Source: Magnetospirillum aberrantis SpK
Lineage (GTDB): Bacteria; Pseudomonadota; Alphaproteobacteria; Rhodospirillales; Magnetospirillaceae
Direction of reading: 5' to 3'
Assembly: GCF_011022235.1 (NCBI RefSeq)
Contig: NZ_JAAIYP010000042.1
Location: forward strand, 124,001-188,000
Length of the DNA: 64,000 nt
The notes under the pieces were generated by a model. That model did not search any database and was not told the origin of the DNA. It worked only from the letters and a program-made list of their open reading frames with translations. Of this stretch, positions 1 to 64,000 are shown piece by piece. Every line of letters begins with the position of its first letter. Position 1 is the first letter of the stretch. Position numbers and translations under genes: made by a program.

Positions 1-810
1 CAGCTTGGGGTGCGCAATATCGCCGGCTACAACCAGCGTCTGCTCGAAGCGCGCGATCGCGGCGAACAGCTGACCCGCACGGTTCAGACCGGTTTCGATC
101 CCGACACCGGTAAACCGGTCTATGAGGATCAGCTGCTGGAGCTGACGCCGCTGCCGTTCATCGTGGTCATCGTCGACGAGATGGCCGACCTGATGCTGGT
201 GGCCGGCAAGGACATCGAGGCGGCGGTGCAGCGTCTGGCCCAGATGGCCCGCGCCGCCGGCATCCATCTGATCATGGCGACCCAGCGTCCGTCGGTGGAC
301 GTCATCACCGGCACCATCAAGGCCAATTTCCCCACCCGTATCTCGTTCCAGGTCACCAGCAAGATCGACAGCCGAACCATCCTGGGCGAACAGGGCGCCG
401 AACAATTGCTGGGTCAGGGCGACATGCTGTACATGGCGGCCGGCGGCCGCATCACCCGCGTTCATGGCCCCTTCGTGTCCGACCAGGAAGTGGAGAAGGT
501 GGTCGAACACCTGCGTTACCAGGGCGAACCCAATTACGTCGAGGCGGTGACCGAGGAAGAGGAGATGATGGATTCCATGGCCGGCGGTGCCGGTGGTGGT
601 TCATCCGGCGACGACCTTTACGACCAGGCGGTGGCCCTGGTGGCGCGCGAGGGCAAGGCCTCGACCAGCTTCATCCAGCGCCAGCTCCAGATCGGCTACA
701 ACCGCGCGGCCCGGCTGATGGAGCGCATGGAGAACGAAGGTGTGGTCGGCAAGGCCAACCATGTGGGCAAGCGCGAGGTTCTGGTACGCCGCACCAACGA
801 GGATTATTGA
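1..810 (+). CDS. ftsK: DNA translocase FtsK, C-terminal part (5' truncated by the window edge)
   Basis: The frame is open from base 1 and stops at TGA 808-810, so only the last 269 residues are visible. FtsK is the septum-anchored hexameric motor that pumps DNA during chromosome segregation. The visible part holds the end of the RecA-like motor, with a Walker B stretch (IVVIVDE, about residues 54-60 of the visible part), and an [12 protein letters not shown] segment typical of the family. At the C-terminus a winged-helix gamma domain (from about [10 protein letters not shown] onward) normally reads KOPS sites. An acidic, glycine-rich linker joins the two. lolA follows on the same strand after 115 bp, an order I recall from other alphaproteobacteria. 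Confidence 0.96.
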
Positions 811-847
811 CCGATACCGATTTTCGCCACGATTGACGGGTACTCCC

Positions 848-886
848 CGCAAACCGGTTCCGTGAGTCGGAAATTCGCGGAACCGG
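848..886. repeat. Hairpin repeat R1, inverted partner of R2
   Basis: The ftsK-lolA gap contains a 10-bp stem, ACCGGTTCCG (853-862) with CGGAACCGGT (878-887). Read on the minus strand, the 39 bases match 2677-2715 with two differences. The two copies therefore form an inverted pair about 1.8 kb apart, enclosing lolA, the candidate 6S RNA and xth. There is no T-run, so it is not an obvious terminator. It looks like a dispersed extragenic palindrome. Confidence 0.75.
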
Positions 887-925
887 TGTAATTTCCTGTT
901 TCTACCGAACCCCAAGAGGTCGTTC

Positions 926-1594
926 ATGCCGTCCCTGTCCCGCCGCCGCCTGCTTGCCGCCGTTTCCGGCGCCGTCCTGGCCGGCGCCCTGCCGCTTGCG
1001 GCGCTGGCCGCGCCCAAACGCGCCGCCGCGATCTTGTCCGAGCGCGACAAGGCCGACGTGGCGCGGGCCGAGGATTACCTGAACGCCATCACCACGCTGA
1101 AGGCGCGATTCCTGCAAACCGCCGAGAACGGCGCCCAGGCCGAAGGCACCGCCTATCTGTCGCGGCCGGGCAGGATGCGGCTTCAGTACGATCCGCCCAA
1201 TCCCATGCTGGTGGTGGCCGACGGCACCTTTCTGATCGTCCATGACCAGGAACTGGGGGAACCCAGCTATATCCCCCTGGGCTCGACCCCGGCCGGGGTG
1301 CTGGTGCGCGAGAACGTGCGCCTGACCGGCGGCGACGTCAGCGTGACGCGGGTGGTGCGGCTGCCCGGCGTGCTCAACGTCAGTCTGGTGGAGGCCGAGG
1401 AACCCGAGGCCGGCGAACTGACCCTGGTGTTCTCGGAAAGTCCGTTCGCGTTGCGGCAATGGCGGGTCAAGGACGCCCAGGGGGCGGTCACCTCGGTCTC
1501 GCTGTTCGAGGCGCAAACCGGGATCAAGCTCGATCCCAAGCTGTTCGAGTTCAAGAACCCCAATTTCGACAAGCCGCACCTGCGCGAGGGGTGA
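926..1594 (+). CDS. lolA: LolA-family outer-membrane lipoprotein carrier
   Basis: This 222-residue periplasmic protein is predicted to shuttle lipoproteins from the LolCDE complex to the outer membrane. The N-terminus MPSLSRRRLLAAV with a following hydrophobic stretch is a signal peptide; the twin/triple arginine before LLAAV makes Tat export possible, which would be unusual for LolA. The mature part has the LolA pattern: an early helix ending in ARFLQT, then GTAYLSRPGRMRLQY and a strand-rich barrel. The ATG at 926 follows the AGAGGTCG stretch. It lies between ftsK and xth on the same strand. The family is clear; exact export route is inferred. Confidence 0.9.
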   Translation: MPSLSRRRLLAAVSGAVLAGALPLAALAAPKRAAAILSERDKADVARAEDYLNAITTLKARFLQTAENGAQAEGTAYLSRPGRMRLQYDPPNPMLVVADGTFLIVHDQELGEPSYIPLGSTPAGVLVRENVRLTGGDVSVTRVVRLPGVLNVSLVEAEEPEAGELTLVFSESPFALRQWRVKDAQGAVTSVSLFEAQTGIKLDPKLFEFKNPNFDKPHLREG

Positions 1595-1605
1595 TTCATA
1601 CTTTT

Positions 1606-1732
1606 GTGTAGTGGCGGCGGGATGCACGCCACCCCATGTAGGAATCAGAACGGCCGGATCGCGTGGTTCCCGCCATGCTCCCGGCCGGTGGGGTGGTCTC
1701 CCCTGCCGACCCCACGCTCTGCACCAGAGCAC
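1606..1732 (+). ncRNA. ssrS: Candidate 6S RNA (ssrS-like)
   Basis: The 251-bp lolA-xth gap folds by hand into one long rod. GGCGG (1613-1617) pairs with CTGCC (1703-1707), and GGG (1619-1621) with CCC (1700-1702). CCACCCCA (1629-1636) pairs with TGGGGTGG (1689-1696), then CGGCCGG (1651-1657) with CCGGCCG (1681-1687). An apical stem GCGTGG (1661-1666) with CCATGC (1673-1678) closes it. A 14-nt bubble (1637-1650) opens on the 5' side only. A single rod with a large central bubble is the shape of 6S RNA, which binds the sigma70 RNA polymerase holoenzyme. A strong terminator follows at 1733. I recall 6S RNA between lolA and xth in other alphaproteobacteria, but could not check it. The ends are approximate. 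Confidence 0.55.
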
Positions 1733-1770
1733 GGGCGCCCGGTTTTCCCCCCTGACCGGGCGCCCATTTT
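1733..1770 (+). terminator. Rho-independent terminator after lolA / candidate 6S RNA
   Basis: A perfect 10-bp stem GGGCGCCCGG (1733-1742) with CCGGGCGCCC (1756-1765) encloses a loop of T and C and is followed by ATTTTCG. It ends transcription from lolA or the candidate RNA before xth. Confidence 0.8.
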
Positions 1771-1845
1771 CGTCGTGCTCTCCGTCCTGCGTGTGCTAAG
1801 ACGGCGCCGTCCTGCGTCAAGGGCCTGCATCAAGGGGTGGTCGCC

Positions 1846-2634
1846 GTGCGTCTTGTCACCTGGAACATCAATTCCGTCCGTCTGCGTTTCGGCCTGTTGG
1901 CCCAGGTGGTGGAACGGCTGCGGCCCGACGTGATCTGCCTTCAGGAAACCAAGGTCGTCGATGAGCTGTTTCCCGCCGACGATTGCCGCGCCTTGGGCTT
2001 TCCCCATCTCGCCTTTCACGGCATGAAGGGCTACAACGGCGTCGCCATCCTGTCCAAGCGGCCGTTGACGGCGGTAGCCAGGCCGTTGCGATGCGACAAG
2101 GCCGATTGCCGCCATCTGGTCGCCGAGGTGGACGGGATCGAGGTGCAATGCCTGTACATCCCCGCCGGCGGCGACGTGCCCGATCCGGCGGTCAACGACA
2201 AGTTCGCCCACAAGCTGGATTTCGTGCGCGAACTGACCACGCTTTACGCCACCCAATACACGGCCGACCGTCCGGTGATCCTGGCCGGCGATTTCAACAT
2301 CGCCCCCCTGGAAACCGACGTGTGGTCGCACAAGCAATTGCTGGGGGTGGTCAGCCATACCCCGGTCGAGGTCGAGCTGTTGACCAGGATGCAGGCGTCG
2401 GTGCCGTTCATCGATGCCGTGCGGCACATCATTCCGCCAGAGGAACGTTTGTTCAGCTGGTGGAGCTATCGCTCGCCCGACTGGACCAGGAACGACCGCG
2501 GCCGCCGGCTGGACCATGTGTGGGTGACGCCGACGCTGCAAGATCGCCTGAAGGGGGCCGAGGTGCTGCGCGACGCCCGCGCCTGGACCCAGCCGTCCGA
2601 CCACGTGCCGGTTCTGGTGGATATCGCCGATTGA
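1846..2634 (+). CDS. xth: Exodeoxyribonuclease III (AP endonuclease)
   Basis: This Mg2+-dependent DNA repair nuclease cuts abasic sites and removes 3' blocking groups. The exonuclease-endonuclease-phosphatase fold is plain: RLVTWNINSVRLR at the N-terminus, LQETK with the metal-binding Glu, AGDFNIAP with the catalytic Asp-Asn pair, and SDHVPV with the catalytic Asp-His near the end. From the chosen start the protein has 262 residues, normal for the family. Two in-frame GTG codons (1837 and 1846) are possible. AAGGGG at 1832-1837 sits 8 nt before 1846 and overlaps the other, so 1846 is preferred. Its only neighbour on the same strand is lolA, behind a terminator. Confidence 0.95.
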   Translation: MRLVTWNINSVRLRFGLLAQVVERLRPDVICLQETKVVDELFPADDCRALGFPHLAFHGMKGYNGVAILSKRPLTAVARPLRCDKADCRHLVAEVDGIEVQCLYIPAGGDVPDPAVNDKFAHKLDFVRELTTLYATQYTADRPVILAGDFNIAPLETDVWSHKQLLGVVSHTPVEVELLTRMQASVPFIDAVRHIIPPEERLFSWWSYRSPDWTRNDRGRRLDHVWVTPTLQDRLKGAEVLRDARAWTQPSDHVPVLVDIAD

Positions 2635-2676
2635 TGCCAAGTCCCGGTGTCGGGCTTGTCGAGATTTGATATCAGG

Positions 2677-2715
2677 CCGGTTCCGCGAATTTCCGATTCG
2701 CGGAACCGGTTTGCG
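2677..2715. repeat. Hairpin repeat R2, inverted partner of R1
   Basis: A perfect 14-bp stem CCGGTTCCGCGAAT (2677-2690) with ATTCGCGGAACCGG (2696-2709) encloses the loop TTCCG. The 39 bases match the reverse complement of 848-886 with two differences. Its last bases (TTGCG) run directly into structured repeat copy A, so two repeat families abut here just after xth. Confidence 0.8.
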
Positions 2716-2763
2716 CCCATTGCGGGCGCGGCCAAGTGGCCGGAGGGCCACGCCCGGCGAGGG
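2711..2763 (+). repeat. Structured two-hairpin repeat, copy A
   Basis: Stem 1 is GCGCCC (2713-2718), loop ATTGC, GGGCGC (2724-2729). The linker GGCCAAG (2730-2736) follows. Stem 2 is TGGCC (2737-2741), loop GGAG, GGCCA (2746-2750). The tail is CGCCCGGCGAGGG (2751-2763). Copies at 13015 and 40119 keep the linker, the GGA loop and the tail exactly but have different, still complementary, stems. This suggests selection on RNA or single-stranded DNA structure. I do not recognise the family. Confidence 0.8.
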
Positions 2764-2764
2764 A

Positions 2765-2800
2765 CAAAAAGAAATTTCCGACCAAAGGTCGGGAATTTCT
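2765..2800 (-). terminator. Terminator of the minus-strand gene at 2811-3461
   Basis: Read on the minus strand, a 14-bp stem (arms 2787-2800 and 2770-2783, one G-T pair) with a TTT loop is followed by TTTTTG. It lies 11 bp beyond the stop codon of the minus-strand gene. Confidence 0.8.
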
Positions 2801-2810
2801 GAAACGAGTA

Positions 2811-3461
2811 TCAGGCCGCCGACAGGCCGCGATGGGTTTCCAGCAACAGGTTACGCACCTGCTCGATCCGTTCCGGCGGCAAGGGCGGCTGTCCGGCCAC
2901 CGGCCGCGACAACAGGCCGTTCCACAGCCGGGTGCCCTCTTGGGTGCACAGGGTGTGGACCAGGATGCGTAAGGCCCGATGCAACAGCCGCAGCGTGCGC
3001 GGGTCGGAGTAGAAATGGTCCCAGGTCAGGTTGTTGCCGTAAACCACCAGCAACGCCTGGATGATGGCCCGGCAATCCTGGTCGATGGGGGCATGGTCGT
3101 CGGCCAGGGCGCGTTCGACGAACACGAAATAATTGACCAGATAGGGGCGGGGAAACACCGCGGTGTCGCCGGCCAACAGGCTTTCGAAGGGCCGCACCAT
3201 CAAGCGCTGGAACGGGTTGGAGCGCGCCCCCACATTGCCCTTGGGCCGGCTGTGAACGATTTGGCATCGTTCCTGCTGCACCTTGAAGGCGCCATCCAGC
3301 GACATGGTGCCGCGCCCGATCAGCGCCAGGATGCGTTCGGCGTCGGCCAGCCGCAACATGCCGTTCTTGTCGGCGTGCTCGCGCAGCAGCGCCGTCGCCA
3401 CGTCAAGGACGACGTTGGAAATGGCATGGCAGGCACGGCCGGATGAACAGGCGCTGGTCAT
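2811..3461 (-). CDS. Conserved-looking protein of unknown function
   Basis: I do not recognise this protein. From the ATG at 3461 it has 216 residues; a GTG at 3485 would add eight. It has no signal peptide or membrane segment and looks soluble and largely helical. Four cysteines occur: two near the N-terminus (ACSSGRAC) and two further in (ERCQIV, QDCRAI). The N-terminal third (about 25-60) contains a long helix with DVATALLREHADKNG. The gene is transcribed alone: an AT-rich stretch (3530-3565) lies upstream and its own terminator downstream. Base composition matches the neighbours, so it is probably a lineage-specific core gene. Confidence 0.7.
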   Translation of the reverse strand: MTSACSSGRACHAISNVVLDVATALLREHADKNGMLRLADAERILALIGRGTMSLDGAFKVQQERCQIVHSRPKGNVGARSNPFQRLMVRPFESLLAGDTAVFPRPYLVNYFVFVERALADDHAPIDQDCRAIIQALLVVYGNNLTWDHFYSDPRTLRLLHRALRILVHTLCTQEGTRLWNGLLSRPVAGQPPLPPERIEQVRNLLLETHRGLSAA

Positions 3462-3558
3462 GGAACGGAACTGTGCGCAATTCACTGTCCCGTGTGCAAC
3501 GGGCGTTCACCCGAGAAGGCCGCACATAACCGTAAGATATAATCTATCAAGCCATAAA

Positions 3559-5085
3559 TTATAGCGAACGGCCGGGCATGATCCGGCGATAACCCAAGGC
3601 TTCGGCCACATGAAGGCGGTTGATCGTGTCGCTGTGGTCAAGGTCGGCCAGGGTGCGCGCCACCCGCAACACCCGGTGATAGCCGCGCCCCGACAGCCGC
3701 ATGCGTTCGGCGGCCTCGCTCAGCAGGGTCTGGCCCTGGGCGTCGGGGGTGGCGATCTCGTCCAGCAACTGGCCGTCGGCCTCGGCGTTGCAGCGGATGT
3801 TCCGCTCCGGGCACAGGCGGGCGAAGCGTTCCAACTGACGGGTGCGGGCGGCGGCGACGCGGGCCGCCACCTCGGCCGAGCCCTCGGCCGGCGGCGGCAA
3901 CGACAAATCGGCGGGAGACACCGCCGGCACGTCCACATGCAGGTCGATGCGGTCGAACATCGGGCCGCTGATCTTGGACTGGTAGTCGGCGCCGCATTTC
4001 GGCGCCTTGGTGCAGGCCAGCGCCGGGTCGCCCAGATAGCCGCAGCGGCACGGGTTCATCGCCGCCACCAATTGCACGCGGGCGGGATAGGTGACGTGGG
4101 CGTTGGCTCGCGCCACGCTGGCTCGGCCGGTTTCCAGCGGCTGACGCAACGCCTCCAGGGCGCCGCGCTGGAATTCCGGCAGTTCGTCCAGGAACAGCAC
4201 GCCAAGATGGGCCAGCGAGATCTCGCCCGGCCGGGCGCGCTGCCCGCCGCCCACCAAGGACGGTGTGGAAGCGGAATGATGGGGGTCGCGGAACGGCCGG
4301 CGGCTGAGCAGACGGCCCTCGGCCAGTTGCCCGGCCACCGAATGGATCATGCTGACTTCCAACGCCTCGGCCGGCGACAGCGACGGCAACAGGCCGGGCA
4401 GGCGGGCCGCCAGCATGGATTTGCCCGATCCCGGCGGGCCGATCATCAGCAGGTTGTGACCGCCGGCCGCCGCCACTTCCAGCGCCCGCTTGGCGCTTTC
4501 CTGGCCTTTGATGTCCTTGAGGTCCAGGGACGACGGCTCGGCCTCGGCCAGCCGGGGCTCGGGCCGGGCCAAAACCTGGGTGCCCTTGAAATGGTTGATC
4601 AACGCCAACAGATGGGGCGCCGCCAGGATTTCCAGGTCGCCGGCCCATGCCGCCTCGGACCCCTGAGCGCCCGGACAGATCAGACCCCTGTCGGCGGCGT
4701 TGGCGGCGATGGCGGCAGGCAACACCCCGGCCACCGGCGCGATCGAGCCGTCCAGCCCCAATTCGCCCAAGGACAGGTATCCCGCCACCTCGTCGGCCGG
4801 CAACACCCCCATGGCGGCCAACAGCCCCAGTGCGATGGGCAGGTCGAAATGGCTGCCTTCCTTCAACAGGTCGGCGGGGGCCAGATTGACGGTGATGCGT
4901 TTGGGCGGCAGCGCCAGCCCCAGGGAATTGAAGGCGGCGCGCACCCGCTCGCGGCTTTCCGCCACCGCCTTGTCGGGCAGGCCGACGATGGTGAAGCCGA
5001 CGAAGCCGCTGGAAATCTGCACTTGAACGTCGATGTCCAGGCAGTCGATGCCGGCAAAGGCGATGGTGGGGGCGTGGGCGGTCAT
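3559..5085 (-). CDS. comM: YifB/ComM-type magnesium-chelatase-like AAA+ ATPase
   Basis: This 508-residue protein belongs to the ComM/YifB family. ComM is a hexameric helicase that helps integrate incoming single-stranded DNA during transformation. The N-terminal ChlI/ComM domain opens with MTAHAPTIAFAGID and continues with FTIVGLPDKAVAESRERV. The AAA+ core has Walker A GPPGSGKS (about residues 217-224) and Walker B LFLDELPEF. A CRCGYLGD segment precedes the C-terminal helical domain (RGYHRVLRVARTLADL). The ATG at 5085 overlaps the TGA of the upstream lipoprotein gene (ATGA), so the two are now coupled. A 45-bp copy of this gene's 5' end lies at 5952-5996. Confidence 0.93.
   Translation of the reverse strand: MTAHAPTIAFAGIDCLDIDVQVQISSGFVGFTIVGLPDKAVAESRERVRAAFNSLGLALPPKRITVNLAPADLLKEGSHFDLPIALGLLAAMGVLPADEVAGYLSLGELGLDGSIAPVAGVLPAAIAANAADRGLICPGAQGSEAAWAGDLEILAAPHLLALINHFKGTQVLARPEPRLAEAEPSSLDLKDIKGQESAKRALEVAAAGGHNLLMIGPPGSGKSMLAARLPGLLPSLSPAEALEVSMIHSVAGQLAEGRLLSRRPFRDPHHSASTPSLVGGGQRARPGEISLAHLGVLFLDELPEFQRGALEALRQPLETGRASVARANAHVTYPARVQLVAAMNPCRCGYLGDPALACTKAPKCGADYQSKISGPMFDRIDLHVDVPAVSPADLSLPPPAEGSAEVAARVAAARTRQLERFARLCPERNIRCNAEADGQLLDEIATPDAQGQTLLSEAAERMRLSGRGYHRVLRVARTLADLDHSDTINRLHVAEALGYRRIMPGRSL
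5041..5085. repeat. 45-bp direct repeat, copy 1 (5' end of comM)
   Basis: Bases 5041-5085 encode the first 15 residues of ComM on the minus strand. They recur at 5952-5996 with two mismatches in the same orientation, 911 bp away, bracketing the AT-rich lipoprotein gene. Confidence 0.9.
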
Positions 5086-5921
5086 TCTGGTGCCTTCGAG
5101 GTGAAATAAGCGCGGAGTTCTTCCGCGACCATTGGGTCCTCCGTGAGGATGCGGGCAAAATTTCGGTTGGTCTGGTTGGCTCTCTTTTCGAGATGTTCAT
5201 GCATATGATATGCAGAACTGTTCCTTATTTTATTCTTATCTAAGAATGCAAACTTTATCTCTGAATTGATTCGCGGAGAAACCGGGGTTGCGGCGGCTTC
5301 ACCAAGATGAATTGACATGGCATCATCTTTTAAGCGCTGACGCACCTCTGAAGAAAGAACATGGCGACCAGATTCGTATTGAGAGCGGGTTCCCCTGAAC
5401 GGTTGTGAAAGTGACTGTTCCAATATGTAGCTTACCCAATATGCGTCTTCGTCATCCTGTTGCGTTTCATAGCGACCTGACGTGGCGATGTGCAGATAGG
5501 CGGCGCCTTTGATAACGCCAAGTTCGGCACTTCTCTTGACTAAACGCCGGCCCTCATCGCCGCGAATTTCAGCACCATAAATACTCATGGCAAGAGGTTC
5601 GCCGGCGGCGACAGCTTTGCGCAGCAATTCGTTCGCCTGATCACTTCTATTTATTTGTGTGTTGAGCGGAAGGGCCAGTGCCAAAGCGGTTTGTGCCGGG
5701 GCCCAATCTTTTCCTGCCGGGTCTTGGCATTCTTCAACAATTTGGTGGTTGCGATTGGGCAGAATCTGACCCAGGTGATGGGCTCGCATGCATCTGTAGT
5801 TCGGACCGTCCAGCCACGATTGAGGCACGGTTCCCAGACTGGTCCCCTGACTTTCATTCGCCGTTTGGCACCCGGCAATCGCAAGACTGAACAGCAAAAG
5901 CGCATGTCGAGCATTCAGCAT
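5082..5921 (-). CDS. AT-rich lipoprotein, paralogue of the one at 6925-7806
   Basis: The 279-residue product starts with a lipoprotein signal ending in the lipobox AIAGC (Cys18), so it should be lipidated. The mature part aligns by eye with the product of 6925-7806: YRCMRAHHLGQ versus YRCLKAFHMHQ, WAPAQTALALA in both, DEGRRLVKRSAE versus EEGRRLVRRAAE, DAYWVSYILE versus DAYWASYLIE, and AAATPVSP versus AAATPVAP. Short helical repeats of Sel1/TPR type are likely in the middle. Function is unknown. The gene is visibly richer in A and T than its surroundings and its stop overlaps the comM start. With the flanking 45-bp repeat, this suggests a recently acquired insertion. Confidence 0.8.
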   Translation of the reverse strand: MLNARHALLLFSLAIAGCQTANESQGTSLGTVPQSWLDGPNYRCMRAHHLGQILPNRNHQIVEECQDPAGKDWAPAQTALALALPLNTQINRSDQANELLRKAVAAGEPLAMSIYGAEIRGDEGRRLVKRSAELGVIKGAAYLHIATSGRYETQQDDEDAYWVSYILEQSLSQPFRGTRSQYESGRHVLSSEVRQRLKDDAMSIHLGEAAATPVSPRINSEIKFAFLDKNKIRNSSAYHMHEHLEKRANQTNRNFARILTEDPMVAEELRAYFTSKAPE

Positions 5922-5951
5922 CTAAATTTTCCGTGGACCTGAGGTGGGCAC

Positions 5952-5996
5952 GCACTCGATGCCGGCGAAGGCGATGGTGGGGGCGTGGGCGGTCAT
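5952..5996. repeat. 45-bp direct repeat, copy 2 (relic of the comM 5' end)
   Basis: On the minus strand this reads ATG followed by codons for TAHAPTIAFAGIEC, the ComM N-terminus with one residue changed, and then leaves the frame. It begins 4 bp after the stop of the gene at 6001-6324. That is where the comM start would have been before the lipoprotein gene arrived. Confidence 0.88.
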
Positions 5997-6000
5997 GGCC

Positions 6001-6324
6001 TCAGGGGTGGTCGGAGGATGGGCGGGGCAGGGACAGGGGGGCCGCGCTCTGCGGCGGGGCGCCGGCCAGTTCTTCCGCCCGCAGACGGGCCAGTTGCTGC
6101 CGCAGCTCGGCCTTGCGGACTTCTCCTTTCAGCCATTCCTCTTCCGACAGCAGGTGGGCGGCCTTGGCGATGACATAGAGGTTGAAGGCCCCCAACGCCG
6201 CTCCGGCGACCGTGAGCAAGGCGGCTTGGCCGTTGCGGCTGAGCGCCACCACGGAAACCAGCAGCCACAAGGCGGTGACGATACCGTTGCCCCACAGGGC
6301 GGTCAGGCGAATCCAGCGCGGCAT
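6001..6324 (-). CDS. Small membrane protein of unknown function
   Basis: About 107 residues from the ATG at 6324, which has GGAG six bases upstream; an ATG at 6339 (MTERTMPRW) is the alternative. Two hydrophobic segments occupy roughly residues 8-26 and 34-54 (ALWLLVSVVAL and AALLTVAGAALGAFNLYVI). A charged helix (EEEWLKGEVRKAELRQQLARL) and a proline-rich tail follow. Both ends of the membrane hairpin would lie on the same side. No family is recognised. It probably stood directly upstream of comM originally, 4 bp from the comM relic at 5996. Confidence 0.6.
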   Translation of the reverse strand: MPRWIRLTALWGNGIVTALWLLVSVVALSRNGQAALLTVAGAALGAFNLYVIAKAAHLLSEEEWLKGEVRKAELRQQLARLRAEELAGAPPQSAAPLSLPRPSSDHP

Positions 6325-6390
6325 GGTACGCTCCGTCATATTTTTCGAGAGGATAGCCGGGGCGACCACAACCAACAAGACGCGACGGTA

Positions 6391-6831
6391 TCACTCCAGG
6401 TCGGCGCAGCGTTGCAGGGCCGACAAATCCTCGGCCGACCACGGCGGCGGCAACTCATCCTGCGGGCACAGGCGATAGGGAATTTCCTGGTCGGCGATGG
6501 CGACCACGAATTCATGGTCGTTGGCGATGCGGTACAACCGGGTGTCGCGGCTGACATAGCCGCTGTCGCGGCAGGTCTGGCCGACCTGCGTCTCCAGCAT
6601 TCTGGCGCCCTTGGCCGGTTTGACGACAGCGACGTCCTCGGCCTTGCACTGGGCGCCGAACGCCTTGCCGGTGAACAGGGTCAGCGTCGCCTTCGAAGCA
6701 CGGTCGCAGGACACGTCGGCGCGGACGTAAAAGCCGCGGCGCAACGGCACGATGTCCTTGGCCGTCGCCGGCATCGGCGCGGCCAGCGTCACCACAAGGG
6801 CCAGGACAGCCCCGGTCGTGCGCAGTTTCAT
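6391..6831 (-). CDS. Small exported protein of unknown function
   Basis: The 146-residue product has a clear Sec signal peptide (MKLRTTGAVLALVVTLAAP, cleavage probably after ATA-K near residue 24). The mature domain of about 120 residues contains five cysteines (VSCDRA, AQCKAED, TCRDSG, RLCPQDE, QRCADLE), which suggests disulfides and a periplasmic location. I recognise no family. It lies between the small membrane protein and the second lipoprotein, all on the minus strand, in a patch of envelope-related unknowns. Confidence 0.65.
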   Translation of the reverse strand: MKLRTTGAVLALVVTLAAPMPATAKDIVPLRRGFYVRADVSCDRASKATLTLFTGKAFGAQCKAEDVAVVKPAKGARMLETQVGQTCRDSGYVSRDTRLYRIANDHEFVVAIADQEIPYRLCPQDELPPPWSAEDLSALQRCADLE

Positions 6832-6924
6832 CTCCGTCTTCCCCCAATGGACGGTGAACAGAGCGGATGCTCGACCAAAAGAACAGGTTTCGACAAGCCC
6901 TGGCGGCGGAAAGTTGGAGAGAAT

Positions 6925-7806
6925 CTATCTCGTCAGCCAGGGCGACTTGGCCATATGGGCGCGGACGGCGCGTTCGACCTCGGGATCGTCGGCCAGGATT
7001 CGCGCCAGTCCCCGGTTCAGCGGGTTGCTTTGGCGCGGGTCGAGCACGCGCAGGAAAACCACGGGCTTACCGTCGCGGTCCTTGAGCGGTGCGCGTTCGC
7101 TTACCGCGTCCTCGACGTCGAAGGTGATGCCGGGCGCCACGGGCGTGGCCGCCGCCGGTCCCATGCGCACGGAACGGGCGTCGGCGGCCAGACGCTGGCG
7201 GGTCGTCGTCGGCAGTTGCTCGGGTCCACTTTCGAACCGTTGCCGGATCGAATCGCCCCGGACCACGCCGGCCAACTCGATCAGATAGCTGGCCCAATAG
7301 GCGTCCTCGCGTTGGCTTTCGGTGGTGATGGGGGCACCGCCGTTGGTCGCCATCCAGGTGGCGCCGTGCAAAATACCTTGTTCGGCGGCCCGACGGACCA
7401 GCCGGCGCCCTTCCTCGCCGCCCAACAGCCCGCCATAGGTGCTGAGGGCGACCGTCTCGCCGGCCATGGCGGCGGCACGCAGGGCGGCGAAGGCGTCGTC
7501 CGGCGTCAAGGCCCCCGCCGGCAGGGGGGAACCGCCGACGGCCGCCGACAGGCTTGCCAGCGCCAGCGCGGTCTGTGCCGGCGCCCATTCCGCCGCCGCC
7601 GGAGACCGGCAGGCGGCGATCACGGCACCGTAATCCTGGGTCAGGGTTTGGTGCATGTGAAAGGCCTTGAGGCAGCGGTAATGATCCGGGGTCAGCCAGT
7701 CGGCCGGCAATTTCCCCCTTTCCGCCGCCCCGCGCCAGTGGTCGTCGGTGGTGCGGCAGCCGGCCAGGGCGGCCACGCAGAGGGCCAGGACGGTCAGAAT
7801 CTTCAT
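6925..7806 (-). CDS. Lipoprotein with Sel1-like helical repeats, paralogue of 5082-5921
   Basis: Start ATG 7806, preceded by AGGGAAAACGGAC, gives 293 residues. The signal peptide ends in the lipobox LAGC (Cys17). Shared blocks with the AT-rich paralogue run along the whole mature protein (HYRCLKAFHMHQ, WAPAQTALALA, EEGRRLVRRAAEQG, DAYWASYLIELAG, AAATPVAPGI). The central region resembles short Sel1/TPR helical pairs. Codon use here matches the GC-rich genome, so this is probably the resident copy. A longer open frame upstream to 8379 lacks a signal and overlaps the divergent gene, so it was not used. Function is unknown. Confidence 0.75.
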   Translation of the reverse strand: MKILTVLALCVAALAGCRTTDDHWRGAAERGKLPADWLTPDHYRCLKAFHMHQTLTQDYGAVIAACRSPAAAEWAPAQTALALASLSAAVGGSPLPAGALTPDDAFAALRAAAMAGETVALSTYGGLLGGEEGRRLVRRAAEQGILHGATWMATNGGAPITTESQREDAYWASYLIELAGVVRGDSIRQRFESGPEQLPTTTRQRLAADARSVRMGPAAATPVAPGITFDVEDAVSERAPLKDRDGKPVVFLRVLDPRQSNPLNRGLARILADDPEVERAVRAHMAKSPWLTR

Positions 7807-7820
7807 GTCCGTTTTCCCTG

Positions 7821-8348
7821 ATGGAAAGTGGAATGGCCGGATATTCGATCGAAAGCATGTTTGCGGGCAAGGACAAGAACGACAACAATCAAGGGAACTC
7901 ACAGATTTTGGTTGTCCCCCCTGGCCTGCTGGCGGAGGGATCGTTACGGAGTGCTGGCGGCATGGTGAAAGGATTGCTGATGCTGATGGTCGCGAGCGAA
8001 ACCCTCTATTTGTCGAACCATGCCTGGATGGTCTCGGTCGGTCGTGATCGTTGGAGTATCTTTGACGGATTGGTGGCGGTGGCCTTGGGACTGGCGGTTT
8101 TGCTGGCCTGTTTCGCTTTGGGTTGGATTTGTCCGGTGGTTTTGGCGGTGGTTGCCGCAGGTCATGGCGCCGTGCGGGCATGGGGGCCGGCACGCCTTCG
8201 CGAACGCTTTTTCGCCAACCATATTTTTTGGCGCTCGCGGGCCAGGCTGAGTGCCGCCCTGATCGTGGTGGGGTGGTTGGTGTTGCGTCTGGGGGTGCCG
8301 CGTCCGGCGCTGGACCCGGTGCTCGCCGACATTTTGTTACCGTTCTGA
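7821..8348 (+). CDS. Membrane protein of unknown function
   Basis: Up to 175 residues. The ATG at 7962 (MVKGLLMLMV) has GGAG 10 nt upstream and would remove 47 N-terminal residues with little hydrophobic character, so it may be the true start. Three hydrophobic segments are visible: around GGMVKGLLMLMVASE, LVAVALGLAVLLACFALGWICPVVLAVVAA, and LSAALIVVGWLVLRLG. No motif suggests a function. It is divergent from the lipoprotein at 6925-7806, with only 14 bp between the outermost starts. A 339-bp non-coding stretch follows. Confidence 0.5.
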   Translation: MESGMAGYSIESMFAGKDKNDNNQGNSQILVVPPGLLAEGSLRSAGGMVKGLLMLMVASETLYLSNHAWMVSVGRDRWSIFDGLVAVALGLAVLLACFALGWICPVVLAVVAAGHGAVRAWGPARLRERFFANHIFWRSRARLSAALIVVGWLVLRLGVPRPALDPVLADILLPF

Positions 8349-8687
8349 ACGCACAGGGACGATGGGGCTGACAAGGCACACAAAAGCGTCGCGGTTCTCC
8401 CGGTATGAAGATGGCGGCTCACCCGTCATGGTGTTTCGCCACAAATAGCGAAAATTTTATGTTTTAATTATCGCGCATCATAGAAACATGCCGTGGATAA
8501 TGTAGAAATATGGAATTGCGTCGGCGACGATGTTTCATCGTCGCAACAGGCCAGAGCCACTAACTTCGGTGGAAGTTGTCAAACTAACGTCAATCGTAGT
8601 TGAAGCGGGGCGGCGTTGCTCGGAAAAAGAAAAAGGAGACGGTGGAAAGCCGTCCCCTTGTAAGAAATATTGTTTGGAAACAGCGTG
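8349..8687. other. Non-coding gap with AT-rich segment and hairpin
   Basis: No convincing gene is visible. Bases about 8448-8515 are conspicuously AT-rich. A perfect hairpin GCGACGATG (8524-8532), loop TTT, CATCGTCGC (8536-8544) follows, without a T-run on either strand. The right end holds the gshB terminator. An open frame at 8530-8826 runs through the terminator and antisense to gshB and is not believable. Confidence 0.6.
8624..8658 (-). terminator. Rho-independent terminator of gshB
   Basis: On the minus strand an 8-bp stem GGGGACGG / CCGTCTCC (one G-T pair, loop CTTTCCA) is followed by TTTTTCTTTTT, about 30 bp after the gshB stop. It ends the rsmI-yraN-BON-gshB transcript. Confidence 0.9.
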
Positions 8688-9653
8688 TTACGCTGTCGGC
8701 ACCCGCTCGAAGGCGGCGCGGCGCAATTCGATGGCGTCCCAAATCTGGGCCTCGATGCAGACGTCGTCGAAGCGGTCGATTTCCTGGATACCGGTGGGCG
8801 AGGTGACGTTGATCTCGGTAAGATAGTTGCCGATGACGTCGATGCCGACGAACACCAGGCCCCGCTCGCGCAAGGTCGGGCCGATGGCGTCGCAGATTTC
8901 GCGGTCGCGCGCCGTCAGCTTGGCCTTCATGGCTTGGCCGCCCACATGCATGTTGGACCGTGCCTCGCCGCTGGCCGGGACGCGGTTGACGGCGCCGGCC
9001 GCCTTGCCGTCCACCAGGATGATACGCTTGTCGCCCAGCCGCACCTCGGGCAGATAGGCCTGAACGATCACCGGCTCGCGGTAAAGCTGGGTGAACAATT
9101 CCAAAAGCGAGTTCAGGTTCTCGTCGTCGGGGGTGACGTGAAACACCCCGGCGCCGCCGTTGCCGAACAGCGGCTTAAGCACGATGTCCTTGTATTCCTT
9201 GCGGAATTCCAGAACCTGCTGGCGGTCGGCGGTGATCAGGGTCGGCGGCATCAAGCCTTCGAAATGGGTCACCAACAGCTTTTCCGGGGCGTTGCGCACA
9301 TGAACCGGATCATTCACCACCAGGGTCTTGGGGTGGATGTGTTCCAACAGATGGGTGGCGGTGATATAGGCCATGTCGAAGGGCGGGTCCTGGCGCATCA
9401 GCACCACGTCCATGGTGGCCAGATCGACCAGCTGTTCGTCGCCCAAGGTGAAATGGTTGCCCGGTTCGCGCCGGACCGCCAACGGCCGCACGCGGGCGAA
9501 CACCCGGCCGTTCTTCAGCGCCAGGGCGCTGGGCAGATAATGAAACAGCGCGTGGCCCCGGCGCTGGCCCTCGAGGGCCAGGGCGAAGGTGGAATCGGCG
9601 TTGATGTTGACGGTCTCGATGGGGTCCATCTGGATGGCGACGGCAAGGCTCAC
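8688..9653 (-). CDS. gshB: Glutathione synthetase
   Basis: This cytoplasmic ATP-grasp enzyme joins gamma-glutamylcysteine and glycine to make glutathione. The 321-residue length and motifs fit: [17 protein letters not shown] at the N-terminus, [14 protein letters not shown], the ATP-grasp stretch [15 protein letters not shown], and [14 protein letters not shown] near the end. The start is a GTG at 9653, seven bases after AAGGAG; the next ATG lies inside the conserved QMDPI motif and is too late. It is the last gene of a minus-strand run after the BON lipoprotein and has its own terminator. Confidence 0.96.
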
Positions 9654-9694
9654 CGCGATTCTCCTTCGGCCGGGGGCGGGTGGGGGGATGGGGC

Positions 9695-10306
9695 TCAGGA
9701 ACCGTTGCGGCGCGGGTCGTTCTTCAGCCGCACGTAATTGACCACGCCGCGCACGCCGGAAATGTCGCGGGCATAGGCCAGCACCCGTTCCAACTCGGCG
9801 TCGCTTTGGGCGATACCCATCAGATAGATCACCGCCTCGTTGACGTCGACGGTGTAGTTGATGTTGCGGATTTCCTTGTCGAACAAAAGGGCCGTCTTCA
9901 TCTTCTGCGAGATGGCGACATCGCGGGCGTAATCGCCGAAACCCGAATCGCCGCTGTCGATCTTGATCTCGTTGATCACCTCGCGCACGCCGGCCGGTTG
10001 CCAGGCCAGCCGCACCGCCTCGACGCGGGCATCGGGGGTGGGTACCGTTCCGGTCAACAGCACGCGGCCTTCCTTGATGGTCAAGGTGACCTGACGGTAC
10101 ATGTCGACATCTTTCTGGAACCACAGGTGGTTGATCTCGGCGCGGATCTTCACGTCGTCGACCGCGCCTTCCAGGCCGCGTTCCTCGGAAGCGGCGGTGG
10201 CGGTGGTGGCGCCGGCGCCGATCACCATGCCGGCACAGCCCGACAGCAATCCGGCGACGGCAAGAACGAAGGCGGTGGTGACGGCGGGTCGAAGCATCTT
10301 AGCCAT
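9695..10306 (-). CDS. Lipoprotein with two BON domains
   Basis: The 203-residue product has a lipoprotein signal ending in LLSGC (Cys24). Two BON domains follow, roughly 50-120 and 125-195, marked by [21 protein letters not shown] and [24 protein letters not shown] proteins of the OsmY/DolP type sit in the periplasm or at the outer membrane, bind phospholipid and support envelope integrity. The gene lies between yraN and gshB on the minus strand, 41 bp before gshB. That matches a place I recall for such genes in alphaproteobacteria. Confidence 0.88.
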
Positions 10307-10369
10307 GGGATCCTCGGGTTCGAACGCGGGATGGGCGCCCTTGACTGTAGCGGCGGCACCGTGGGTGCC

Positions 10370-10735
10370 TCAAGCTTCCATGCGCCATGCGTCGGAAATG
10401 TGGCGAGGAAACCGCCCCGGCGCCACCAACACCACGTCGAAGCGCACGGCGCACCCGGCCAAGTCGCTTCGGCCGGCCAGGAACGCCTGGGCGGCACGGC
10501 GATAGCGCTCCTGTTGACTGGGGGTGATGGCGGCGGCGGCATTTTCCAGGCTGGCCCGCGCCTTGACCTCGACCAGGGCCAGCACCGCCCCGCGCCGGAC
10601 GATCAGGTCCACCTCGCCCGCCCCGCGCCCGCGCCCGATGGCGAAGCCGCGGGCCAGTACCCGGTATCCCTTGAGCCGCAACAGCCATGCCGCCAGCGTC
10701 TCGGCGCGGCGGCCGCGCTTCGCCCGCCGGTTCAT
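10370..10735 (-). CDS. YraN/UPF0102 family putative endonuclease
   Basis: The 121-residue protein has the restriction-endonuclease-like core of the UPF0102 family: AETLAAWLLRLKGYRVLAR, then GAGEVDLIVRRGAVLALVEVKAR, where the Asp and the Glu-Val-Lys form the presumed metal site. The cellular role of the family is unsettled. The ATG at 10735 overlaps the TGA of rsmI (ATGA), so the two are translationally coupled, as is common for yraN and rsmI. Confidence 0.92.
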   Translation of the reverse strand: MNRRAKRGRRAETLAAWLLRLKGYRVLARGFAIGRGRGAGEVDLIVRRGAVLALVEVKARASLENAAAAITPSQQERYRRAAQAFLAGRSDLAGCAVRFDVVLVAPGRFPRHISDAWRMEA

Positions 10736-11676
10736 TCGGTCTGGCCGGCGGTCTGGCCGGCGCGGGCCAGCTTCAAGGCCCGGGCATAGATCTCGCGGCG
10801 GGGGTGGCCGGTTTCGGCGGCGATCAGGGCGGCGGCGTCCTTGACGCTGGCCCCGGCGGCCATCTCGGCCAAAAGCCGGGTGTCCATGTCCTCGGGCGAG
10901 ACGTCGGCATCGGCGTCGGGCGGACCGACCACCACCACCACCTCGCCCTTGGGCGGTGCGTCGGCATAGCGGTTGGCCAGGGCGAACAAGGTGTCGCGCG
11001 CCACCTCTTCGTGCAGCTTGGTCAGTTCGCGGGCCACCGCCGCCGGCCGGTTGCCCAACACCGCCTCCATGTCGGCCAGCGACTCGCCCAGGCGGTTGGG
11101 TGATTCGAAGAACACCAGCGTCGCCGGCACCATTGCCAGTTCGCGCAACGCCTGACGGCGGGCATGCGCCTTGTTGGGCAGGAAGCCGGCGAACAGGAAA
11201 CGGTCGTTGGGCAAGCCCGACAATTGCAGCGCGGTCAGCGGCGCCGAGGCGCCGGGCAGGGCGGTGACCGGGATGTCTTCGGCGACACAGGCCCGCACCA
11301 GCCGATAACCGGGATCGGACACCAAAGGCGTGCCGGCGTCGGACACCAGCGCCACCACCGCCCCGTCCTTGAGCCGGGCGAGCAGTCGCGGCCGGGCCTG
11401 TTCGGCATTGTGCTCGTGATAGGGGACCAGCGGCCGGTCCAGGCCCAGCCGGGTCATCAGCTTGCCGGTGACCCGGCTGTCCTCGCACGCCACCAGATCG
11501 GCGGCGGCCAGTACCTCGACCGCGCGATAGGTGATGTCGCCCATGTTGCCGATGGGGGTGGCGACCAGATAAAGACCCGGCGCCGGTTTACTTCCCCGGC
11601 GGGGCAGTCTACCCTCGGGGCCTTCGTTTCCCCGTTCGTTGGAGGCTTCCGGTGCGTCTTGTCGCGGCCTTGCCAT
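10732..11676 (-). CDS. rsmI: 16S rRNA 2'-O-ribose C1402 methyltransferase RsmI
   Basis: This SAM-dependent tetrapyrrole-methylase-fold enzyme modifies C1402 of 16S rRNA. Diagnostic stretches are GLYLVATPIGNMGDITYRA, ACEDSRVTG, ALVSDAGTPLVSDPG, ALPGASAPLTALQLSG and the KGEVVVVV segment. From ATG 11676 the protein has 314 residues. AAGG lies nine bases upstream of it, while the next ATG upstream (11760) adds 28 poorly structured residues. Either start overlaps the 5' end of the divergent lipoprotein gene at 11652. Confidence 0.93.
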   Translation of the reverse strand: MARPRQDAPEASNERGNEGPEGRLPRRGSKPAPGLYLVATPIGNMGDITYRAVEVLAAADLVACEDSRVTGKLMTRLGLDRPLVPYHEHNAEQARPRLLARLKDGAVVALVSDAGTPLVSDPGYRLVRACVAEDIPVTALPGASAPLTALQLSGLPNDRFLFAGFLPNKAHARRQALRELAMVPATLVFFESPNRLGESLADMEAVLGNRPAAVARELTKLHEEVARDTLFALANRYADAPPKGEVVVVVGPPDADADVSPEDMDTRLLAEMAAGASVKDAAALIAAETGHPRREIYARALKLARAGQTAGQTE

Positions 11677-12977
11677 TGATCGCTGCCTTGTTGGTAAGCG
11701 GATGTCAGCAAGCAGACTTACCACCGTGGATGGCCGGAACCAAGCCGGCACCGGTGTCACAAGAGGTTCGGCCCCAGGTGGTGCCGCCGGCTCCCCTGCC
11801 CGCCGCGCCCCAGGTGCCGGTGACCGTCGAACCGGTGGCGCCGGCTTTCGGCGGCGGCGCCATGTCGGCCTATGGCACCCGTCTGGCCGACAAGGACGAG
11901 GTGCGGGCCGCGTTGCTGGTGCCGCTGTCGGGGCCGCAGGCCGGGTTGGGCCAGGCCATGTCCAACGCCGCGCAGCTGGCGTTGTTCGAGGTGGCCGACG
12001 AACGCTTCAACCTGATTCCGTTGGACACCAAGGGCACCGCCGAAGGCGCCGCCGCCGCCGCCCAGCAGGCGGTGGCCCAGGGCGCCGACATCGTGCTCGG
12101 TCCGCTGTTCTCGCCCGAGGTCAAGGCGGTGGCGCCGCTGGCGCGCGAACATGGCCTGCCGGTGCTGGCCTTCACCACCGACCGCACCGTTCTCGGCGAC
12201 GGCGTCTATACTTTGGGCTTCCTGCCGGGATCACAGGTCAACCGCGTGATCGGCTATGCCCGAGCTCAGGGCAAGGAACGCTTCGCCCTGTTGGCGCGTT
12301 CCGACGATTACGGCCGTGCCGTCGCCGACGCCTTCCGCGCCGCCGTGCCGGCCCAGGGCGGCCGGGTGGTCAAGGTGGAATATTACGACCCTCATGCCGC
12401 CGATCTGACCAGCGCGGTGCGGCGCCTCACCGATGCCGACCAGCGCGGCCGGGGCAAGGGCAACGAAACCAACCAGGCCACCGGCCCGGTGCCGTTCGAC
12501 GCGGTGCTGATTCCCGACGACGGTTCGCGGCTGCGGCAACTGGCGTCGCTGGTCACCTATTTCGACGCCGACCCGGCCAAGGTGGCGTTCCTGGGCACCT
12601 TGCTGTGGGACGACCCGCGCCTGTCCAACGAACCGTCGCTGCAAGGCGGCGTCTATCCGGCGGCGCCGGCCGCCGCGCACCAGGATTTCGAGGCGCGCTA
12701 TGGCCGGGCCTTTGGCGCCCTGCCCGGCCGCGTCGGCGGCATCGCCTCGATCGCCTATGACGCCACGGCGCTGGCGGCCATCCTGGCGCGCCAGGCCATG
12801 GGCGACTATTCCCCGCAATCGCTGACCAATCCGGTGGGCTTCGCCGGCGTTGACGGGGTGTTCCGGCTGTCGCCCGACGGCACCTCGGAACGGGCCTTGG
12901 CGGTGCGTCAGATCACCGCCTCGGGCCCGCGCGAGATCAGCCCGGCCCCTAATTCCTTCGTGACGCCGGGGATGTAA
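11652..12977 (+). CDS. LpoA-like penicillin-binding-protein activator lipoprotein
   Basis: This 441-residue lipoprotein starts with a GTG at 11652, six bases after GGAGG, and has the lipobox LVSGC (Cys18). A proline-rich stretch (about 25-65) leads to a periplasmic-binding-protein type I fold, like the C-terminal domain of LpoA. Visible blocks are ALLVPLSGPQAGLGQAM, GADIVLGPLFSPEVKAVAPLA, PVLAFTTD and KVAFLGTLLW. LpoA activates peptidoglycan synthase PBP1a from the outer membrane. The N-terminal TPR domain of E. coli LpoA is missing, as is usual in alphaproteobacteria. Its first 25 bases overlap the divergent rsmI. Confidence 0.85.
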   Translation: MRLVAALPLIAALLVSGCQQADLPPWMAGTKPAPVSQEVRPQVVPPAPLPAAPQVPVTVEPVAPAFGGGAMSAYGTRLADKDEVRAALLVPLSGPQAGLGQAMSNAAQLALFEVADERFNLIPLDTKGTAEGAAAAAQQAVAQGADIVLGPLFSPEVKAVAPLAREHGLPVLAFTTDRTVLGDGVYTLGFLPGSQVNRVIGYARAQGKERFALLARSDDYGRAVADAFRAAVPAQGGRVVKVEYYDPHAADLTSAVRRLTDADQRGRGKGNETNQATGPVPFDAVLIPDDGSRLRQLASLVTYFDADPAKVAFLGTLLWDDPRLSNEPSLQGGVYPAAPAAAHQDFEARYGRAFGALPGRVGGIASIAYDATALAAILARQAMGDYSPQSLTNPVGFAGVDGVFRLSPDGTSERALAVRQITASGPREISPAPNSFVTPGM

Positions 12978-13014
12978 TACTAACGGCCATCAGTGTTGAT
13001 TTGTCTCTGTTGGC

Positions 13015-13066
13015 TTGCCGCCATTGCGGCGGTGGCCAAGCGGCTGGAAGCCGCGCCCGGCGAGGG
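13015..13066 (+). repeat. Structured two-hairpin repeat, copy B
   Basis: Stem 1 is GCCGCC (13017-13022), loop ATTGC, GGCGGT (13028-13033, one G-T pair). GGCCAAG follows at 13034-13040. Stem 2 is CGGCT (13041-13045), loop GGA, AGCCG (13049-13053). The tail CGCCCGGCGAGGG occupies 13054-13066. Linker, loop and tail equal those of copies A and C while the stems differ. A further 9-bp hairpin (13073-13099) separates it from the convergent hemW stop. Confidence 0.8.
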
Positions 13067-13113
13067 CGAGTACAGCGGTCAGTTTTATATTGACCGCTGG
13101 TACAAAGGGACCT

Positions 13114-14268
13114 TCAGGTCAGGATTTCCGCCGTCAGGGCGTTCAGGACCAGCATGCCGGCCGGGGTCGCCTTGATCCCGGCCGCGCTTTTTTCCAGGAA
13201 GCCGCCGGTCACCATGCGGGCCACGCCGCCGGCATCCAGCACATCCCACAGGGATTGGCCGGAAACCGCGGCGAAGGTTTCGGCGGCGATGCCGTCCACC
13301 AGCCGCAGCCCCATCATCACCAGTTCCTCGGCCCGGATGGCGGGGTCCAGTTCCTCGGCTTCCTGGGTGGCGTGGCCGTTTTCCTCGACCCGTTTCAGCC
13401 AGATGTCGGCGGCGCGGTGTTGGCGGGTGGCGGTGTTGTTCAGCCGGCCATGGGCGCCGGGGCCGATTCCCACATAGTCGCCCCCCAGCCAATAGGTCAG
13501 GTTGTGGCGGCATTCGGCACCCGGCCGGGCGTGGTTCGACACCTCATAGGCCGGCAGGCCGGCGGCGGCGGTCAGGTCGCGGGTGATCTCGAACATCTCG
13601 GCCTGCTGGTCCTCGGGCGGCAGGACGAAATCGCCGCGGGCGTGGGCCGGGGCGAAGGCGGTGCCGTCCTCGATGGTCAGCTGGTACATGGACAGGTGGT
13701 CGCCGGCCAGGGTCAGGGCGCGGCCAAGTTCGTCGCGCCAGCTTTCCGGCGTCTGACCGGGGCGGGCGTAGATCAGGTCGAAGGAAAAGCGCCCGAACAC
13801 CTTTGCCGCCAGCTCCAGGGCGGCCAACGCCTCGGCCGCGTCGTGGCGGCGCCCCAGGAAACGCAGGTCGGTGTCGTTCAATGCCTGCACCCCCAGCGAC
13901 AGCCGGTTGATGCCGGCGGCGCGGAAGTCGCGGAAGCGCCCGGCCTCGACGGTCGAGGGGTTGGCCTCCAGCGTCACCTCAAGGTCGGCGGCCGTCGGCC
14001 ACAGCGCCGCCACCCGCTCGACCAGGGCGGCGGCGGTGGCCGGGTCCATCAGGCTGGGGGTGCCGCCACCGAAGAAGATGCTTGTGACCTCGGTCATAGG
14101 CTTGCGGGCGGCGAAATGACCCAGTTCACGCAACAGCGCGGCCCGCCAGCGCGGCTGGTCGATGCTGGCCGCCGCGTGGCTGTTGAAGTCGCAATAGGGG
14201 CACTTCGACAGGCAGAACGGCCAGTGGATGTAAATGCCGAAGCCGGGACTTCTCAGCGTTGGAAGCAC
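13114..14268 (-). CDS. hemW: HemW-type radical SAM heme chaperone
   Basis: HemW resembles oxygen-independent coproporphyrinogen oxidase but acts as a heme-binding chaperone. The radical SAM cluster motif [10 protein letters not shown] lies near residue 15 after [28 protein letters not shown] and [12 protein letters not shown] follow, and the C-terminal HemN-like domain includes [19 protein letters not shown]. The only start before the motif is a GTG at 14268. It overlaps the end of rdgB by 16 bp and gives 384 residues, the usual length. It is the last gene of rph-rdgB-hemW, an arrangement common in alphaproteobacteria. Confidence 0.93.
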
Positions 14269-14852
14269 GCCGCCACCAATTTGTGGAAGGCGTCGGCGCG
14301 GTGGCTCATCTCGTGCTTTTTCGCCGGTTCCATCTCGCCGAAGGTGACGGTGTGGCCCTGGGGCTGGAACATGGGGTCGTAGCCGAAGCCCTGGGCGCCG
14401 CGCGGCGGCCACACCATCTCGCCCTCGACCACGCCCTCGAAGGTCTCGCACACGCCGTCGGGCCAGGCCAGGGCCAGGGCGCAGACGAAGCGGCCGCGCC
14501 GGTCCGGGCTGTCGCCCATGCGGTCGTTGACCAGGGCCATGGCGGCGGCGAAGTCCTTGCCCGGTCCCGCCCAGCGGGCGGAATAGATGCCGGGGTCGCC
14601 ACCCAGGCAATCGACCGCCAGACCGGAATCGTCGGCCAGCGCCGGCAGGTTCGCGGCCTTGGCGGCGGCATGGGCCTTGAGTTCGGCGTTGGCGACGAAG
14701 GTGGTTCCCGTTTCCTCGGGTTCGTCCAGGCCAAGCGCGCCGGCCGACACCACCTCGACCCCGAAGGGCGCCAGAAGCTCGCCGATCTCGCGCACCTTGC
14801 CGGAATTGTGGCTGGCGATGACCAGCCGGCCGTCGCTGAACTTGCGGCTCAT
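14253..14852 (-). CDS. rdgB: dITP/XTP pyrophosphatase RdgB
   Basis: This house-cleaning enzyme hydrolyses dITP, ITP and XTP to monophosphates and keeps deaminated purines out of nucleic acids. The Ham1 family signatures are present: [12 protein letters not shown] near the N-terminus, [35 protein letters not shown] and EMSHRADAF. The length of 199 residues is normal. The ATG at 14852 overlaps the TGA of rph (ATGA). The last 16 bases overlap hemW, so all three genes are coupled. Confidence 0.96.
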
Positions 14853-15568
14853 TCCAGCCCCAACGCCTTCTTTTGCGCGGTCACCAATTCGGCCACGCCC
14901 TTTTCCGCCAATTGCAGCAGGGTCTGGAACTGGTCGCGGGTGAAGGGACGTTCCTCGGCGGTGCCCTGAACCTCGACGATGCCGCCCAGACCGGTCAGCA
15001 CGAAGTTGGAATCGGCCTGGGCCGACGAATCCTCGGCGTAGTCCAGGTCCAGAACCGCCTGACCCTCGTAGATGCCGCAGGACACGGCGGCGAGGTGGTC
15101 GATCAGCGGGACGGCGCTCAGCTTGCCGGCCTCGACCAGTTTCTGGAACGCCAGATGCAGCGCCACGTAGGCGCCGGTGATCGAGGCGGTGCGGGTGCCG
15201 CCATCGGCCTGGAGCACGTCGCAATCGACCTTGATCTGCATCTCGCCCATGGCGGCAAGGTCGGTGACGGCGCGCAAGGAGCGGCCGATCAGCCGCTGGA
15301 TTTCCTGGGTGCGGCCCGATTGCTTGCCCTTTGCGGCTTCACGATCCGTGCGCGAATGGGTCGAACGCGGCAGCATGCCGTATTCGGCGGTGACCCAGCC
15401 CTTGCCGGAATTGCGCAGAAAGGACGGCACCCTTTCCTCGACGGACGCGGTGCACAGGACGTGGGTGTCGCCGAAACGCGCCAGGCACGAGCCCTCGGCG
15501 TATTTGGCGAAGCCCGGTTCCAGGGAAATGGCGCGAAGCTGGTCGAAGGCGCGGCCGGAAGGTCTCAT
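14849..15568 (-). CDS. rph: Ribonuclease PH
   Basis: RNase PH is a phosphate-dependent 3'-5' exoribonuclease that trims tRNA 3' ends. The 239-residue length and motifs fit: [63 protein letters not shown], and [19 protein letters not shown]. The ATG at 15568 is the first gene of the minus-strand rph-rdgB-hemW run. It is divergent from hrcA with 166 bp between the starts, which must hold promoters for both directions. Confidence 0.96.
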
Positions 15569-15674
15569 GACGGCGGGTCTCTGTCTGCGTGGGAAATCGG
15601 GGCGAACCCTAGCCTTTTGCGTGATCCGCGTCCACTCTCCTGCCTGGCCTCTTTCCCGGTTTTCCGCCCCCGAG

Positions 15675-15703
15675 TTGACGACCCCGCCCCCGCTCACTAG
15701 ATT
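15675..15703 (+). promoter_or_regulatory. Sigma70-type promoter for hrcA-grpE
   Basis: TTGACG (15675-15680) and TAGATT (15698-15703) are separated by 17 bp, 31 bp upstream of the hrcA ATG. No CIRCE inverted repeat (TTAGCACTC with GAGTGCTAA) is visible, so hrcA does not look autoregulated by CIRCE here. Confidence 0.65.
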
Positions 15704-15734
15704 CCGTCGCGCGGATTGATTGGAACCAAAGCCC

Positions 15735-16790
15735 ATGCTTCGCGGACGAAGCCCCGTCATCACCGAGCTGAACGAGCGCTCGCGCGAGATATTCCGACAT
15801 ATCGTCGAGGAATACGTGCACACGGGCGAACCCATCGGCTCGCGCACGCTGTCGCGACGGCTGCCGCTGCATCTGTCGCCGGCCACCATCCGCAACGTCA
15901 TGGCCGATCTCGAGGATCTGGGGTTGCTTTACGCGCCGCACACCTCGGCCGGGCGGTTGCCGACGGCACAAGGCATGCGCATGTTCGTCAACGGTCTTTT
16001 GGAAGTGGGCGGCCTGCCCGAGGGCGAGCGGTCAGCCATCGACGCCCAATGCCGGGCGGCGGGCAAAAGCATGGAACAGGCCCTGGCCGAGGCCATCACC
16101 ACCCTTTCCGGCCTGTCGCGCTGTGCCGGCATGGTGCTGGCGCCGCGCATGCAGCGCCGGCTCAAGCATATCGAATTCGTCTGGCTGGGCCGCGGCCGTG
16201 CCCTGGTGGTGCTGGTGACCGAGGACGGCATGGTGGAAAACCGCCTGCTCGAACTGCCCGAAAGCGTCGAGCCGTCCATGCTGGTCGAGGCCACCAACTT
16301 CCTTAATCACCGTCTGAGCGGCCGCACCCTGGACGAGGTGCGCGAGGACGTCACCGGCGAGTTGGAACAACAGCGCAATCTGCTCGACGCCCTGACCACG
16401 CGGGTGGTCGAGGCCGGGCTGGCCACCTGGTCGGGCGACGCCGGCCACAGTCCGCTGATCGTGCGCGGCCAGAGCCACCTGCTCGAGGACGTGACGGCGG
16501 TCGAGGATCTGGAACGCATCCGCACCCTGTTCGACGCGCTGGAAACCTCGGAACAGTTCCTGCGCCTGCTCGAGGCGACCAACACCGCCGAGGGCGTGCA
16601 AATCTTCATCGGCGCCGAAAACGAATTGTTCGGCGTCACCGGCTGTTCGATGATCGTCGCCCCCTATCGCGACTCGCGTGAGCAGATCATCGGCGCCATC
16701 GGTGTGATCGGCCCGCAGCGGCTGAATTTCGCCCGCATCATCCCCATGGTGGATTACACCGCCAAGGTGGTCGGGCGGCTGATCGGTTAA
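15735..16790 (+). CDS. hrcA: Heat-inducible transcription repressor HrcA
   Basis: HrcA binds CIRCE operators and represses groESL-type operons; it is reactivated by GroEL. The protein has an N-terminal winged helix ([55 protein letters not shown]). A GAF-like central part and the C-terminal stretch [26 protein letters not shown] follow. From ATG 15735 it has 351 residues; a TTG at 15720 would add five residues and lacks support. grpE follows after 25 bp, the standard pairing in alphaproteobacteria. Confidence 0.95.
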
Positions 16791-16815
16791 CCCAAAGACG
16801 GAAGAAAGAGAGTCC

Positions 16816-17403
16816 ATGAGCCAGGAACCCCAGAACGAGCAGACGCCCGAGAGCCCGGCCCCCGACGCCGAGGATGTGGCGGTCGCTTCGTCGGACGCTC
16901 GCATCGCCGAGCTGGAGGCCGAGGTCGCCAAGCTGAAGAACGAGATTCTGTACGCCAAGGCGGAAACCGACAACGTGCGCCGCCGCCTGGAACAGCAGGC
17001 CGAGGACCGCGCCAAATACTCGATCTCGGCCATTGCCAAGGACGTGCTGTCGGTGGCCGACAACCTGCGCCGGGCGTTGGATTCGGTGCCGCCGGCCGCG
17101 CGCGAGGGCAACGACATGGCTAACACCCTGACGGTCGGCGTCGAGATGACCGAGCGTGAGCTGCTTGCCACCTTCGAACGCTACGGTATCCGGGCGGTGC
17201 CGGCCCACGGCACCCGCTTCGACCCCAACCTGCATCAGGCGATGATGGAGGTCGAGGACACCACCCAGCCGGAAGGCACGGTGGTCATGGTCATGCAACA
17301 GGGTTACCAGATTCACGACCGTCTGTTGCGCCCGGCCCTGGTCGGCGTGTCCAAGGGCGGTCCCAAGACCCCGCCCGGCGAACAGGTCGACACCAAGGCG
17401 TGA
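16816..17403 (+). CDS. grpE: Nucleotide exchange factor GrpE
   Basis: GrpE releases ADP from DnaK and acts as a dimeric thermosensor. The 195-residue protein has an acidic disordered N-terminus, a long coiled coil (about 30-90, ARIAELEAEVAKLKNEILYAKAETDNVRRR), and a C-terminal beta domain with RYGIRAVPAHGTRFDPNLHQAMMEV and GTVVMVMQQGYQIHDRLLRPALV. AGAGAG precedes the ATG. It is cotranscribed with hrcA; its partners dnaK and dnaJ lie 4 kb downstream under a separate promoter. A large palindrome ends the unit. Confidence 0.96.
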   Translation: MSQEPQNEQTPESPAPDAEDVAVASSDARIAELEAEVAKLKNEILYAKAETDNVRRRLEQQAEDRAKYSISAIAKDVLSVADNLRRALDSVPPAAREGNDMANTLTVGVEMTERELLATFERYGIRAVPAHGTRFDPNLHQAMMEVEDTTQPEGTVVMVMQQGYQIHDRLLRPALVGVSKGGPKTPPGEQVDTKA

Positions 17404-17407
17404 AGAC

Positions 17408-17446
17408 CATGTCCCCGGTGACCGTGATCCGGTCACCGGGGACATG
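17408..17446. terminator. Perfect 16-bp palindrome between convergent grpE and nth
   Basis: CATGTCCCCGGTGACC (17408-17423) and GGTCACCGGGGACATG (17431-17446) are perfect inverted arms around a 7-nt spacer. It fills the 46-bp gap between the two stop codons. There is no T-run, so it would act as a bidirectional stem barrier or 3'-end stabiliser. Confidence 0.75.
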
Positions 17447-17449
17447 GCA

Positions 17450-18082
17450 TCACGGCGTCTTGTCGGGGAAGGCGCACAGATCGCTGACCACGCATTCCCC
17501 GCATTTCGGCTTGCGTGCCGTGCAGGTGTAGCGGCCATGCAGGATCAGGTAATGGTGGGCGTCGCGGCCCCAGCGCGCCGGCGTCGCCGCCAAGAGCCCC
17601 TGTTCCACCTCGAGCGGGGTCTTGCCCGGCGCCAGACCGGTGCGGTTGCCGACCCGGAAGCAATGGGTATCGACGGCGATGGTCGGCTCGCCGAAGGCGA
17701 CGTTCAGCACCACGTTGGCGGTCTTGCGCCCGACGCCGGGCAACGCCTCGAGCGCGGCACGGTCGCGCGGCACCTCGCCCCCATGGTCGCGCACCAGGAT
17801 TTCCGACAAGGCGACGACGTTCTTGGCCTTGGTCTTGTAAAGGCCGATGGTGCGGATCGCCTCGCGCAGGCTCTCCTCGCCCAGTTCCAGCATCTGGGCG
17901 GGCGTGGTGACACGGGCGAACAATGGCCCGGTCGCCTTGTTGACGCCGACGTCGGTGGCCTGGGCCGACAGCACCACCGCCACCAGCAAGGTATAGGGGT
18001 TGACGTATTCCAACTCGCTTTTCGGGTTGGGCATGCGGGCGGCAAGACGGGCGTAGAATGCGTCGACCTGGGCGGGAGTCAT
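17450..18082 (-). CDS. nth: Endonuclease III (DNA glycosylase/AP lyase)
   Basis: Nth removes oxidised pyrimidines and nicks the abasic site. The helix-hairpin-helix LPGVGRKTANVVL carries the catalytic Lys. The catalytic Asp is in AVDTHCFRV. The C-terminal 4Fe-4S cluster motif C-x6-C-x2-C-x5-C is seen as CTARKPKCGECVVSDLC. From ATG 18082 (MTPAQVDAFYARL) the length is 210 residues, matching the family; upstream in-frame ATGs at 18115 and 18142 would only add an unconserved tail. The gene converges on grpE. Confidence 0.95.
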   Translation of the reverse strand: MTPAQVDAFYARLAARMPNPKSELEYVNPYTLLVAVVLSAQATDVGVNKATGPLFARVTTPAQMLELGEESLREAIRTIGLYKTKAKNVVALSEILVRDHGGEVPRDRAALEALPGVGRKTANVVLNVAFGEPTIAVDTHCFRVGNRTGLAPGKTPLEVEQGLLAATPARWGRDAHHYLILHGRYTCTARKPKCGECVVSDLCAFPDKTP

Positions 18083-18205
18083 GGCGGGCCTTGGGGTTGC
18101 GGGCAACCGGGGCATGATGCCCAGGGCGTCCCGCCCCGGCAAGCGGGCCGTTGCCGGGGTGGTCCCGGCCTGCGATACTGCCTGCGCGATCCCCGGAGGA
18201 GAACG

Positions 18206-19339
18206 ATGCGCGGGTTGGGTGCGGTTCTGGCAACCTTGGGTGTGTTGTTCCTGTCGCCCGTCTGGGCTGGGGAATGCGCTCCCGATCGCGTCGTCGCGGC
18301 CTATGCCGAGGCCCAGACGGCCCAGGCCCAGGGCCGCACCGAACAGGCCGAGGCGACATGGAGAGCCCTGGCGGCGGAAGGCTTCGCCCCCGCCCAGCGG
18401 CGTCTGGGGGAAATGTTACGCCAACGTTCCGATTCCAAGGCAGAGGCCTATTGGTGGTTCCTGCTGGCGCTGCAACGCGGCGACCGGCTGGCCCGCGATC
18501 CCATGTCGGCGCTGGGTTCCGAGATCAGCATGGGTGCTCGCGTCAGCGATCGACGCCGGGTCGAGGAATGGGTGCCGACGTCGTCTGCCTGTACCCGCGC
18601 CTTCCTCGACCGTTTGGGCAGGGGCCAGCCCAGCGTCCGCGCCTTCACCGCGTCGTTCTCGGTCGAGGGCAACATGGGGCGGCCCCACGACCAGGTGACG
18701 GTCGAGGCCGGGCATTATCTGGCCTCCCTGGTCCGGGAACAGCCCGATCTGGTGCCCTATCTCACCGCGTTGCCGGCGATCCGGGTCGAGAACCTGCCGA
18801 CGGTGGCTGCGGTCGACCATGGGCTTGACGACCAATGCCCGGCGCTGGTGCTGGATGGCGGCGTCCTGGCCCCCGGCGGCGACCGCAACCGTCCGGCGGT
18901 GACGGCGGCCATCCGCGACGCGGTGCACCGTTGCGTCGATCCGCCGCCGGTGTTGAAGGTCGAATATCGCGGCCGCCAATTGTTCCTGCGCTCCTATGAC
19001 CAGAACGACACCAACCTGGATCTGCTGCGACAGGCGTTGGATCTGGCGGAAAAGCTGCCGCCCGACTTGCGGGCCTTGGCCATGGTGCCGCAACGGGTGG
19101 TGGTCGAACCGTTGCGGCCCGGCGAGGTGCGCTACGCCGTCGCCCTGTTGATGGTCAGCGGCGAGGTCCGCTTTTCACGCGTGCGCGGCGGCACCGAACT
19201 GGCCGACGTGGTGGCCGGGCTGGTCGGCGCCGGGGCGGTGCTGGACGGCCGCAGGAAAGGTCAGGACATCATCCGGGTCGAGGCGGAACAAGTGGCCAAA
19301 CGTGCCCGCGAATACCTGCTCAAGATGGCGTCACCATGA
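18206..19339 (+). CDS. Exported protein with Sel1-like N-terminal repeats, unknown function
   Basis: Start ATG 18206 follows GGAGGAGAAC, a strong ribosome binding site, and gives 377 residues. Residues 1-21 are a Sec signal peptide (cleavage after VWA). Residues about 30-100 contain helical pairs of Sel1/TPR type (AEATWRALAAEGFAPAQRRLGEML, KAEAYWWFLLALQRGDRLA). The remaining 270 residues match nothing I recognise, though they look like a structured alpha/beta region. The product is probably periplasmic. The last 20 bp overlap the convergent DUF1848 gene. The longer frame upstream to 17444 is antisense to nth and rejected. Confidence 0.72.
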   Translation: MRGLGAVLATLGVLFLSPVWAGECAPDRVVAAYAEAQTAQAQGRTEQAEATWRALAAEGFAPAQRRLGEMLRQRSDSKAEAYWWFLLALQRGDRLARDPMSALGSEISMGARVSDRRRVEEWVPTSSACTRAFLDRLGRGQPSVRAFTASFSVEGNMGRPHDQVTVEAGHYLASLVREQPDLVPYLTALPAIRVENLPTVAAVDHGLDDQCPALVLDGGVLAPGGDRNRPAVTAAIRDAVHRCVDPPPVLKVEYRGRQLFLRSYDQNDTNLDLLRQALDLAEKLPPDLRALAMVPQRVVVEPLRPGEVRYAVALLMVSGEVRFSRVRGGTELADVVAGLVGAGAVLDGRRKGQDIIRVEAEQVAKRAREYLLKMASP

Positions 19340-20213
19340 ATTCGCCTTGGGAATCGTGGGCGGCGAAGCGCCGCTTGGCAAGTTGGGGCGACCCCACCGC
19401 GTAGCAATAGCCGCAACCGTGCGGGCAGGTGTCGTAAGCCCCGATGTCGCGGCTTTCATGACACAGGCAACCAGGACGGTTGCCCTTGACCCTGGCGGCG
19501 ACGGACCGCGTCAACCCCCAGCCGGCGGCGACATCGCTCAGACGTCCGGCATCGACACAGGCGGCGGCGCGGGCGCCATCGGGAACCAGATGCGGCTGGG
19601 TGCACAGCGACAGCACCATGCCGTGGGCCGCCGCGATGGCCGCCAGTTCGGCGGCCAGAATGCGCTTGGCGTCGTCGTCCGGGTCGAACCAGCGAAAGCC
19701 GTGGGCGCGGGCGCCGGAATCCAGGTTGCGTGCCGTCTTTTTGTAGATCTGGGCGAACGAGATCACCACCTCGTCCACCGTTCCACTCAGCCGCTTCGCC
19801 AGCCGGGTGAAGGTGGCGCGGTGAAAATCGGGCGGCGTCAGGTCGCTGGCGACGATCGGATCGTAACGCCACACCACGGCACGCGACCCGAAACGGTCGG
19901 CCAGGGCGCGGATGTCGTCCACCGCCCGTTCGGGATCGACCACGCTGCGTTCCAGGGCGCGGGGGGCGCCGGTGACGGTGTATTGGATAAGGAACGGAAT
20001 GCCCGCGTCCCGCACCATGTCCAGCGCGTCCCGAAACGGTTGGGCGTTGCGGGTCCAGAACACGAATCCATCGACGCCGTCGCGCAACGCCACCACCGAG
20101 GGCGGCCCGCCGTAGGGGTTGGCCACGCGGGCGAAGCCGGCCCGGAACCGGTTCACGAACCAATCGCCATAAAACGCCGGAATGTCGGTGCGGTAACTGG
20201 CCGAGACGATCAT
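19320..20213 (-). CDS. DUF1848 family protein
   Basis: The 297-residue protein opens with IVSASYRTDIPAFYGDWF and contains VFWTRNAQPF, IQYTVTG and VVWRYDPI, the typical pattern of DUF1848. The family looks like a radical-SAM-type barrel without the usual N-terminal cluster motif. It has a cysteine-rich C-terminus instead, here CLCHESRDIGAYDTCPHGCGYC, which probably binds an iron-sulfur cluster or zinc. Its substrate is unknown. It follows the dciA fusion gene on the minus strand after 12 bp, suggesting cotranscription, and its 3' end overlaps the convergent gene. Confidence 0.85.
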   Translation of the reverse strand: MIVSASYRTDIPAFYGDWFVNRFRAGFARVANPYGGPPSVVALRDGVDGFVFWTRNAQPFRDALDMVRDAGIPFLIQYTVTGAPRALERSVVDPERAVDDIRALADRFGSRAVVWRYDPIVASDLTPPDFHRATFTRLAKRLSGTVDEVVISFAQIYKKTARNLDSGARAHGFRWFDPDDDAKRILAAELAAIAAAHGMVLSLCTQPHLVPDGARAAACVDAGRLSDVAAGWGLTRSVAARVKGNRPGCLCHESRDIGAYDTCPHGCGYCYAVGSPQLAKRRFAAHDSQGEFMVTPS

Positions 20214-20225
20214 CCGCCCCGCTCC

Positions 20226-21350
20226 TCAGCCCTCTGCGGGCTCGTCGAGCCCGTCGTCGCCAAGATCGTCGTCGAAGCCGTCGTCATGGTCCGAGGCGCC
20301 GTCCACAGCCGGGTCGGGCTCGATCCAGCCCAGTTCCAGCGCGCAGGCACGGACGGCGCGGACACTGGGATAACGGGGGGGGAAGCGCTCAAGGTGCCGG
20401 TGCACCCCCTGGGCGTCGGAAAATATCCAGGCGTCCAGGCTCTGGTTGACGATCCAGTCGCGCACCACCCGGTCCAACAGCGGCGCCTGTCCGCGCAATG
20501 GCGGGAAATATTCGTAAGCTCCGGCGCGGCGGCTGATTTCCACCAGGGCCTTGTGGTGCTTGAGGATGGTCAGTGCCTCGGCCGGCAGGTTGCGCATCTG
20601 CTCGGGCGTCACGTCCTCTTCGCGGAAATACCAGAAATGCGGCCGCTGGCGCCCGGCATCGGCCAATTGCGCCGCCGCGTCCGACCAGCCGTAACAGATC
20701 GTCGCGCGATATTCGTTGCGTCCCAACCGCCGCAACAGGATCAGGTCGGCGGCGTCGGGCTGAAGCTCCAGCGGCACCACCGCGCCCAGACGGGGACGCC
20801 ACGACGAATCCGGCCGTGGCGGCGGCGGCGCGGGCGGCGGCGCGGGCGGGCGCGGCGTGGCGATGGCACGACCCAAGGCGGCCAGCGCCTCGCGCAGTCC
20901 GGGATCCGCGACCCGCTCGACCGTTTCGGCCACGCGGGCGACATCCTCGGCCGTCGGCGGACGCGGTGGCGGCGGTGTGAAGCGTTGGGGCAGCGGCCCG
21001 ATCTTGATGCGCAACTCGGCGACCGCGTTATAGCCGAAGAAGGTGTTGACGTTCTTGATGATCAAGGGTGCCAGATGCTGCACCTCGGGCGCCCAGGCCG
21101 ACGCCGCCACCTTGAGGTGGAGAATGCCGTTGCTGCGTTCCCAGCCGCCGCCCGGCGCACGCGGAAAGACGATGCGGGCCGGCATGGTGTTGCGGGCCAG
21201 GGCGGCACCGACGATGACCGGCCATTGGGTCAAAATCTGGGCGCTGACGAATCCCCGCCGCCCGCCCAGACGGCGGATCAGCCGGTCGGTCTGGGTGGTC
21301 ACCGGACGAAGCGAGGACGGTTGGCGGTCGGATGCGGGACGTCGTGCCAT
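20226..21350 (-). CDS. DciA-like (DUF721) helicase loader fused to an unknown C-terminal region
   Basis: From ATG 21350 the product has 374 residues. Residues about 15-150 match DUF721/DciA, which loads the replicative helicase DnaB in bacteria lacking DnaC: a leading helix with LIRRLGGRRGF, ILTQWPVIVGAALARNT, a Trp-rich KVAASAWAPEVQHLAPLIIKNVN, and ELRIKIGPL. DciA proteins usually end near residue 160-190, here at VADPGLREALAALGRAI. A proline-rich linker then leads to about 175 further residues with several aromatic blocks (CYGWSDAAAQL, HFWYFREEDV, AWIFSDAQGV) and a very acidic tail. No internal start or stop separates the halves. Confidence 0.8.
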   Translation of the reverse strand: MARRPASDRQPSSLRPVTTQTDRLIRRLGGRRGFVSAQILTQWPVIVGAALARNTMPARIVFPRAPGGGWERSNGILHLKVAASAWAPEVQHLAPLIIKNVNTFFGYNAVAELRIKIGPLPQRFTPPPPRPPTAEDVARVAETVERVADPGLREALAALGRAIATPRPPAPPPAPPPPRPDSSWRPRLGAVVPLELQPDAADLILLRRLGRNEYRATICYGWSDAAAQLADAGRQRPHFWYFREEDVTPEQMRNLPAEALTILKHHKALVEISRRAGAYEYFPPLRGQAPLLDRVVRDWIVNQSLDAWIFSDAQGVHRHLERFPPRYPSVRAVRACALELGWIEPDPAVDGASDHDDGFDDDLGDDGLDEPAEG

Positions 21351-21427
21351 GGCGCTGATCGGATAGGGGGGCGGTCCTACCCTAGCGGTTATCGCCGCCC
21401 GCCGCAAATATCGGGCGCGTGCCGCAG

Positions 21428-21454
21428 TTGCAGCCACCCAACCCCACCCTATAT
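21428..21454 (+). promoter_or_regulatory. Sigma32-type heat-shock promoter for dnaK
   Basis: TTGCAG (21428-21433), a 13-bp spacer and CCCTATAT (21447-21454) fit the RpoH consensus shape (CTTGAA-like, 13-15 bp, CCCATNT-like), about 115 bp upstream of dnaK. No CIRCE element is seen. Confidence 0.7.
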
Positions 21455-21568
21455 AACGCCGGTGAGACGCGGACAAAGCGTCGCCCGTTTTTCCCGAAGG
21501 GGGTTTTGGCGGTTGCCGCCCTGCCCTGACAGGACCGCCGGAACCGGCCGCATTGACAAGAGGAAGAC

Positions 21569-23479
<1,911 letters not shown>

Positions 23480-23508
23480 ACCCGACTTGGCGCGTTGAAA
23501 TGGGCAGG

Positions 23509-23539
23509 CCGCCCCGGCAAGCTTCCGCTTCCGGGGCGG
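23509..23539. other. Strong hairpin between dnaK and dnaJ
   Basis: CCGCCCCGG (23509-23517) pairs perfectly with CCGGGGCGG (23531-23539) around a 13-nt loop. There is no T-run. It may stabilise the dnaK 3' end or lower dnaJ expression relative to dnaK, which is needed in smaller amounts. Confidence 0.7.
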
Positions 23540-23576
23540 TCGGCCATCGACCACCACCCGACCAGCGAAAGACCGC

Positions 23577-24728
23577 ATGAGCAAGCGCGACTACTACGAG
23601 GTTCTGGGCTGCGACCGCAACGCCTCGGCCGACGAACTGAAGAAGGCCTACCGCAAGCTGGCCATGCAGTATCACCCGGACCGCAACCCGGATGATCCCG
23701 GCGCCGCCGACAAGTTCAAGGAATTGAACGAGGCCTATGACTGCCTGAAGGACGAACAGAAGCGTGCCGCCTATGATCGCTTCGGCCATGCCGCCTTCGA
23801 GGGCGGCGGACGCGGCGGCGGCGGCTTCGCCGATTTCGGTTTCGGTGGCGGCGGCGGCGGCTTCTCGGACCTGTTCGAGGAGATGTTCGGCGACATGATG
23901 GGCGGCGGCCGGCGTGGCCAAGGCTCGGGTCGCGGCGCTGACCTGCGCTTCAACATGGAAATCACCCTGGAGGAGGCGTTCGCCGGCAAGGCCGCGACCA
24001 TCACCGTCCCCTCCTCGGCCCAATGCGACGCCTGCCACGGCACCGGCGGTAAGGACGGCAGCCAGCCGGCCACCTGTCCCACCTGCCACGGCCATGGCAA
24101 GGTCCGCGCGCAACAGGGCTTCTTCACCATCGAACGCACCTGCCCCACCTGCCAGGGCATGGGCAAGGTGATCAAGGACCCGTGCAAGGTGTGCGGCGGC
24201 CAGGGCCGGGTGCGCAAGGACAAGACCCTTCAGGTCCAGGTGCCGGCCGGCGTCGAGGATGGAACCCGCATCCGTCTGTCCGGCGAGGGCGAGGCCGGCA
24301 TGCGCGGCGCGCCGCCCGGCGACCTTTACATCTTCCTGAGCCTGGTCCAGCACCGTCTGTTCCAACGCGACGGCGCCAACATCTATTGCCGGGTGCCGAT
24401 TCCCATGGTGACGGCGACGCTGGGCGGCACCATCGAGGTGCCGACCATCGAGGGCAAGCTGTCCAAGGTCACCATTCCCCCCGGCACCCAGACCGGCAAC
24501 CAGTTCCGCCTGAAAGGCAAGGGCATGAGTGTGCTGCGGTCCACCGCGCGTGGCGACATGTTCATCCAGGCGGTGGTCGAGACCCCGGTCAACCTGAGCA
24601 AACGCCAGGAAGAGCTGTTGCGCGAGTTCGAATCGGCCGGCGACAACGCCGACGGCAAGCACAACAGCCCGGAAAGCCGCAGCTTCTTCGACAAGGTCAA
24701 GGAACTGTGGAAGGATTTGACCGAGTAG
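23577..24728 (+). CDS. dnaJ: Chaperone DnaJ (Hsp40)
   Basis: DnaJ delivers clients to DnaK and stimulates its ATPase. This is a full type I protein of 383 residues: the J domain with the HPD motif (QYHPDRNP, about 33-35), a Gly/Phe-rich linker, four zinc-finger repeats ([32 protein letters not shown]), and the C-terminal substrate domains with GDLYIFLSL and [10 protein letters not shown]. It follows dnaK in the usual order. Immediately after its stop lies the ccdAB palindrome, which also provides an 18-bp stem at the 3' end of the dnaJ message. Confidence 0.98.
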
Positions 24729-24735
24729 CACCCTC

Positions 24736-24784
24736 TTGCACCCTCACACATCATGCGCATATGATTTGCGCATGATGTGTGAGG
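24736..24784 (+). promoter_or_regulatory. ccdAB promoter inside a perfect 18-bp inverted repeat (operator)
   Basis: TTGCAC (24736-24741) and TATGAT (24760-24765) are 18 bp apart. The whole spacer is the left arm CCTCACACATCATGCGCA (24742-24759) of a perfect palindrome; the right arm is 24767-24784. The right arm ends in GAGG, the ribosome binding site of ccdA. A repressor bound here would block the promoter, as the CcdA-CcdB complex does elsewhere. In read-through RNA from dnaJ the arms would pair and hide the ribosome binding site. Confidence 0.85.
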
Positions 24785-24791
24785 TATGCGC

Positions 24792-25037
24792 ATGAACGCC
24801 GTCTTCGATCCCAAATCGCCCAAGAAGGCCTGCAACGTCAGCGTCAACGAGGACCTGTTGCGTCAGGCCAAGGCGTTGGGGATCAACATTTCCCAAACCC
24901 TGGAAGCCGGATTGGAAGCCCGCGTGCGCGAGGCCAAGGCCCGTGCGTGGGCCGAGGAGAACAAGGACGCCATCGAAAGCCAGAACCGCTGGGTCGAAAA
25001 GAACGGGTTGTGGAGCGACGGGATCAGGATGTTCTGA
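24792..25037 (+). CDS. ccdA: CcdA-type antitoxin
   Basis: This 81-residue protein has the CcdA layout: an N-terminal DNA-binding ribbon-helix-helix (KACNVSVNEDLLRQAKALGINISQTLEAGL) and a C-terminal toxin-binding tail rich in charged residues (AWAEENKDAIESQNRWVEKNGLW). It should neutralise CcdB and repress its own promoter. The second of two ATGs (24792) is chosen because GAGG at 24781-24784 lies 7 nt before it and only 1 nt before the first (24786). Its stop overlaps the ccdB start by one base (TGATG). Confidence 0.93.
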   Translation: MNAVFDPKSPKKACNVSVNEDLLRQAKALGINISQTLEAGLEARVREAKARAWAEENKDAIESQNRWVEKNGLWSDGIRMF

Positions 25038-25339
25038 TGCGCCAGTTCGACGTCTTTCGTTCGGCCCATCCCGGCGGACCCTTGCTGGTGGTGTTGCAGG
25101 CGGACGAACTCAGCCATTTCAACGTGGTGGCCAGCGCCCCGCTTTATCCCGTCGCCCAATGGGAAAAGCCGACGCGCCATCTTCAGCCCGTGGTGACGGT
25201 GGCGGGTGAGTCGATGATTCTCGCCACCAACCATCTTGCCGCCGTTCCCCGTACCATTTTGGGTGAATACGTGGCCTCCTTGGCCGAGTATCGCACCGAC
25301 ATCATCGCCGCCCTGGACTTTCTGTTCACCGGCGTCTGA
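25037..25339 (+). CDS. ccdB: CcdB-type toxin (DNA gyrase poison)
   Basis: The 100-residue protein matches CcdB along its length: QFDVFR at the start, LLVVLQADEL, LYPVAQW, LQPVVTVAGESMILATNHLAAVP, and YRTDIIAALDFLF near the end. CcdB traps gyrase in a cleaved complex. The F-plasmid toxin ends in WGI, with Trp99 important for killing; this protein ends in TGV. From memory, chromosomal CcdB of Vibrio fischeri ends in TGI and is active, so this need not mean loss of function. It is translationally coupled to ccdA. Confidence 0.92.
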   Translation: MRQFDVFRSAHPGGPLLVVLQADELSHFNVVASAPLYPVAQWEKPTRHLQPVVTVAGESMILATNHLAAVPRTILGEYVASLAEYRTDIIAALDFLFTGV

Positions 25340-25355
25340 ACCTGGAGAAGCAACA

Positions 25356-26135
25356 ATGAAGATCGGAATCGTCGGATGCGGCGGCCGCATGGGCCAAATG
25401 CTGGTCAAGGCGGTGGAAGCGGCGCAAGGCGCGGTTCTGGCCGGCGGCACCGAACGCCCCGGCAGCTCCCTGGTCGGCGGCACCACCGGCACCACCGGCG
25501 CGCCGGTCCATGACAACGCCGTCGCCCTGTTCGCCGCCGCCGACGCGGTGATCGACTTCACCGCTCCGGCCGCCACCGTTGCCCATGCCGCCCTGGCCGC
25601 CGAAACCGGCACCGTTCTGGTGGTCGGCACCACCGGCCTGTCCAAGGAAGACGAGGCCATGCTGGTCGAGGCCGCGAAGAAGGTGGCGGTGGTCTATGCC
25701 CCTAATTTCAGCGTCGGCGTCAACCTGTTGATGGCCCTGACCGAGCGTGCCGCCGCCATCCTGGGGGATGATTACGACATCGAAATCGTCGAGATGCACC
25801 ACCGCCGCAAGGTGGACGCGCCATCGGGCACCGCGTTGGGCCTGGGCCGCGCCGCCGCCAAGGGCCGCGCCGTCGAGCTTGAGCAGGTGTGGTGCAAATC
25901 CCGCGACGGCCATACCGGAGCGCGGCCCAAGGGTGAGATCGGCTTCGCCACCCTGCGCGGCGGCGATGTCATCGGCGACCATACGGTGATGTTCGCCGCC
26001 GAGGAAGAACGGGTCGAACTGACCCACAAGGCCTCGACCCGCGCGGTGTTCGCCAAGGGCGCGGTGCGCGCGGCGCTGTGGGCCCAGGGCCAAAAGCCCG
26101 GCCTTTATTCCATGCGCGACGTTCTCGGGCTGTAA
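25356..26135 (+). CDS. dapB: 4-hydroxy-tetrahydrodipicolinate reductase
   Basis: DapB catalyses the second committed step of lysine/meso-diaminopimelate synthesis using NAD(P)H. The 259-residue protein shows the Rossmann motif IGIVGCGGRMGQ, then DFTAPAATVAHA, VVGTTGLS, APNFSVGVN, the catalytic segment EMHHRRKVDAPSGTAL, and GLYSMRDVLGL at the end. The ATG at 25356 follows GGAGAAGC. It lies 16 bp after ccdB, so it may depend partly on the ccdAB transcript, an unusual position for an essential gene. Confidence 0.97.
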   Translation: MKIGIVGCGGRMGQMLVKAVEAAQGAVLAGGTERPGSSLVGGTTGTTGAPVHDNAVALFAAADAVIDFTAPAATVAHAALAAETGTVLVVGTTGLSKEDEAMLVEAAKKVAVVYAPNFSVGVNLLMALTERAAAILGDDYDIEIVEMHHRRKVDAPSGTALGLGRAAAKGRAVELEQVWCKSRDGHTGARPKGEIGFATLRGGDVIGDHTVMFAAEEERVELTHKASTRAVFAKGAVRAALWAQGQKPGLYSMRDVLGL

Positions 26136-26181
26136 TACCGGCAGCAATCCTGCTGGCCGGTTCCTGTTCCTGTTCCTGTTC

Positions 26182-26940
26182 TTATTTCCCCGGCCGCAAG
26201 ACATGGGTGTGGTCGGCGGCGTAAAGCCGCGAATCGGTGAAGTCGGCGCCGTCCAGCACATGTCCCACCAGGATCAGCGCGGTGCGGGTGAAGCCCGCCG
26301 CCTTGACCTTGTCGCGGATGGTCGCCAGCGTGCCGTGCACGAAGGCCTGGTCCGGCCACGATACCCGATAGGCCACCACCACCGGACAATCGGCGCCGTA
26401 ATGAGGGACCAGCTCGTCCACCACCTTCTTCAGGTTGTTGACCGACAAATGAACGGCCAGCGTCGCCTTGCTACGGCCGATGGTGTCCAGGTCCTGGCCC
26501 TCGGGCATGGCGCTGGAGCGCATGGCGGTGCGGGTGATGGTGATGGTCTGGCTGATGTCGGGCAGGGTCAGTTCGGTGGACAGGGCCGCCGCCGCCGCCG
26601 CGAAGGCCGGTACGCCGGGCGTCACGTCGTAGGCGATGCCCAAGGCGTCGAGACGGCGCATCTGTTCGGCGGTGGCGCCATAGATGCTGGGATCGCCGGA
26701 ATGGACGCGGGCCACGTCGTGGCCTTGGGCGTGGGCGGCCTCGATCTCGGCGACGATTTCGTCCAGGTTCATGGACGCGGTGTCGAGCACGCGTGCCCCT
26801 TGCGGCGCTTCGGCGACAATCTCGGCCGGCACCAGGGACCCGGCATACAGGCACACCGGGCAGGTACGGATCAGGTTCAGGCCGCGCACGGTGATCAGGT
26901 CGGGGGCGCCGGGGCCGGCGCCGATGAAATGGACGGTCAT
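26182..26940 (-). CDS. cobM: Precorrin-4 C11-methyltransferase
   Basis: CobM/CbiF methylates C11 of the corrin ring precursor using SAM. The tetrapyrrole-methylase fold is clear from VHFIGAGPGAPDLITVRG, VCLYAGSLVP, VARVHSGDPSIYGATAEQM, VTPGVPAFAAAAA and ITITRTA. The length of 252 residues is normal. It is the last gene of a minus-strand run that begins at cbiX (33256). Four tandem copies of an AACAGG-like hexamer lie just after its stop (26157-26181). Confidence 0.96.
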   Translation of the reverse strand: MTVHFIGAGPGAPDLITVRGLNLIRTCPVCLYAGSLVPAEIVAEAPQGARVLDTASMNLDEIVAEIEAAHAQGHDVARVHSGDPSIYGATAEQMRRLDALGIAYDVTPGVPAFAAAAAALSTELTLPDISQTITITRTAMRSSAMPEGQDLDTIGRSKATLAVHLSVNNLKKVVDELVPHYGADCPVVVAYRVSWPDQAFVHGTLATIRDKVKAAGFTRTALILVGHVLDGADFTDSRLYAADHTHVLRPGK

Positions 26941-26963
26941 GGAGGTTTCCCGTTTCGAGATCG

Positions 26964-28751
26964 TTACGTCAGCTTCTTGGCGTAGCCGCGCGGGGTGTAG
27001 ACCCGTGTGGCGCCGCCCAGGCGCAGGCGGCGGCTTTCCGAACTGCCGACCATCACCAGGGTCAGCATGTCGGCGTGGTCGGGGGTCAACTCGCCCAACG
27101 ACACCACGCGCACGCTTTCCTCGGGCCGGCCCAACTGGCGGGCCAGGATCACCGGCGTCTCGGCCGGGCGGCCGGTCAGCAGGATGTCGCGGGCGCGGGC
27201 CAACTGATCGCGGCGGCGCTGCGACACCGGATTGTAGAAACAGACCACGAAATCGGCCTCGGCCGCCGCCTTCAGGCGTTTCTCGATGGTTTCCCACGGC
27301 GTCAGAAGGTCCGACAGCGAAATGGTGCAGAAATCGTGGTTGACCGGGGCGCCGGCCCGCGCGGCGGCGGCCTGAAGCGCCGACACGCCGGGGATCACCT
27401 GGACGTCGGTGCGCAGCCATTCCACCTTGCTCTCGCGCTCGATCAGCTCGAACACCAGGGTCGCCAGGGCGTAGATGCCGGCGTCGCCGGAACACACCAG
27501 CGAAACGACCTTGCCTTGGCCGGCCAGATCAAGGGCCATGCGGGCGCGGTCGGCTTCGGCGCCCAAATTGCTTTGGTGGCGGGCCTTGCCGGCCGTCGCC
27601 TCGCCCAACAGGTCGAGATAAAGGCCGTATCCCACCAGATCCGAGCTGGCGGCGATGGCGGCGCTGGCCTCGGGGGTGCGCATGGCGGCGGTGCCGGGGC
27701 CGATGCCGACCACGAACAGCTTGCCGCGCGCCCGTCCGACTTGCGCCGGGTCGATGCCTTGGGGGGCGCGGGCGATGGCCACGGTGGCGCGCTTGTTCTT
27801 GACCTTGGGCACCACCAATTCGCTGTCGGGACCGGCGGCGGCCAGGGCGGCGCCTTCCGAGACGCCGGGACAACCGGTTTCCTTCAATACGATATCGGAA
27901 GGATTTTTGAGGCGCGGTGCTTGTTGGTTCAACTCGGCGGCGGTGAAGAACCGTGCCGGCACGCCCAAGGATGCGGCCAGGGCGTGCACCGCCCCTTCGT
28001 CCATCTTGAGGTCGATGCTGGCGACACAGGCGATGGCGCCGGGGGCCAGGGCCTCGGATTCCAGGGTGTCGCGCACCAATCGCGCCAAGTCCTCGGGCGG
28101 GCAATCGCGTTCGCAGCCGACGCCCAGGGCCAGCACCGGCGGATTCAGCAGCAGCTCGGCCTCGTCCGCCGTCACCTGATGGTCGGTGATCCGCACCGCC
28201 GGTTCGGCCTCTTCGGCGAAAGGCAGGTGCTTCAGCCAGCCGGCCTCTCCGGCCTCGACCTCAAGACGCACCGGTTCGCCGGCCAGGAAGGCGGCGGCCA
28301 CCGGCTTGGCCGCCTCGGGATTGGCGACGTGCCAGCCGGGCGGCGGTTCGTCCAGCGCCACCCCCAGCTTGAGGTCGCCGGCGGTGGTGATGGCGGCGTG
28401 GCTCTCCAGGGCGGCGGCCAGCCGGCGCGACAGCTCGTTGGCGCCGTGATGGCCACCCAACAGCGGCACCACGGACGAACCGTCGGGGGCCACCGCCAGC
28501 ACCGGCGGCTCGGCCTGCTTGTCCACCAGCACGGGACCGACGGCGCGGATCAGGATGCCGGCGGCGCACACGCCGATCACCGGTGTTCCGGCCTTGAACA
28601 GGGCGGCAATGTGGGCCTTGGCGTCGGAGAACACCTCTTCCGCCCCCTCGACCCGGCCGGCAAGGCCATGCAGGCGGGCCTCGGGCAGCGCCGCCGTGAT
28701 GCGGCGGGCGACAGGCAGGGCGGCGGGGGTGACGACGACGACGGCGATCAT
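26964..28751 (-). CDS. cobJ: CbiG-CobJ fusion (cobalt-precorrin-5A hydrolase / precorrin-3B C17-methyltransferase)
   Basis: This 595-residue protein joins two enzymes. Residues about 1-335 are CbiG, which opens the delta-lactone and releases the C20 fragment: VIGVCAAGILIRAVGP, VVPLLGGHHGANELSRRLA, LALGVGCERDCP, ASIDLKMDEGAV. Residues about 345-595 are CobJ/CbiH, which contracts the ring and methylates C17: LFVVGIGPGTAAMRTPEA, YGLYLDLL, VSLVCSGDAGIYALA, VIPGVSALQAAAARAGAP, CFYNPVSQRR. Such fusions are known in alphaproteobacteria. The ATG overlaps the TGA of cobI (ATGA). Confidence 0.95.
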   Translation of the reverse strand: MIAVVVVTPAALPVARRITAALPEARLHGLAGRVEGAEEVFSDAKAHIAALFKAGTPVIGVCAAGILIRAVGPVLVDKQAEPPVLAVAPDGSSVVPLLGGHHGANELSRRLAAALESHAAITTAGDLKLGVALDEPPPGWHVANPEAAKPVAAAFLAGEPVRLEVEAGEAGWLKHLPFAEEAEPAVRITDHQVTADEAELLLNPPVLALGVGCERDCPPEDLARLVRDTLESEALAPGAIACVASIDLKMDEGAVHALAASLGVPARFFTAAELNQQAPRLKNPSDIVLKETGCPGVSEGAALAAAGPDSELVVPKVKNKRATVAIARAPQGIDPAQVGRARGKLFVVGIGPGTAAMRTPEASAAIAASSDLVGYGLYLDLLGEATAGKARHQSNLGAEADRARMALDLAGQGKVVSLVCSGDAGIYALATLVFELIERESKVEWLRTDVQVIPGVSALQAAAARAGAPVNHDFCTISLSDLLTPWETIEKRLKAAAEADFVVCFYNPVSQRRRDQLARARDILLTGRPAETPVILARQLGRPEESVRVVSLGELTPDHADMLTLVMVGSSESRRLRLGGATRVYTPRGYAKKLT

Positions 28752-29428
28752 GATTGCACCAGGATCAAGGAGAAATAGGGAGCCTCGGCCGCGTCGGCCA
28801 AGGGAATCAGACGTTGCCGGGCCTGGGTGGCGCGCTCGACCACCAGGGCCTTGTCCGACAGGTTCAGCCGGTCCAGCACGCGGCGCACCTTGGGCAGGTG
28901 GCGGCCGACCTTCATGATCACCGCCGATTGGGCGGCGGCCAACAGCCGTTCGATCTCGGCCTCGGAACGGGTCGCCGGAATGATGGCGACGCCGTCCTCG
29001 AGCGTCGACAACGGTCTGAGCGCCACCGCCGAGGCGGCCATGGGCGAGGCGATGCCGGGCACCACCTCGACGGCGAAGCGGTCGCGCAGCCGGGTCAGCA
29101 GATAGATGAAGCTGCCGAAAAACAGCGGGTCGCCCTCGCATAGCACCGCCACGTCGCGTCCGGCCTCCAGATGGCCGGAGATCGTTTCGGCAGCGGCATC
29201 ATAGGCTGAATCGGTGTCGTCGCGTTCGGGCCGGAACGACAGACGGATGGCGATCTCGGTCCTGGTCCCGGTGACGTGCGGCGCGGCGATGGTGCGCGCC
29301 AGCCCCTCGCCTTCCAGCGGCGCCGGCCAGGCCAGCACCGGGCAGGATTGGATCAGCCGCACCGCCTTGAGGGTCAGCAGTTCGGGATCGCCGGGGCCGA
29401 CGCCGACGCCGTAAAGGGTTCCGCTCAT
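28748..29428 (-). CDS. cobI: Precorrin-2 C20-methyltransferase
   Basis: CobI/CbiL methylates C20 of precorrin-2, committing it to corrin synthesis. The 226-residue protein begins GTLYGVGVGPGDPELLTLKAVRLI and contains AVLCEGDPLFFGSFIYL and VVPGIASPMAASA, all typical. Its start overlaps the stop of cobL and its stop overlaps the start of cbiG-cobJ, both as ATGA, so the three are strictly coupled. Confidence 0.96.
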   Translation of the reverse strand: MSGTLYGVGVGPGDPELLTLKAVRLIQSCPVLAWPAPLEGEGLARTIAAPHVTGTRTEIAIRLSFRPERDDTDSAYDAAAETISGHLEAGRDVAVLCEGDPLFFGSFIYLLTRLRDRFAVEVVPGIASPMAASAVALRPLSTLEDGVAIIPATRSEAEIERLLAAAQSAVIMKVGRHLPKVRRVLDRLNLSDKALVVERATQARQRLIPLADAAEAPYFSLILVQS

Positions 29429-30615
29429 CCCTTCCTCCCCACGAACTGGGTCACCGGCATGGCCGGATGCCAGGTGTGGAAGCCGCCGACCGGGGCCAGC
29501 CGCGACACCGAAAGCCGGGTCATCTGGCCGCCGAAACGGCCGTGCAGGGCGATCAGCGCCGCCTCGCCCTCGGTGGTGACGGCGTTGGCGACCAGCCGGC
29601 CGCCGGGGCGCAGAGCCGCCCAACAGGCGTCAAGAACGCCGGGCGCCGAAACGCCGCCGCCGACGAAAACGGCGTCGGGATCGGAATAGGGCAAGGCATC
29701 GGGGGCCTTGCCCCGCACCACCTCCAGCCCCGGCACGCCCAGGGTGGCGGCATTGGCGGCGATGCGGGCGCAGCGTTCGGGACGCGGTTCGATGGCGACG
29801 GCCCTGCCCCCCGCCCGCATCCATTCGATGGCCACCGAGCCGCAGCCGGCGCCGACGTCCCACAGCAATTCCCCCGGCAACGGGGCCAGCGTCGCCAGCG
29901 TCACCGCGCGGATTTCCTGTTTGGTCAACTGGCCGTCATGGTCGAAGGCGTCGTCGGGAAGGCCGGGTAGCGCCGCCAACAGCCGGGCGCCCCGCCTCGG
30001 CCGGCATTCGATGGCGATGGTGTTGAGGTCGGCGGCCTCCCCTTCCCAGGCTTCGGCGACGGAATCGCGGATGCGTTCGTCCGCGCCGCCCAGATGTTCC
30101 AAGACCACCAGCCGTGACGGGCCGTAACCGGCTTTTTCCAGCAACCGCGCGACAGCCGCCGGGCTTTGGCCGTCCTCGCTCAGCACCAGAAGGCGGCGGC
30201 CGGGGGCAAGATGCAGGTTCAGTGTTTCCAGCGGCCGGCCATGGATGGTCAGGCACAGGCAATCCTGAAGCGGCCAGCCCATGGCGGCGGCGGCCAGACT
30301 GAACGAACCGGGATGGGGCAGCACCCGCATCTCGCCCGGCGAAAGCCAGCGGGTCAAGGTGGCGCCGATTCCGAACCACATGGGATCGCCCGAGGCCAGG
30401 ACGGCCACGTTGCGCCCACGTAATGAATCCATCAGGTCGCGGGCCTTGGCGAACGGGCTGGGCCATTCGTGCTTTTCGGCGTGGCCCTGTACCAGAGTCA
30501 GGTGGCGGGCGCCGCCGACCACCACCTCGGCGGTGTCGAGCAGGGTTCGGGCGGCGGGGCTGAGGCCGGTTACCCCGTCGTCGCCGATGCCGATGACGGA
30601 AAGCCAGGGGGTCAT
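29425..30615 (-). CDS. cobL: Precorrin-6Y C5,15-methyltransferase (CbiE-CbiT fusion)
   Basis: CobL methylates C5 and C15 and decarboxylates the C12 acetate. Residues about 1-200 form the CbiE methylase domain (WLSVIGIGDDGVTGLSPAART, VAVLASGDPMWFGIGATL, HPGSFSLAAAAMGW). Residues about 210-396 form the CbiT domain (DHDGQLTKQEIRAVTLATLAP, LLWDVGAGCGSVAIEWMR, the SAM site). The length of 396 residues is usual for the fused form. It is separated from the upstream cobH fusion by a hairpin-rich 106-bp gap, the only large gap within this run. Confidence 0.96.
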   Translation of the reverse strand: MTPWLSVIGIGDDGVTGLSPAARTLLDTAEVVVGGARHLTLVQGHAEKHEWPSPFAKARDLMDSLRGRNVAVLASGDPMWFGIGATLTRWLSPGEMRVLPHPGSFSLAAAAMGWPLQDCLCLTIHGRPLETLNLHLAPGRRLLVLSEDGQSPAAVARLLEKAGYGPSRLVVLEHLGGADERIRDSVAEAWEGEAADLNTIAIECRPRRGARLLAALPGLPDDAFDHDGQLTKQEIRAVTLATLAPLPGELLWDVGAGCGSVAIEWMRAGGRAVAIEPRPERCARIAANAATLGVPGLEVVRGKAPDALPYSDPDAVFVGGGVSAPGVLDACWAALRPGGRLVANAVTTEGEAALIALHGRFGGQMTRLSVSRLAPVGGFHTWHPAMPVTQFVGRKG

Positions 30616-30721
30616 GACAGGCCTTTCAGGCGCCGGGCGCGGGCCATCCGGCCCGCTTGGCTCGCGCTCGCATCAGCTCGCGGGCCCTCAACGGGCCAGT
30701 CCCTCGCTCCGCTCACTCCAG
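30616..30721 (-). other. Hairpin-rich gap between cobH and cobL
   Basis: The gap holds a perfect 7-bp hairpin GCGGGCC (30639-30645), loop ATCC, GGCCCGC (30650-30656) and a second GGCCC/GGGCC stem near 30680-30695. No T-run follows on the minus strand. It may tune cobL-cobI-cobJ-cobM expression relative to the upstream genes. No B12 riboswitch box is visible. Confidence 0.45.
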
Positions 30722-32248
30722 TCATTCCAATCCCCCCGCCAGGGCGTTGACCGCCGCGGCCGCCATGGCCGAACCACCGCGCCGGCCGCGCAGGGCGATG
30801 AACGGCAAACCCGACTGGATCAGCGCTTCCTTGCTTTCGGCGGCGCCGACGAAACCGACGGCGAAGCCCAGCACCAGGGCCGGGCGCGGCGCCCCCTCCT
30901 CCATCAGTTCCAGCAGATGGAACAGCGCGGTCGGGGCGTTGCCGATGGCCACCACCGCCCCTTCCAGGTGCGGGCGCCACAATTCCACCGCCATGGCCGA
31001 ACGGGTGGTGCCCAGGCTTTTCGCCGCCTCGGCCACGCTGGGATCGTTCAATGTACAGATCACCCGGTTGGCGCGCGGCAGCTTGCGGCCGATGATGCCG
31101 TGCGCGACCATTTCGGCATCGACCAGAATCGGCGCGCCATCGGCCAGCGCCTTGATCCCGGCTTCGGCGGCGCCGTCGCTCCAGGACAGGTCGTCAACCA
31201 CGTCGGTCATGCCGCAGGCGTGGGTGATCCGCACCACCACGTCACGCAGCGCCTCGGGCAGGGTTTCCAGCTCCACCTCGTCGCGGATGGTGCTGAAGGA
31301 CTGGGCGTAGATGGCCGCCGGGTCCTTGACCCAATCGTGGATGTCCACCCGGTCGGGACCGGTCACCCCCAGGATCCAGCCTTCCTCGGTTTCCACGATT
31401 TCACGCTCCTCGACGCTCAGGGTCGGGTCGCCGGCGAACAGCGCACCCAGCCGGCCGTCGTCGTCAAGCCGGGCGTAATGGCGGGCCAGCGCGGTCACCT
31501 GGGCCTTGTCCTTGATCTCGCCCGCAGTCGCGGCCACCGGCAACAGGCCGGGATAAACCTCGGCCAGGACGACGCGCCAGTCGGAACTTTTCGACAGGGT
31601 CTTGAGTCCGGTCTCGAACGGCCATACCCGCGTCACCTCGGCCAGCCAGGGATGGCGGCGCAACGCCTCGAGGCGCGGCAGGCCGGTCAGGGTCTGGCTG
31701 CCGACGCTGCCGGCATAGGCGATCTGCCATACCGGTTTGGTGTTGCTGGCGCGCTGTTCGGTCAGCCGCCGTTCGGCAAGGCCGGCGGTGTCGGCCTTGG
31801 TGGCGGAAAGATGCGCGGTCTCAAGCGCTGCCGGCCGCCCCCAGAACGGCGCGGCGCGGCCCGATACCTGACGGTTCAACAGGTCGGCCACGGCGAAACG
31901 GTTGTTGGCGTTGTCGGCGCCGTCTTTTATTTCGGAGGCGATCCGACGCCACACGCCGCGCCAGTCCTTGGCGCCAAGCCGCGAGGCGAAACCGGCGGGA
32001 AAGCCGAAAGTGAAGTCGAACCCGCACAGCACCGTCAGGCCGCGCGCCGCCAGGTCGCTCAACAGGTCGGCCAATTGCGTCTCGGCCTCGGCCCGTGTCG
32101 GCGGGTTGGCGGTGGCGCGTTCCACCAACCCGCCGGGACCGCGCTCCACACAGGTCCACCAGATGCTGTCGCGACCGTGCTTGGGGCGCGCCTCGGCGCT
32201 CCAGTCCACCATCACATAGGCGTCGAAAACCGGCCCGGCGGTCAGCAT
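30722..32248 (-). CDS. cobH: Fusion of an unknown N-terminal domain with precorrin-8X methylmutase (CobH)
   Basis: CobH/CbiC moves the C11 methyl group to C12, giving hydrogenobyrinic or cobyrinic acid. Residues about 300-508 are CobH: IYAQSFSTIRDEVEL, VVRITHACGMTDVVDDL, ILVDAEMVAHGI, GNAPTALFHLLELM and LGFAVGFVGAAESKEAL. The first 300 residues are not part of any CobH I know. They have a DAYVMVDWSAEARPK start, CGFDFTFGFPAGFA around residue 85, and later VWPFETGLKTL. The paired acidic strands recall an RNase-H-like (DUF429-type) fold, but this is only a resemblance. The gene is 6 bp downstream of cbiX. Confidence 0.88.
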   Translation of the reverse strand: MLTAGPVFDAYVMVDWSAEARPKHGRDSIWWTCVERGPGGLVERATANPPTRAEAETQLADLLSDLAARGLTVLCGFDFTFGFPAGFASRLGAKDWRGVWRRIASEIKDGADNANNRFAVADLLNRQVSGRAAPFWGRPAALETAHLSATKADTAGLAERRLTEQRASNTKPVWQIAYAGSVGSQTLTGLPRLEALRRHPWLAEVTRVWPFETGLKTLSKSSDWRVVLAEVYPGLLPVAATAGEIKDKAQVTALARHYARLDDDGRLGALFAGDPTLSVEEREIVETEEGWILGVTGPDRVDIHDWVKDPAAIYAQSFSTIRDEVELETLPEALRDVVVRITHACGMTDVVDDLSWSDGAAEAGIKALADGAPILVDAEMVAHGIIGRKLPRANRVICTLNDPSVAEAAKSLGTTRSAMAVELWRPHLEGAVVAIGNAPTALFHLLELMEEGAPRPALVLGFAVGFVGAAESKEALIQSGLPFIALRGRRGGSAMAAAAVNALAGGLE

Positions 32249-32254
32249 GGAGGC

Positions 32255-33256
32255 TCAGCCTTCGTGCTTGTGGCCGTCGTCGCGCCCATGGTCGTGGTCA
32301 TGGCTGTGCCCATGACCGTGGTGGTGGTGATGACCGTGGTCGTGGTGATGGTGGTCATGGCCATGGTCATGGTCGGCGTCGGTGCCGATACCGCGCACAT
32401 GGTGATGGTGGCCGGCCTGGACCGCGCCCACCGATGCCTCGTGCCCGACCACCTGGGTCCGGTACTTGCACAAGGTGCAGTTCATGTGGGTCTCGCCCCT
32501 CAGGATCTCCTCGACCCGTTCGACGAAGCTGTCGATGACCAGGGGATGGTCGTTGAGATAGGGGGCGTTGATGAACTCGATGTCCGGGTTGGCGGCCGCC
32601 GCCTCGTTCGCCCAGTCGTAGATGCGCTTGACCAGGATGCCGGTGAACAGGAAGTACGGAAAGACGATGACCCGCTTGTAGCCCAGCTTGGTCACCCGTT
32701 CGAGGGCTTGGTTGACCAGCGGATAGGCGACGCCGGAATAGGCGACCTCGGTCCAGCCGAAGCCCATGCCTTCCCACAGCATGCGCGCCACCTTGGACAC
32801 GTTGGAATTGGCGTCGGGATCGTTGGTGCCGCGTCCCACCACCAACAGTATGGTGTCGGCGCGGGTCACGCCCGGCTTGCCCTTGGCCTCGGCCTCCTCG
32901 ATGCGGGCGCGCGATGCCGCCAACAGCTTGGGATCGACCGCCAGCTCGCGGCCGAAAGTGATGGACATGCCGGGGTTTTCGGCGGCGAAGGTGTTGATTT
33001 CCCACGGCAGGTCGTTCTTGACGTGGCCGGCGGCGAACAACATGCCGGGCACCGCCAGCACGCGGGTCACGCCCTGGGCCTTCAGCGCCTCGAGACCATC
33101 GCGGATGATGGGGCGTGCGAATTCCAGATAGCCGCTTTCCACCGCGTATTGCGGCAGACGTTCGCGCAGGTGGCGGGCCAGCGAGGCGAATTCGGTGGTG
33201 GCTTCGACGTCGCGGCTGCCGTGGCCGCAGATCATGACACCGGTTTTCTCAGTCAT
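32255..33256 (-). CDS. cbiX: Sirohydrochlorin cobaltochelatase CbiX, long form with metal-rich tail
   Basis: CbiX inserts cobalt into sirohydrochlorin (the early-insertion route). The 333-residue protein has two chelatase half-domains: VMICGHGSRDVEATTEF at the start and TILLVVGRGTNDPDANSN in the middle. After the core comes MNCTLCKYR, matching the MxCxxC motif known to bind an iron-sulfur cluster in long CbiX proteins. A tail of about 45 residues, more than half His, Asp and Gly (HDHHHHDHG and similar), follows and is probably a cobalt store. It is the first gene of the minus-strand cob run and is divergent from cobD. Confidence 0.94.
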   Translation of the reverse strand: MTEKTGVMICGHGSRDVEATTEFASLARHLRERLPQYAVESGYLEFARPIIRDGLEALKAQGVTRVLAVPGMLFAAGHVKNDLPWEINTFAAENPGMSITFGRELAVDPKLLAASRARIEEAEAKGKPGVTRADTILLVVGRGTNDPDANSNVSKVARMLWEGMGFGWTEVAYSGVAYPLVNQALERVTKLGYKRVIVFPYFLFTGILVKRIYDWANEAAAANPDIEFINAPYLNDHPLVIDSFVERVEEILRGETHMNCTLCKYRTQVVGHEASVGAVQAGHHHHVRGIGTDADHDHGHDHHHHDHGHHHHHGHGHSHDHDHGRDDGHKHEG

Positions 33257-33382
33257 CGCGTGGTCCTTGCCTTCGTGCGGTTGCCGGCTGGGCCTTGCCT
33301 CCGGCCGGAAATCAGGGCACGGACTATAGGAAAAGCGCGGCGGGGTTGCCACCTTAAATCTCCGGGCGCTAAAGTCCGCCCC

Positions 33383-34378
33383 ATGTTCCCGCTCGGCACC
33401 CAATTCGGCACCGCCCCAGACGCGCTTCTGATGCTGTTCATGGCCCTGGCCGTGGACGCGCTGTTCGGCGAGATGGGCCCGCTTTTCCGCCTGCTGCCCC
33501 ATCCGGTGATGATCCTGGGGCGGCTGGTGGGCGCGCTCGACAAGCGCCTGAACAAGCCGACCCTGCCGGAAGGCGACCGCAAGACCCGCGGCGTGGTGCT
33601 GGTGGTGCTGATGGTGCTGGTGGCCCTGACGGTGGGGGGCGTCATCGCCTTCGTCGCCCGCGCCGTGCCGCATCTATGGCTGCTCGAGGTGTTCGCCGCC
33701 GCCACCTTGGTGGCGCAGCGCGCCTTGTTCGACCATGTGGACGACGTCGCCCGCGCCCTGCAAAACAACGGGCTCGAGGCCGGACGCTACGCCGTGTCGC
33801 GCATTGTCGGCCGCGACCCGCAAAGCCTGGACGAACACGGTGTTTCCCGTGCCGCCATCGAAAGTCTGGCCGAGAATTTTTCCGACGCGGTGGTGGCTCC
33901 GGTGTTCTGGTACGTGGTGCTGGGCCTGCCGGGGCTGGTGCTTTACAAGACGGTCAACACGCTGGACAGCATGGTCGGCTACCGCAACGACAAGTACCGG
34001 GCCTTCGGCTGGGCCTCGGCCCGGCTTGACGACGTCATGAACCTGATTCCGGCGCGGCTGGCCGGGCTGATCATCGCGGTTTCGGCGCTGTTCTCGGCGC
34101 GGGGCAACCCGTGGCGTGCCCTGGTGACCATGCTGCGTGACGCCCGCCACCATAAAAGCCCCAATTCCGGCTGGCCCGAGGCGGCCATGGCCGGTGCCCT
34201 GGGTCTGGCCCTGGGCGGGCCGCGCAAATATCCCGGCTTGGTGGTGGACGAAAAATGGATCGGTTCCGGGCGGGCGCGGGCCACCTTCGCCGACATCGAC
34301 CGCGCCTTGCACTTGTTCTCCGCCGCCTGTCTGGTCGATGCCGGGCTGGTGGTGCTGGTGCTGTGGCTTCAGGCGTAA
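33383..34378 (+). CDS. cobD: Adenosylcobinamide-phosphate synthase (CobD/CbiB), membrane protein
   Basis: CbiB/CobD attaches the aminopropanol side chain to adenosylcobyric acid. The 331-residue integral membrane protein has MALAVDALFGEMGPLFRLLPHPVMILG at the N-terminus, AVSRIVGRDPQSLDEHGVSRAAIESLAENFSDAVVAPVFW, YKTVNTLDSMVGYRNDKY and SPNSGWPEAAMAGAL, all diagnostic, and about five membrane segments. It reads away from cbiX; the 126-bp divergent gap has no B12 riboswitch that I can see. The symbol follows Pseudomonas usage, not Salmonella. Confidence 0.95.
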   Translation: MFPLGTQFGTAPDALLMLFMALAVDALFGEMGPLFRLLPHPVMILGRLVGALDKRLNKPTLPEGDRKTRGVVLVVLMVLVALTVGGVIAFVARAVPHLWLLEVFAAATLVAQRALFDHVDDVARALQNNGLEAGRYAVSRIVGRDPQSLDEHGVSRAAIESLAENFSDAVVAPVFWYVVLGLPGLVLYKTVNTLDSMVGYRNDKYRAFGWASARLDDVMNLIPARLAGLIIAVSALFSARGNPWRALVTMLRDARHHKSPNSGWPEAAMAGALGLALGGPRKYPGLVVDEKWIGSGRARATFADIDRALHLFSAACLVDAGLVVLVLWLQA

Positions 34379-34401
34379 AACCCTTCCTTCCTTGGGGGTG
34401 A

Positions 34402-34431
34402 TTGACCTTTTCCCGTTATCGTCCGAATAAT
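34402..34431 (+). promoter_or_regulatory. Possible promoter of the sensor kinase gene
   Basis: TTGACC (34402-34407), an 18-bp spacer and AATAAT (34426-34431) lie 38 bp upstream of the kinase start in a locally AT-rich stretch. Confidence 0.45.
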
Positions 34432-34468
34432 ACATTTGGGCTAATATGGACGTGGCGGAAGGTGGCGG

Positions 34469-36181
34469 ATGGTTGCGCCGCAGGGTCGTGGGCTGGTGTG
34501 GCGGTACAAGGGGCGCATCGTCGCCCTGGTGCTGGCGGTGGTGCTGGGCGCCAATTGGGCGTGGCAGACCACCGAACGCCGTGCCCAGGCCCTGGCCGAG
34601 GGCGACCGGCTGGTCGGGTCGCTGACCCGGTCCCTGGAATACCACGTCACCTCGTCGCTCAGATCGGTGTCCAGCCTGTTGGACGAGGCGGTCAACCGCA
34701 TCGATCCGGCGCAATGGCCGCAGCCCCATCTCGAGAGTTGGTTCCATGCCCGTCTGGCCGGCTATCCCGAGGTGCGGGCCATGCTGGTGGTGGACGCCGA
34801 AGGCAACCGCAAGGGCGAGGTCATCCTGCCCAACGGCCGCCCGCCGTTGGAACCGTCTCCCGAGAATATGGCCGGCCGCGATTTCTTCCAGAAACTGAAG
34901 GCCGATCCGCATGGCACCGCCATGGTGATCGGCACCCCCATCCTGCGCGGTCCGGGCGAAGGCTGCGTGCCGCTGGCCCGCGCCGTCCTGGATGCCGAGG
35001 GCGGGTTCGCCGGCATCGTGGTGGTCGGCCTCGACAGCGCGTCGTTGCGGGCCAAGCTGGAAACCGTGGCGATCGAGGACGCCGGCGGCACCGCCTTGTT
35101 CCGGTCGGACGCCACCTTTCTCGCCCGCACGCCGGGGCACGAGCGCTGGCTGGGCAAGGTGATGCCCGACAGTCCGGTGTTCCGTGAGCTGATCCCCCAG
35201 GCTTCCAGCGGCGTGGGCCATTTCATCGGTCGGGCCGACGGCAACGACAAGATCGTCGCCTACCGCACTTTCGCCGATTATCCGCTGGTGGCGGTGATCG
35301 GCGTGACCGAGAACACCGTGCTGCATGACTGGCGCGAGCAATTGTTCAAGGAAGGTATCGCCAATGCCGTGGTGCTGGTGGCGCTGCTGGTGCTGGCCAC
35401 CCTTTACGACTGGCGGGCCGAGGTCAGCCGGCGGCTGATGGCGGAATTGGAACAAAGCCACCGCGAGCTTGCGCATCAGGTCGAGGAACGCACCGCCTAT
35501 CTTGCCGCTTCCAACGCCGAACTGGCGCAGTTCACCTTCATCGCCTCGCACGATCTTCAAGAGCCGTTGCGCTCGGTCTCGAGCTTCCTGCAATTGTTGG
35601 AACGGCGCTACAAGGGGCAATTGGGGCCGGACGCCGACGAATACATCGCCTTCGCCGTCAACGGCGCCAAGCGCATGTCCACCTTGCTCAACGACGTTCT
35701 CGCCTATTCCCAGATCGGCAGCCCCAACCTGTTGCCGGGGCGCTGCGACACCAACGCCTTGGCGCGCGAGGCGCTGGCCAGCCTGGGCGACCTGGCCGGG
35801 GGCGAGGTGCGGATCGGCGAGTTGCCGGCGGTGGTGGCGGTGCCGTCACAGCTTTATTGCCTGTTCCAGAATTTGTTGGGCAACGCCCTCAAATACCGCA
35901 GCCAGGAACGCCCGGCGGTGGTGGCGGTCGGTGCCAGTGTCGTCGAGGACGGCTGGGTGCGGCTGGCGGTGACCGACAACGGTGTCGGCATCGACCCCCA
36001 GTATCACGAGCGCATATTCAAGATCTTCCAGCGCCTGCACCGGCGCGAGGATTTCGCCGGCACCGGGGTCGGGCTGGCGCTGTGCAAGAAGATCGTCGAA
36101 TCGGCCGGTGGCCGGCTGTGGGTGGAATCGCGCCCCGGCGAGGGCAGCACCTTCTACTTCACCTTGCCGGCGGCCGACTGA
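34469..36181 (+). CDS. Membrane sensor histidine kinase with periplasmic Cache-type domain
   Basis: The 570-residue protein has a first membrane helix at about 15-31, a periplasmic region (about 40-290) with double-Cache features ([39 protein letters not shown]), and a second membrane helix at about 310-325. A coiled coil leads to the HisKA domain with the phospho-acceptor His361 in [14 protein letters not shown]. The ATP domain has [10 protein letters not shown] (N box), [12 protein letters not shown] (G1) and [14 protein letters not shown] (G2). No response regulator lies beside it. The last 23 bp overlap the 3' end of convergent cobQ. The ligand is unknown. Confidence 0.93.
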
Positions 36182-37649
36182 GCGCCAACAGCCGGTCCAG
36201 GTCGATGGCCGCCTCGAGATGGTCGGCAAGACGGTCCAGCACGTCGTCCACCAGGGCCTCATAGGCCAATCCGCCGTCACGGCCGGGGCGCAACCCGGCC
36301 AGGAAGGCCGCGCGGAAACCGTCGGCGGCGAACAGGCCGTGCAGGTAACAACCCTGGACGCGGCCATCGGGTGAACGGGCTCCGTCCGCCTGTCCGGCCA
36401 GGGTCAGCAGCGGCCGGGCGCAATCGGGGCCCGTGGTGCGGCCCATGTGCATCTCGTAGCCCTTGACCGCGTGGCCGTGGCAATCGTGGCCGTTCACCTC
36501 GACCAGCACCTTGTCGCCGGCCATCACCGTTTCCACGTCGAGCAATCCCAGGCCCGGCGCCATGCCGCCGGCCGGTCCCTCGACCCCTTGCGGGTCGGCG
36601 ACGGACCGGCCCAGCATCTGATAGCCGGCACAGATGCCCAGCACCCGGCCGCCGCGCCGGACATGGGCCAGGATGTCCACGTCCCAGCCCTGTTGGCGCA
36701 GGAAGGTCAAATCGGCGATGGTCGCCTTTGACCCCGGCAAGATGATCAGGTCGGCATCGGCCGGCAATGGTTGCCCTGGCGGAACGATCGACAGGCGCAG
36801 GTCGGCCTCGGCGGCCAGCGGGTCGAAATCGTCGAAATTGGCGATGCGCGACACCTGCGGCACCACCACGTGCAGCACCTCGCCTTCGGTCCTGGCCGTG
36901 GCGCGGCCCAGCGAGGCGGCGTCCTCGGCCGGCAGGCGTCCGGCCTCGGCGAACCACGGCACCACGCCCAGACAGGGCAAGCCGCCGGTGTGGGCGGCCA
37001 TGATGTCGATGGCCGGGGTGAACAAGGCGGGATCGCCGCGGAACTTGTTGATCAGGTATCCGGCCAGCCGGGCGCGTTCGTTGTCCGGCAACAGCGCCCA
37101 GGTGCCGACCACGCTGGCCAGGACGCCGCCGCGGTCGATGTCGCCGACCAGCACCACCGGCACGTCGGCGGCTTCGGCGAAGCCCATGTTGGCGATGTCG
37201 GCGGCGCGCAGGTTGACCTCGGCGGCGCTGCCGGCGCCTTCGACCAGGATCAGGTCGGCGCCTTGGCCCAGCCGGTCGAAGCTTTCCAGGACGCGCGGCA
37301 ACAGGCTGGGCTTGAGCCGGTAATAATCGCGGGCGGCGGCGTTTGTCAGCACCTTGCCCTGCACCACCACCTGCGAGCCGACATCCGATTGCGGCTTCAG
37401 CAACACCGGGTTCATGTCGGCCACCGGGGCCAGACCGCAGGCGCGGGCCTGCAACGCCTGGGCGCGGCCGATCTCGCCGCCGTCGATGGTGACGGCGGCG
37501 TTGTTGGACATGTTCTGCGGCTTGAACGGACGCACGGCCAAGCCCCGCCGGGTATAGGCGCGGCAAAGCCCGGCCACCAGCAACGACTTGCCGACGTCCG
37601 AGCCGGTGCCCTGGAACATCAGGGCGCGGGGGCGGGTTTCAGCGGGCAA
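36159..37649 (-). CDS. cobQ: Cobyric acid synthase (glutamine-dependent amidotransferase)
   Basis: CobQ amidates side chains b, d, e and g of adenosylcobyrinic acid diamide. The 496-residue protein has the N-terminal synthetase domain ([56 protein letters not shown]) and a glutaminase domain with [12 protein letters not shown], which carries the nucleophilic Cys, and GYEMHMGRT. The start is taken as TTG 37649, which overlaps the stop of the upstream SYLF gene by 11 bp; ATG 37619 is the alternative. It runs in an operon cobO-SYLF-cobQ. Confidence 0.95.
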
Positions 37650-38337
37650 GCAGGTCTCTCAGACGGTTGGATTGCGGGGCGTCGAGCCGCCGCGCGATCA
37701 GGATGTCCTCGGGGCTCGGGTTGCCGCCGTAATAGGCGGCGTTCCACGAATGACGCGGCAGGATGCCCGACCCTTCCAGCGTGGCGCCGCCATAGGCGCC
37801 CACCGCCTTGGAAAAGGCGTAGATGTCGGCGCCGACGTTCAGCGTGGTCGCCGCCTCGGCGCCGGCGCCCAGATGGGCCAACGCCACCCCGGCGTCGGCG
37901 CCGGCCTTGAAGCGGTTGTCCATGATGGCGCGCAAGCCGCCGTCGGTCATGATGACGAACATGGTTTCCGCGTCCTGGACACCGATTTGCAGTCCGACCG
38001 AGCCCGACGCCACCGAATAGAAGGCCGGTCCCGACCATTGGCCGTCCCGGTCGCGGGTCAACAGGATGCCGGTGCCGTATTCGGCGCCCAGGAAAAAGCC
38101 GCCCTTGACCAGATCGGGCACGATCAGCACCGCCCGTGCGCCGGGCAAAAGGCGGGCGATGTGGGGTTCCATGTTGGGATCGCGGCGCAGCCGCTCCACC
38201 GTGGCCTCGGCCCGGCCGATCATGCGGGTCTGGTCGGTGACCACCTGTTGGGCGTGGGCCAAGGGGGTGTCCAGGGGGGCGGCCAGCAAGGCCACAATCA
38301 GGGCCACGGTCTGGAGAACGGCGGACAAAGGACGCAT
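37639..38337 (-). CDS. SYLF/Ysc84-type lipid-binding protein, exported
   Basis: The 232-residue product has a signal peptide (about 1-29, cleavage after AHA) and a SYLF domain: [64 protein letters not shown] and [18 protein letters not shown] domains bind phosphoinositides or other lipids; bacterial exported versions are poorly understood. It starts 3 bp after the cobO stop and overlaps the cobQ start, so it is embedded in a cobalamin operon. Nothing in its sequence suggests a role in corrin chemistry. Confidence 0.9.
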
Positions 38338-38340
38338 GGG

Positions 38341-38943
38341 CTAGAACTCCACGCCCGGCTGGGCCTTGATGCCTTCGCGGAAGGGATGCTTGAGCATGGT
38401 CATCTCGGTCGCCAGGTCGGCGGCCTCGATCACCTGGGGCAGGGCGTTGCGGCCGGTCATCACCACGTGCTGGCCCTCGGGGCGTTCGGCCAGCGCCGCC
38501 GCCACCTCGTCCCACGACAGGTAGTCGTAGCGCAGCGCCACGTTGATCTCGTCCAGGATGACCATGCGGGTGTCGGCATCGGCCAGCATGGCCCGCGCCG
38601 CCTCCCAGGCGCGCTGGGCGGCCAGGATGTCGCGCTCGCGGTCCTGGGTCTCCCAGGTGAAGCCCTCGCCCATGGCCTTGAAGGTGACGCCCGGCAGGCT
38701 TTCCAGGATCCGGCGCTCGGCGGTGTCCCAGGCACCCTTGATGAACTGGACCACGCCGACCTTGAATCCGTGGCCGACGCAGCGCAGCGCCATGCCGAAG
38801 GCGGCGGTGGACTTGCCCTTGCCGGGGCCGGTGTGGACGATCAGCAAGCCCTTCTCGCCGACCTTCTTCGCCATCAGCTTGTCGCGGCTGGCCTTTTTCT
38901 TGGCCATCTTGTCCTTGTGGCGTTGCAAGGCGTCTTCGGTCAT
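38341..38943 (-). CDS. cobO: Cob(I)yrinic acid a,c-diamide adenosyltransferase
   Basis: CobO/BtuR transfers the adenosyl group of ATP to cobalt, forming the Co-C bond. The 200-residue protein has the P-loop HTGPGKGKSTAAFG (about 37-50), VVQFIKGAWDTAERR, MVILDEINVALRYDYL and HVVMTGRNALPQ. A lysine-rich N-terminus (HKDKMAKKKASRDKL) precedes the core as usual. It heads the minus-strand cobO-SYLF-cobQ operon and is divergent from the gene at 38977 with 33 bp between starts. Confidence 0.97.
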   Translation of the reverse strand: MTEDALQRHKDKMAKKKASRDKLMAKKVGEKGLLIVHTGPGKGKSTAAFGMALRCVGHGFKVGVVQFIKGAWDTAERRILESLPGVTFKAMGEGFTWETQDRERDILAAQRAWEAARAMLADADTRMVILDEINVALRYDYLSWDEVAAALAERPEGQHVVMTGRNALPQVIEAADLATEMTMLKHPFREGIKAQPGVEF

Positions 38944-38976
38944 AACGCTACTTCCGGTGCAAGAGGGGTTTCGACG

Positions 38977-40083
38977 ATGCGTATGTTCGCGGTGGTGATA
39001 ACCGCTCTCATGATGCTTGCCGCAACCGGCGCCTCGGCGCAAGGGCCACGCGCCCTGTCCGAATGGATGTTGTCGGGAAACGGCTCGGCGGTGGCGGTGG
39101 GACATGTGGGCGCCGACGCCGTGGCGGTGGCGGTGAAAGGTCCCAAGGGACCCAGGCTGGTGCAGCTCGATTCCCGTCTGCGACCGGTGGACGACTTCAC
39201 CCTGCCCGGTTCCGATTCGTGGGCGCGGGCCTTGGCGACGCCGCCCGGCGCGGTGGCCCTGGTGGCCGGTCCGGCCGAGCCGGCGGGGTTCGAGCGCGGC
39301 ATCGCCGTGTGGCGGTGGCAGGTGGGACCCGATGGCCGCCTGATGCAGGATTGGCTGCGCCGCTTTCGCCGCACCGCGCTTGACGACGGCTGGGGGGCGG
39401 TGGCGCTTGACGACGGCGGGCTGGTGGTGGCCGGCCGCACCGGCCGCGAGGGCGCATGGATCCTGCGGCTGGACGCGGCGGGCGATCCGGCATGGCGGCG
39501 GCTGGCGCCGCCGGTGGCCGCCGATGGCGTGTTCGAAGCCCGTGCCGTGGGGGTGGCCGCCGACGGCGACGTTCTGGTGGCGGCCTATGGCGCGGTTTCG
39601 CCGCTGGAGCCGGGGGGGGTGTGGGTGCTGCGCTTCGACGGCGCCGGCAATGACCGTTCGCAACTGGTGATCGACGAAGCCGAGGACGAGCATCCCGAAA
39701 CCCTGGCCGCTTTCGCCGATGGCGGCATGGTGGTGGCCGGCTGGTCGCTGGCGGTGGCCGAGGGGGTGCGTGCGCCCATGGCCGAGCGCCAAGCCTGGCT
39801 GGTGCGTATCGGCGCCGATGGCCGCATCGCCTGGGACCGGCGCTGGCCGGGCGGTGTCGGGGCGGTTACCGCGGTGGCGGCGCTGGAGGACGGCGGCGTC
39901 CTGGTGGCCGGTCAGGTGGCGGGGGGCGCCGTTCTGACCCGTCTTGGTTCCGATGGCGGAACGGTTTGGGAATGGCGCCGCCAGGGGGCCGTGCTCAACG
40001 GCCTTGCCCTGTTGCCCGACGGCCGGGCCGTGGCGGCGGGCGAACGGCGCGGCCGGCCGTGGGGCGTGCGTTTCGAGTATTAG
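38977..40083 (+). CDS. Exported protein with beta-propeller-like repeats, unknown function
   Basis: The 368-residue product starts with a signal peptide (MRMFAVVITALMMLAATGASA, cleavage near residue 21); GAGGGG precedes the ATG. The mature protein repeats a unit of about 50 residues of the form D-G-G-x-V-V-A-G ... W-x-x-R-(L/I)-x-x-x-G: ALDDGGLVVAGR, FADGGMVVAGW, LEDGGVLVAGQ, LLPDGRAVAAGE. This resembles delta-60 or related beta-propeller repeats, suggesting a periplasmic propeller. No catalytic motif is visible. The long open frame upstream to 37588 is antisense to cobO and was ignored. Confidence 0.75.
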   Translation: MRMFAVVITALMMLAATGASAQGPRALSEWMLSGNGSAVAVGHVGADAVAVAVKGPKGPRLVQLDSRLRPVDDFTLPGSDSWARALATPPGAVALVAGPAEPAGFERGIAVWRWQVGPDGRLMQDWLRRFRRTALDDGWGAVALDDGGLVVAGRTGREGAWILRLDAAGDPAWRRLAPPVAADGVFEARAVGVAADGDVLVAAYGAVSPLEPGGVWVLRFDGAGNDRSQLVIDEAEDEHPETLAAFADGGMVVAGWSLAVAEGVRAPMAERQAWLVRIGADGRIAWDRRWPGGVGAVTAVAALEDGGVLVAGQVAGGAVLTRLGSDGGTVWEWRRQGAVLNGLALLPDGRAVAAGERRGRPWGVRFEY

Positions 40084-40085
40084 GG

Positions 40086-40113
40086 TGCCGAGCGTTGAAT
40101 CCGACGCTCGGCA
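40086..40113. other. 10-bp hairpin directly after the propeller gene
   Basis: TGCCGAGCGT (40086-40095) and ACGCTCGGCA (40104-40113) form a perfect stem 2 bp after the stop codon. There is no T-run. It stands immediately before structured repeat copy C. Confidence 0.75.
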
Positions 40114-40118
40114 TGACC

Positions 40119-40170
40119 TGCGGCCGTTGAGGCCGCGGCCAAGCGTGCGGAGGCACGCGCCCGGCGAGGG
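40119..40170 (+). repeat. Structured two-hairpin repeat, copy C
   Basis: Stem 1 is GCGGCC (40120-40125), loop GTTGA, GGCCGC (40131-40136). GGCCAAG follows at 40137-40143. Stem 2 is CGTGC (40144-40148), loop GGAG, GCACG (40153-40157). The tail CGCCCGGCGAGGG is at 40158-40170. The stems differ from copies A and B at most positions while pairing is kept. The element lies between two other strong hairpins in a gap between convergent genes. Confidence 0.82.
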
Positions 40171-40184
40171 CTGAATGTAAAATG

Positions 40185-40218
40185 GACCATCGGGCGTCAG
40201 GTTTGACGTCCGATGGTC
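40185..40218 (-). terminator. Terminator-like palindrome after gluQ
   Basis: On the minus strand 15-nt arms (40204-40218 and 40185-40199, one mismatch) form a hairpin with a 4-nt loop that overlaps the last base of the gluQ stop codon and is followed by CATTTTACATT. Confidence 0.65.
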
Positions 40219-41060
40219 TAAAAGCCGGCCATGGCGCGCACCTCGGCGGCGCTGTGGCCCGCCTCGCGCAACGCCTGAAGGGTCAGGCTGCGGTCGCGTT
40301 TGGCGAAGCGTTTGCCGCTGTCGTCGGTCAACAGCCGGTGATGGTGGTAGTCGGGCGTCGGCAGTTCCAGCAACGCCTGCAACAGCCGATGGACGTGGCT
40401 GGCGGCGAACAGGTCCACGCCCCGTGTGACCAGGGTCACATCCTGAAGGGCGTCGTCCACCGTCACCGCCAGGTGGTAGCTGGTGGGCGTGTCCTTGCGG
40501 GCCAGCACCACGTCGCCGAAGATTTCCGGCGCCGCCACCTGCGGACCGGCGGCATGGTCCAGCCAGCGCAGGGGACCCGCCTGTCTTATGGCCTGGGTCA
40601 TGTCGAGCCTGAGGGCGTGGGGTTCGCCGGCGGCCATGCGGTCGGCCCGTTCGGCCGGGTCCAGGCGGCGGCACAGGCCGGGATAAAGCACGCCGTCGGG
40701 TCCGTGCGGGGCATGGCCCGACCGCGCCACCTCGTCGGCGATGTCCTTGCGGGTGCAGAAACAGGGATAGAGCAGGTTCCGGGCCGCGAGCCGGGCCAGG
40801 GCCGCGCGGTAATCGTCGAAATGTTCGGACTGGCGGCGTACCGGCCGTTCCCACTCCAGCCTCAGCCATCCCAGGTCCTCTTCGATGCCGGCGACGAATT
40901 CGTCGCGGCAGCGGCCGGAGTCGATGTCCTCGATCCGCAGCAGGAAACGCCCCGCCTTTCCCGCCTGGGCGGCGGCGAACAGGGCGGAATGGGCGTGGCC
41001 CAGATGCAGCCGCCCGGTGGGGCTGGGCGCGAAGCGGGTGACGAAGGGGGGTTGGTCCAT
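40218..41060 (-). CDS. gluQ: Glutamyl-Q tRNA(Asp) synthetase
   Basis: GluQ/YadB charges glutamate onto queuosine 34 of tRNA(Asp). It is a truncated GluRS lacking the anticodon-binding domain; the 280-residue length fits. The class I signature is RFAPSPTGRLHLGHAHSAL, and the KMSKS-like loop is GKRFAKRDRSL. A zinc site is suggested by LYPCFCTR and YPGLCRR. ATG 41060 (MDQPPFV) is chosen; ATG 41072 would add four residues. It stands alone on the minus strand, divergent from the esterase. Confidence 0.95.
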   Translation of the reverse strand: MDQPPFVTRFAPSPTGRLHLGHAHSALFAAAQAGKAGRFLLRIEDIDSGRCRDEFVAGIEEDLGWLRLEWERPVRRQSEHFDDYRAALARLAARNLLYPCFCTRKDIADEVARSGHAPHGPDGVLYPGLCRRLDPAERADRMAAGEPHALRLDMTQAIRQAGPLRWLDHAAGPQVAAPEIFGDVVLARKDTPTSYHLAVTVDDALQDVTLVTRGVDLFAASHVHRLLQALLELPTPDYHHHRLLTDDSGKRFAKRDRSLTLQALREAGHSAAEVRAMAGF

Positions 41061-41110
41061 GGCCGTTACCATACCATAATCACTCTATCGACCCCAGCCG
41101 GAGACCTACC

Positions 41111-41779
41111 ATGACCGCTCTGCTTTCCGGCCCCGAGGCGTTGCCGCTGTCGGGGGACTCCGCCCGTCAACTGGTGGTGCTGTTGCATGGCGTCGGCGCC
41201 GACGGCGCCGACTTGGCCGAACTGGTTCCCTATCTGGCGCCCGCCTTGCCGGACGCGGCGTTTTTGTCCCCCGACGGGCCGGAACCTTACGACATGGCGC
41301 CGTTCGGCCGGCAATGGTTCTCGCTGGCCGACCGCTCCGGCCCGGCCTTGGCCCAGGGCGTGCGACAGGCCGCCACGGTGCTTGACGCCTATCTCGACCA
41401 GCAATTGGCCCGTTTCGGCCTGACCGAGGCGGAATGCGCGGTGATCGGCTTTTCCCAAGGCACCATGACCGCGTTGCAGGTGGCGCCGCGCCGCGAACGG
41501 CCCCTGGCGGCGGTGGTGGGTTTTTCCGGCGCCCTGGTGGCGGCCGAGACACTGGCCGCCGAATTGCGGTCCCGTCCCAGGGTGCTGCTGATCCACGGCG
41601 ACGCCGACGAGGTGGTCAACCCGGCCTGCCTGGCCCAGGCCGAACAGGCCCTGACGGCGGTGGGCATTCCGGTGCTGGCGGAAAGCCGGCCGGGACTGGG
41701 CCATTCCATCGACGGCCCCGGCCTGTCCCTGGCCATCGGCGTGTTGCGTCAGGTGTTCGGTCTGGAAGAGGATGGCTGA
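41111..41779 (+). CDS. Phospholipase/carboxylesterase family hydrolase
   Basis: This 222-residue alpha/beta hydrolase belongs to the acyl-protein-thioesterase-like esterases (YpfH/carboxylesterase 2 type). The nucleophile elbow is VIGFSQGTM (Ser near residue 118). The oxyanion region is VVLLHGVGADGADL. The catalytic Asp and His are probably in LLIHGDADEVV and GLGHSID. No signal peptide is present, so it is cytoplasmic. The natural substrate is unknown. It is transcribed alone, facing away from gluQ. Confidence 0.9.
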   Translation: MTALLSGPEALPLSGDSARQLVVLLHGVGADGADLAELVPYLAPALPDAAFLSPDGPEPYDMAPFGRQWFSLADRSGPALAQGVRQAATVLDAYLDQQLARFGLTEAECAVIGFSQGTMTALQVAPRRERPLAAVVGFSGALVAAETLAAELRSRPRVLLIHGDADEVVNPACLAQAEQALTAVGIPVLAESRPGLGHSIDGPGLSLAIGVLRQVFGLEEDG

Positions 41780-41876
41780 ACAGCTTTTCCCGTAACCGTA
41801 ACAGGGGCGGTATGGATTTGACCGCTCGGATACAGTATGTTGGGCCAGCCCTCGCCGAGAGGAGGTGCCGGTCGCC

Positions 41877-42428
41877 GTGGAAGCCTATCCCGCCCTGGTT
41901 CTGAACGCCGATTTCCGGCCGCTCAGCTATCTGCCCCTGTCCCTGTGGTCCTGGCAGGAGGCGGTCAAGGCAGCGGTTGCCGGGCGGGTCAACATTGTCT
42001 CGGAATACGACCGGGTGATCCATTCGCCGTCCTGGCAGATGCGGCTTCCCAGTGTCATTTCGCTTAAGGAATATATCCCGGCGGGGCGGAAGCCGGCCTT
42101 CACCCGCTTCAACGTGTTCCTGCGCGACCATTTCGCCTGTCAATATTGCGGCCGGTCGTTGCCGGTGCACGATCTGACCTTCGACCACGTCATTCCGCGC
42201 GCCATGGGCGGGCGCACCAACTGGACCAACGTGGTCGCCGCCTGCGGTCCGTGCAATCTGGTCAAGGGTTGCCGGCTGCCGCGTCAGGCCGGCATGCGCC
42301 TGCTGCGCTGGCCGGTCGAGCCGTCGAGCTTCGAACTGCACGAAGCGGGGCGGGCCTTCCCACCCAACTACCTGCACCATTCCTGGCGCGATTTCCTTTA
42401 TTGGGATTCCGAACTGGAGCAGTTTTAG
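41877..42428 (+). CDS. HNH endonuclease-domain protein
   Basis: The protein of about 183 residues starts VEAYPALVLNADFRPLSYLPLSLWSWQEAVKA. It contains a zinc-stabilised HNH motif: FACQYCGRSL, LTFDHVIPRAMGGRTNWTNVVAACGPCNLVKG, with two CxxC pairs around the His-Asn-His core. This compact form is widespread and chromosomal in alphaproteobacteria; its role (repair, restriction or other) is not settled. GTG 41877 has AGGAGG 12 nt upstream; GTG 41865 directly abuts that site and is less likely. The small AmpG leader frame follows. Confidence 0.9.
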   Translation: MEAYPALVLNADFRPLSYLPLSLWSWQEAVKAAVAGRVNIVSEYDRVIHSPSWQMRLPSVISLKEYIPAGRKPAFTRFNVFLRDHFACQYCGRSLPVHDLTFDHVIPRAMGGRTNWTNVVAACGPCNLVKGCRLPRQAGMRLLRWPVEPSSFELHEAGRAFPPNYLHHSWRDFLYWDSELEQF

Positions 42429-42484
42429 CCCGTTAACCCTTTTTCCGCTAAACTGCCGGTTCCCTTCCGTCAGGACATCCGACC

Positions 42485-42544
42485 ATGTCGCCACGCCGTT
42501 CCCGTTCCGCGTTCCAGGTCCCGACCCGCCACGGTGCGGCATGA
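42485..42544 (+). other. Possible 19-codon leader ORF coupled to the AmpG-like gene
   Basis: An ATG at 42485, preceded by AGGAC about ten bases upstream, opens a frame of 19 codons rich in Arg and Ser. It ends at TGA 42542-42544, overlapping the ATG of the permease gene (ATGA). The permease has no strong ribosome binding site of its own, so coupled translation is plausible. Coding evidence beyond position is lacking. Confidence 0.35.
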
Positions 42545-43833
42545 GCGGGCGTTGGCGCGCCGCCTGGGCGGTCTATGGCGACCGGCGCATCCTGTCCATC
42601 TTCCTGTTCGGCTTTTCCAGCGGGTTGCCGCTGCTCCTGACCAAAAGCGGCTCGACGCTGGGGGCGTGGCTGACCGACGCCCATGTGGATCTGGCGTCCA
42701 TCACCATGCTGGCCTGGGCCGGCATGCCCTATTCGCTGAAATTTTTGTGGGCGCCGTTTCTCGACCGGCTGAGCCCGCCCTTGGGCTTCGCCCGGCTGGG
42801 CCAGCGGCGCGGCTGGATGCTGCTGCTCCAGATCGTGTTGGCCGCGTCGATCGTGTTCCTGGCGATGGTTCCGGCGGACGATACCTGGATGATGGGGCTG
42901 GGCGTTTTGCTGGTGGCGTTCTGTTCCGCCAGCCAGGACGTGGTGGTCGATGCCTATCGCGTCGATATCCTGGTTGCCGACAAACAGGCGCCGGGTGCGA
43001 CCATGATCCAGGCCGGCTATCGCATCGCCATGCTGGTGGCCGGCGCCGGCGCGCTGTGGCTGGCCGAACACTTCCTGACCTGGCCCGAGGTCTACATGGT
43101 GATGGCCGGCATGGTGGGAATCGGCATGGTGGCGACGCTGTGCAATCCCGAACCGCATCTGGGCGAGCGCACGCCCATCCCGCCCGGCGCGCGGGCGTGG
43201 ATCGAGGACGCGGTGGTGTCGCCGTTCGCCGACATGCTGCGCCGTCAGGGCGGCGCGCTGTTCGCCATTCTGGCCTTCATCATGCTGTTCAAGCTGTGCG
43301 ACGCCATTCCCGGCTCGGTGGCGACGCCGTTCTACAAGGCCATGGGTTTCAGCAACGACGAAATCGCCGGCATCACCAAGGTGTTCGGCCTGGGCGCCAC
43401 CATGATCGGGCTGGCGCTGGGCGGCGTGGTGGCGGTGCGTCTGGGATTGTTGCGGGCGTTGTTCATTACCGGGGTTCTTCAGGCGGTGTCCAACCTGATG
43501 TATGTGTGGCAGACCTTCATGGGCCATGACCGTCTTGCCCTGGTCGCCACCATCGCCATCGAGAACGTCAGCGGCTCCATGGCCGCGACGGTGTTCGTCG
43601 CCTATCTGTCGCGGCTGTGCAGCCTGAATTATTCCGCCACCCAATACGCCCTGTTGTCGGCCCTGGCGGCGGTGGGCACCAACTTCTTCTCGGGTTTCAG
43701 CGGCATGCTGGTGCAGAGCATGGGCTGGGCGGGGTTCTTCGCCTTCACCACCCTGACGGCGTTGCCGGGCATGGCCATCCTGGTATGGCTGATGCGCAAC
43801 ATGCCAGTGGAAGCGACCGCGGAGCGGGCTTAA
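42541..43833 (+). CDS. AmpG-like MFS permease
   Basis: The 430-residue protein has about 12 membrane segments and the AmpG pattern: FLFGFSSGLPLLLTKSGSTLGAWL at the N-terminus, LAWAGMPYSLKFLWAPFLDR, AFCSASQDVVVDAYRVDIL and SQLSATQYALLSA-like NYSATQYALLSALAAVG. AmpG imports GlcNAc-anhydroMurNAc peptides for cell-wall recycling and can influence beta-lactamase induction. No ampC or other recycling gene lies nearby in this window. It may be coupled to a short upstream frame. Confidence 0.9.
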   Translation: MSGRWRAAWAVYGDRRILSIFLFGFSSGLPLLLTKSGSTLGAWLTDAHVDLASITMLAWAGMPYSLKFLWAPFLDRLSPPLGFARLGQRRGWMLLLQIVLAASIVFLAMVPADDTWMMGLGVLLVAFCSASQDVVVDAYRVDILVADKQAPGATMIQAGYRIAMLVAGAGALWLAEHFLTWPEVYMVMAGMVGIGMVATLCNPEPHLGERTPIPPGARAWIEDAVVSPFADMLRRQGGALFAILAFIMLFKLCDAIPGSVATPFYKAMGFSNDEIAGITKVFGLGATMIGLALGGVVAVRLGLLRALFITGVLQAVSNLMYVWQTFMGHDRLALVATIAIENVSGSMAATVFVAYLSRLCSLNYSATQYALLSALAAVGTNFFSGFSGMLVQSMGWAGFFAFTTLTALPGMAILVWLMRNMPVEATAERA

Positions 43834-43887
43834 TCTAGACGTCGTTTCCGCGCGATCTTCACCATACCGTCAGGTTGCGCATGCTCC

Positions 43888-43913
43888 TTTTTGGGGTATT
43901 GTAATTCCAAAAA
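43888..43913. promoter_or_regulatory. Inverted repeat upstream of alanine dehydrogenase
   Basis: TTTTTGG (43888-43894) and CCAAAAA (43907-43913) are inverted around 12 bp, 12 bp upstream of the ald start codon. The AT-rich dyad stands out in this GC-rich sequence and could bind an Lrp/AsnC-type regulator, which often controls ald. The regulator is inferred only. Confidence 0.45.
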
Positions 43914-43925
43914 ATGGGTGAGCCC

Positions 43926-45056
43926 ATGCGCATCGGCGTTCCCAAGGAAATCAAGAGCCACGAATACCGCGTCGGGTTGACCCCTGGCTCCGTTCGCGAG
44001 CTGGTGCATCACGGCCATCAGGTGATTGTGGAGCGTTCGGCCGGCGACGGCATCGGCTGTTCCGACGCCGCTTACCGCGCGGTCGGTGCCCAGGTGGTGG
44101 ACAGTGCCGCCGAGGTGTTCGCCACCGCCGATCTGGTGGTCAAGGTCAAGGAACCGCAACCGGCCGAGATCGCCCGCCTGCGCGAGGGCCAGGTGCTGTT
44201 CACCTATCTGCATCTTGCTCCCGACGCCGACCAGACCAAGGCCTTGGTGGAATCGGGCGTCACCGCCATCGCCTACGAGACGGTGACCGATTCCTTCGGC
44301 CGTTTGCCGTTGCTGGCCCCCATGAGCGAGGTCGCCGGCCGCATGGCGGTCCAGGTCGGCGCCCATTGCCTGGAAAAGGAACAAGGCGGCATCGGCGTGC
44401 TGTTGGGCGGGGTGCCGGGCGTCGCGCCGGGCAACGTGGTGGTCCTGGGCGGCGGCGTGGTCGGCACCAACGCGGCGCGCATGGCGGCTGGCCTGGGCGC
44501 ACGGGTGGTGGTGCTGGACAAATCGTTGCCGCGCCTGGCCCAGATCGACGAGATGTTCGGCGGCCGGGTCCAGACCGCCTATGCCAATCTGAACGCGCTG
44601 GAGCAGCATGTGCTGGACGCCGACCTGCTGATCGGCGCGGTTCTGGTGCCCGGGGCCGCCGCGCCGCGTCTGGTCAGCCGCTCCCAGGTGGCCGGCATGC
44701 GCAACGGCTCGGTTGTCGTCGATGTCGCCATCGACCAAGGCGGCTGTATCGAGACGGCCCGCCCCACCACCCACGCCCAGCCGACCTATGTCGAGGAGGG
44801 CGTGGTTCATTATTGCGTGACCAACATGCCGGGCGCGGTGGCGCGGACCTCGGCCTTCGCGCTCAACAACGCCACGCTGCCTTTCGTGCTGGCCCTGGCC
44901 GACAAGGGCTGGGTCGGCGCGGTATCCGAGGACCCGCACCTGCGCGCGGGCCTCAACGTCCATCGCGGCCAGGTCACCCACGCCGCAGTGGCGCGCGACC
45001 GCGGTTTCCAGTATGTGGATGCCGAGGTCGTCCTGACCAAAGAACAAGGATCATAA
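43926..45056 (+). CDS. ald: Alanine dehydrogenase
   Basis: Ald interconverts L-alanine and pyruvate with NAD+. The 376-residue length and motifs fit: [22 protein letters not shown] at the N-terminus, [42 protein letters not shown], the NAD-binding [21 protein letters not shown] and the active-site region [21 protein letters not shown] 43926 is used; an ATG at 43914 overlaps the AT-rich dyad. ppa follows after 5 bp, so the two are probably cotranscribed. Confidence 0.97.
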
Positions 45057-45061
45057 GAACC

Positions 45062-45601
45062 ATGGATATCAAGAAGATCCCCATCGGCAAGAACCCGCCG
45101 AACGACATCAACGTGATCATCGAGATCCCGCTCAAGGGTGATCCGGTGAAGTACGAGATCGACAAGGAATCGGGCGCCATGTTCGTCGACCGCTTCCTGC
45201 ACACCGCCATGTACTACCCGACCAATTACGGCTTCGTCCCGCACACCTTGTCGGATGACGGCGATCCGGTGGACGTGATGGTGGTCGGCCGGCATGGCGT
45301 CGCGGTGGGATCGGTCATGCGGTCGCGCCCGATCGGCGTGTTGCTGATGGAGGACGAGGCCGGTCACGACGAGAAGATCCTGGCCGTGCCGCATCCCAAG
45401 CTGCACCCGTTCTACGACGACGTGAAGACCTATTCGGACCTGCCCGCTACCCTGATCCAGCAGATCGAGCACTTCTTCGCTCATTACAAGGATCTGGAAG
45501 AGGGCAAGTGGGTCAAGGTGATCGGCTGGGGCGGCCCGGAAAAGGCCGCCGAGATCATCGAGGCCGCCATCAAGAAGGCCGAGAAGAAGACGAAGAAGTA
45601 A
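45062..45601 (+). CDS. ppa: Inorganic pyrophosphatase (family I)
   Basis: PPase hydrolyses pyrophosphate and drives biosynthetic reactions. The 179-residue protein has the family I features: [33 protein letters not shown], the metal-binding [11 protein letters not shown], and the helical C-terminus with [15 protein letters not shown] lysine-rich tail (AEKKTKK) ends the protein. It lies 5 bp after ald. A strong terminator follows about 75 bp downstream, inside the GIY-YIG cassette boundaries. Confidence 0.98.
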
Positions 45602-45677
45602 TCTTCGCCGCCTTCCGGGCAAGAGAAAACCCTCCCCCTGCCACCGAGAGCCGTTGGGGCTAGGTGTGTTTGATGTC

Positions 45678-45720
45678 AGCCCCGCAACAGGCCATGAGCC
45701 AGTTGCGGGGCTTTTCATTT
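45678..45720 (+). terminator. Rho-independent terminator of ald-ppa
   Basis: An 11-bp perfect stem AGCCCCGCAAC (45678-45688) with GTTGCGGGGCT (45702-45712) is followed by TTTCATTT. It lies 76 bp after the ppa stop. Confidence 0.88.
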
Positions 45721-45735
45721 ACCGAAGAATTTCTC

Positions 45736-45767
45736 CGTCATGGCCGGGCTTGACCCGGCCATCCACG
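45736..45767. repeat. Left 32-bp inverted repeat of the GIY-YIG cassette (REP-like)
   Basis: This is the exact reverse complement of 46099-46130. The arm is itself palindromic (core GGCCGGGCTTGACCCGGCC), as in REP sequences. It lies 42 bp before the GIY-YIG start codon. Confidence 0.9.
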
Positions 45768-45809
45768 CTGCCGGTTGCAGACGCCCACGGCGGGCCGCAT
45801 CATGCGAGC

Positions 45810-46097
45810 ATGCAAGGCGGCTGGGTCTACATCATGACGAACCGACCGAATGGCACGCTGTACGTCGGCGTGACCAGCGATTTGGCGCGTCGAGCATGGG
45901 AGCACCGGGAGGGCGTCGCCGACGGCTTCACCAAACGGTATGGGCTGAAGCGGCTGGTTTATGCCGAGCGATACGAGGACATCCGCACCGCCATTCAGCG
46001 GGAGAAGAACCTCAAGCACTGGCCGAGGGCTTGGAAGGTCAAGCTGATCCTGGCCGACAATCCGAACTGGGACGATCTCTACGAGCGGCTGGCGTAG
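45810..46097 (+). CDS. Small GIY-YIG nuclease-domain protein (YhbQ/UPF0213 type)
   Basis: From ATG 45810 the product has 95 residues. The GIY-YIG module is complete: GGWVYIMTNRPNGTLYVGVTSDLARRAWEHR, with the paired Tyr-Ile and Tyr-Val strands (WVYIM and LYVGV) and catalytic-type Arg, then a Glu in RTAIQREKNLKHWPR. This single-domain form is common and often multi-copy in alphaproteobacteria; its biological role is unclear. The gene fills the space between two perfect 32-bp inverted repeats and its stop lies 1 bp from the right one. The frame is open further upstream, but that part crosses the left repeat. Confidence 0.9.
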   Translation: MQGGWVYIMTNRPNGTLYVGVTSDLARRAWEHREGVADGFTKRYGLKRLVYAERYEDIRTAIQREKNLKHWPRAWKVKLILADNPNWDDLYERLA

Positions 46098-46098
46098 C

Positions 46099-46130
46099 CG
46101 TGGATGGCCGGGTCAAGCCCGGCCATGACG
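46099..46130. repeat. Right 32-bp inverted repeat of the GIY-YIG cassette (REP-like)
   Basis: Exact reverse complement of 45736-45767. It starts 1 bp after the GIY-YIG stop codon and directly abuts the outer imperfect repeat that begins at 46131. Confidence 0.9.
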
Positions 46131-46151
46131 AAACACACTTAGTCTCAACGG

Positions 46152-46180
46152 CTCCCCTGCCATCGGGGGAGGGTTTTTTT
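46152..46180 (+). terminator. Rho-independent terminator after the GIY-YIG gene
   Basis: CTCCCC (46152-46157) pairs with GGGGAG (46166-46171) and is followed by GG and seven T. The corresponding part of the left outer repeat has lost most of this pairing. Confidence 0.8.
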
Positions 46181-46213
46181 GGTTCTTCACCGGATTCCGG
46201 GATGAACCTTTCC

Positions 46214-46933
46214 TTATTCCTGCTCGGCGCCTTCCAGGGCCGAGGTGTCGCGCTTGGGCCGCTGGTCGTTGAGCTTGCGGCCGGTGACCAGGAAATAAGT
46301 CATCTCGGCGATGTTGGTGGCGTGGTCGCCGATGCGTTCGATGTTCTTCGCGATGAACATCAGATGGGTGCCGGCGGTGATGGTGCGCGGGTCTTCCATC
46401 ATGTAGGTCAGGATCTCACGGAACAGGCTGGAATAAAGGTCGTCCACCTCCTGGTCGCGCGAACGCACCGCCAGCGCCTTTTCCGCGTCATGGGTCAGAT
46501 AGGCGTCCAGCACCTCGGCCAGCAGCGCCTGGACCAGCCGGCCCATGCGCACCAGCGAGCGCATGGGAGCGACCGGCGGCATCTGGTTGAGCACCAGCGA
46601 CCGCTTGGCGGCGTTGGCGGCGTGGTCGGCGATGCGTTCCAGGTCGCCGGCCGCTTTCAGCGTGGCGATCACCGCGCGCAGATCGTCGGCCACCGGGGCG
46701 CGCAACGCCAACAGCCGCACGGTCTGTTCGTTGACGAAGCTCTCGCAATCATCGACGCGGACGTCGTCGTTCATGATGCGGGTGGCAAGGTCGCTGTCGC
46801 GATGTTCGAGCGCCTCGATGGCGCCCTTCAACTGTTGCTCGGTCAGGCCGCCCATACGGGCCAGCGCGTCGTGCAGGCGCTTCAGTTCCTCGTCGAAGGA
46901 ACGGACGATGTGTTGGTCGCCGATGGTGGGCAT
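46214..46933 (-). CDS. phoU: Phosphate signalling protein PhoU
   Basis: PhoU connects the Pst transporter to the PhoR kinase and restrains phosphate uptake. The 239-residue protein consists of two three-helix PhoU repeats, each with the metal-binding pattern: DLERIADHAANAAKR (about 100) and NIERIGDHATNIAEM (about 200). It starts 13 bp after the pstB stop on the minus strand. The other pst genes are not in this window. Confidence 0.96.
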   Translation of the reverse strand: MPTIGDQHIVRSFDEELKRLHDALARMGGLTEQQLKGAIEALEHRDSDLATRIMNDDVRVDDCESFVNEQTVRLLALRAPVADDLRAVIATLKAAGDLERIADHAANAAKRSLVLNQMPPVAPMRSLVRMGRLVQALLAEVLDAYLTHDAEKALAVRSRDQEVDDLYSSLFREILTYMMEDPRTITAGTHLMFIAKNIERIGDHATNIAEMTYFLVTGRKLNDQRPKRDTSALEGAEQE

Positions 46934-46946
46934 GTGCGCAATCTCC

Positions 46947-47738
46947 TTAACCGAAACGGCCAGTGATGTAGCCTTGGGTCAATTGGTGGCGGGGGGCGGT
47001 GAAGATCTGTTCGGTGGGGCCGATCTCGATCAACTCGCCCAGATGGAAAAAGGCGGTCTGTTGCGACACGCGCGCCGCCTGTTGCATGGAATGGGTGACG
47101 ATGACCAGGGTGTAGCGCTCGTGCAGCTCGTCCATCAGTTCCTCCACCTTGGCGGTGGCGATGGGGTCGAGCGCCGAACACGGCTCGTCCATCAGGATCA
47201 CCTCGGGGTTGACGGCGATGGCGCGGGCGATGCACAGGCGCTGTTGCTGGCCGCCCGACAGGCCGGTGCCCAACTCGTGCAGGCGGTCCTTGACCTCGTG
47301 CCACAGCCCGGCCTTTTCCAGCGCCGTCTCGACGATCTGGTCCAGATGGGTCTTGTCCTTGAACAGCGCGTGGATGCGCGGGCCGAAGGCGACGTTCTCG
47401 TAGATGGTCTTGGGGAACGGGTTGGGTTTTTGGAAGACGATGCCCACCCGCATGCGCAACAGCACCGGGTCGATGCCGGCGGGACCGTAGACCGCCTCGC
47501 CGTCCAAGGTGATGTCGCCGCTGACCCGCGCGCCGGCGATGGTGTCGTTCATGCGGTTCAGGCAGCGCAGGAAAGTGGATTTGCCGCAGCCCGAGGGGCC
47601 GATCAGCGCGGTGACCTGGCCGGCGGGAATGTCGAGGTCGACACCCTTGAGCGCCAGCTTGTCGCCGTAATGCACCTTGACCGCGCGGGCGGTCATCTTC
47701 GTTTCGTCCGCCGCGCCCTGGTCCACCGCTTCCGCCAT
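46947..47738 (-). CDS. pstB: Phosphate ABC transporter ATP-binding protein PstB
   Basis: PstB powers high-affinity phosphate import. The 263-residue ATPase has Walker [13 protein letters not shown]-loop [11 protein letters not shown], the signature [15 protein letters not shown], Walker [14 protein letters not shown] and the switch His in [13 protein letters not shown] 47738 (MAEAVDQ) has AGGA upstream; ATG 47762 would add eight residues. It precedes phoU, but pstS, pstC and pstA do not precede it; the upstream neighbour is cobN, 60 bp away. Confidence 0.96.
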
Positions 47739-47798
47739 GATCGGGTCCTGAATATGGAACATCCGGGCTAGGTAACCCGAGCGGCGACCCCGTTCAAG

Positions 47799-50700
47799 TT
47801 AATCCAATATGTCATAAATCGAATTACGCCGGGGTTTCCACAGGCCGCGCTCGATGGCCTCGCGGAAACGCGCCTTCATTTCCGCCAGCGCGGCGGGGTT
47901 GTTGGCCTGTAAAAAGGCGTGGACGGCCTCGTCGGCCAGATAGGCCTCGGCCAGCATGTCGAAATGATGGTCCTTGACCGCGCGGGTGGTGGCGGCGAAG
48001 GCGAACAGATAGTCCACCGTCGCCGTCATCTCGAACGCGCCCTTGTAACCGTGGCGCATGACGCCTTCGATCCATTTGGGATTGGCGGCCCGCGCCCGGA
48101 CCACGCGGGCGACCTCTTCGTCCAGCGTGCGGATGCGCGGGCTTTCCGGGCGCGAATGGTCGGGGTGGTAGACCGCCGGGTCGGTCCCCGACACCAGCCG
48201 CACGGCGGCGGTCATTCCGCCTTCGAACTGGTAATAATCGTCGGAATCAAGCAGATCGTGTTCGCGGTTGTCCTGGTTCTGCACCACCGCCTCGACCCGG
48301 CCCAGGCGGTCGCGGAACAGTTCGTGCCCGGCCTCGCCCTCGCCGCCGGCGCCATAGACCCAGCCGCCCCAGGCGATGTACGCCTCGGCCAAATCGCCTT
48401 GGGTGGTCCAGCCCTTTTCGTCGATCAACGCTTGAAGGCCGGCGCCATAGGCGCCCGGTTTCGATCCGAACACGCGGGCCGCCGCCCGTCCCTCGCCCAG
48501 CCGCGCCTTGTCGGCGCGCACGCGGGCGGCTAGCGGGTTGACGTCGTCGGCTTCGTCCAGCGCCGCCACCGCGCGCACCGCCGAATCGAACAGGTTGATC
48601 AGATCGGGAAAGGCGTCGCGGAAAAAACCGGAAACGCGCAAGGTCACGTCCACCCGTGGCCGGTCAAGGATGCCGGCCGGCATGATCTCGAAGCCGGTGA
48701 CCCGGCGCGAACCGGTGTCCCAGGTGGGCCGCACCCCCATCAGCGCCAGTCCCTGGGCGATGTCGTCGCCGCCGGTGCGCATGTTGCTGGTGCCCCAGGC
48801 GGTCAGCGCCACCGCGCGCGGCCACTCGCCCTGGTCCTGAAGGTGGCGTTCCAACAGCAATTGCGCCGATTTCCAGCCCAGGCTCCAGGCCGCAGGGGTC
48901 GGCACCGTGCGGGTGTCGACGGAAAAGAAGTTGCGGCCGGTGGGCAGCACGTCGGGCCGTCCCCGCGTCGGCGCCCCCGATGGCCCCGGCGGCACGAAAC
49001 GGCCGTCCAGGCCCTTCAGCAATCCGGCGATCTCGGCCGCACCGCATTCATCCACCGCCGGGGCCAGATGGTCGCGGATGTGGCTCAGGACCGCCGTGGT
49101 GCGCGTCCATTCGGCCGGGCATTGCTGTCCCGCCACCAGGGCGCGGGCCAGCAATTCCAGCCGTTCCACGGTGTCGCCCATGGTGCGCCACGGATCGTCC
49201 CCGCTCAGAACACTTGGCCGTGCGCCGTTCCAGGGATCGCCCAGCACGCAATCCAGCGGGTCGAAGTCCAGTCCCAGGTCGCGGGCCAACGCGCGCAGCA
49301 GCGAATCCGCGCCCGCGCCCGATCCGCGCGGCACGCGGGCCAGGGCCACCAACAGGTCGGTGCGCTGGTCGCCCTGGGGCGACAGGCCGAAAATGTGCAG
49401 GCCGTCGCGAATCTGCAATTCCTTCAGCTCGCACAGGTGGTTGTCCAGCTTGGACAAGGCGGTGTCGGTGTCGTCGGTGGGTTCGATGCCCAGGTCGCGG
49501 TCCAGCCCGGCGGCCGAGGTGGTGGACAGGATTTCCTTGCGCAGGATGGCCAGCCGGCGGGGATCGACGCCGGCCGCCTCGTAATATTCGTCCACCAGCC
49601 GTTCCAGCTCACGCAGGGGGCCGTAGCTTTCGGCGCGGGTCAGGGGCGGCGTCAAATGGTCGACGATGACCGCCGCGCTGCGTCGTTTCGCCTGCGTTCC
49701 TTCGCCGGGATCGTTGACGATGAACGGGTAAAGGTTGGGCAGCGGCCCCAGCACCGCCTGGGGGTAACAGGCGTCCGACAGCGCCAAGGACTTGCCCGGC
49801 AGCCATTCCAGATTGCCGTGCTTGCCCATGTGCACCACGGCGTCGGCGCGAAACTGTTCGCGCAGCCAGGCGTAAAAGGCGAAATAGCTGTGCGGCGGCA
49901 CCAGATCGGGGTCGTGGTAGCTGGTGCCGGGATCGATGTTGTAGCCGCGCGCCGGCTGGATGCCGACGGCCACCGACCCGAAACGCATCATCGGCAAGCG
50001 GAATTCGCCACAGGACAGCTCACCCTTACGGAAAAAGGGGTCGGCCTCGGGCGCGCCCCAGCGCCGGCGCACCGCCTCCTGAATCTCTTGCGGCAAGGCG
50101 TTGAAGAACAGGAAGTAATCGGGAAGCGCCAGGGTCTCGCGCACCTCGCGCCCGTCCAGCGCCCGCCAGTCGTTGGTGGGACCGGCCTGAAGCGCCTGGA
50201 CCAGGGAATTGCCGTCGGCGGGCAGATCGCGCACGCCGTATCCGGCCAGGGCCAGGGCCCGCAACACCTCGACAGTGCCGGCCGGGGTGTCCAGCCCGAC
50301 ACCGTTGCCAAGGCGGCCATCGCGGTTGGGATAATTGGCCAGCACCATGGCGACGCGGCGTTCGGCCGGGGTCTTGCGCCGCAAGCGGGCCCATCGCGCC
50401 GCCAGTTCGGTGACGTAACGAACCCGTTCGGCCACCGGGGCGTGGCGGGCGATGTCGCATTGGCTGAAGGCGTCGCGGCTGGCGGCCTTGAACGACAGGG
50501 CGCCGGCCAGGACGCGGCCGTCCACTTCGGGCAAGGCCACGTTCATGGCGATGTCACGCGGCCCCAGGCCGCTTTTTCCGTCGCGCCACGCCTGTTCGGT
50601 GCCGGCGGCCAGCACCACCTGAAGAACCGGACAATCGCTGGGGCCGAACGGCGTGTCCTCGGCCTTGATGGGCGAGGCGACGGCGAAACCGGTGGCGTTG

Positions 50701-51464
50701 ACCACCACGTCCACCCGCATCCGGTCCAGAACGTCCTCGACGATGCCGGCGCTGGCTCCGTCCTTCAGTGATTGCACGAACAGACCGTGGGCGTTGAGGC
50801 CCTGTCCGCGCAGGCCGGTCAACAGCGCGTCCACCGGCGCGGTGTCGCCCGACAGCACCAGGGCACGATAGAACACCACCACCGCCGACGGCCGCGCCGG
50901 GTCCCAGTCGTCCTGCCACCCGGTGTCGGGATAAAGCCCGGCCGGTGGCAGCGGCCGGGGCTCCAGCCAACCGGTTTGCCGGCCGATCAGGTCGGCGGCG
51001 TAATTCAGGAAATGGGTGGCGTTGTCGGGGCCGCCGAACAGAAGATAGCGCCACAGCCGGTCCTGCGCCTCGGGCGGCACGGTGGCGTCGCGGGCCAGTT
51101 CGGCGTCGGGTTTGTCGTCGCCGGGCAGACAGGCCAACAAGATGCCGCGCCGGCGGCAGGTGGCGGCGATCTGTTCCAGGCCATAGGGCCAATAGGAGCG
51201 TCCGCCCAGCAACCGCACCACCACCAGCCGGGCATGGGCCACCACCTGCTCGACATAAAGGTCCACCGACATGTGGTGGGCCAGCCGGGTCAGGTTGGCG
51301 AGACGCAGCTCGAACGGCGCGCCGGCGCGGGCATGGGCGGCGGCCAGCGCCGACAATTCGGTGTCGGCGGCCGACAGCACCACCACCTGGCCGGGCGTCT
51401 GACCCAGGTCGATGGCTTCGGAGCCGTCGGAAATGGTGCCGGGCTGGGCGGCGAGAAGGTGCAT
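47799..51464 (-). CDS. cobN: Cobaltochelatase subunit CobN
   Basis: CobN is the large subunit of the late-inserting, ATP-dependent aerobic cobaltochelatase (with CobS and CobT) that acts on hydrogenobyrinic acid a,c-diamide. The 1221-residue protein is related to magnesium chelatase subunit H. Blocks seen include PVLQVVLA, MVLANYPNRDGRLGNGVGLDTP, VVHMGKHGNLEWLPGKSLALS, YPFIVNDPGEGTQAKRR and VALTAWGTSNMRTGGDDIAQ. The C-terminus has GVMRHGYKGAFEMTATVDYLFAFAATT. It follows cobW after a 105-bp gap with a large palindrome. cobS and cobT are not in the window. Confidence 0.96.
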   Translation of the reverse strand: MHLLAAQPGTISDGSEAIDLGQTPGQVVVLSAADTELSALAAAHARAGAPFELRLANLTRLAHHMSVDLYVEQVVAHARLVVVRLLGGRSYWPYGLEQIAATCRRRGILLACLPGDDKPDAELARDATVPPEAQDRLWRYLLFGGPDNATHFLNYAADLIGRQTGWLEPRPLPPAGLYPDTGWQDDWDPARPSAVVVFYRALVLSGDTAPVDALLTGLRGQGLNAHGLFVQSLKDGASAGIVEDVLDRMRVDVVVNATGFAVASPIKAEDTPFGPSDCPVLQVVLAAGTEQAWRDGKSGLGPRDIAMNVALPEVDGRVLAGALSFKAASRDAFSQCDIARHAPVAERVRYVTELAARWARLRRKTPAERRVAMVLANYPNRDGRLGNGVGLDTPAGTVEVLRALALAGYGVRDLPADGNSLVQALQAGPTNDWRALDGREVRETLALPDYFLFFNALPQEIQEAVRRRWGAPEADPFFRKGELSCGEFRLPMMRFGSVAVGIQPARGYNIDPGTSYHDPDLVPPHSYFAFYAWLREQFRADAVVHMGKHGNLEWLPGKSLALSDACYPQAVLGPLPNLYPFIVNDPGEGTQAKRRSAAVIVDHLTPPLTRAESYGPLRELERLVDEYYEAAGVDPRRLAILRKEILSTTSAAGLDRDLGIEPTDDTDTALSKLDNHLCELKELQIRDGLHIFGLSPQGDQRTDLLVALARVPRGSGAGADSLLRALARDLGLDFDPLDCVLGDPWNGARPSVLSGDDPWRTMGDTVERLELLARALVAGQQCPAEWTRTTAVLSHIRDHLAPAVDECGAAEIAGLLKGLDGRFVPPGPSGAPTRGRPDVLPTGRNFFSVDTRTVPTPAAWSLGWKSAQLLLERHLQDQGEWPRAVALTAWGTSNMRTGGDDIAQGLALMGVRPTWDTGSRRVTGFEIMPAGILDRPRVDVTLRVSGFFRDAFPDLINLFDSAVRAVAALDEADDVNPLAARVRADKARLGEGRAAARVFGSKPGAYGAGLQALIDEKGWTTQGDLAEAYIAWGGWVYGAGGEGEAGHELFRDRLGRVEAVVQNQDNREHDLLDSDDYYQFEGGMTAAVRLVSGTDPAVYHPDHSRPESPRIRTLDEEVARVVRARAANPKWIEGVMRHGYKGAFEMTATVDYLFAFAATTRAVKDHHFDMLAEAYLADEAVHAFLQANNPAALAEMKARFREAIERGLWKPRRNSIYDILD

Positions 51465-51488
51465 GTCTAGGGCCGTCCCGAATAGGAA

Positions 51489-51562
51489 ATGACACGGATG
51501 GACACGGATGAACGCGGATGGCGGCGGCAGTGTCCGTGTCTATCCGTGTCCATCCGTGTCAT
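51489..51562. repeat. Large palindrome with internal tandem repeats between cobW and cobN
   Basis: Bases 51489-51509 and 51542-51562 are perfect 21-bp inverted arms around a 32-bp spacer. Each arm is built from tandem ACACGGATG-like units (left) or ATCCGTGTCC-like units (right), and the spacer contains further partial units. It fills most of the cobW-cobN gap. I recall this motif as a dispersed intergenic repeat in unrelated bacteria, so it need not be cobalamin-specific. Confidence 0.85.
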
Positions 51563-51569
51563 CACATCT

Positions 51570-52589
51570 TCAGCCCGCGATGATTGCTTCGATAGCGGAA
51601 CGGTCCAGGCCCTTTTGGCCGATCACCACCAGCCGGCTCAGCTTTTCCTCGCCGCTCTTCCACGGGCGGTCGAACCAGCGCTCGATACGGGCGCCCACCG
51701 CCTGCACCACCTGACGCGCCGCCTTGCCCTCGACCGCCAGGAACCCCTTGAGGCGCAGGATGTCGTGGGCGGCGATGGCGGCGGTCAGCCGTTCGGCCAG
51801 GGCCTCGGGATCGGCGATGGTGCCCAAGGTCACGGCGAAGCTCTCGAAATCGTCATGATCGTGGCCTTCCTCGGAATCGTGGTGGCTGGGCCGCGTCGCC
51901 AGATCGTCCTCGGCCGCCGCCGACAGGCCCAGCAACACCATGGAATCCACTGCGCTCCTGGTGGTGCGCACCACCTTGACGCCGGGGCGCAGGGCGGCGG
52001 CCACTTCGGCCTGGACGCGGTCCAGTTCGGCGGCGTCCAACAGGTCGGCCTTGTTCAAAAGCACCATGTCGGCGCACAGCAACTGGTCCTCGAACACTTC
52101 TTCCAGCGGGTTGTCGTGCTCGGGCTGGGCCATCATCTCGGGGGTGTCGGCGAAACGGCCGGCCGCCACCGCACAGGAATCGACCACCGCGACGACGCCG
52201 TCGACGGTAACGCGCGAGCGGATTTCCGGCCACTGAAAGGCCTTGACCAATGGCTTGGGCAACGCCAGTCCCGAGGTCTCGATCAGGATGTGCTCGGGCG
52301 GGTTGGGACGGTCCAGCAACGCCTGCATGGTCGGCAGGAACTCGTCGGCGACGGTGCAGCACAGGCAGCCGTTGGCCAACTCGACGATGTCCTCTTCCTT
52401 GCAGCCGGCGGCGCCGCACGACGCCAGCAAATCACCGTCGACGCCGACGTCGCCGAATTCGTTGACGATCAGCGCGATGCGCCGCCCGCCGGCGTTTTCC
52501 AGAAGATGACGGACCAAGGTGGTCTTGCCGGCCCCCAGAAAGCCGGTGACGACGGTGGCGGGAACCTTGCGCGCGAGGGGGCGGATCAT
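51570..52589 (-). CDS. cobW: CobW, GTP-binding metallochaperone
   Basis: CobW is a COG0523 GTPase thought to supply cobalt to the CobNST chelatase. The 339-residue protein has Walker A GFLGAGKTTLVRHLL, the metal-binding GCLCCTV (CxCC) motif, ETSGLALP, and the base-recognition NKADLLD. A His/Asp-rich stretch (HHDSEEGHDHDD) lies before the C-terminal CobW domain. The start overlaps the cobU stop as ATGA, and cobN follows. This cobU-cobW-cobN order supports its assignment to cobalt rather than zinc. Confidence 0.95.
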   Translation of the reverse strand: MIRPLARKVPATVVTGFLGAGKTTLVRHLLENAGGRRIALIVNEFGDVGVDGDLLASCGAAGCKEEDIVELANGCLCCTVADEFLPTMQALLDRPNPPEHILIETSGLALPKPLVKAFQWPEIRSRVTVDGVVAVVDSCAVAAGRFADTPEMMAQPEHDNPLEEVFEDQLLCADMVLLNKADLLDAAELDRVQAEVAAALRPGVKVVRTTRSAVDSMVLLGLSAAAEDDLATRPSHHDSEEGHDHDDFESFAVTLGTIADPEALAERLTAAIAAHDILRLKGFLAVEGKAARQVVQAVGARIERWFDRPWKSGEEKLSRLVVIGQKGLDRSAIEAIIAG

Positions 52590-53107
52590 GGGGCACCTTT
52601 CAGGAAAAGCGGCAGACCGGCGGCGACGAACACCACACGATGACAGGTTTGGGCGACACGCTGGTTCACGCGGCCCTGATGGTCGCGGAACTCGCGGCCC
52701 AGGCGGGTTTCGGGCACCAGTCCCAGCCCTACCTCGTTGGACACCAGCACCACCGGGCCGGCGGCGGCGGCCAGAACCTCGCACAATCTGGCGGTTTCCG
52801 CGTCAACGTCGCGACCGGCATGCATCAGGTTGCTGAGCCACAGCGTCAGACAATCGACCAGCACCGGGCGGGCCGGGTCGAGCACGCGGTCCAGGGCCTC
52901 GGGCAGGGCCAGGGGTTCCTCGACGGTGTCCCAACGCGGACCGCGGCGGTCGCGGTGCAGACGGATACGCTCGGCCATCTCGTCGTCGAAGGCCTGGCCG
53001 GTGGCGATATAAAGGGCGTTTCCCCGTGACAGCAGGGATTCGGCGTAGGTGCTCTTGCCCGAACGGGCGCCGCCAAGCACCAGGGTCGTGGAAGCGGAGG
53101 TGGACAT
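52586..53107 (-). CDS. cobU: Adenosylcobinamide kinase / adenosylcobinamide-phosphate guanylyltransferase
   Basis: CobU/CobP phosphorylates adenosylcobinamide and attaches GMP, activating it for the lower ligand. The 173-residue protein has the P-loop VLGGARSGKSTYAE at the N-terminus, YIATGQAFDDEMAERIRLHRDRRG (with the His that becomes guanylylated), VDCLTLWLSNLM and LVSNEVGLGLVPETRLGREFRD. It is coupled to cobW by an ATGA overlap and lies 26 bp after the methyltransferase gene. Confidence 0.96.
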   Translation of the reverse strand: MSTSASTTLVLGGARSGKSTYAESLLSRGNALYIATGQAFDDEMAERIRLHRDRRGPRWDTVEEPLALPEALDRVLDPARPVLVDCLTLWLSNLMHAGRDVDAETARLCEVLAAAAGPVVLVSNEVGLGLVPETRLGREFRDHQGRVNQRVAQTCHRVVFVAAGLPLFLKGAP

Positions 53108-53133
53108 GGGCCGTAGTTACCACACCTGCGCGT

Positions 53134-53568
53134 TCAGAACCACCGGCCCACCTTTTGGGCATAGGTGTCGAACTCGGCACCGAACAATTCGGCCAGGGAG
53201 GCTTCCTCGTGGCGGATGAACATCTGGCCCATGGCGAACACCCATGCCGCCAGCGCCGCGAACGGCGCCGAACTCGCCAGGGATACCGCCAGCCCGCCCA
53301 GAATCAGCCCGAAGCCCAGATAGATGGGGTTCCGACTCAACCGGAACGGCCCCGTAACGACAAGGGTCGAGGCCGCCTCGTGCGGATGCAAGGTGGTTCC
53401 GCGCCGCCATAGCGCCCACGCCGCCCAGAACATGAGCCCCAGCCCCAAGGCCGCCGGCACCGCGCCCCACGGGTTGCGCGGCGCCATCCGCGCCAGGGGC
53501 GCCCACTGGTCGAGCGCCAGCATGGCGCCGGCGGCGATGGCGGTGATCACCGGCGGATAAAGCCGCAT
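53134..53568 (-). CDS. Isoprenylcysteine carboxyl methyltransferase-like membrane protein
   Basis: The 144-residue protein has three or four membrane segments and the C-terminal ICMT/PEMT-like pattern: LVVTGPFRLSRNPIYLGFGLILGG, then RHEEASLAELFGAEFDTYAQKVGRWF. Such proteins methylate carboxyl groups or lipids with SAM; the bacterial substrates are mostly unknown. It sits between the alcohol dehydrogenase (6 bp) and cobU, all on the minus strand, with no obvious functional link to cobalamin. Confidence 0.88.
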   Translation of the reverse strand: MRLYPPVITAIAAGAMLALDQWAPLARMAPRNPWGAVPAALGLGLMFWAAWALWRRGTTLHPHEAASTLVVTGPFRLSRNPIYLGFGLILGGLAVSLASSAPFAALAAWVFAMGQMFIRHEEASLAELFGAEFDTYAQKVGRWF

Positions 53569-53574
53569 GTTTTC

Positions 53575-54732
53575 CTATGCCGCTTGCAGGATGCGCCGCA
53601 CCTGGTCGGCGTCGATGTCGCCGCGTTCGCCCAGCGGCAGGCCGCCGCGCTCGCTCAGGCGGCGGGCGATGGCTTCCGGGATGTCGGCGCCCAGGTTGTA
53701 GCCGCCCAATCCGGCCGGCACACCGACCGATTCGAAGAAGTCGCGGGTCTTGGCCACCGCCGCGTCGATGCGCGCGTCCTCGTCGCCGTCGCTCAGGCCC
53801 CAGACGCGGGCGGCGTATTGCAACAGCTTGGCGCGCTTTTCCGGGCGCTTGACCGCCACCACTCCCGGCCACACCGCCGCCAGGGTGCGGGCGTGGTCGA
53901 TGCCGGTCAGCGCGGTCAGTTCATGGCCGATCATGTGGGTGGCCCAATCCTGGGGCACGCCCTGGCCGATCAGGCCGTTCAGCGCCATGGTGGCGCACCA
54001 CATCAGATTGGCGCGGGCCTGATAATCGGGCGGCGTCGCCATGGCCTTGGCGCCGATCTCGACCAGGGTGGACAGCACCGATTCCGCCAGCCGGTCCTGA
54101 AGCGGCGCCTCGGCTGGATAGGTCAGGTATTGTTCAAGCACGTGGACGAAGGCGTCGACGACGCCGTTGCCCACCTGACGGGCCGGCAGGGAATAGGTGG
54201 TTTCCGGGTCCAGCACCGAAAAGCGCGGCATGACCGAAGGATGGCCCCAGCCCAGCTTCTCGCCGGTTTCGTCGCGGCTGATGACCGAGAACAGATTCAT
54301 TTCGGACCCGGTCGCGGGCAGGGTCAGCACCACGCCCAACGGCATGGCGTTGGTGGGCGCCGCCTTGCGGCAGACGATGTCCCAGGGGTCGCCGGCGAAG
54401 TCGATGGCCGCCGCCACCAGCTTGCAGCCGTCCACCACCGAACCGCCGCCCACCGCCAGCACGTAATCCAGCTTTTCCGCCCGCGCCAATTCGACCGCCT
54501 TCATCAGCGTCTCGAAACGGGGATTGGGCTCGATGCCGGCGAATTCGCGGAATTCCAGCCCGGCCGAGGCCAGCGCCTCGACCACCTGGGCGTGGACGCC
54601 GTTCTTCTTGATCGAGCCGCCGCCATAGGCGAACAACACGCGGCTGCCCTTGGGAATCTCGCGCCCCACCGCCTTGATCTGGCCCTTGCCGAAGATGACC
54701 TTGACCGGGTTGTGGAAGACGAAATTCTCCAT
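53575..54732 (-). CDS. Iron-containing (group III) alcohol dehydrogenase
   Basis: The 385-residue protein resembles butanol dehydrogenase and YqhD. The NAD(P)-binding part has VLFAYGGGSIKKNGV and VLAVGGGSVVDGCKL; GGGS suggests NADPH preference as in YqhD. Metal ligands are probably the Asp and His in GVVDAFVHVLEQYL and the two His in THMIGHELTALTGIDHARTLA. LPATGSEMN is also typical. The substrate is unknown. It lies between tsaD and the methyltransferase on the minus strand, a region that continues into the cobU-cobW-cobN genes. Confidence 0.93.
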   Translation of the reverse strand: MENFVFHNPVKVIFGKGQIKAVGREIPKGSRVLFAYGGGSIKKNGVHAQVVEALASAGLEFREFAGIEPNPRFETLMKAVELARAEKLDYVLAVGGGSVVDGCKLVAAAIDFAGDPWDIVCRKAAPTNAMPLGVVLTLPATGSEMNLFSVISRDETGEKLGWGHPSVMPRFSVLDPETTYSLPARQVGNGVVDAFVHVLEQYLTYPAEAPLQDRLAESVLSTLVEIGAKAMATPPDYQARANLMWCATMALNGLIGQGVPQDWATHMIGHELTALTGIDHARTLAAVWPGVVAVKRPEKRAKLLQYAARVWGLSDGDEDARIDAAVAKTRDFFESVGVPAGLGGYNLGADIPEAIARRLSERGGLPLGERGDIDADQVRRILQAA

Positions 54733-54798
54733 GGGCGTTCTCCAACGTTCAAACCATCGCTTGGCCCCAATGTGGGGGCGATGGGCGAAAGCGCAAGG

Positions 54799-55857
54799 TC
54801 AGGCCTTGATTCCCGCCCCGCGCGCTTTCGGCGCGGCGGGGTCCAGCGGCCAGCGCGGCCGGGGCGCGAAATCCAAGGAATCGGTCAGGCCCAGGCGGAA
54901 TCGTTCGATTCCGGCCCAGGCGATCATGGCGGCGTTGTCGGTGCATAATCCCAGCGGCGGCGCCAGGAACGTCAGGCCGGCCTCGGCCGCCACTTTTTCC
55001 AGCATGGCGCGCAAGGCGGTGTTGGCGGCGACGCCGCCGGCCACCACCACATGCCGGCCTTGGGGCCAGTCCTGGCGGAACTGGGCGATGGCGCGCCGGG
55101 TGCGGTCGCCGATGGAGTCCGCCACCGCCGCCTGGAACGCGGCGCAGACGTCGGCCGCGTCCTGTTCCGACAATGGTTGCGCAAGCGTTTCGACCAACAG
55201 CCGCACGGCGTTCTTGAGGCCGGAAAAGCTGAAATCGCAGCCCGGCTTGCCCTTCATCGGGCGCGGCAGGGCGAAACGATTGGGATCGCCGTGATCGGCG
55301 GCCTTTTGCACCAGGGGGCCGCCGGGATAGCCCAGGCCCACCATCTTGGCCACCTTGTCGAAGGCTTCGCCGGCGGCGTCGTCGATGGTGGTGCCCAGCC
55401 GGCGGTATTGGCCGACGCCCAGCACCGCCAGCAACTGGCAATGGCCGCCCGAGGCCAGCAACAGAAGATAGGGAAACGGCAAATCGTGGGTCAGCCGCGC
55501 GGTGAGCGCGTGACCTTCCAGGTGGTTGACCGCCAGGAACGGCTTGCCGGCGGCCAGGGCAATGGCCTTGGCGGTCATCACGCCGACCATGACGCCGCCG
55601 ATCAGGCCGGGTCCGCCGGTGGCGGCCACCGCGTCGAGGTCGGAAAAGCCGATTCCGGCCTGGTTCATGGCTTCGGCCACCAGCCGGTCCACATGTTCGA
55701 GATGGGCGCGCGCGGCGATTTCCGGCACGATGCCGCCGAACGGACGATGTTCTTCAAGCTGCGACAACACCACATTCGCCAGGATGGCGCGGTCGTCGCG
55801 CACGATCGCGGCGGCGGTTTCGTCGCACGATGTTTCGACACCCAGGATCAACACCAC
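54799..55857 (-). CDS. tsaD: tRNA N6-adenosine threonylcarbamoyltransferase TsaD
   Basis: TsaD transfers threonylcarbamoyl to A37 of ANN-decoding tRNAs with TsaB and TsaE. The 352-residue protein shows [32 protein letters not shown], the iron-binding [45 protein letters not shown] and [12 protein letters not shown]. The ATG at 55857 is divergent from hemC with 46 bp between starts, an arrangement I recall from other alphaproteobacteria. Confidence 0.97.
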
Positions 55858-55903
55858 GAAAATCCTTTCCAGAACCGTCGGCTTTTCCTACAACACCAGG
55901 GCC

Positions 55904-56845
55904 ATGACGTCCAAAGCAAACAACCCCCGCCTCACCCTGGGCACCCGCGGATCGCCGCTGGCGCTGGCCCAGACGCACGAGACCCGCGACCGTTTGGCCG
56001 CCGCCTGGCCGGAACTGGCCGAAGAAGGTGCCATCGCCATCCAGGTCATCCAGACCACCGGTGACCTGGTGCAGAACCGCGCGCTGTCGGAAATCGGCGG
56101 CAAGGGGCTGTTCACCAAGGAACTGGACGAATCCATGCTGGATGGCCGCATCGACCTGGCGGTCCATTCCATGAAGGACGTGCCCACCGTCCTGCCCGAC
56201 GGCATCGTCCTGCCCTGCGTCCTGCCGCGCGAGGACGTGCGCGACGCCTTTTTGTCGCTCAAATACGCCGGTCTCGACGATCTGCCCGAAGGCGCGGTGA
56301 TCGGTTCCTCCAGCCTGCGGCGCGGCGCCCAGATCCTGCACAAGCGTCCCGACCTCAAGGTGGTGAACTTTCGCGGCAACGTCCAGTCGCGTCTCAGGAA
56401 GCTGGGCGAGGGCGTGGTCGACGCCACGCTGTTGGCCATGGCCGGGCTGAATCGCCTGGGCATGGCGGACAAGGCCACCAGCCCGCTGTCCACCGAGTTC
56501 ATGCTGCCGGCGGTGGCGCAAGGGGCGATCGGCATCACCTGCCGCACCGACGACGAGGCGGCGCACCGTTACCTTTCGGCGCTGAACTGTCCCGAGACCA
56601 TGGTGCGCATCACCGCCGAACGGGCGTTCCTGCTGACCCTTGACGGGTCGTGCCGCACGCCCATCGCCGCCCTGGCCGAGCTGGACGGCGACCATCTGTC
56701 GTTCCGCGGCCTGATCGTCAGCACCGACGGCAAGGTCGTGCACGCCACCAGCCGTCAGGGCCGGGCCGCCGATGCCGAGGCCATGGGCAACGACGCCGGC
56801 GAGGAATTGAAGCGGATCGCCGGCCCCGGCTTCTTCAGTCACTGA
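55904..56845 (+). CDS. hemC: Hydroxymethylbilane synthase (porphobilinogen deaminase)
   Basis: HemC polymerises four porphobilinogens into the linear tetrapyrrole. The 313-residue protein has LTLGTRGSPLALAQT, TTGDLVQNRALSEIGGKGLFTKELD, LAVHSMKDVPT, VIGSSSLRRGAQIL, FRGNVQSRLRKL and the dipyrromethane cofactor Cys in DGSCRTPIAAL. The ATG at 55904 is the only suitable start after the divergent tsaD. The hemD-mic60 fusion follows after 13 bp. Its product feeds both heme and, via uroporphyrinogen III, the cobalamin pathway of this window. Confidence 0.97.
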   Translation: MTSKANNPRLTLGTRGSPLALAQTHETRDRLAAAWPELAEEGAIAIQVIQTTGDLVQNRALSEIGGKGLFTKELDESMLDGRIDLAVHSMKDVPTVLPDGIVLPCVLPREDVRDAFLSLKYAGLDDLPEGAVIGSSSLRRGAQILHKRPDLKVVNFRGNVQSRLRKLGEGVVDATLLAMAGLNRLGMADKATSPLSTEFMLPAVAQGAIGITCRTDDEAAHRYLSALNCPETMVRITAERAFLLTLDGSCRTPIAALAELDGDHLSFRGLIVSTDGKVVHATSRQGRAADAEAMGNDAGEELKRIAGPGFFSH

Positions 56846-56858
56846 ACGGGGGCCGGCC

Positions 56859-58784
56859 GTGACCTGCGCCCTTGTCACCCGCCCGCGCGAGGATTCCGAG
56901 GGGGTGTCGCGGGAATTGCGGGCCCGGGGCCTGACGGTGGCGGTCGAGCCGCTTCTCGACATCGCCTATCTTGATGCCGCCATCGATGCCGAGGGTGTCC
57001 AGGGTATCCTGGCCACCTCGGCCAACGGCGTGCGCGCCTTGGCCCGATTGTTACCCGACCGCGACCTACCGGTGTGGGCGGTGGGCGACGCCTCGGCGCG
57101 CGAGGCGCGGGCATTGGGCTATGAACGGGTGGAAAGCGCCGGCGGCGACGTCCACAGTCTGGCGGCCCTGGTCAAGGACCGTTGCGAACCCGGAACAGGG
57201 GCCTTCCTGCATGCCGCCGGTTCGGTCACCGCCGGAGACCTGGCGGGATTGCTGGCCGAGGCCGGCTTCGCCGTCCGCCGGGTGGTCCTGTACGAGGCGC
57301 GTACCGCCACCGCCTTGTCCGACGACCTGACGCAGGCGTTGCGGAACGGCGGCATCGGTCTCGCCTTGTTTTTCTCTCCCCGCACCGCCGCTACCTTTGT
57401 TACCCTGGTGCAAGCCGCCGGATTGTCCGGGACGCTTCGCCCGCTTACCGCCTACGCGCTCAGCCGGGCCGTCGCCGACAAGCTGGCGCCTCTTTCCTGG
57501 GCGGCCGTCCGCGTGGCCGCCGTCCCGACCCAAGCCGCGTTGCTGGCGGCGCTCGAGGAGGATTTGGCCGCCGGCCGCATTTCCTCCGATCTCCAGAGGA
57601 GCAGCATGACCGAGACCCCGCCCGCCGCCGCGAACGAGACCAAGACGCCGTCCCCCGAGGCCGCCCCGGAAGCCGCCGACGCGATTCCGGCCCCGGTCCC
57701 CGAGGAGGAGGTCGCCACCGAGGAAGCGGAAATCGCCGAGCCGGAGGTCGCGGCCGACGCCGCCAAGGGCCGTGGCTGGGTTCCGGTGGCCGCCGCCGTG
57801 GCGGTGGTCGCGGTGGCCGGTGTCGCCGCCCTGGTGTGGTCGGAAATGCGGACCAACGGCGGGACGCCGTCGCCCTTGGCTCCGGTCTTGTCGTCTGCCG
57901 AACCGGCGGCGTCCGGGCCGGTTGCGGCGCCCGCCGCCGTCTCGCCCGATCTGGCCGCCGAACTGGCCGCCACCCGCGACCGTCTGGCGGCGCTCGAGGC
58001 ACGCCTGGGCCACGGCGGCGCGGCGGCGGTGGACCTGTCGCCGCTGGAAAGCCGCGTGGGGCAGACCGAGATGGCGGTCAAGGCCTTGCAGGCCCTGCCG
58101 CAGGTGCCGGCCAAGCTGGTGGACGAGGTGACGGAACTGAGCGGCGCGGTCGCCGAACTCAAGCGGACTTCGGCCGACGCGGCGGCGGTGCTGCGGCTGG
58201 CCGACCGGGTGGAAAAGGCGGAAAGCGCCGTGCGCGACATGCAGGCGCGGCGCAGTTCCGCCGCTGCTCTGTTGCTGGCGGTGGGTCAGTTGCGCGAGGC
58301 GGTGGCCGCCGCCTTGCCGTATGACGGCGAGTTGCGGGCGCTCAAGGCCCTGGCCGGGGCCGACCCGGAAGTCGCCGCCGCCGCCGAAACCCTGAAATCC
58401 CATGCCGCGGTGGGTATTCCCACCCTGGCCATGCTGACCCAGCGCATGACCGTCCTGGCCCCGGCCGTGGTTCGCGCCCAGATCCTGCCCGAGGGTCAGG
58501 GCTGGTGGCGCCAGACCCTGGACCGCCTGGGCTCGCTGGTGACCATCGAACGCGAGGACGGCGCCGCCGCCGGCACCTCGCCGGCCGCTGTCGTCGCCCG
58601 TGCCCAAGGGGCGCTGGCGGTGGGTGACTTGGCTATCGCCGTGACCGAGCTTGAGGCGCTGTCCGGCCCGCCGGCCGAGGTGGCGGCGCCGTGGCTTGCC
58701 GACGCGCGGGCCCGGCTTGCCGCCGGCCAAGCGCTGTCCGGGTTGACCGCCCATGTGGTCGCCGCCATCGGCGCGGGGCAATGA
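56859..58784 (+). CDS. hemD: HemD (uroporphyrinogen-III synthase) fused to a Mic60/mitofilin-like protein
   Basis: One 641-codon frame covers two proteins. Residues about 1-240 are HemD, which closes the tetrapyrrole with ring inversion (ALVTRPREDSEGVSREL, GILATSANGVRAL, VLYEAR, LFFSPRTAATFV). From residue 250 an Ala/Glu/Pro-rich stretch, one membrane helix (about 307-327) and a long coiled coil with a C-terminal helical domain follow, the layout of alphaproteobacterial Mic60. Mic60 shapes inner-membrane folds. ATG 57606 (residue 250), preceded by AGAGGAGC, could still start Mic60 alone. GTG 56859 starts HemD. hemY follows with an ATGA overlap. Confidence 0.88.
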   Translation: MTCALVTRPREDSEGVSRELRARGLTVAVEPLLDIAYLDAAIDAEGVQGILATSANGVRALARLLPDRDLPVWAVGDASAREARALGYERVESAGGDVHSLAALVKDRCEPGTGAFLHAAGSVTAGDLAGLLAEAGFAVRRVVLYEARTATALSDDLTQALRNGGIGLALFFSPRTAATFVTLVQAAGLSGTLRPLTAYALSRAVADKLAPLSWAAVRVAAVPTQAALLAALEEDLAAGRISSDLQRSSMTETPPAAANETKTPSPEAAPEAADAIPAPVPEEEVATEEAEIAEPEVAADAAKGRGWVPVAAAVAVVAVAGVAALVWSEMRTNGGTPSPLAPVLSSAEPAASGPVAAPAAVSPDLAAELAATRDRLAALEARLGHGGAAAVDLSPLESRVGQTEMAVKALQALPQVPAKLVDEVTELSGAVAELKRTSADAAAVLRLADRVEKAESAVRDMQARRSSAAALLLAVGQLREAVAAALPYDGELRALKALAGADPEVAAAAETLKSHAAVGIPTLAMLTQRMTVLAPAVVRAQILPEGQGWWRQTLDRLGSLVTIEREDGAAAGTSPAAVVARAQGALAVGDLAIAVTELEALSGPPAEVAAPWLADARARLAAGQALSGLTAHVVAAIGAGQ

Positions 58785-60058
58785 CCATGATGCGCCGGCT
58801 TTCCCTGTTCGTCGTCGTCACCGCCTTGTTGGTGGCGGGTGCCGTGTGGCTGGCCGAACGGCCGGGTCAGGCGGTGATTCATTGGCTGGGGTGGAAGATC
58901 ACCGCGCCCGTGCCGCTGGTGCTGGGCGGCCTGTTGGCGCTGCTGCTGCTGGGGACGCTGGCGCTCAGGGTGTTCCGCGCGGTGCTGGCGACACCCGGCC
59001 GGTGGCTGGCGGCGCGACGGGCGCGGCGCACCCGCGACGGCTATCGCGCGTTGTCCGATGGTTTGGCCGCCGTCGCCGCCGGTGATGGACGCGGTGCGCG
59101 GCGTCTGGCCCGGCGTGCCGACAAATTGCTGGCCGATTCGTCCCTGACCGGGTTGTTGACCGCCCAGGCGGCGACGTTGTCGGGCGATGCGGCGGAAGCG
59201 GAAAACCGCCTGTCGGCCATGGTCGAACGGCCCGAGACCGCCCTGCTGGGCCTCAAGGGGCTGATGGATCAGGCGCTTCTTCGCCACGATCACGCCGCCG
59301 CGCTGGATTACGCCCGCCGCGCCTGGGCGCTGGGGGGACCGGCGGTGGGACTGGCCGCCACCTTGTTCGACCTTCAGGCCCGCGCCGGCCATTGGGCCGA
59401 AGCCGCCGCCACCCTGGACGAGGCCAAGAAGCGCGACGCGCTGTCGGGCGGCACCTTGGCCCGTTTCCGCGCCCTGACCTTGCTGGAGCGGTCGCGGGGG
59501 GAACGCGATCCGGTCCTGGCCCGCGATCTGGCCATCGCCGCCCATCGTGCCGATCCCGGTTTCGTGGCGGCGGCGGCCCAGGCGGCGTTGGCGCTGCATC
59601 GCGCCGACAAGCCGCGCAAGGCCGCCAGCCTGTTGCTGACCACCTGGCGGATCGCGCCGCATCCCGATCTGGTCGAGGCCTGGCTGGCCCTGGCCCCGGC
59701 GGAAACGCCGCTGCAACGGGTCAAGCGGCTGGACAAGCTGGTCAAGGCCAATCCCGATGCCGCCGACGGCCATGTCGCCCTGGCCGAGGCGGCCCTGGCC
59801 GTCAAGCTGTGGGGATTGGCGCGCAGCCATCTGGAACGTGCCTTGGAGCAGCGTCCGACCACCGGTCTTTATGTGCTGTTGGCGCGACTTGAACGCGAGG
59901 AACGTGGCGACGAACATGCCGCCACCGCCTGGATGGCCAAGACCGCCGCCGCTCCGGTCGAGCCGGCGTGGATCTGTGCCACCTGCGCCAAGCCCACCGA
60001 CCGCTGGCAGGTCACTTGTCCCCATTGCGGGGCGGTGGACAGCCTGGAGTGGAAGTAA
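58781..60058 (+). CDS. hemY: HemY-like membrane TPR protein (Orf52 type) with C-terminal zinc ribbon
   Basis: The 425-residue protein has two N-terminal membrane helices (about 8-25 and 43-62, HemY_N domain), helical TPR-like repeats through most of its length (LAAVAAGDGRGARRLARRADKLL and similar), and a C-terminal zinc-ribbon-like end (CATCAKP and CPHCG, about 398-418). HemY proteins of proteobacteria are linked to heme metabolism. In Rhodobacter the equivalent Orf52 has been reported next to mic60. The ATG at 58781 overlaps the stop of hemD-mic60 (ATGA), so the two are coupled. Confidence 0.9.
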   Translation: MTMMRRLSLFVVVTALLVAGAVWLAERPGQAVIHWLGWKITAPVPLVLGGLLALLLLGTLALRVFRAVLATPGRWLAARRARRTRDGYRALSDGLAAVAAGDGRGARRLARRADKLLADSSLTGLLTAQAATLSGDAAEAENRLSAMVERPETALLGLKGLMDQALLRHDHAAALDYARRAWALGGPAVGLAATLFDLQARAGHWAEAAATLDEAKKRDALSGGTLARFRALTLLERSRGERDPVLARDLAIAAHRADPGFVAAAAQAALALHRADKPRKAASLLLTTWRIAPHPDLVEAWLALAPAETPLQRVKRLDKLVKANPDAADGHVALAEAALAVKLWGLARSHLERALEQRPTTGLYVLLARLEREERGDEHAATAWMAKTAAAPVEPAWICATCAKPTDRWQVTCPHCGAVDSLEWK

Positions 60059-60059
60059 C

Positions 60060-60962
60060 TCAGCTTTCGCGCAGACGGTTGCGGTCGATGCGGCTGTGGT
60101 CGAAGCGGTCCAGCCGGTTGCCGCGAATCAGCGCGCGGATGGTCTGGACATAGGCGTCGCCTCGCTCCGAATAACGCGACAGGCTGCCGGCCAGGGTGGC
60201 GCCGTCGGGGGTTTCTCCCCTGGCCCGTGCCGTGGCCCGCGCCCGGCGAAGCCCCTCATAGGCCGGATGGCTGTTGAGGTTGTGGACATAGGCCCGCACC
60301 GCCTCGTGCAGGGTGGTGAAGGCGGCCATGCGCTGACCGGCCGGGTCGCCCTTAGGGGTGACGGCGCTGCCGGTGTGTCCGAACAGGTTGTTGGCCTCGC
60401 GCACGAAACGCGACGTGCCCCAGCCCGATTCCTCGGCCGCCTGGGCCAGGGCCAGGGACGGCGGCACCAAGTCCACCTTGCGCAGCAATTGGGACAGGTT
60501 CGCGCCCTCGGCCCGGTAACGCACCGCCAGGGCTTCCAGCCAGGCCGGGTCCTGGGGCAGACGGCCGTCGGCCATGGCCTCCAGACGATGGCGATCCTGG
60601 GCGATCTCTTCGTTGACCACCAGCACCAGCGGCAGCATCAGGCGCAGGAAAACACGCTTCTTGGCGTCGATCTCGGCCATCTGGTCAAGGTCGTCGGGCA
60701 CTGTCGACAGGAACAGCGGCGGCACGGTGCCGGTTTCGGCCACCGTGTCCAGGCGATAGCCGATGCGGGTGAAGACGGCGTGCAGACCATCGGCGCTGCC
60801 CAGTTCGCTGGTACTGAGATTGCGCTCCAGCCCGACCGGCTTGCCCAGGGAAACCTCGCTGCGCAGCGGCGAGGAAACACCGCCCAGGACCAGCCCGTAC
60901 AGGGCCCCCACCGCCACGGCCAGGGTGCCGACACCAAAAAGAACGGCTTTGTTTTGCGCCAT
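60060..60962 (-). CDS. Bax-type N-acetylglucosaminidase-domain protein
   Basis: The 300-residue protein has one N-terminal membrane helix (about 7-27) and a C-terminal glucosaminidase-like domain related to E. coli Bax. LVPPSLALAQAAEESGWGTSRFVREANNLFGH carries the likely catalytic Glu, and GDAYVQTIRALIRGNRL follows. It probably hydrolyses peptidoglycan in the periplasm while anchored to the inner membrane. It converges on hemY (1 bp between stops) and lies beyond the nfuA terminator, so it is a separate unit. Confidence 0.88.
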   Translation of the reverse strand: MAQNKAVLFGVGTLAVAVGALYGLVLGGVSSPLRSEVSLGKPVGLERNLSTSELGSADGLHAVFTRIGYRLDTVAETGTVPPLFLSTVPDDLDQMAEIDAKKRVFLRLMLPLVLVVNEEIAQDRHRLEAMADGRLPQDPAWLEALAVRYRAEGANLSQLLRKVDLVPPSLALAQAAEESGWGTSRFVREANNLFGHTGSAVTPKGDPAGQRMAAFTTLHEAVRAYVHNLNSHPAYEGLRRARATARARGETPDGATLAGSLSRYSERGDAYVQTIRALIRGNRLDRFDHSRIDRNRLRES

Positions 60963-61000
60963 GCAAATCTCCTTCTGCCGTCTACCCTAGCCAAACAAAA

Positions 61001-61022
61001 ATGGCGGCCGTGTGGCCGCCAT
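61001..61022 (-). terminator. Rho-independent terminator of nfuA
   Basis: A perfect 9-bp stem ATGGCGGCC (61001-61009), loop GTGT, GGCCGCCAT (61014-61022). On the minus strand it is followed by TTTTTGTTT, 26 bp after the nfuA stop. Confidence 0.9.
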
Positions 61023-61048
61023 TGAAAAAAGTGCTTTCAGGTGCCTGT

Positions 61049-61597
61049 TTACTGGACGGCCTGAACCGCGACCACTTCCGGCACATAGTACTTGAGCATG
61101 TTCTCGATGCCGTGCTTGAGCGTGGCGGTCGAGCTGGGGCAACCCGAGCACGCGCCCTGGAGGTGCAGGTAGACGATACCGTCCTCGAAGGCGCGGAAGA
61201 TGATATCGCCGCCGTCCTGGGCCACCGCCGGACGGACGCGGGTGTCCAGCAATTCCTTGATCTGCTTGACCACGTCGGAATCGCCCTCGGACCCCTCGGC
61301 GCCGGTGCCGGCATCGGTGATCACCGGCGCGCCGGAATTGAAATGGTCCATGATGGCGGCCAAAACCAGCGGCTTGAGCACCGACCAATCCGTCTCGGCG
61401 GTCTTGCCGACGGTGATGAAGTCGCCGCCCAGGAACACGCTGGCGACGCCGTCGACGTCGAACAGGCGGCTGGCCAGCGGCGAACTGGCCGAGCCTTCCT
61501 TGGTCAGGAAGTCGGCGGTGCCATGGGTCATGACCTCGCGACCGGGCAGGAACTTCAAGGTCGAGGGATTGGGGGTCGGTTCGGTTTGGATGAACAT
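61049..61597 (-). CDS. nfuA: NfuA/NifU-like Fe-S cluster carrier
   Basis: This 182-residue protein has an N-terminal Nfu_N domain (FIQTEPTPNPSTLKFLPGREV, FLTKEGSASSPLASRLFDVDGVASVFLGGDFITV) and a C-terminal NifU domain with DTRVRPAVAQDGGDIIF and the cluster-binding GACSGCPSS (CxxC). The mitochondrial NFU1-like architecture is usual in alphaproteobacteria. It delivers 4Fe-4S clusters to client enzymes. It is a single gene with its own terminator. Confidence 0.95.
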   Translation of the reverse strand: MFIQTEPTPNPSTLKFLPGREVMTHGTADFLTKEGSASSPLASRLFDVDGVASVFLGGDFITVGKTAETDWSVLKPLVLAAIMDHFNSGAPVITDAGTGAEGSEGDSDVVKQIKELLDTRVRPAVAQDGGDIIFRAFEDGIVYLHLQGACSGCPSSTATLKHGIENMLKYYVPEVVAVQAVQ

Positions 61598-61705
61598 GGA
61601 AATCCTCGTTCTAGGCGTCGCGGGGGTAAGGGCGCGCAGCGGAAGCCGATAATCCTAAATGGCCCCGGCCGGGGTCTGAGTCAAGGGAAAGACTGAGCGG
61701 ACAAC

Positions 61706-62179
61706 TTAGGTAATGGCGTCGATCTGTTCGGGTTTCAGGTGGCCGGGCACGATGGTGACGGGAACGCGCAGCCGGCCGACGAACTTGCCGGTCAGCGCGG
61801 TGACCAGGGGTCCCGGCCCGCGCGGCCCGGTGTCGGCGGCCAGCACCAGGATGGAAATCTGCGGTTCCTCGTCGATCAGGGCGATCAATTGCTCGCGCGG
61901 GTTGCCCTCGCGCACATAAAGGATGGGCAGTTGGCCCGAGAACTCGTTGACCTCGGCGGCAAGGCGCTGCAACAGCTCCTCGGCGTCCTGGCGGGCCTCT
62001 TCCTCCATCAGGTTGGCGATGGCCATGAAATGCTGGTACTCGTTCGGTTCCAGCACCCGGAGCAGGGCGACGCGGCCGCCGGTATGGCGGGCACGGGCGC
62101 AGGCATAGCGCAGCGCGGCGCGCATTTCCTCGCTGTCGTCCACCACCACCAGGAACACTCGGGTCTGTTCGGCCGTCAT
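61706..62179 (-). CDS. Universal stress protein (UspA family)
   Basis: From ATG 62179 the product has 157 residues. The Usp fold is indicated by RVFLVVVDDSEEMRAALRYACARARHTGGRVALLRVLEP at the N-terminus and ISILVLAAD later. The end shows a G-x-N-like pattern (GKFVGRLRVPVTIVPGHL), but the typical ATP-binding G-2x-G-9x-G-(S/T) motif is only partly kept. Its role is presumably in general stress survival. An ATG at 62239 would add an arginine-rich stretch of 20 residues and is less likely. Confidence 0.85.
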   Translation of the reverse strand: MTAEQTRVFLVVVDDSEEMRAALRYACARARHTGGRVALLRVLEPNEYQHFMAIANLMEEEARQDAEELLQRLAAEVNEFSGQLPILYVREGNPREQLIALIDEEPQISILVLAADTGPRGPGPLVTALTGKFVGRLRVPVTIVPGHLKPEQIDAIT

Positions 62180-62238
62180 GATGATCCCTTCTCCCCGTGG
62201 TTTTCTTGTTGGCCACCGCCGCAATGGGTTGGCCGGCA

Positions 62239-63000
62239 TTACTTGCGGAAGATCGCCGCCGCCGCCCAGCCGGCGCCGGCCGCCAACAGGATGGCGATGA
62301 TACCGTAGGCCGCGGCCTGTTGGTGGGCGAAATCGAACACGTCGGCGCCCAGGCCGATCTTGGACACCACCAAGGGCGTGGTCTGGGCGCTGGCCACCTC
62401 GCCGTCGACCATCAGGTAGACCTCGACCAGATAGGTGCCCACCGGCACGTTGGCGGGAAAATGCATCTCGGTGCGGAACAGGCGGTTGCCGAGAAAGCCG
62501 ATGTCCTGGACACCGTCGCCGTAAAGCCCCTGTCTTTGTTTCAGCCGGATCAGGGCATCGCGGTATTGCGGGCTGTCGGCGCGTTCGTCGCGGGGATGGA
62601 TGTCGAGGTCAAGCGCCTCAAGCCCGATCTGGTGGCGTTCCAGCACCGCCTGGGGGGCGATCTCGGCCAAAGGCTTACTGGCGGCGACGCGATAGAAGGA
62701 TGGCGCGTCGCGGACCTCGGCCAGACCGGAATTGATCCAGATGCCGGCGTTGCGCGCCTTGCGGCGGACGATTTCGCCATGGTTGGGGCCGCGCACCACG
62801 ACGACGACGTCACCGCCGCGCGAGGCATCCTCGACGGCGCCGAACAACAAGACGTCGGTGCCGGCGAAGCCGGTGGTGATGGCCACCAGATGGCGCGACA
62901 GATCGGCCACCAAAGGTTCGGCGGCTCGTGCCGCCGACGCCCACAGGCCGGCCAACAGGGCAAGGAACAAGACGACCGGCCGTCCGTTTCCGCCCGCCAT
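62239..63000 (-). CDS. TIGR02186-type conserved membrane-anchored protein
   Basis: The 253-residue protein has a signal peptide (about 1-26, cleavage after ARA) and one C-terminal membrane helix (IIAILLAAGAGWAAAAIF), so the main domain should face the periplasm. Blocks VADLSRHLVAITTGFAGTDVLLFGAV, VVVVRGPN, INSGLAEVRDAPSFYRVAAS and GTYLVEVYLMVDGEV match the family I know as TIGR02186, common in alphaproteobacteria and of unknown function. It lies 2 bp after the DUF2333 gene, so they are probably one operon. Confidence 0.82.
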   Translation of the reverse strand: MAGGNGRPVVLFLALLAGLWASAARAAEPLVADLSRHLVAITTGFAGTDVLLFGAVEDASRGGDVVVVVRGPNHGEIVRRKARNAGIWINSGLAEVRDAPSFYRVAASKPLAEIAPQAVLERHQIGLEALDLDIHPRDERADSPQYRDALIRLKQRQGLYGDGVQDIGFLGNRLFRTEMHFPANVPVGTYLVEVYLMVDGEVASAQTTPLVVSKIGLGADVFDFAHQQAAAYGIIAILLAAGAGWAAAAIFRK

Positions 63001-63002
63001 GC

Positions 63003-63965
63003 TCAGCTCGCCAGTTTTTCGGCGATCCCGGCCAAGATCGCGCGGGCGCGCAACAGATAGAACCCCTGCGCGGTCAGATGGCTGGGAACGAAGGTTCCGT
63101 CGGGAGCGCCGTTCAGGACCACCAGCGGCTCAAGCGCCGCCGCCGCCTGCAAGGCTTCGATCATCTGGCGCCACTCGACCGCCAGATTACGGTCGGTCAG
63201 CACCTGGGCGAAATCGCCGCCCAATTCGCGCAGCATCAGGCCATAGGCGTAGACCCGGCCCTTGGTGCCGTAGAACAGGTCGTCCGCCTTGGTGTCGAAC
63301 AGTGCCGAATGGTTCTCGGCCAGATGGCGGTCGGTGTTGGCCGAGATGATGTCCAGGTCGCGGCCGATGGCGCTGACCACTTGGGCCAAGGTGGCGGCGT
63401 CAAGGTCCAGACCCGGCCCGCCACCGGCCAGGGAGCGGTTGAACTCCACCAGATTGCGGGCGGCGCCACGGTACATCTTCTCGCTCGAGGCGGTCGGCGC
63501 CCACGAGGTCGAGGGGTCGAACTTCCACACCGTTCCGGGATACTTCAGCAATCCGGCGGCCCGTTCCAGTTCGGACACCGGGCCTTGACCGTGGTCGCTG
63601 GCGGCGGCCAGGGCGGCGGACATCCGGCCTACCGCGGTGGCAATGCCCTGTTGGAAGGCGGGGGTGTCGTCCAGCCACCAGCCGGGGGTGAAGAACGGGT
63701 CGTTGGCGGCCCAATTGTGCTGGTCGATCTCGCGGAACACCAGTCGGGCGGCGATGGCCACCGCCCGGCTCTGGCCGGTTTCCACCGATCCGGGGCCGAA
63801 ATCGAAATCGTCGTCGATGACGTGGGTGATCGCCATGCCGATTCCCAGGGCACCGACAAAGCCGATCACCACCAGCGCGGCCGCCCACCACCATCCCGGC
63901 GACGCGGCACGCCGCAATGCGTCGCGAAGGGTATCGGGGCGGAAACGGGGCAAGGGCTCGGTCAT
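63003..63965 (-). CDS. DUF2333 family membrane protein
   Basis: The 320-residue protein has one N-terminal membrane helix (about 25-47, WWWAAALVVIGFVGALGIGMAI) followed by a large periplasmic helical domain. DQHNWAANDPFFTPGWWLDDTPAFQQGI, RMSAALAAASDHG, LKYPGTVWKFDPSTSW and KMYRGAARNLVEFNRSL match DUF2333, whose function is unknown. It precedes the TIGR02186 gene on the minus strand with 2 bp between them. Only 35 bp remain to the window end, so upstream operon members may exist. Confidence 0.85.
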   Translation of the reverse strand: MTEPLPRFRPDTLRDALRRAASPGWWWAAALVVIGFVGALGIGMAITHVIDDDFDFGPGSVETGQSRAVAIAARLVFREIDQHNWAANDPFFTPGWWLDDTPAFQQGIATAVGRMSAALAAASDHGQGPVSELERAAGLLKYPGTVWKFDPSTSWAPTASSEKMYRGAARNLVEFNRSLAGGGPGLDLDAATLAQVVSAIGRDLDIISANTDRHLAENHSALFDTKADDLFYGTKGRVYAYGLMLRELGGDFAQVLTDRNLAVEWRQMIEALQAAAALEPLVVLNGAPDGTFVPSHLTAQGFYLLRARAILAGIAEKLAS

Positions 63966-64000
63966 GTCTCTCTCTGTCCGGCGGGGGGCCTTGTTGATTG

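Follow-up and report, generated by a model that had tools for sequence, protein, structure and literature searches.

A probable MITE-like mosaic repeat with a structured two-hairpin core in Magnetospirillum aberrantis SpK and related genomes

Three copies of a composite repeat

The stretch of 64,000 nucleotides from Magnetospirillum aberrantis SpK that was analysed here, and is termed the window, harbors three copies (A, B and C) of an intergenic repeat, whose parts and neighbouring stop codons are collected in Table 1. Each copy is constructed around a core with the plan that a previous sequence-only reading had described for it, namely a first stem closed by the loop RTTGM, the linker GGCCAAG, a second stem closed by GGA or GGAG, and the tail CGCCCGGCGAGGG. 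All three copies are present at the sites given there, with starts that had been set 1-2 nt too early, and the stems read as described apart from the length of stem 2, which amounts to 6 bp through one invariant G-C pair added to the former five. It also proved right that the unpaired parts are constant across the three copies while the stems are altered in matched pairs, and that another hairpin follows, which was identified as a right palindrome located 3' of the core in copies A, B and C. A hairpin or its remnant, missed in that reading, lies 5' of every core in the window as well, and the composites measure 125-136 bp. Letters resembling a target duplication bound copies A and C, and the corresponding pair at copy B is mismatched.

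The model used for the searches, R1, was built from 12 host copies that include the three window copies, which it scored at 71-78 bits, and the next match in the window reached 23.8 bits with the filters off. A fixed-length linker-loop-tail pattern with at most 3 mismatches fits copies A and C, in comparison with a mean of 0.00 in 100 shuffles, and is one that copy B cannot fit, its loop 2 being one base shorter. Two weak adjacent model matches at 30627-30681 and 30733-30772 on the - strand (E 0.006 and 0.03) are possibly worn copies or chance.

Table 1. Positions of the repeat and its boundaries in the window
Feature	Position	Strand	Remark
Solo worn left palindrome	848-886	-	core absent
Copy A, left TCA, putative target-site duplication	2672-2674	.	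triplet identical to 2811-2813
Copy A, left palindrome CCGGTTCCGCGAA...	2677-2709	+	solo copies of the left palindrome occur elsewhere
Copy A, core	2713-2763	+	model R1, 78.4 bits
Copy A, stem 1	2713-2718/2724-2729	+	
Copy A, linker	2730-2736	+	
Copy A, stem 2	2736-2741/2746-2751	+	loop GGAG
Copy A, tail	2751-2763	+	
Copy A, right palindrome	2770-2800	+	
Copy A, right TCA	2811-2813	.	stop codon (TGA, - strand) of gene 2811-3461
Copy B, left TAA	12975-12977	+	stop codon of gene 11652-12977
Copy B, core	13017-13066	+	71.4 bits
Copy B, right palindrome	13071-13102	+	
Copy B, right counterpart of TAA	13103-13105		reads CAA (mismatch)
Copy C, left TA and first base of element	40081-40083	+	TAG stop codon of upstream gene
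Copy C, left palindrome	40085-40114	+	
Copy C, core	40120-40170	+	75.7 bits
Copy C, right palindrome	40183-40220	+	right TA included (40219-40220)
Copy C, last base of element and TA	40218-40220	-	stop codon of convergent tRNA-synthetase-like gene 40218-41072

Structure and covariation of the core

The compensatory stem changes that had been proposed from the three copies lie well above shuffled expectation in the larger sets. Pairing holds in 98.5% of the cells across the host copies, 12 in number with 11 distinct sequences, and two-sided changes number 18 versus 5.5 in shuffles. Among 123 model matches (103 distinct sequences), 96.0% of the cells are paired, 240 two-sided changes were counted versus 73.8 in shuffles, 11 of the 12 pairs carry such a change (shuffled mean 7.4), and pairing falls to 30-56% once the partner is shifted by 1-3 columns, all of these figures being biased towards structure since the matches were fitted to the model and are mutually related. 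Across 113 cores, 35 kinds of stem 2 were counted; the linker and tail columns are 95-100% constant, a constancy that is overstated because both served as bait.

A loosened pattern, applied to the loci already collected, found GGCCAAG...CGCCCGG in 223 of 231 and GGCCAAG...CGCTTGG in 6. The altered TT of the latter variants can pair with the AA of the linker, which hints that the linker GCC may pair with the tail GGC, as it does in the predicted fold of the lone core. This lone 51-nt core has only a modest folding advantage over shuffles in copies A and C (z -2.1, equalled by 8 and 7 of 200 shuffles), while the whole composites, folded as RNA of the + strand, give z values of -6.7, -4.0 and -8.9. 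The - strand of copy A folds too (z -5.8), as do the composites when treated as DNA (z -7.1 and -10.5).

Composite organisation and outer ends

The element is arranged in the order of left palindrome, 2-4 nt, core (single or tandem), A-rich linker and right palindrome, and the largest cluster seen, in Tistrella (L325), holds six tandem core units. An inverted-repeat score of at least 8 was obtained on the left in 119 of 177 copies, on the right in 103, on both sides in 82 and on neither in 37, compared with 115 and 170 of 600 random window stretches of equal lengths. In Tistrella, the left hairpins vary between loci and the outer ends are indistinct.

Two classes of outer ends were distinguished. 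Class 1, to which copy C belongs, has GAGC...GCTC-like ends next to TA, and the TA was built into the search pattern, so that the TA flanks are descriptive and constitute no test of duplication. Class 2 has TACC...GGTA ends or near variants and includes copy A, whose left end bases are worn. Identical outside triplets, all of the form TNA, flank 22 of the 36 class 2 copies with both ends found, as against a mean of 5.6 and a maximum of 13 in 2000 permutations of the partners, for an end pattern that was written after inspection of the copies and with 9 of the 22 agreeing pairs drawn from one genome bin. Several of the 14 non-matching pairs look wrongly assigned. As is expected of a MITE, the repeat is short, multi-copy and strong in secondary structure, and in the TNA class it bears a target-site duplication, judged from the excess of matching triplets.

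Core-less derivatives retain the outer ends. In three loci (L275, L279 and L281) the core or stem 2 is missing and the outer ends are kept beside matching TGA or TAA triplets; a deletion between copies of AATTTCCGA, which is common to both palindromes, would explain L275 and L279.

Sub-families and variants

Several related forms were encountered in the course of the searches. One sub-family, represented by L282 (G000:C38:272400-273100) and by L248 in G010, consists of a stem with the loop GTTGA, GAGCCAAG, a stem with a GGAN loop and CGCCCGGCG; at L282 it forms a tandem array with a period of about 110, and in G010 a unit of it fills the gap orthologous to copy A. A long form at L283 (G000:C46:14000-14500) contains extra hairpins between the linker GGCC and stem 2, and perhaps represents an older or an inserted core. 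A third sub-family (L035-L038 and L003, as well as L227, L236 and L243 in G071) has a left palindrome resembling ACCAAGTCTCGATGAG and two more hairpins before a core-like part. At L098 the core adjoins a CGTC-like sequence, and L104 contains doubled hairpin-core units.

Distribution and turnover

The host genome yielded 28 model matches at E ≤ 0.1, the lower of which include sub-families, and 15 matches to the exact linker-to-tail pattern, while the control pattern gave none. A covariance-model search of relatives, which the sequence-only reading had called for, found matches in 35 of 61 genomes, host included (E ≤ 0.001), comprising 13 of 13 in the genus (again with the host), 20 of 24 in the rest of the family and 2 of 24 in the rest of the order, with copy numbers rising to at least 97 matches per genome. 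With the threshold set to E ≤ 1e-4, sampling the class evenly gave 10 of 385 genomes, host included, and sampling the phylum gave 2 of 299, namely the host and one member of its family.

Among the matches listed, the exact pattern occurs in Magnetospirillum, Paramagnetospirillum, Telmatospirillum, Tistrella plasmids and Asticcacaulis, and it was also found in 5 contigs of a virus collection, which may be virus or host DNA. Three exact-pattern matches, in Nocardioides (L081), a Bacillota bin (L112) and Stenotrophomonas (L144), are devoid of stem 1 and were regarded as chance. A blastn search of plasmids and phages with the entire copy A element gave no match, a result that says little on the core, since Tistrella plasmid contigs hold cores.

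Of the 12 genus relatives compared at copy A, 6 allowed both flanks to be located. None of these six yielded a full core in the gap between the flanks, three of the gaps being long and occupied by another gene; the gap in G010 gave a weak match (24.5 bits) to the GTTGA-loop sub-family. No base-exact empty site was found among the genus relatives, which are 70-82% identical at the compared loci. At copy C, the two flanks did not occur together in a single collected locus of any relative. A full core of 62.9 bits lies at 572-623 (- strand) of L263 in G006, close to the gene orthologous to the right-hand neighbour of copy C and outside the gap matching that copy. Tistrella arrays keep their position from one species to another, the flanks being about 86-97% identical, and the numbers of units at orthologous loci differ (1 versus 3, 2 versus 4, 5 versus 2 and 3 versus 1).

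Gene context and stop codons

Gene contexts were assigned by a custom codon-usage gene caller. A total of 240 distinct pattern matches were collected, 197 of which have at least 4 of the 6 stem-1 pairs; with stem 1 required to hold at least 4 pairs and with arrays merged, the context set comprises 136 sites (133 intergenic). These are divided into 73 convergent, 27 co-directional sense, 29 antisense and 4 divergent sites, with 3 overlapping a gene call. The convergent share of the intergenic sites, 73 of 133, may be set against 35 of 243 background gene pairs with a gap of at least 30 (35 convergent, 146 co-directional and 62 divergent), a background taken from two genomes only, by way of the window and 20 stretches of G029. 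Without the stem-1 filter, 190 of the 240 matches gave 85 convergent, 43 sense, 41 antisense and 11 divergent placements and 10 inside a gene call. The statement that all copies are on the + strand between convergent genes holds for the three of the window, while genome-wide the repeat occupies both strands and other gene arrangements. In G029, which is a single contig, 26 copies are divided into 13 per strand, and GC skew in 20 sampled stretches gave no clear replication origin.

In the filtered and merged set, a gene runs towards the site from upstream in 100 cases and from downstream in 102. A search where a boundary was expected recovered the pattern in 54 of the former (left) and 47 of the latter (right), and a gene's stop codon falls exactly at the boundary in 32 of 54 and 25 of 47. 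At seven shifted places, 0-6 boundary patterns per shift were found on the left and 1-11 on the right, and over all shifts a stop coincided with 5 of the 14 left and 4 of the 19 right patterns. Boundaries are thus clearly in excess where they are expected. Once a boundary is present, its rate of coincidence with a stop is elevated to a lesser degree, since the boundary pattern itself holds a stop-like triplet, from which part of the coincidence follows. Without the filter, and using the nearest candidate boundary, the stop coincided in 33 of 58 on the left and 28 of 53 on the right.

A TAG stop codon stands at either boundary of copy C, that of the upstream gene at the left and that of the tRNA-synthetase-like gene, read from the opposite strand, at the right. 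The upstream gene stops at the same codon in the one relative compared. Of 12 relatives, a single one ends the downstream gene at the place seen in the host, which makes this stop an unusual one; in the remaining 11 the gene extends 1-10 codons beyond it. To the right of copy A, 3 of 6 relatives share the gene's stop codon and the other 3 stop one codon earlier. Since the stops of the relatives partly coincide and partly differ at copies A and C, both routes, a native stop taken over and a new stop made slightly upstream, seem to occur.

Interpretation and alternative explanations

We interpret the repeat as a non-autonomous, mobile, MITE-like mosaic element with a structured core, and assign to this reading a probability of roughly 0.63. 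The neutral orientation, the folding as DNA and the patchiness speak for DNA-level biology, and the constant unpaired letters beside covarying stems speak for recognition of a folded strand. A match to a known REP or MITE family, explained by inverted-repeat biology alone, had been named beforehand as the outcome that would tell against an RNA family; the repeat is indeed MITE-like, while it matched no named family, and inverted-repeat biology alone does not account for its constant unpaired parts.

The covariation could have a mutational source, an explanation that we consider unlikely yet worth weighing. Inverted repeats can mutate by template switching, and this process, or the exchange of array units, would transfer the sequence of one arm onto its partner without the fold being selected. 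Within a given Tistrella locus entire stems differ from unit to unit, as this explanation would have it, and unit exchange could be the source of the difference. It leaves unexplained, however, the near-invariant linker, loops and tail beside so many kinds of stem 2, even when the bait effect is borne in mind, and a lone-unit Tistrella orthologue displays a paired C-G to T-A change (L317 and L331 versus L225), although template switching could make that change too.

Somewhat less probable is a structured RNA, according to which the core is transcribed and works either as a small RNA or as a 3'-UTR element specific to one strand. Covarying stems, constant loops and the well-folded + strands of the composites are what such an RNA would display, but the co-directional sites are almost evenly split between sense and antisense with or without the filter, the - strand of copy A and the DNA forms of the composites fold as well, a promoter-like site was not found in 2500-3000, the full core is absent from the copy A gap in six relatives, and the spread is patchy. 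The discrete RNA family considered in the sequence-only reading is not supported, and what was observed is a dispersed and patchy composite repeat with transposon-like ends, which lies near gene 3' ends with no strand preference.

It is rather improbable that the repeat is a domesticated bidirectional terminator or a stabiliser of mRNA 3' ends, retained because of what it does to transcripts. The convergent bias and the strong hairpins close to 3' ends are in line with this role, as is one terminator-like site at 2778-2792 on the - strand (0.4 in shuffles), but neither the constant loop and tail letters nor the matching flanking triplets would be needed for it, and the location of copy A is not conserved.

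That the repeat belongs to the REP type, with a RAYT (a Y1 tyrosine transposase) to serve it, appears very unlikely. The repeat does have a hairpin with a constant tag and tandem as well as interspersed copies, lies near gene 3' ends as REPs do, and Y1_Tnp is present in some copy-rich relatives (G013 with 89 matches and G021 with 78). Against this, PF01797 was not found in the host or in G009, G026, G030 and G016, which carry 62, 92, at least 97 and 59 matches, and 30 Y1_Tnp loci carry just 3 weak model matches (E 0.05-0.3), so that a RAYT gene flanked by the repeats, the mark of that family, was not seen. Moreover, target duplications are not expected of Y1 enzymes. As for a binding decoy of CsrA/RsmA, which the GGA in the loop of stem 2 had brought to mind, the chance is negligible, given that CsrA (PF02599) was found in none of the 61 genomes by a search that was positive in 3 of 14 control genomes.

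Candidate mobilisers

For the mobile element favoured here, the best clue to a class 1 mobiliser is an IS630-family element (DDE_3 and NF033545) in G007 (L252, about 420-1491, - strand), whose transposase is divided between two reading frames and whose GAGC...GCTC ends have TA on both sides. It sits at the stop codon of an endonuclease gene that is orthologous to the left-hand neighbour of copy A, and the ends that it has in common with class 1 extend over only about 4-6 bases (GAGC/GCTC). An IS630-type transposase (DDE_3, PF13358) had no match in the host.

For class 2, the IS5-type groups that make 3-bp TNA duplications are possible candidates, and no insertion sequence with TACC/GGTA ends was found. 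The IS5 type (PF01609) has two matches in the host, one of them a fragment that lies some 0.7 kb away from a solo left palindrome and whose proximity was judged a coincidence. A comparison of 117 of the 205 neighbour proteins with Pfam gave 140 families, none of which occurs in more than 4 proteins, and hence no shared partner gene beside the elements; among the 25 neighbour families listed there is no transposase.

Proposed mechanism

Under the MITE-like reading, transposases supplied in trans would act on the outer ends and insert the element at TA or TNA. On insertion, a native stop codon (TGA or TAA) would be copied whole, or the duplicated TA, joined to the terminal base of the element at either end (TA+G or C+TA), would make a new stop a few codons early. 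Because either route would leave the gene a working end, the insertions would survive and gather between convergent genes. In the least certain part of this scheme, the core would fold as single-stranded DNA or RNA, and a factor would recognise its unpaired letters RTTGM, GGCCAAG, GGAN and CGCCCGGCGAGGG; the stems, with recognition confined to unpaired letters, might then drift freely as long as pairing was kept. The core would also multiply in tandem.

A bolder extension, put forward tentatively, holds that the core is an independent folded module that a putative alphaproteobacterial enzyme might read as single-stranded DNA or RNA. Such a module would amplify itself and might have been moved between frames, that is, the TA class, the TNA class and end-poor tandem arrays, with its letters read in the unpaired parts and its stems needing pairing only.

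With many copies in tens of genomes, the repeat constitutes a natural experiment in which the contacts of the partner would be readable from the constant letters and covarying stems. The repeat also suggests how such elements may become established where genes are densely packed, namely by entering or rebuilding stop codons on both sides. It also follows as a caution that dispersed repeats of such a type can mimic new RNA families in covariation screens.

Comparison with known families

The sequence-only reading knew of no named RNA family with such a pattern, in agreement with Rfam 15, which gave no window match at the gathering score. Relaxed matches at copy A and four host loci were all far below gathering (for example BjrC80 with 21 bits versus a gathering score of 80) and were taken as chance. 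A description of the repeat was not found among the open-licence papers listed.

Among DNA repeats, the CGTC-tagged REPs of alphaproteobacteria are, in the cited portions of their description, hairpins with a CGTC tag and one stem of 8-9 bp, for which the authors name no dedicated transposase (PMC3733652). The present repeat resembles them as a small repeated hairpin with an unpaired tag, but it has two hairpins with GGCCAAG and CGCCCGGCGAGGG, and a CGTC tag at the end of an 8-9 bp stem was not seen. For RUP, IS630-Spn1 has been proposed as the mover in the section consulted (PMC2229807). The TA target and the ends in common with an IS630-family element recall that case; unlike there, only about 4-6 end bases are shared here, and the host is without a DDE_3 match.

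The RIME and Sm/ABC repeats of rhizobia and the CIR of Caulobacter and Brucella are portrayed, in extracts of the two sources, as intergenic alphaproteobacterial repeats with dozens of copies, and CIR as a linker joining two inverted-repeat arms (PMC2573895, PMC2229807). Those extracts describe RIME and CIR without a two-hairpin core, a tandem core or a stop-codon boundary, a distinction drawn from the descriptions, and it is possible that the outer arms are related to the RIME or CIR palindrome. In the relevant passages on BOX of Streptococcus pneumoniae (PMC3049150), outer modules enclose a variable number of tandem boxB units with strong predicted folds, and mobilisation in trans by a resident insertion sequence is proposed. 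The composite organisation, with outer modules around a tandem inner unit, is alike in both repeats when organisation rather than sequence is compared, whereas the present repeat inhabits another phylum, has compensatory stem changes in its core and possesses two kinds of ends. Taken together, the repeat matches no family tested, and its organisation is like that of BOX, RIME and CIR.
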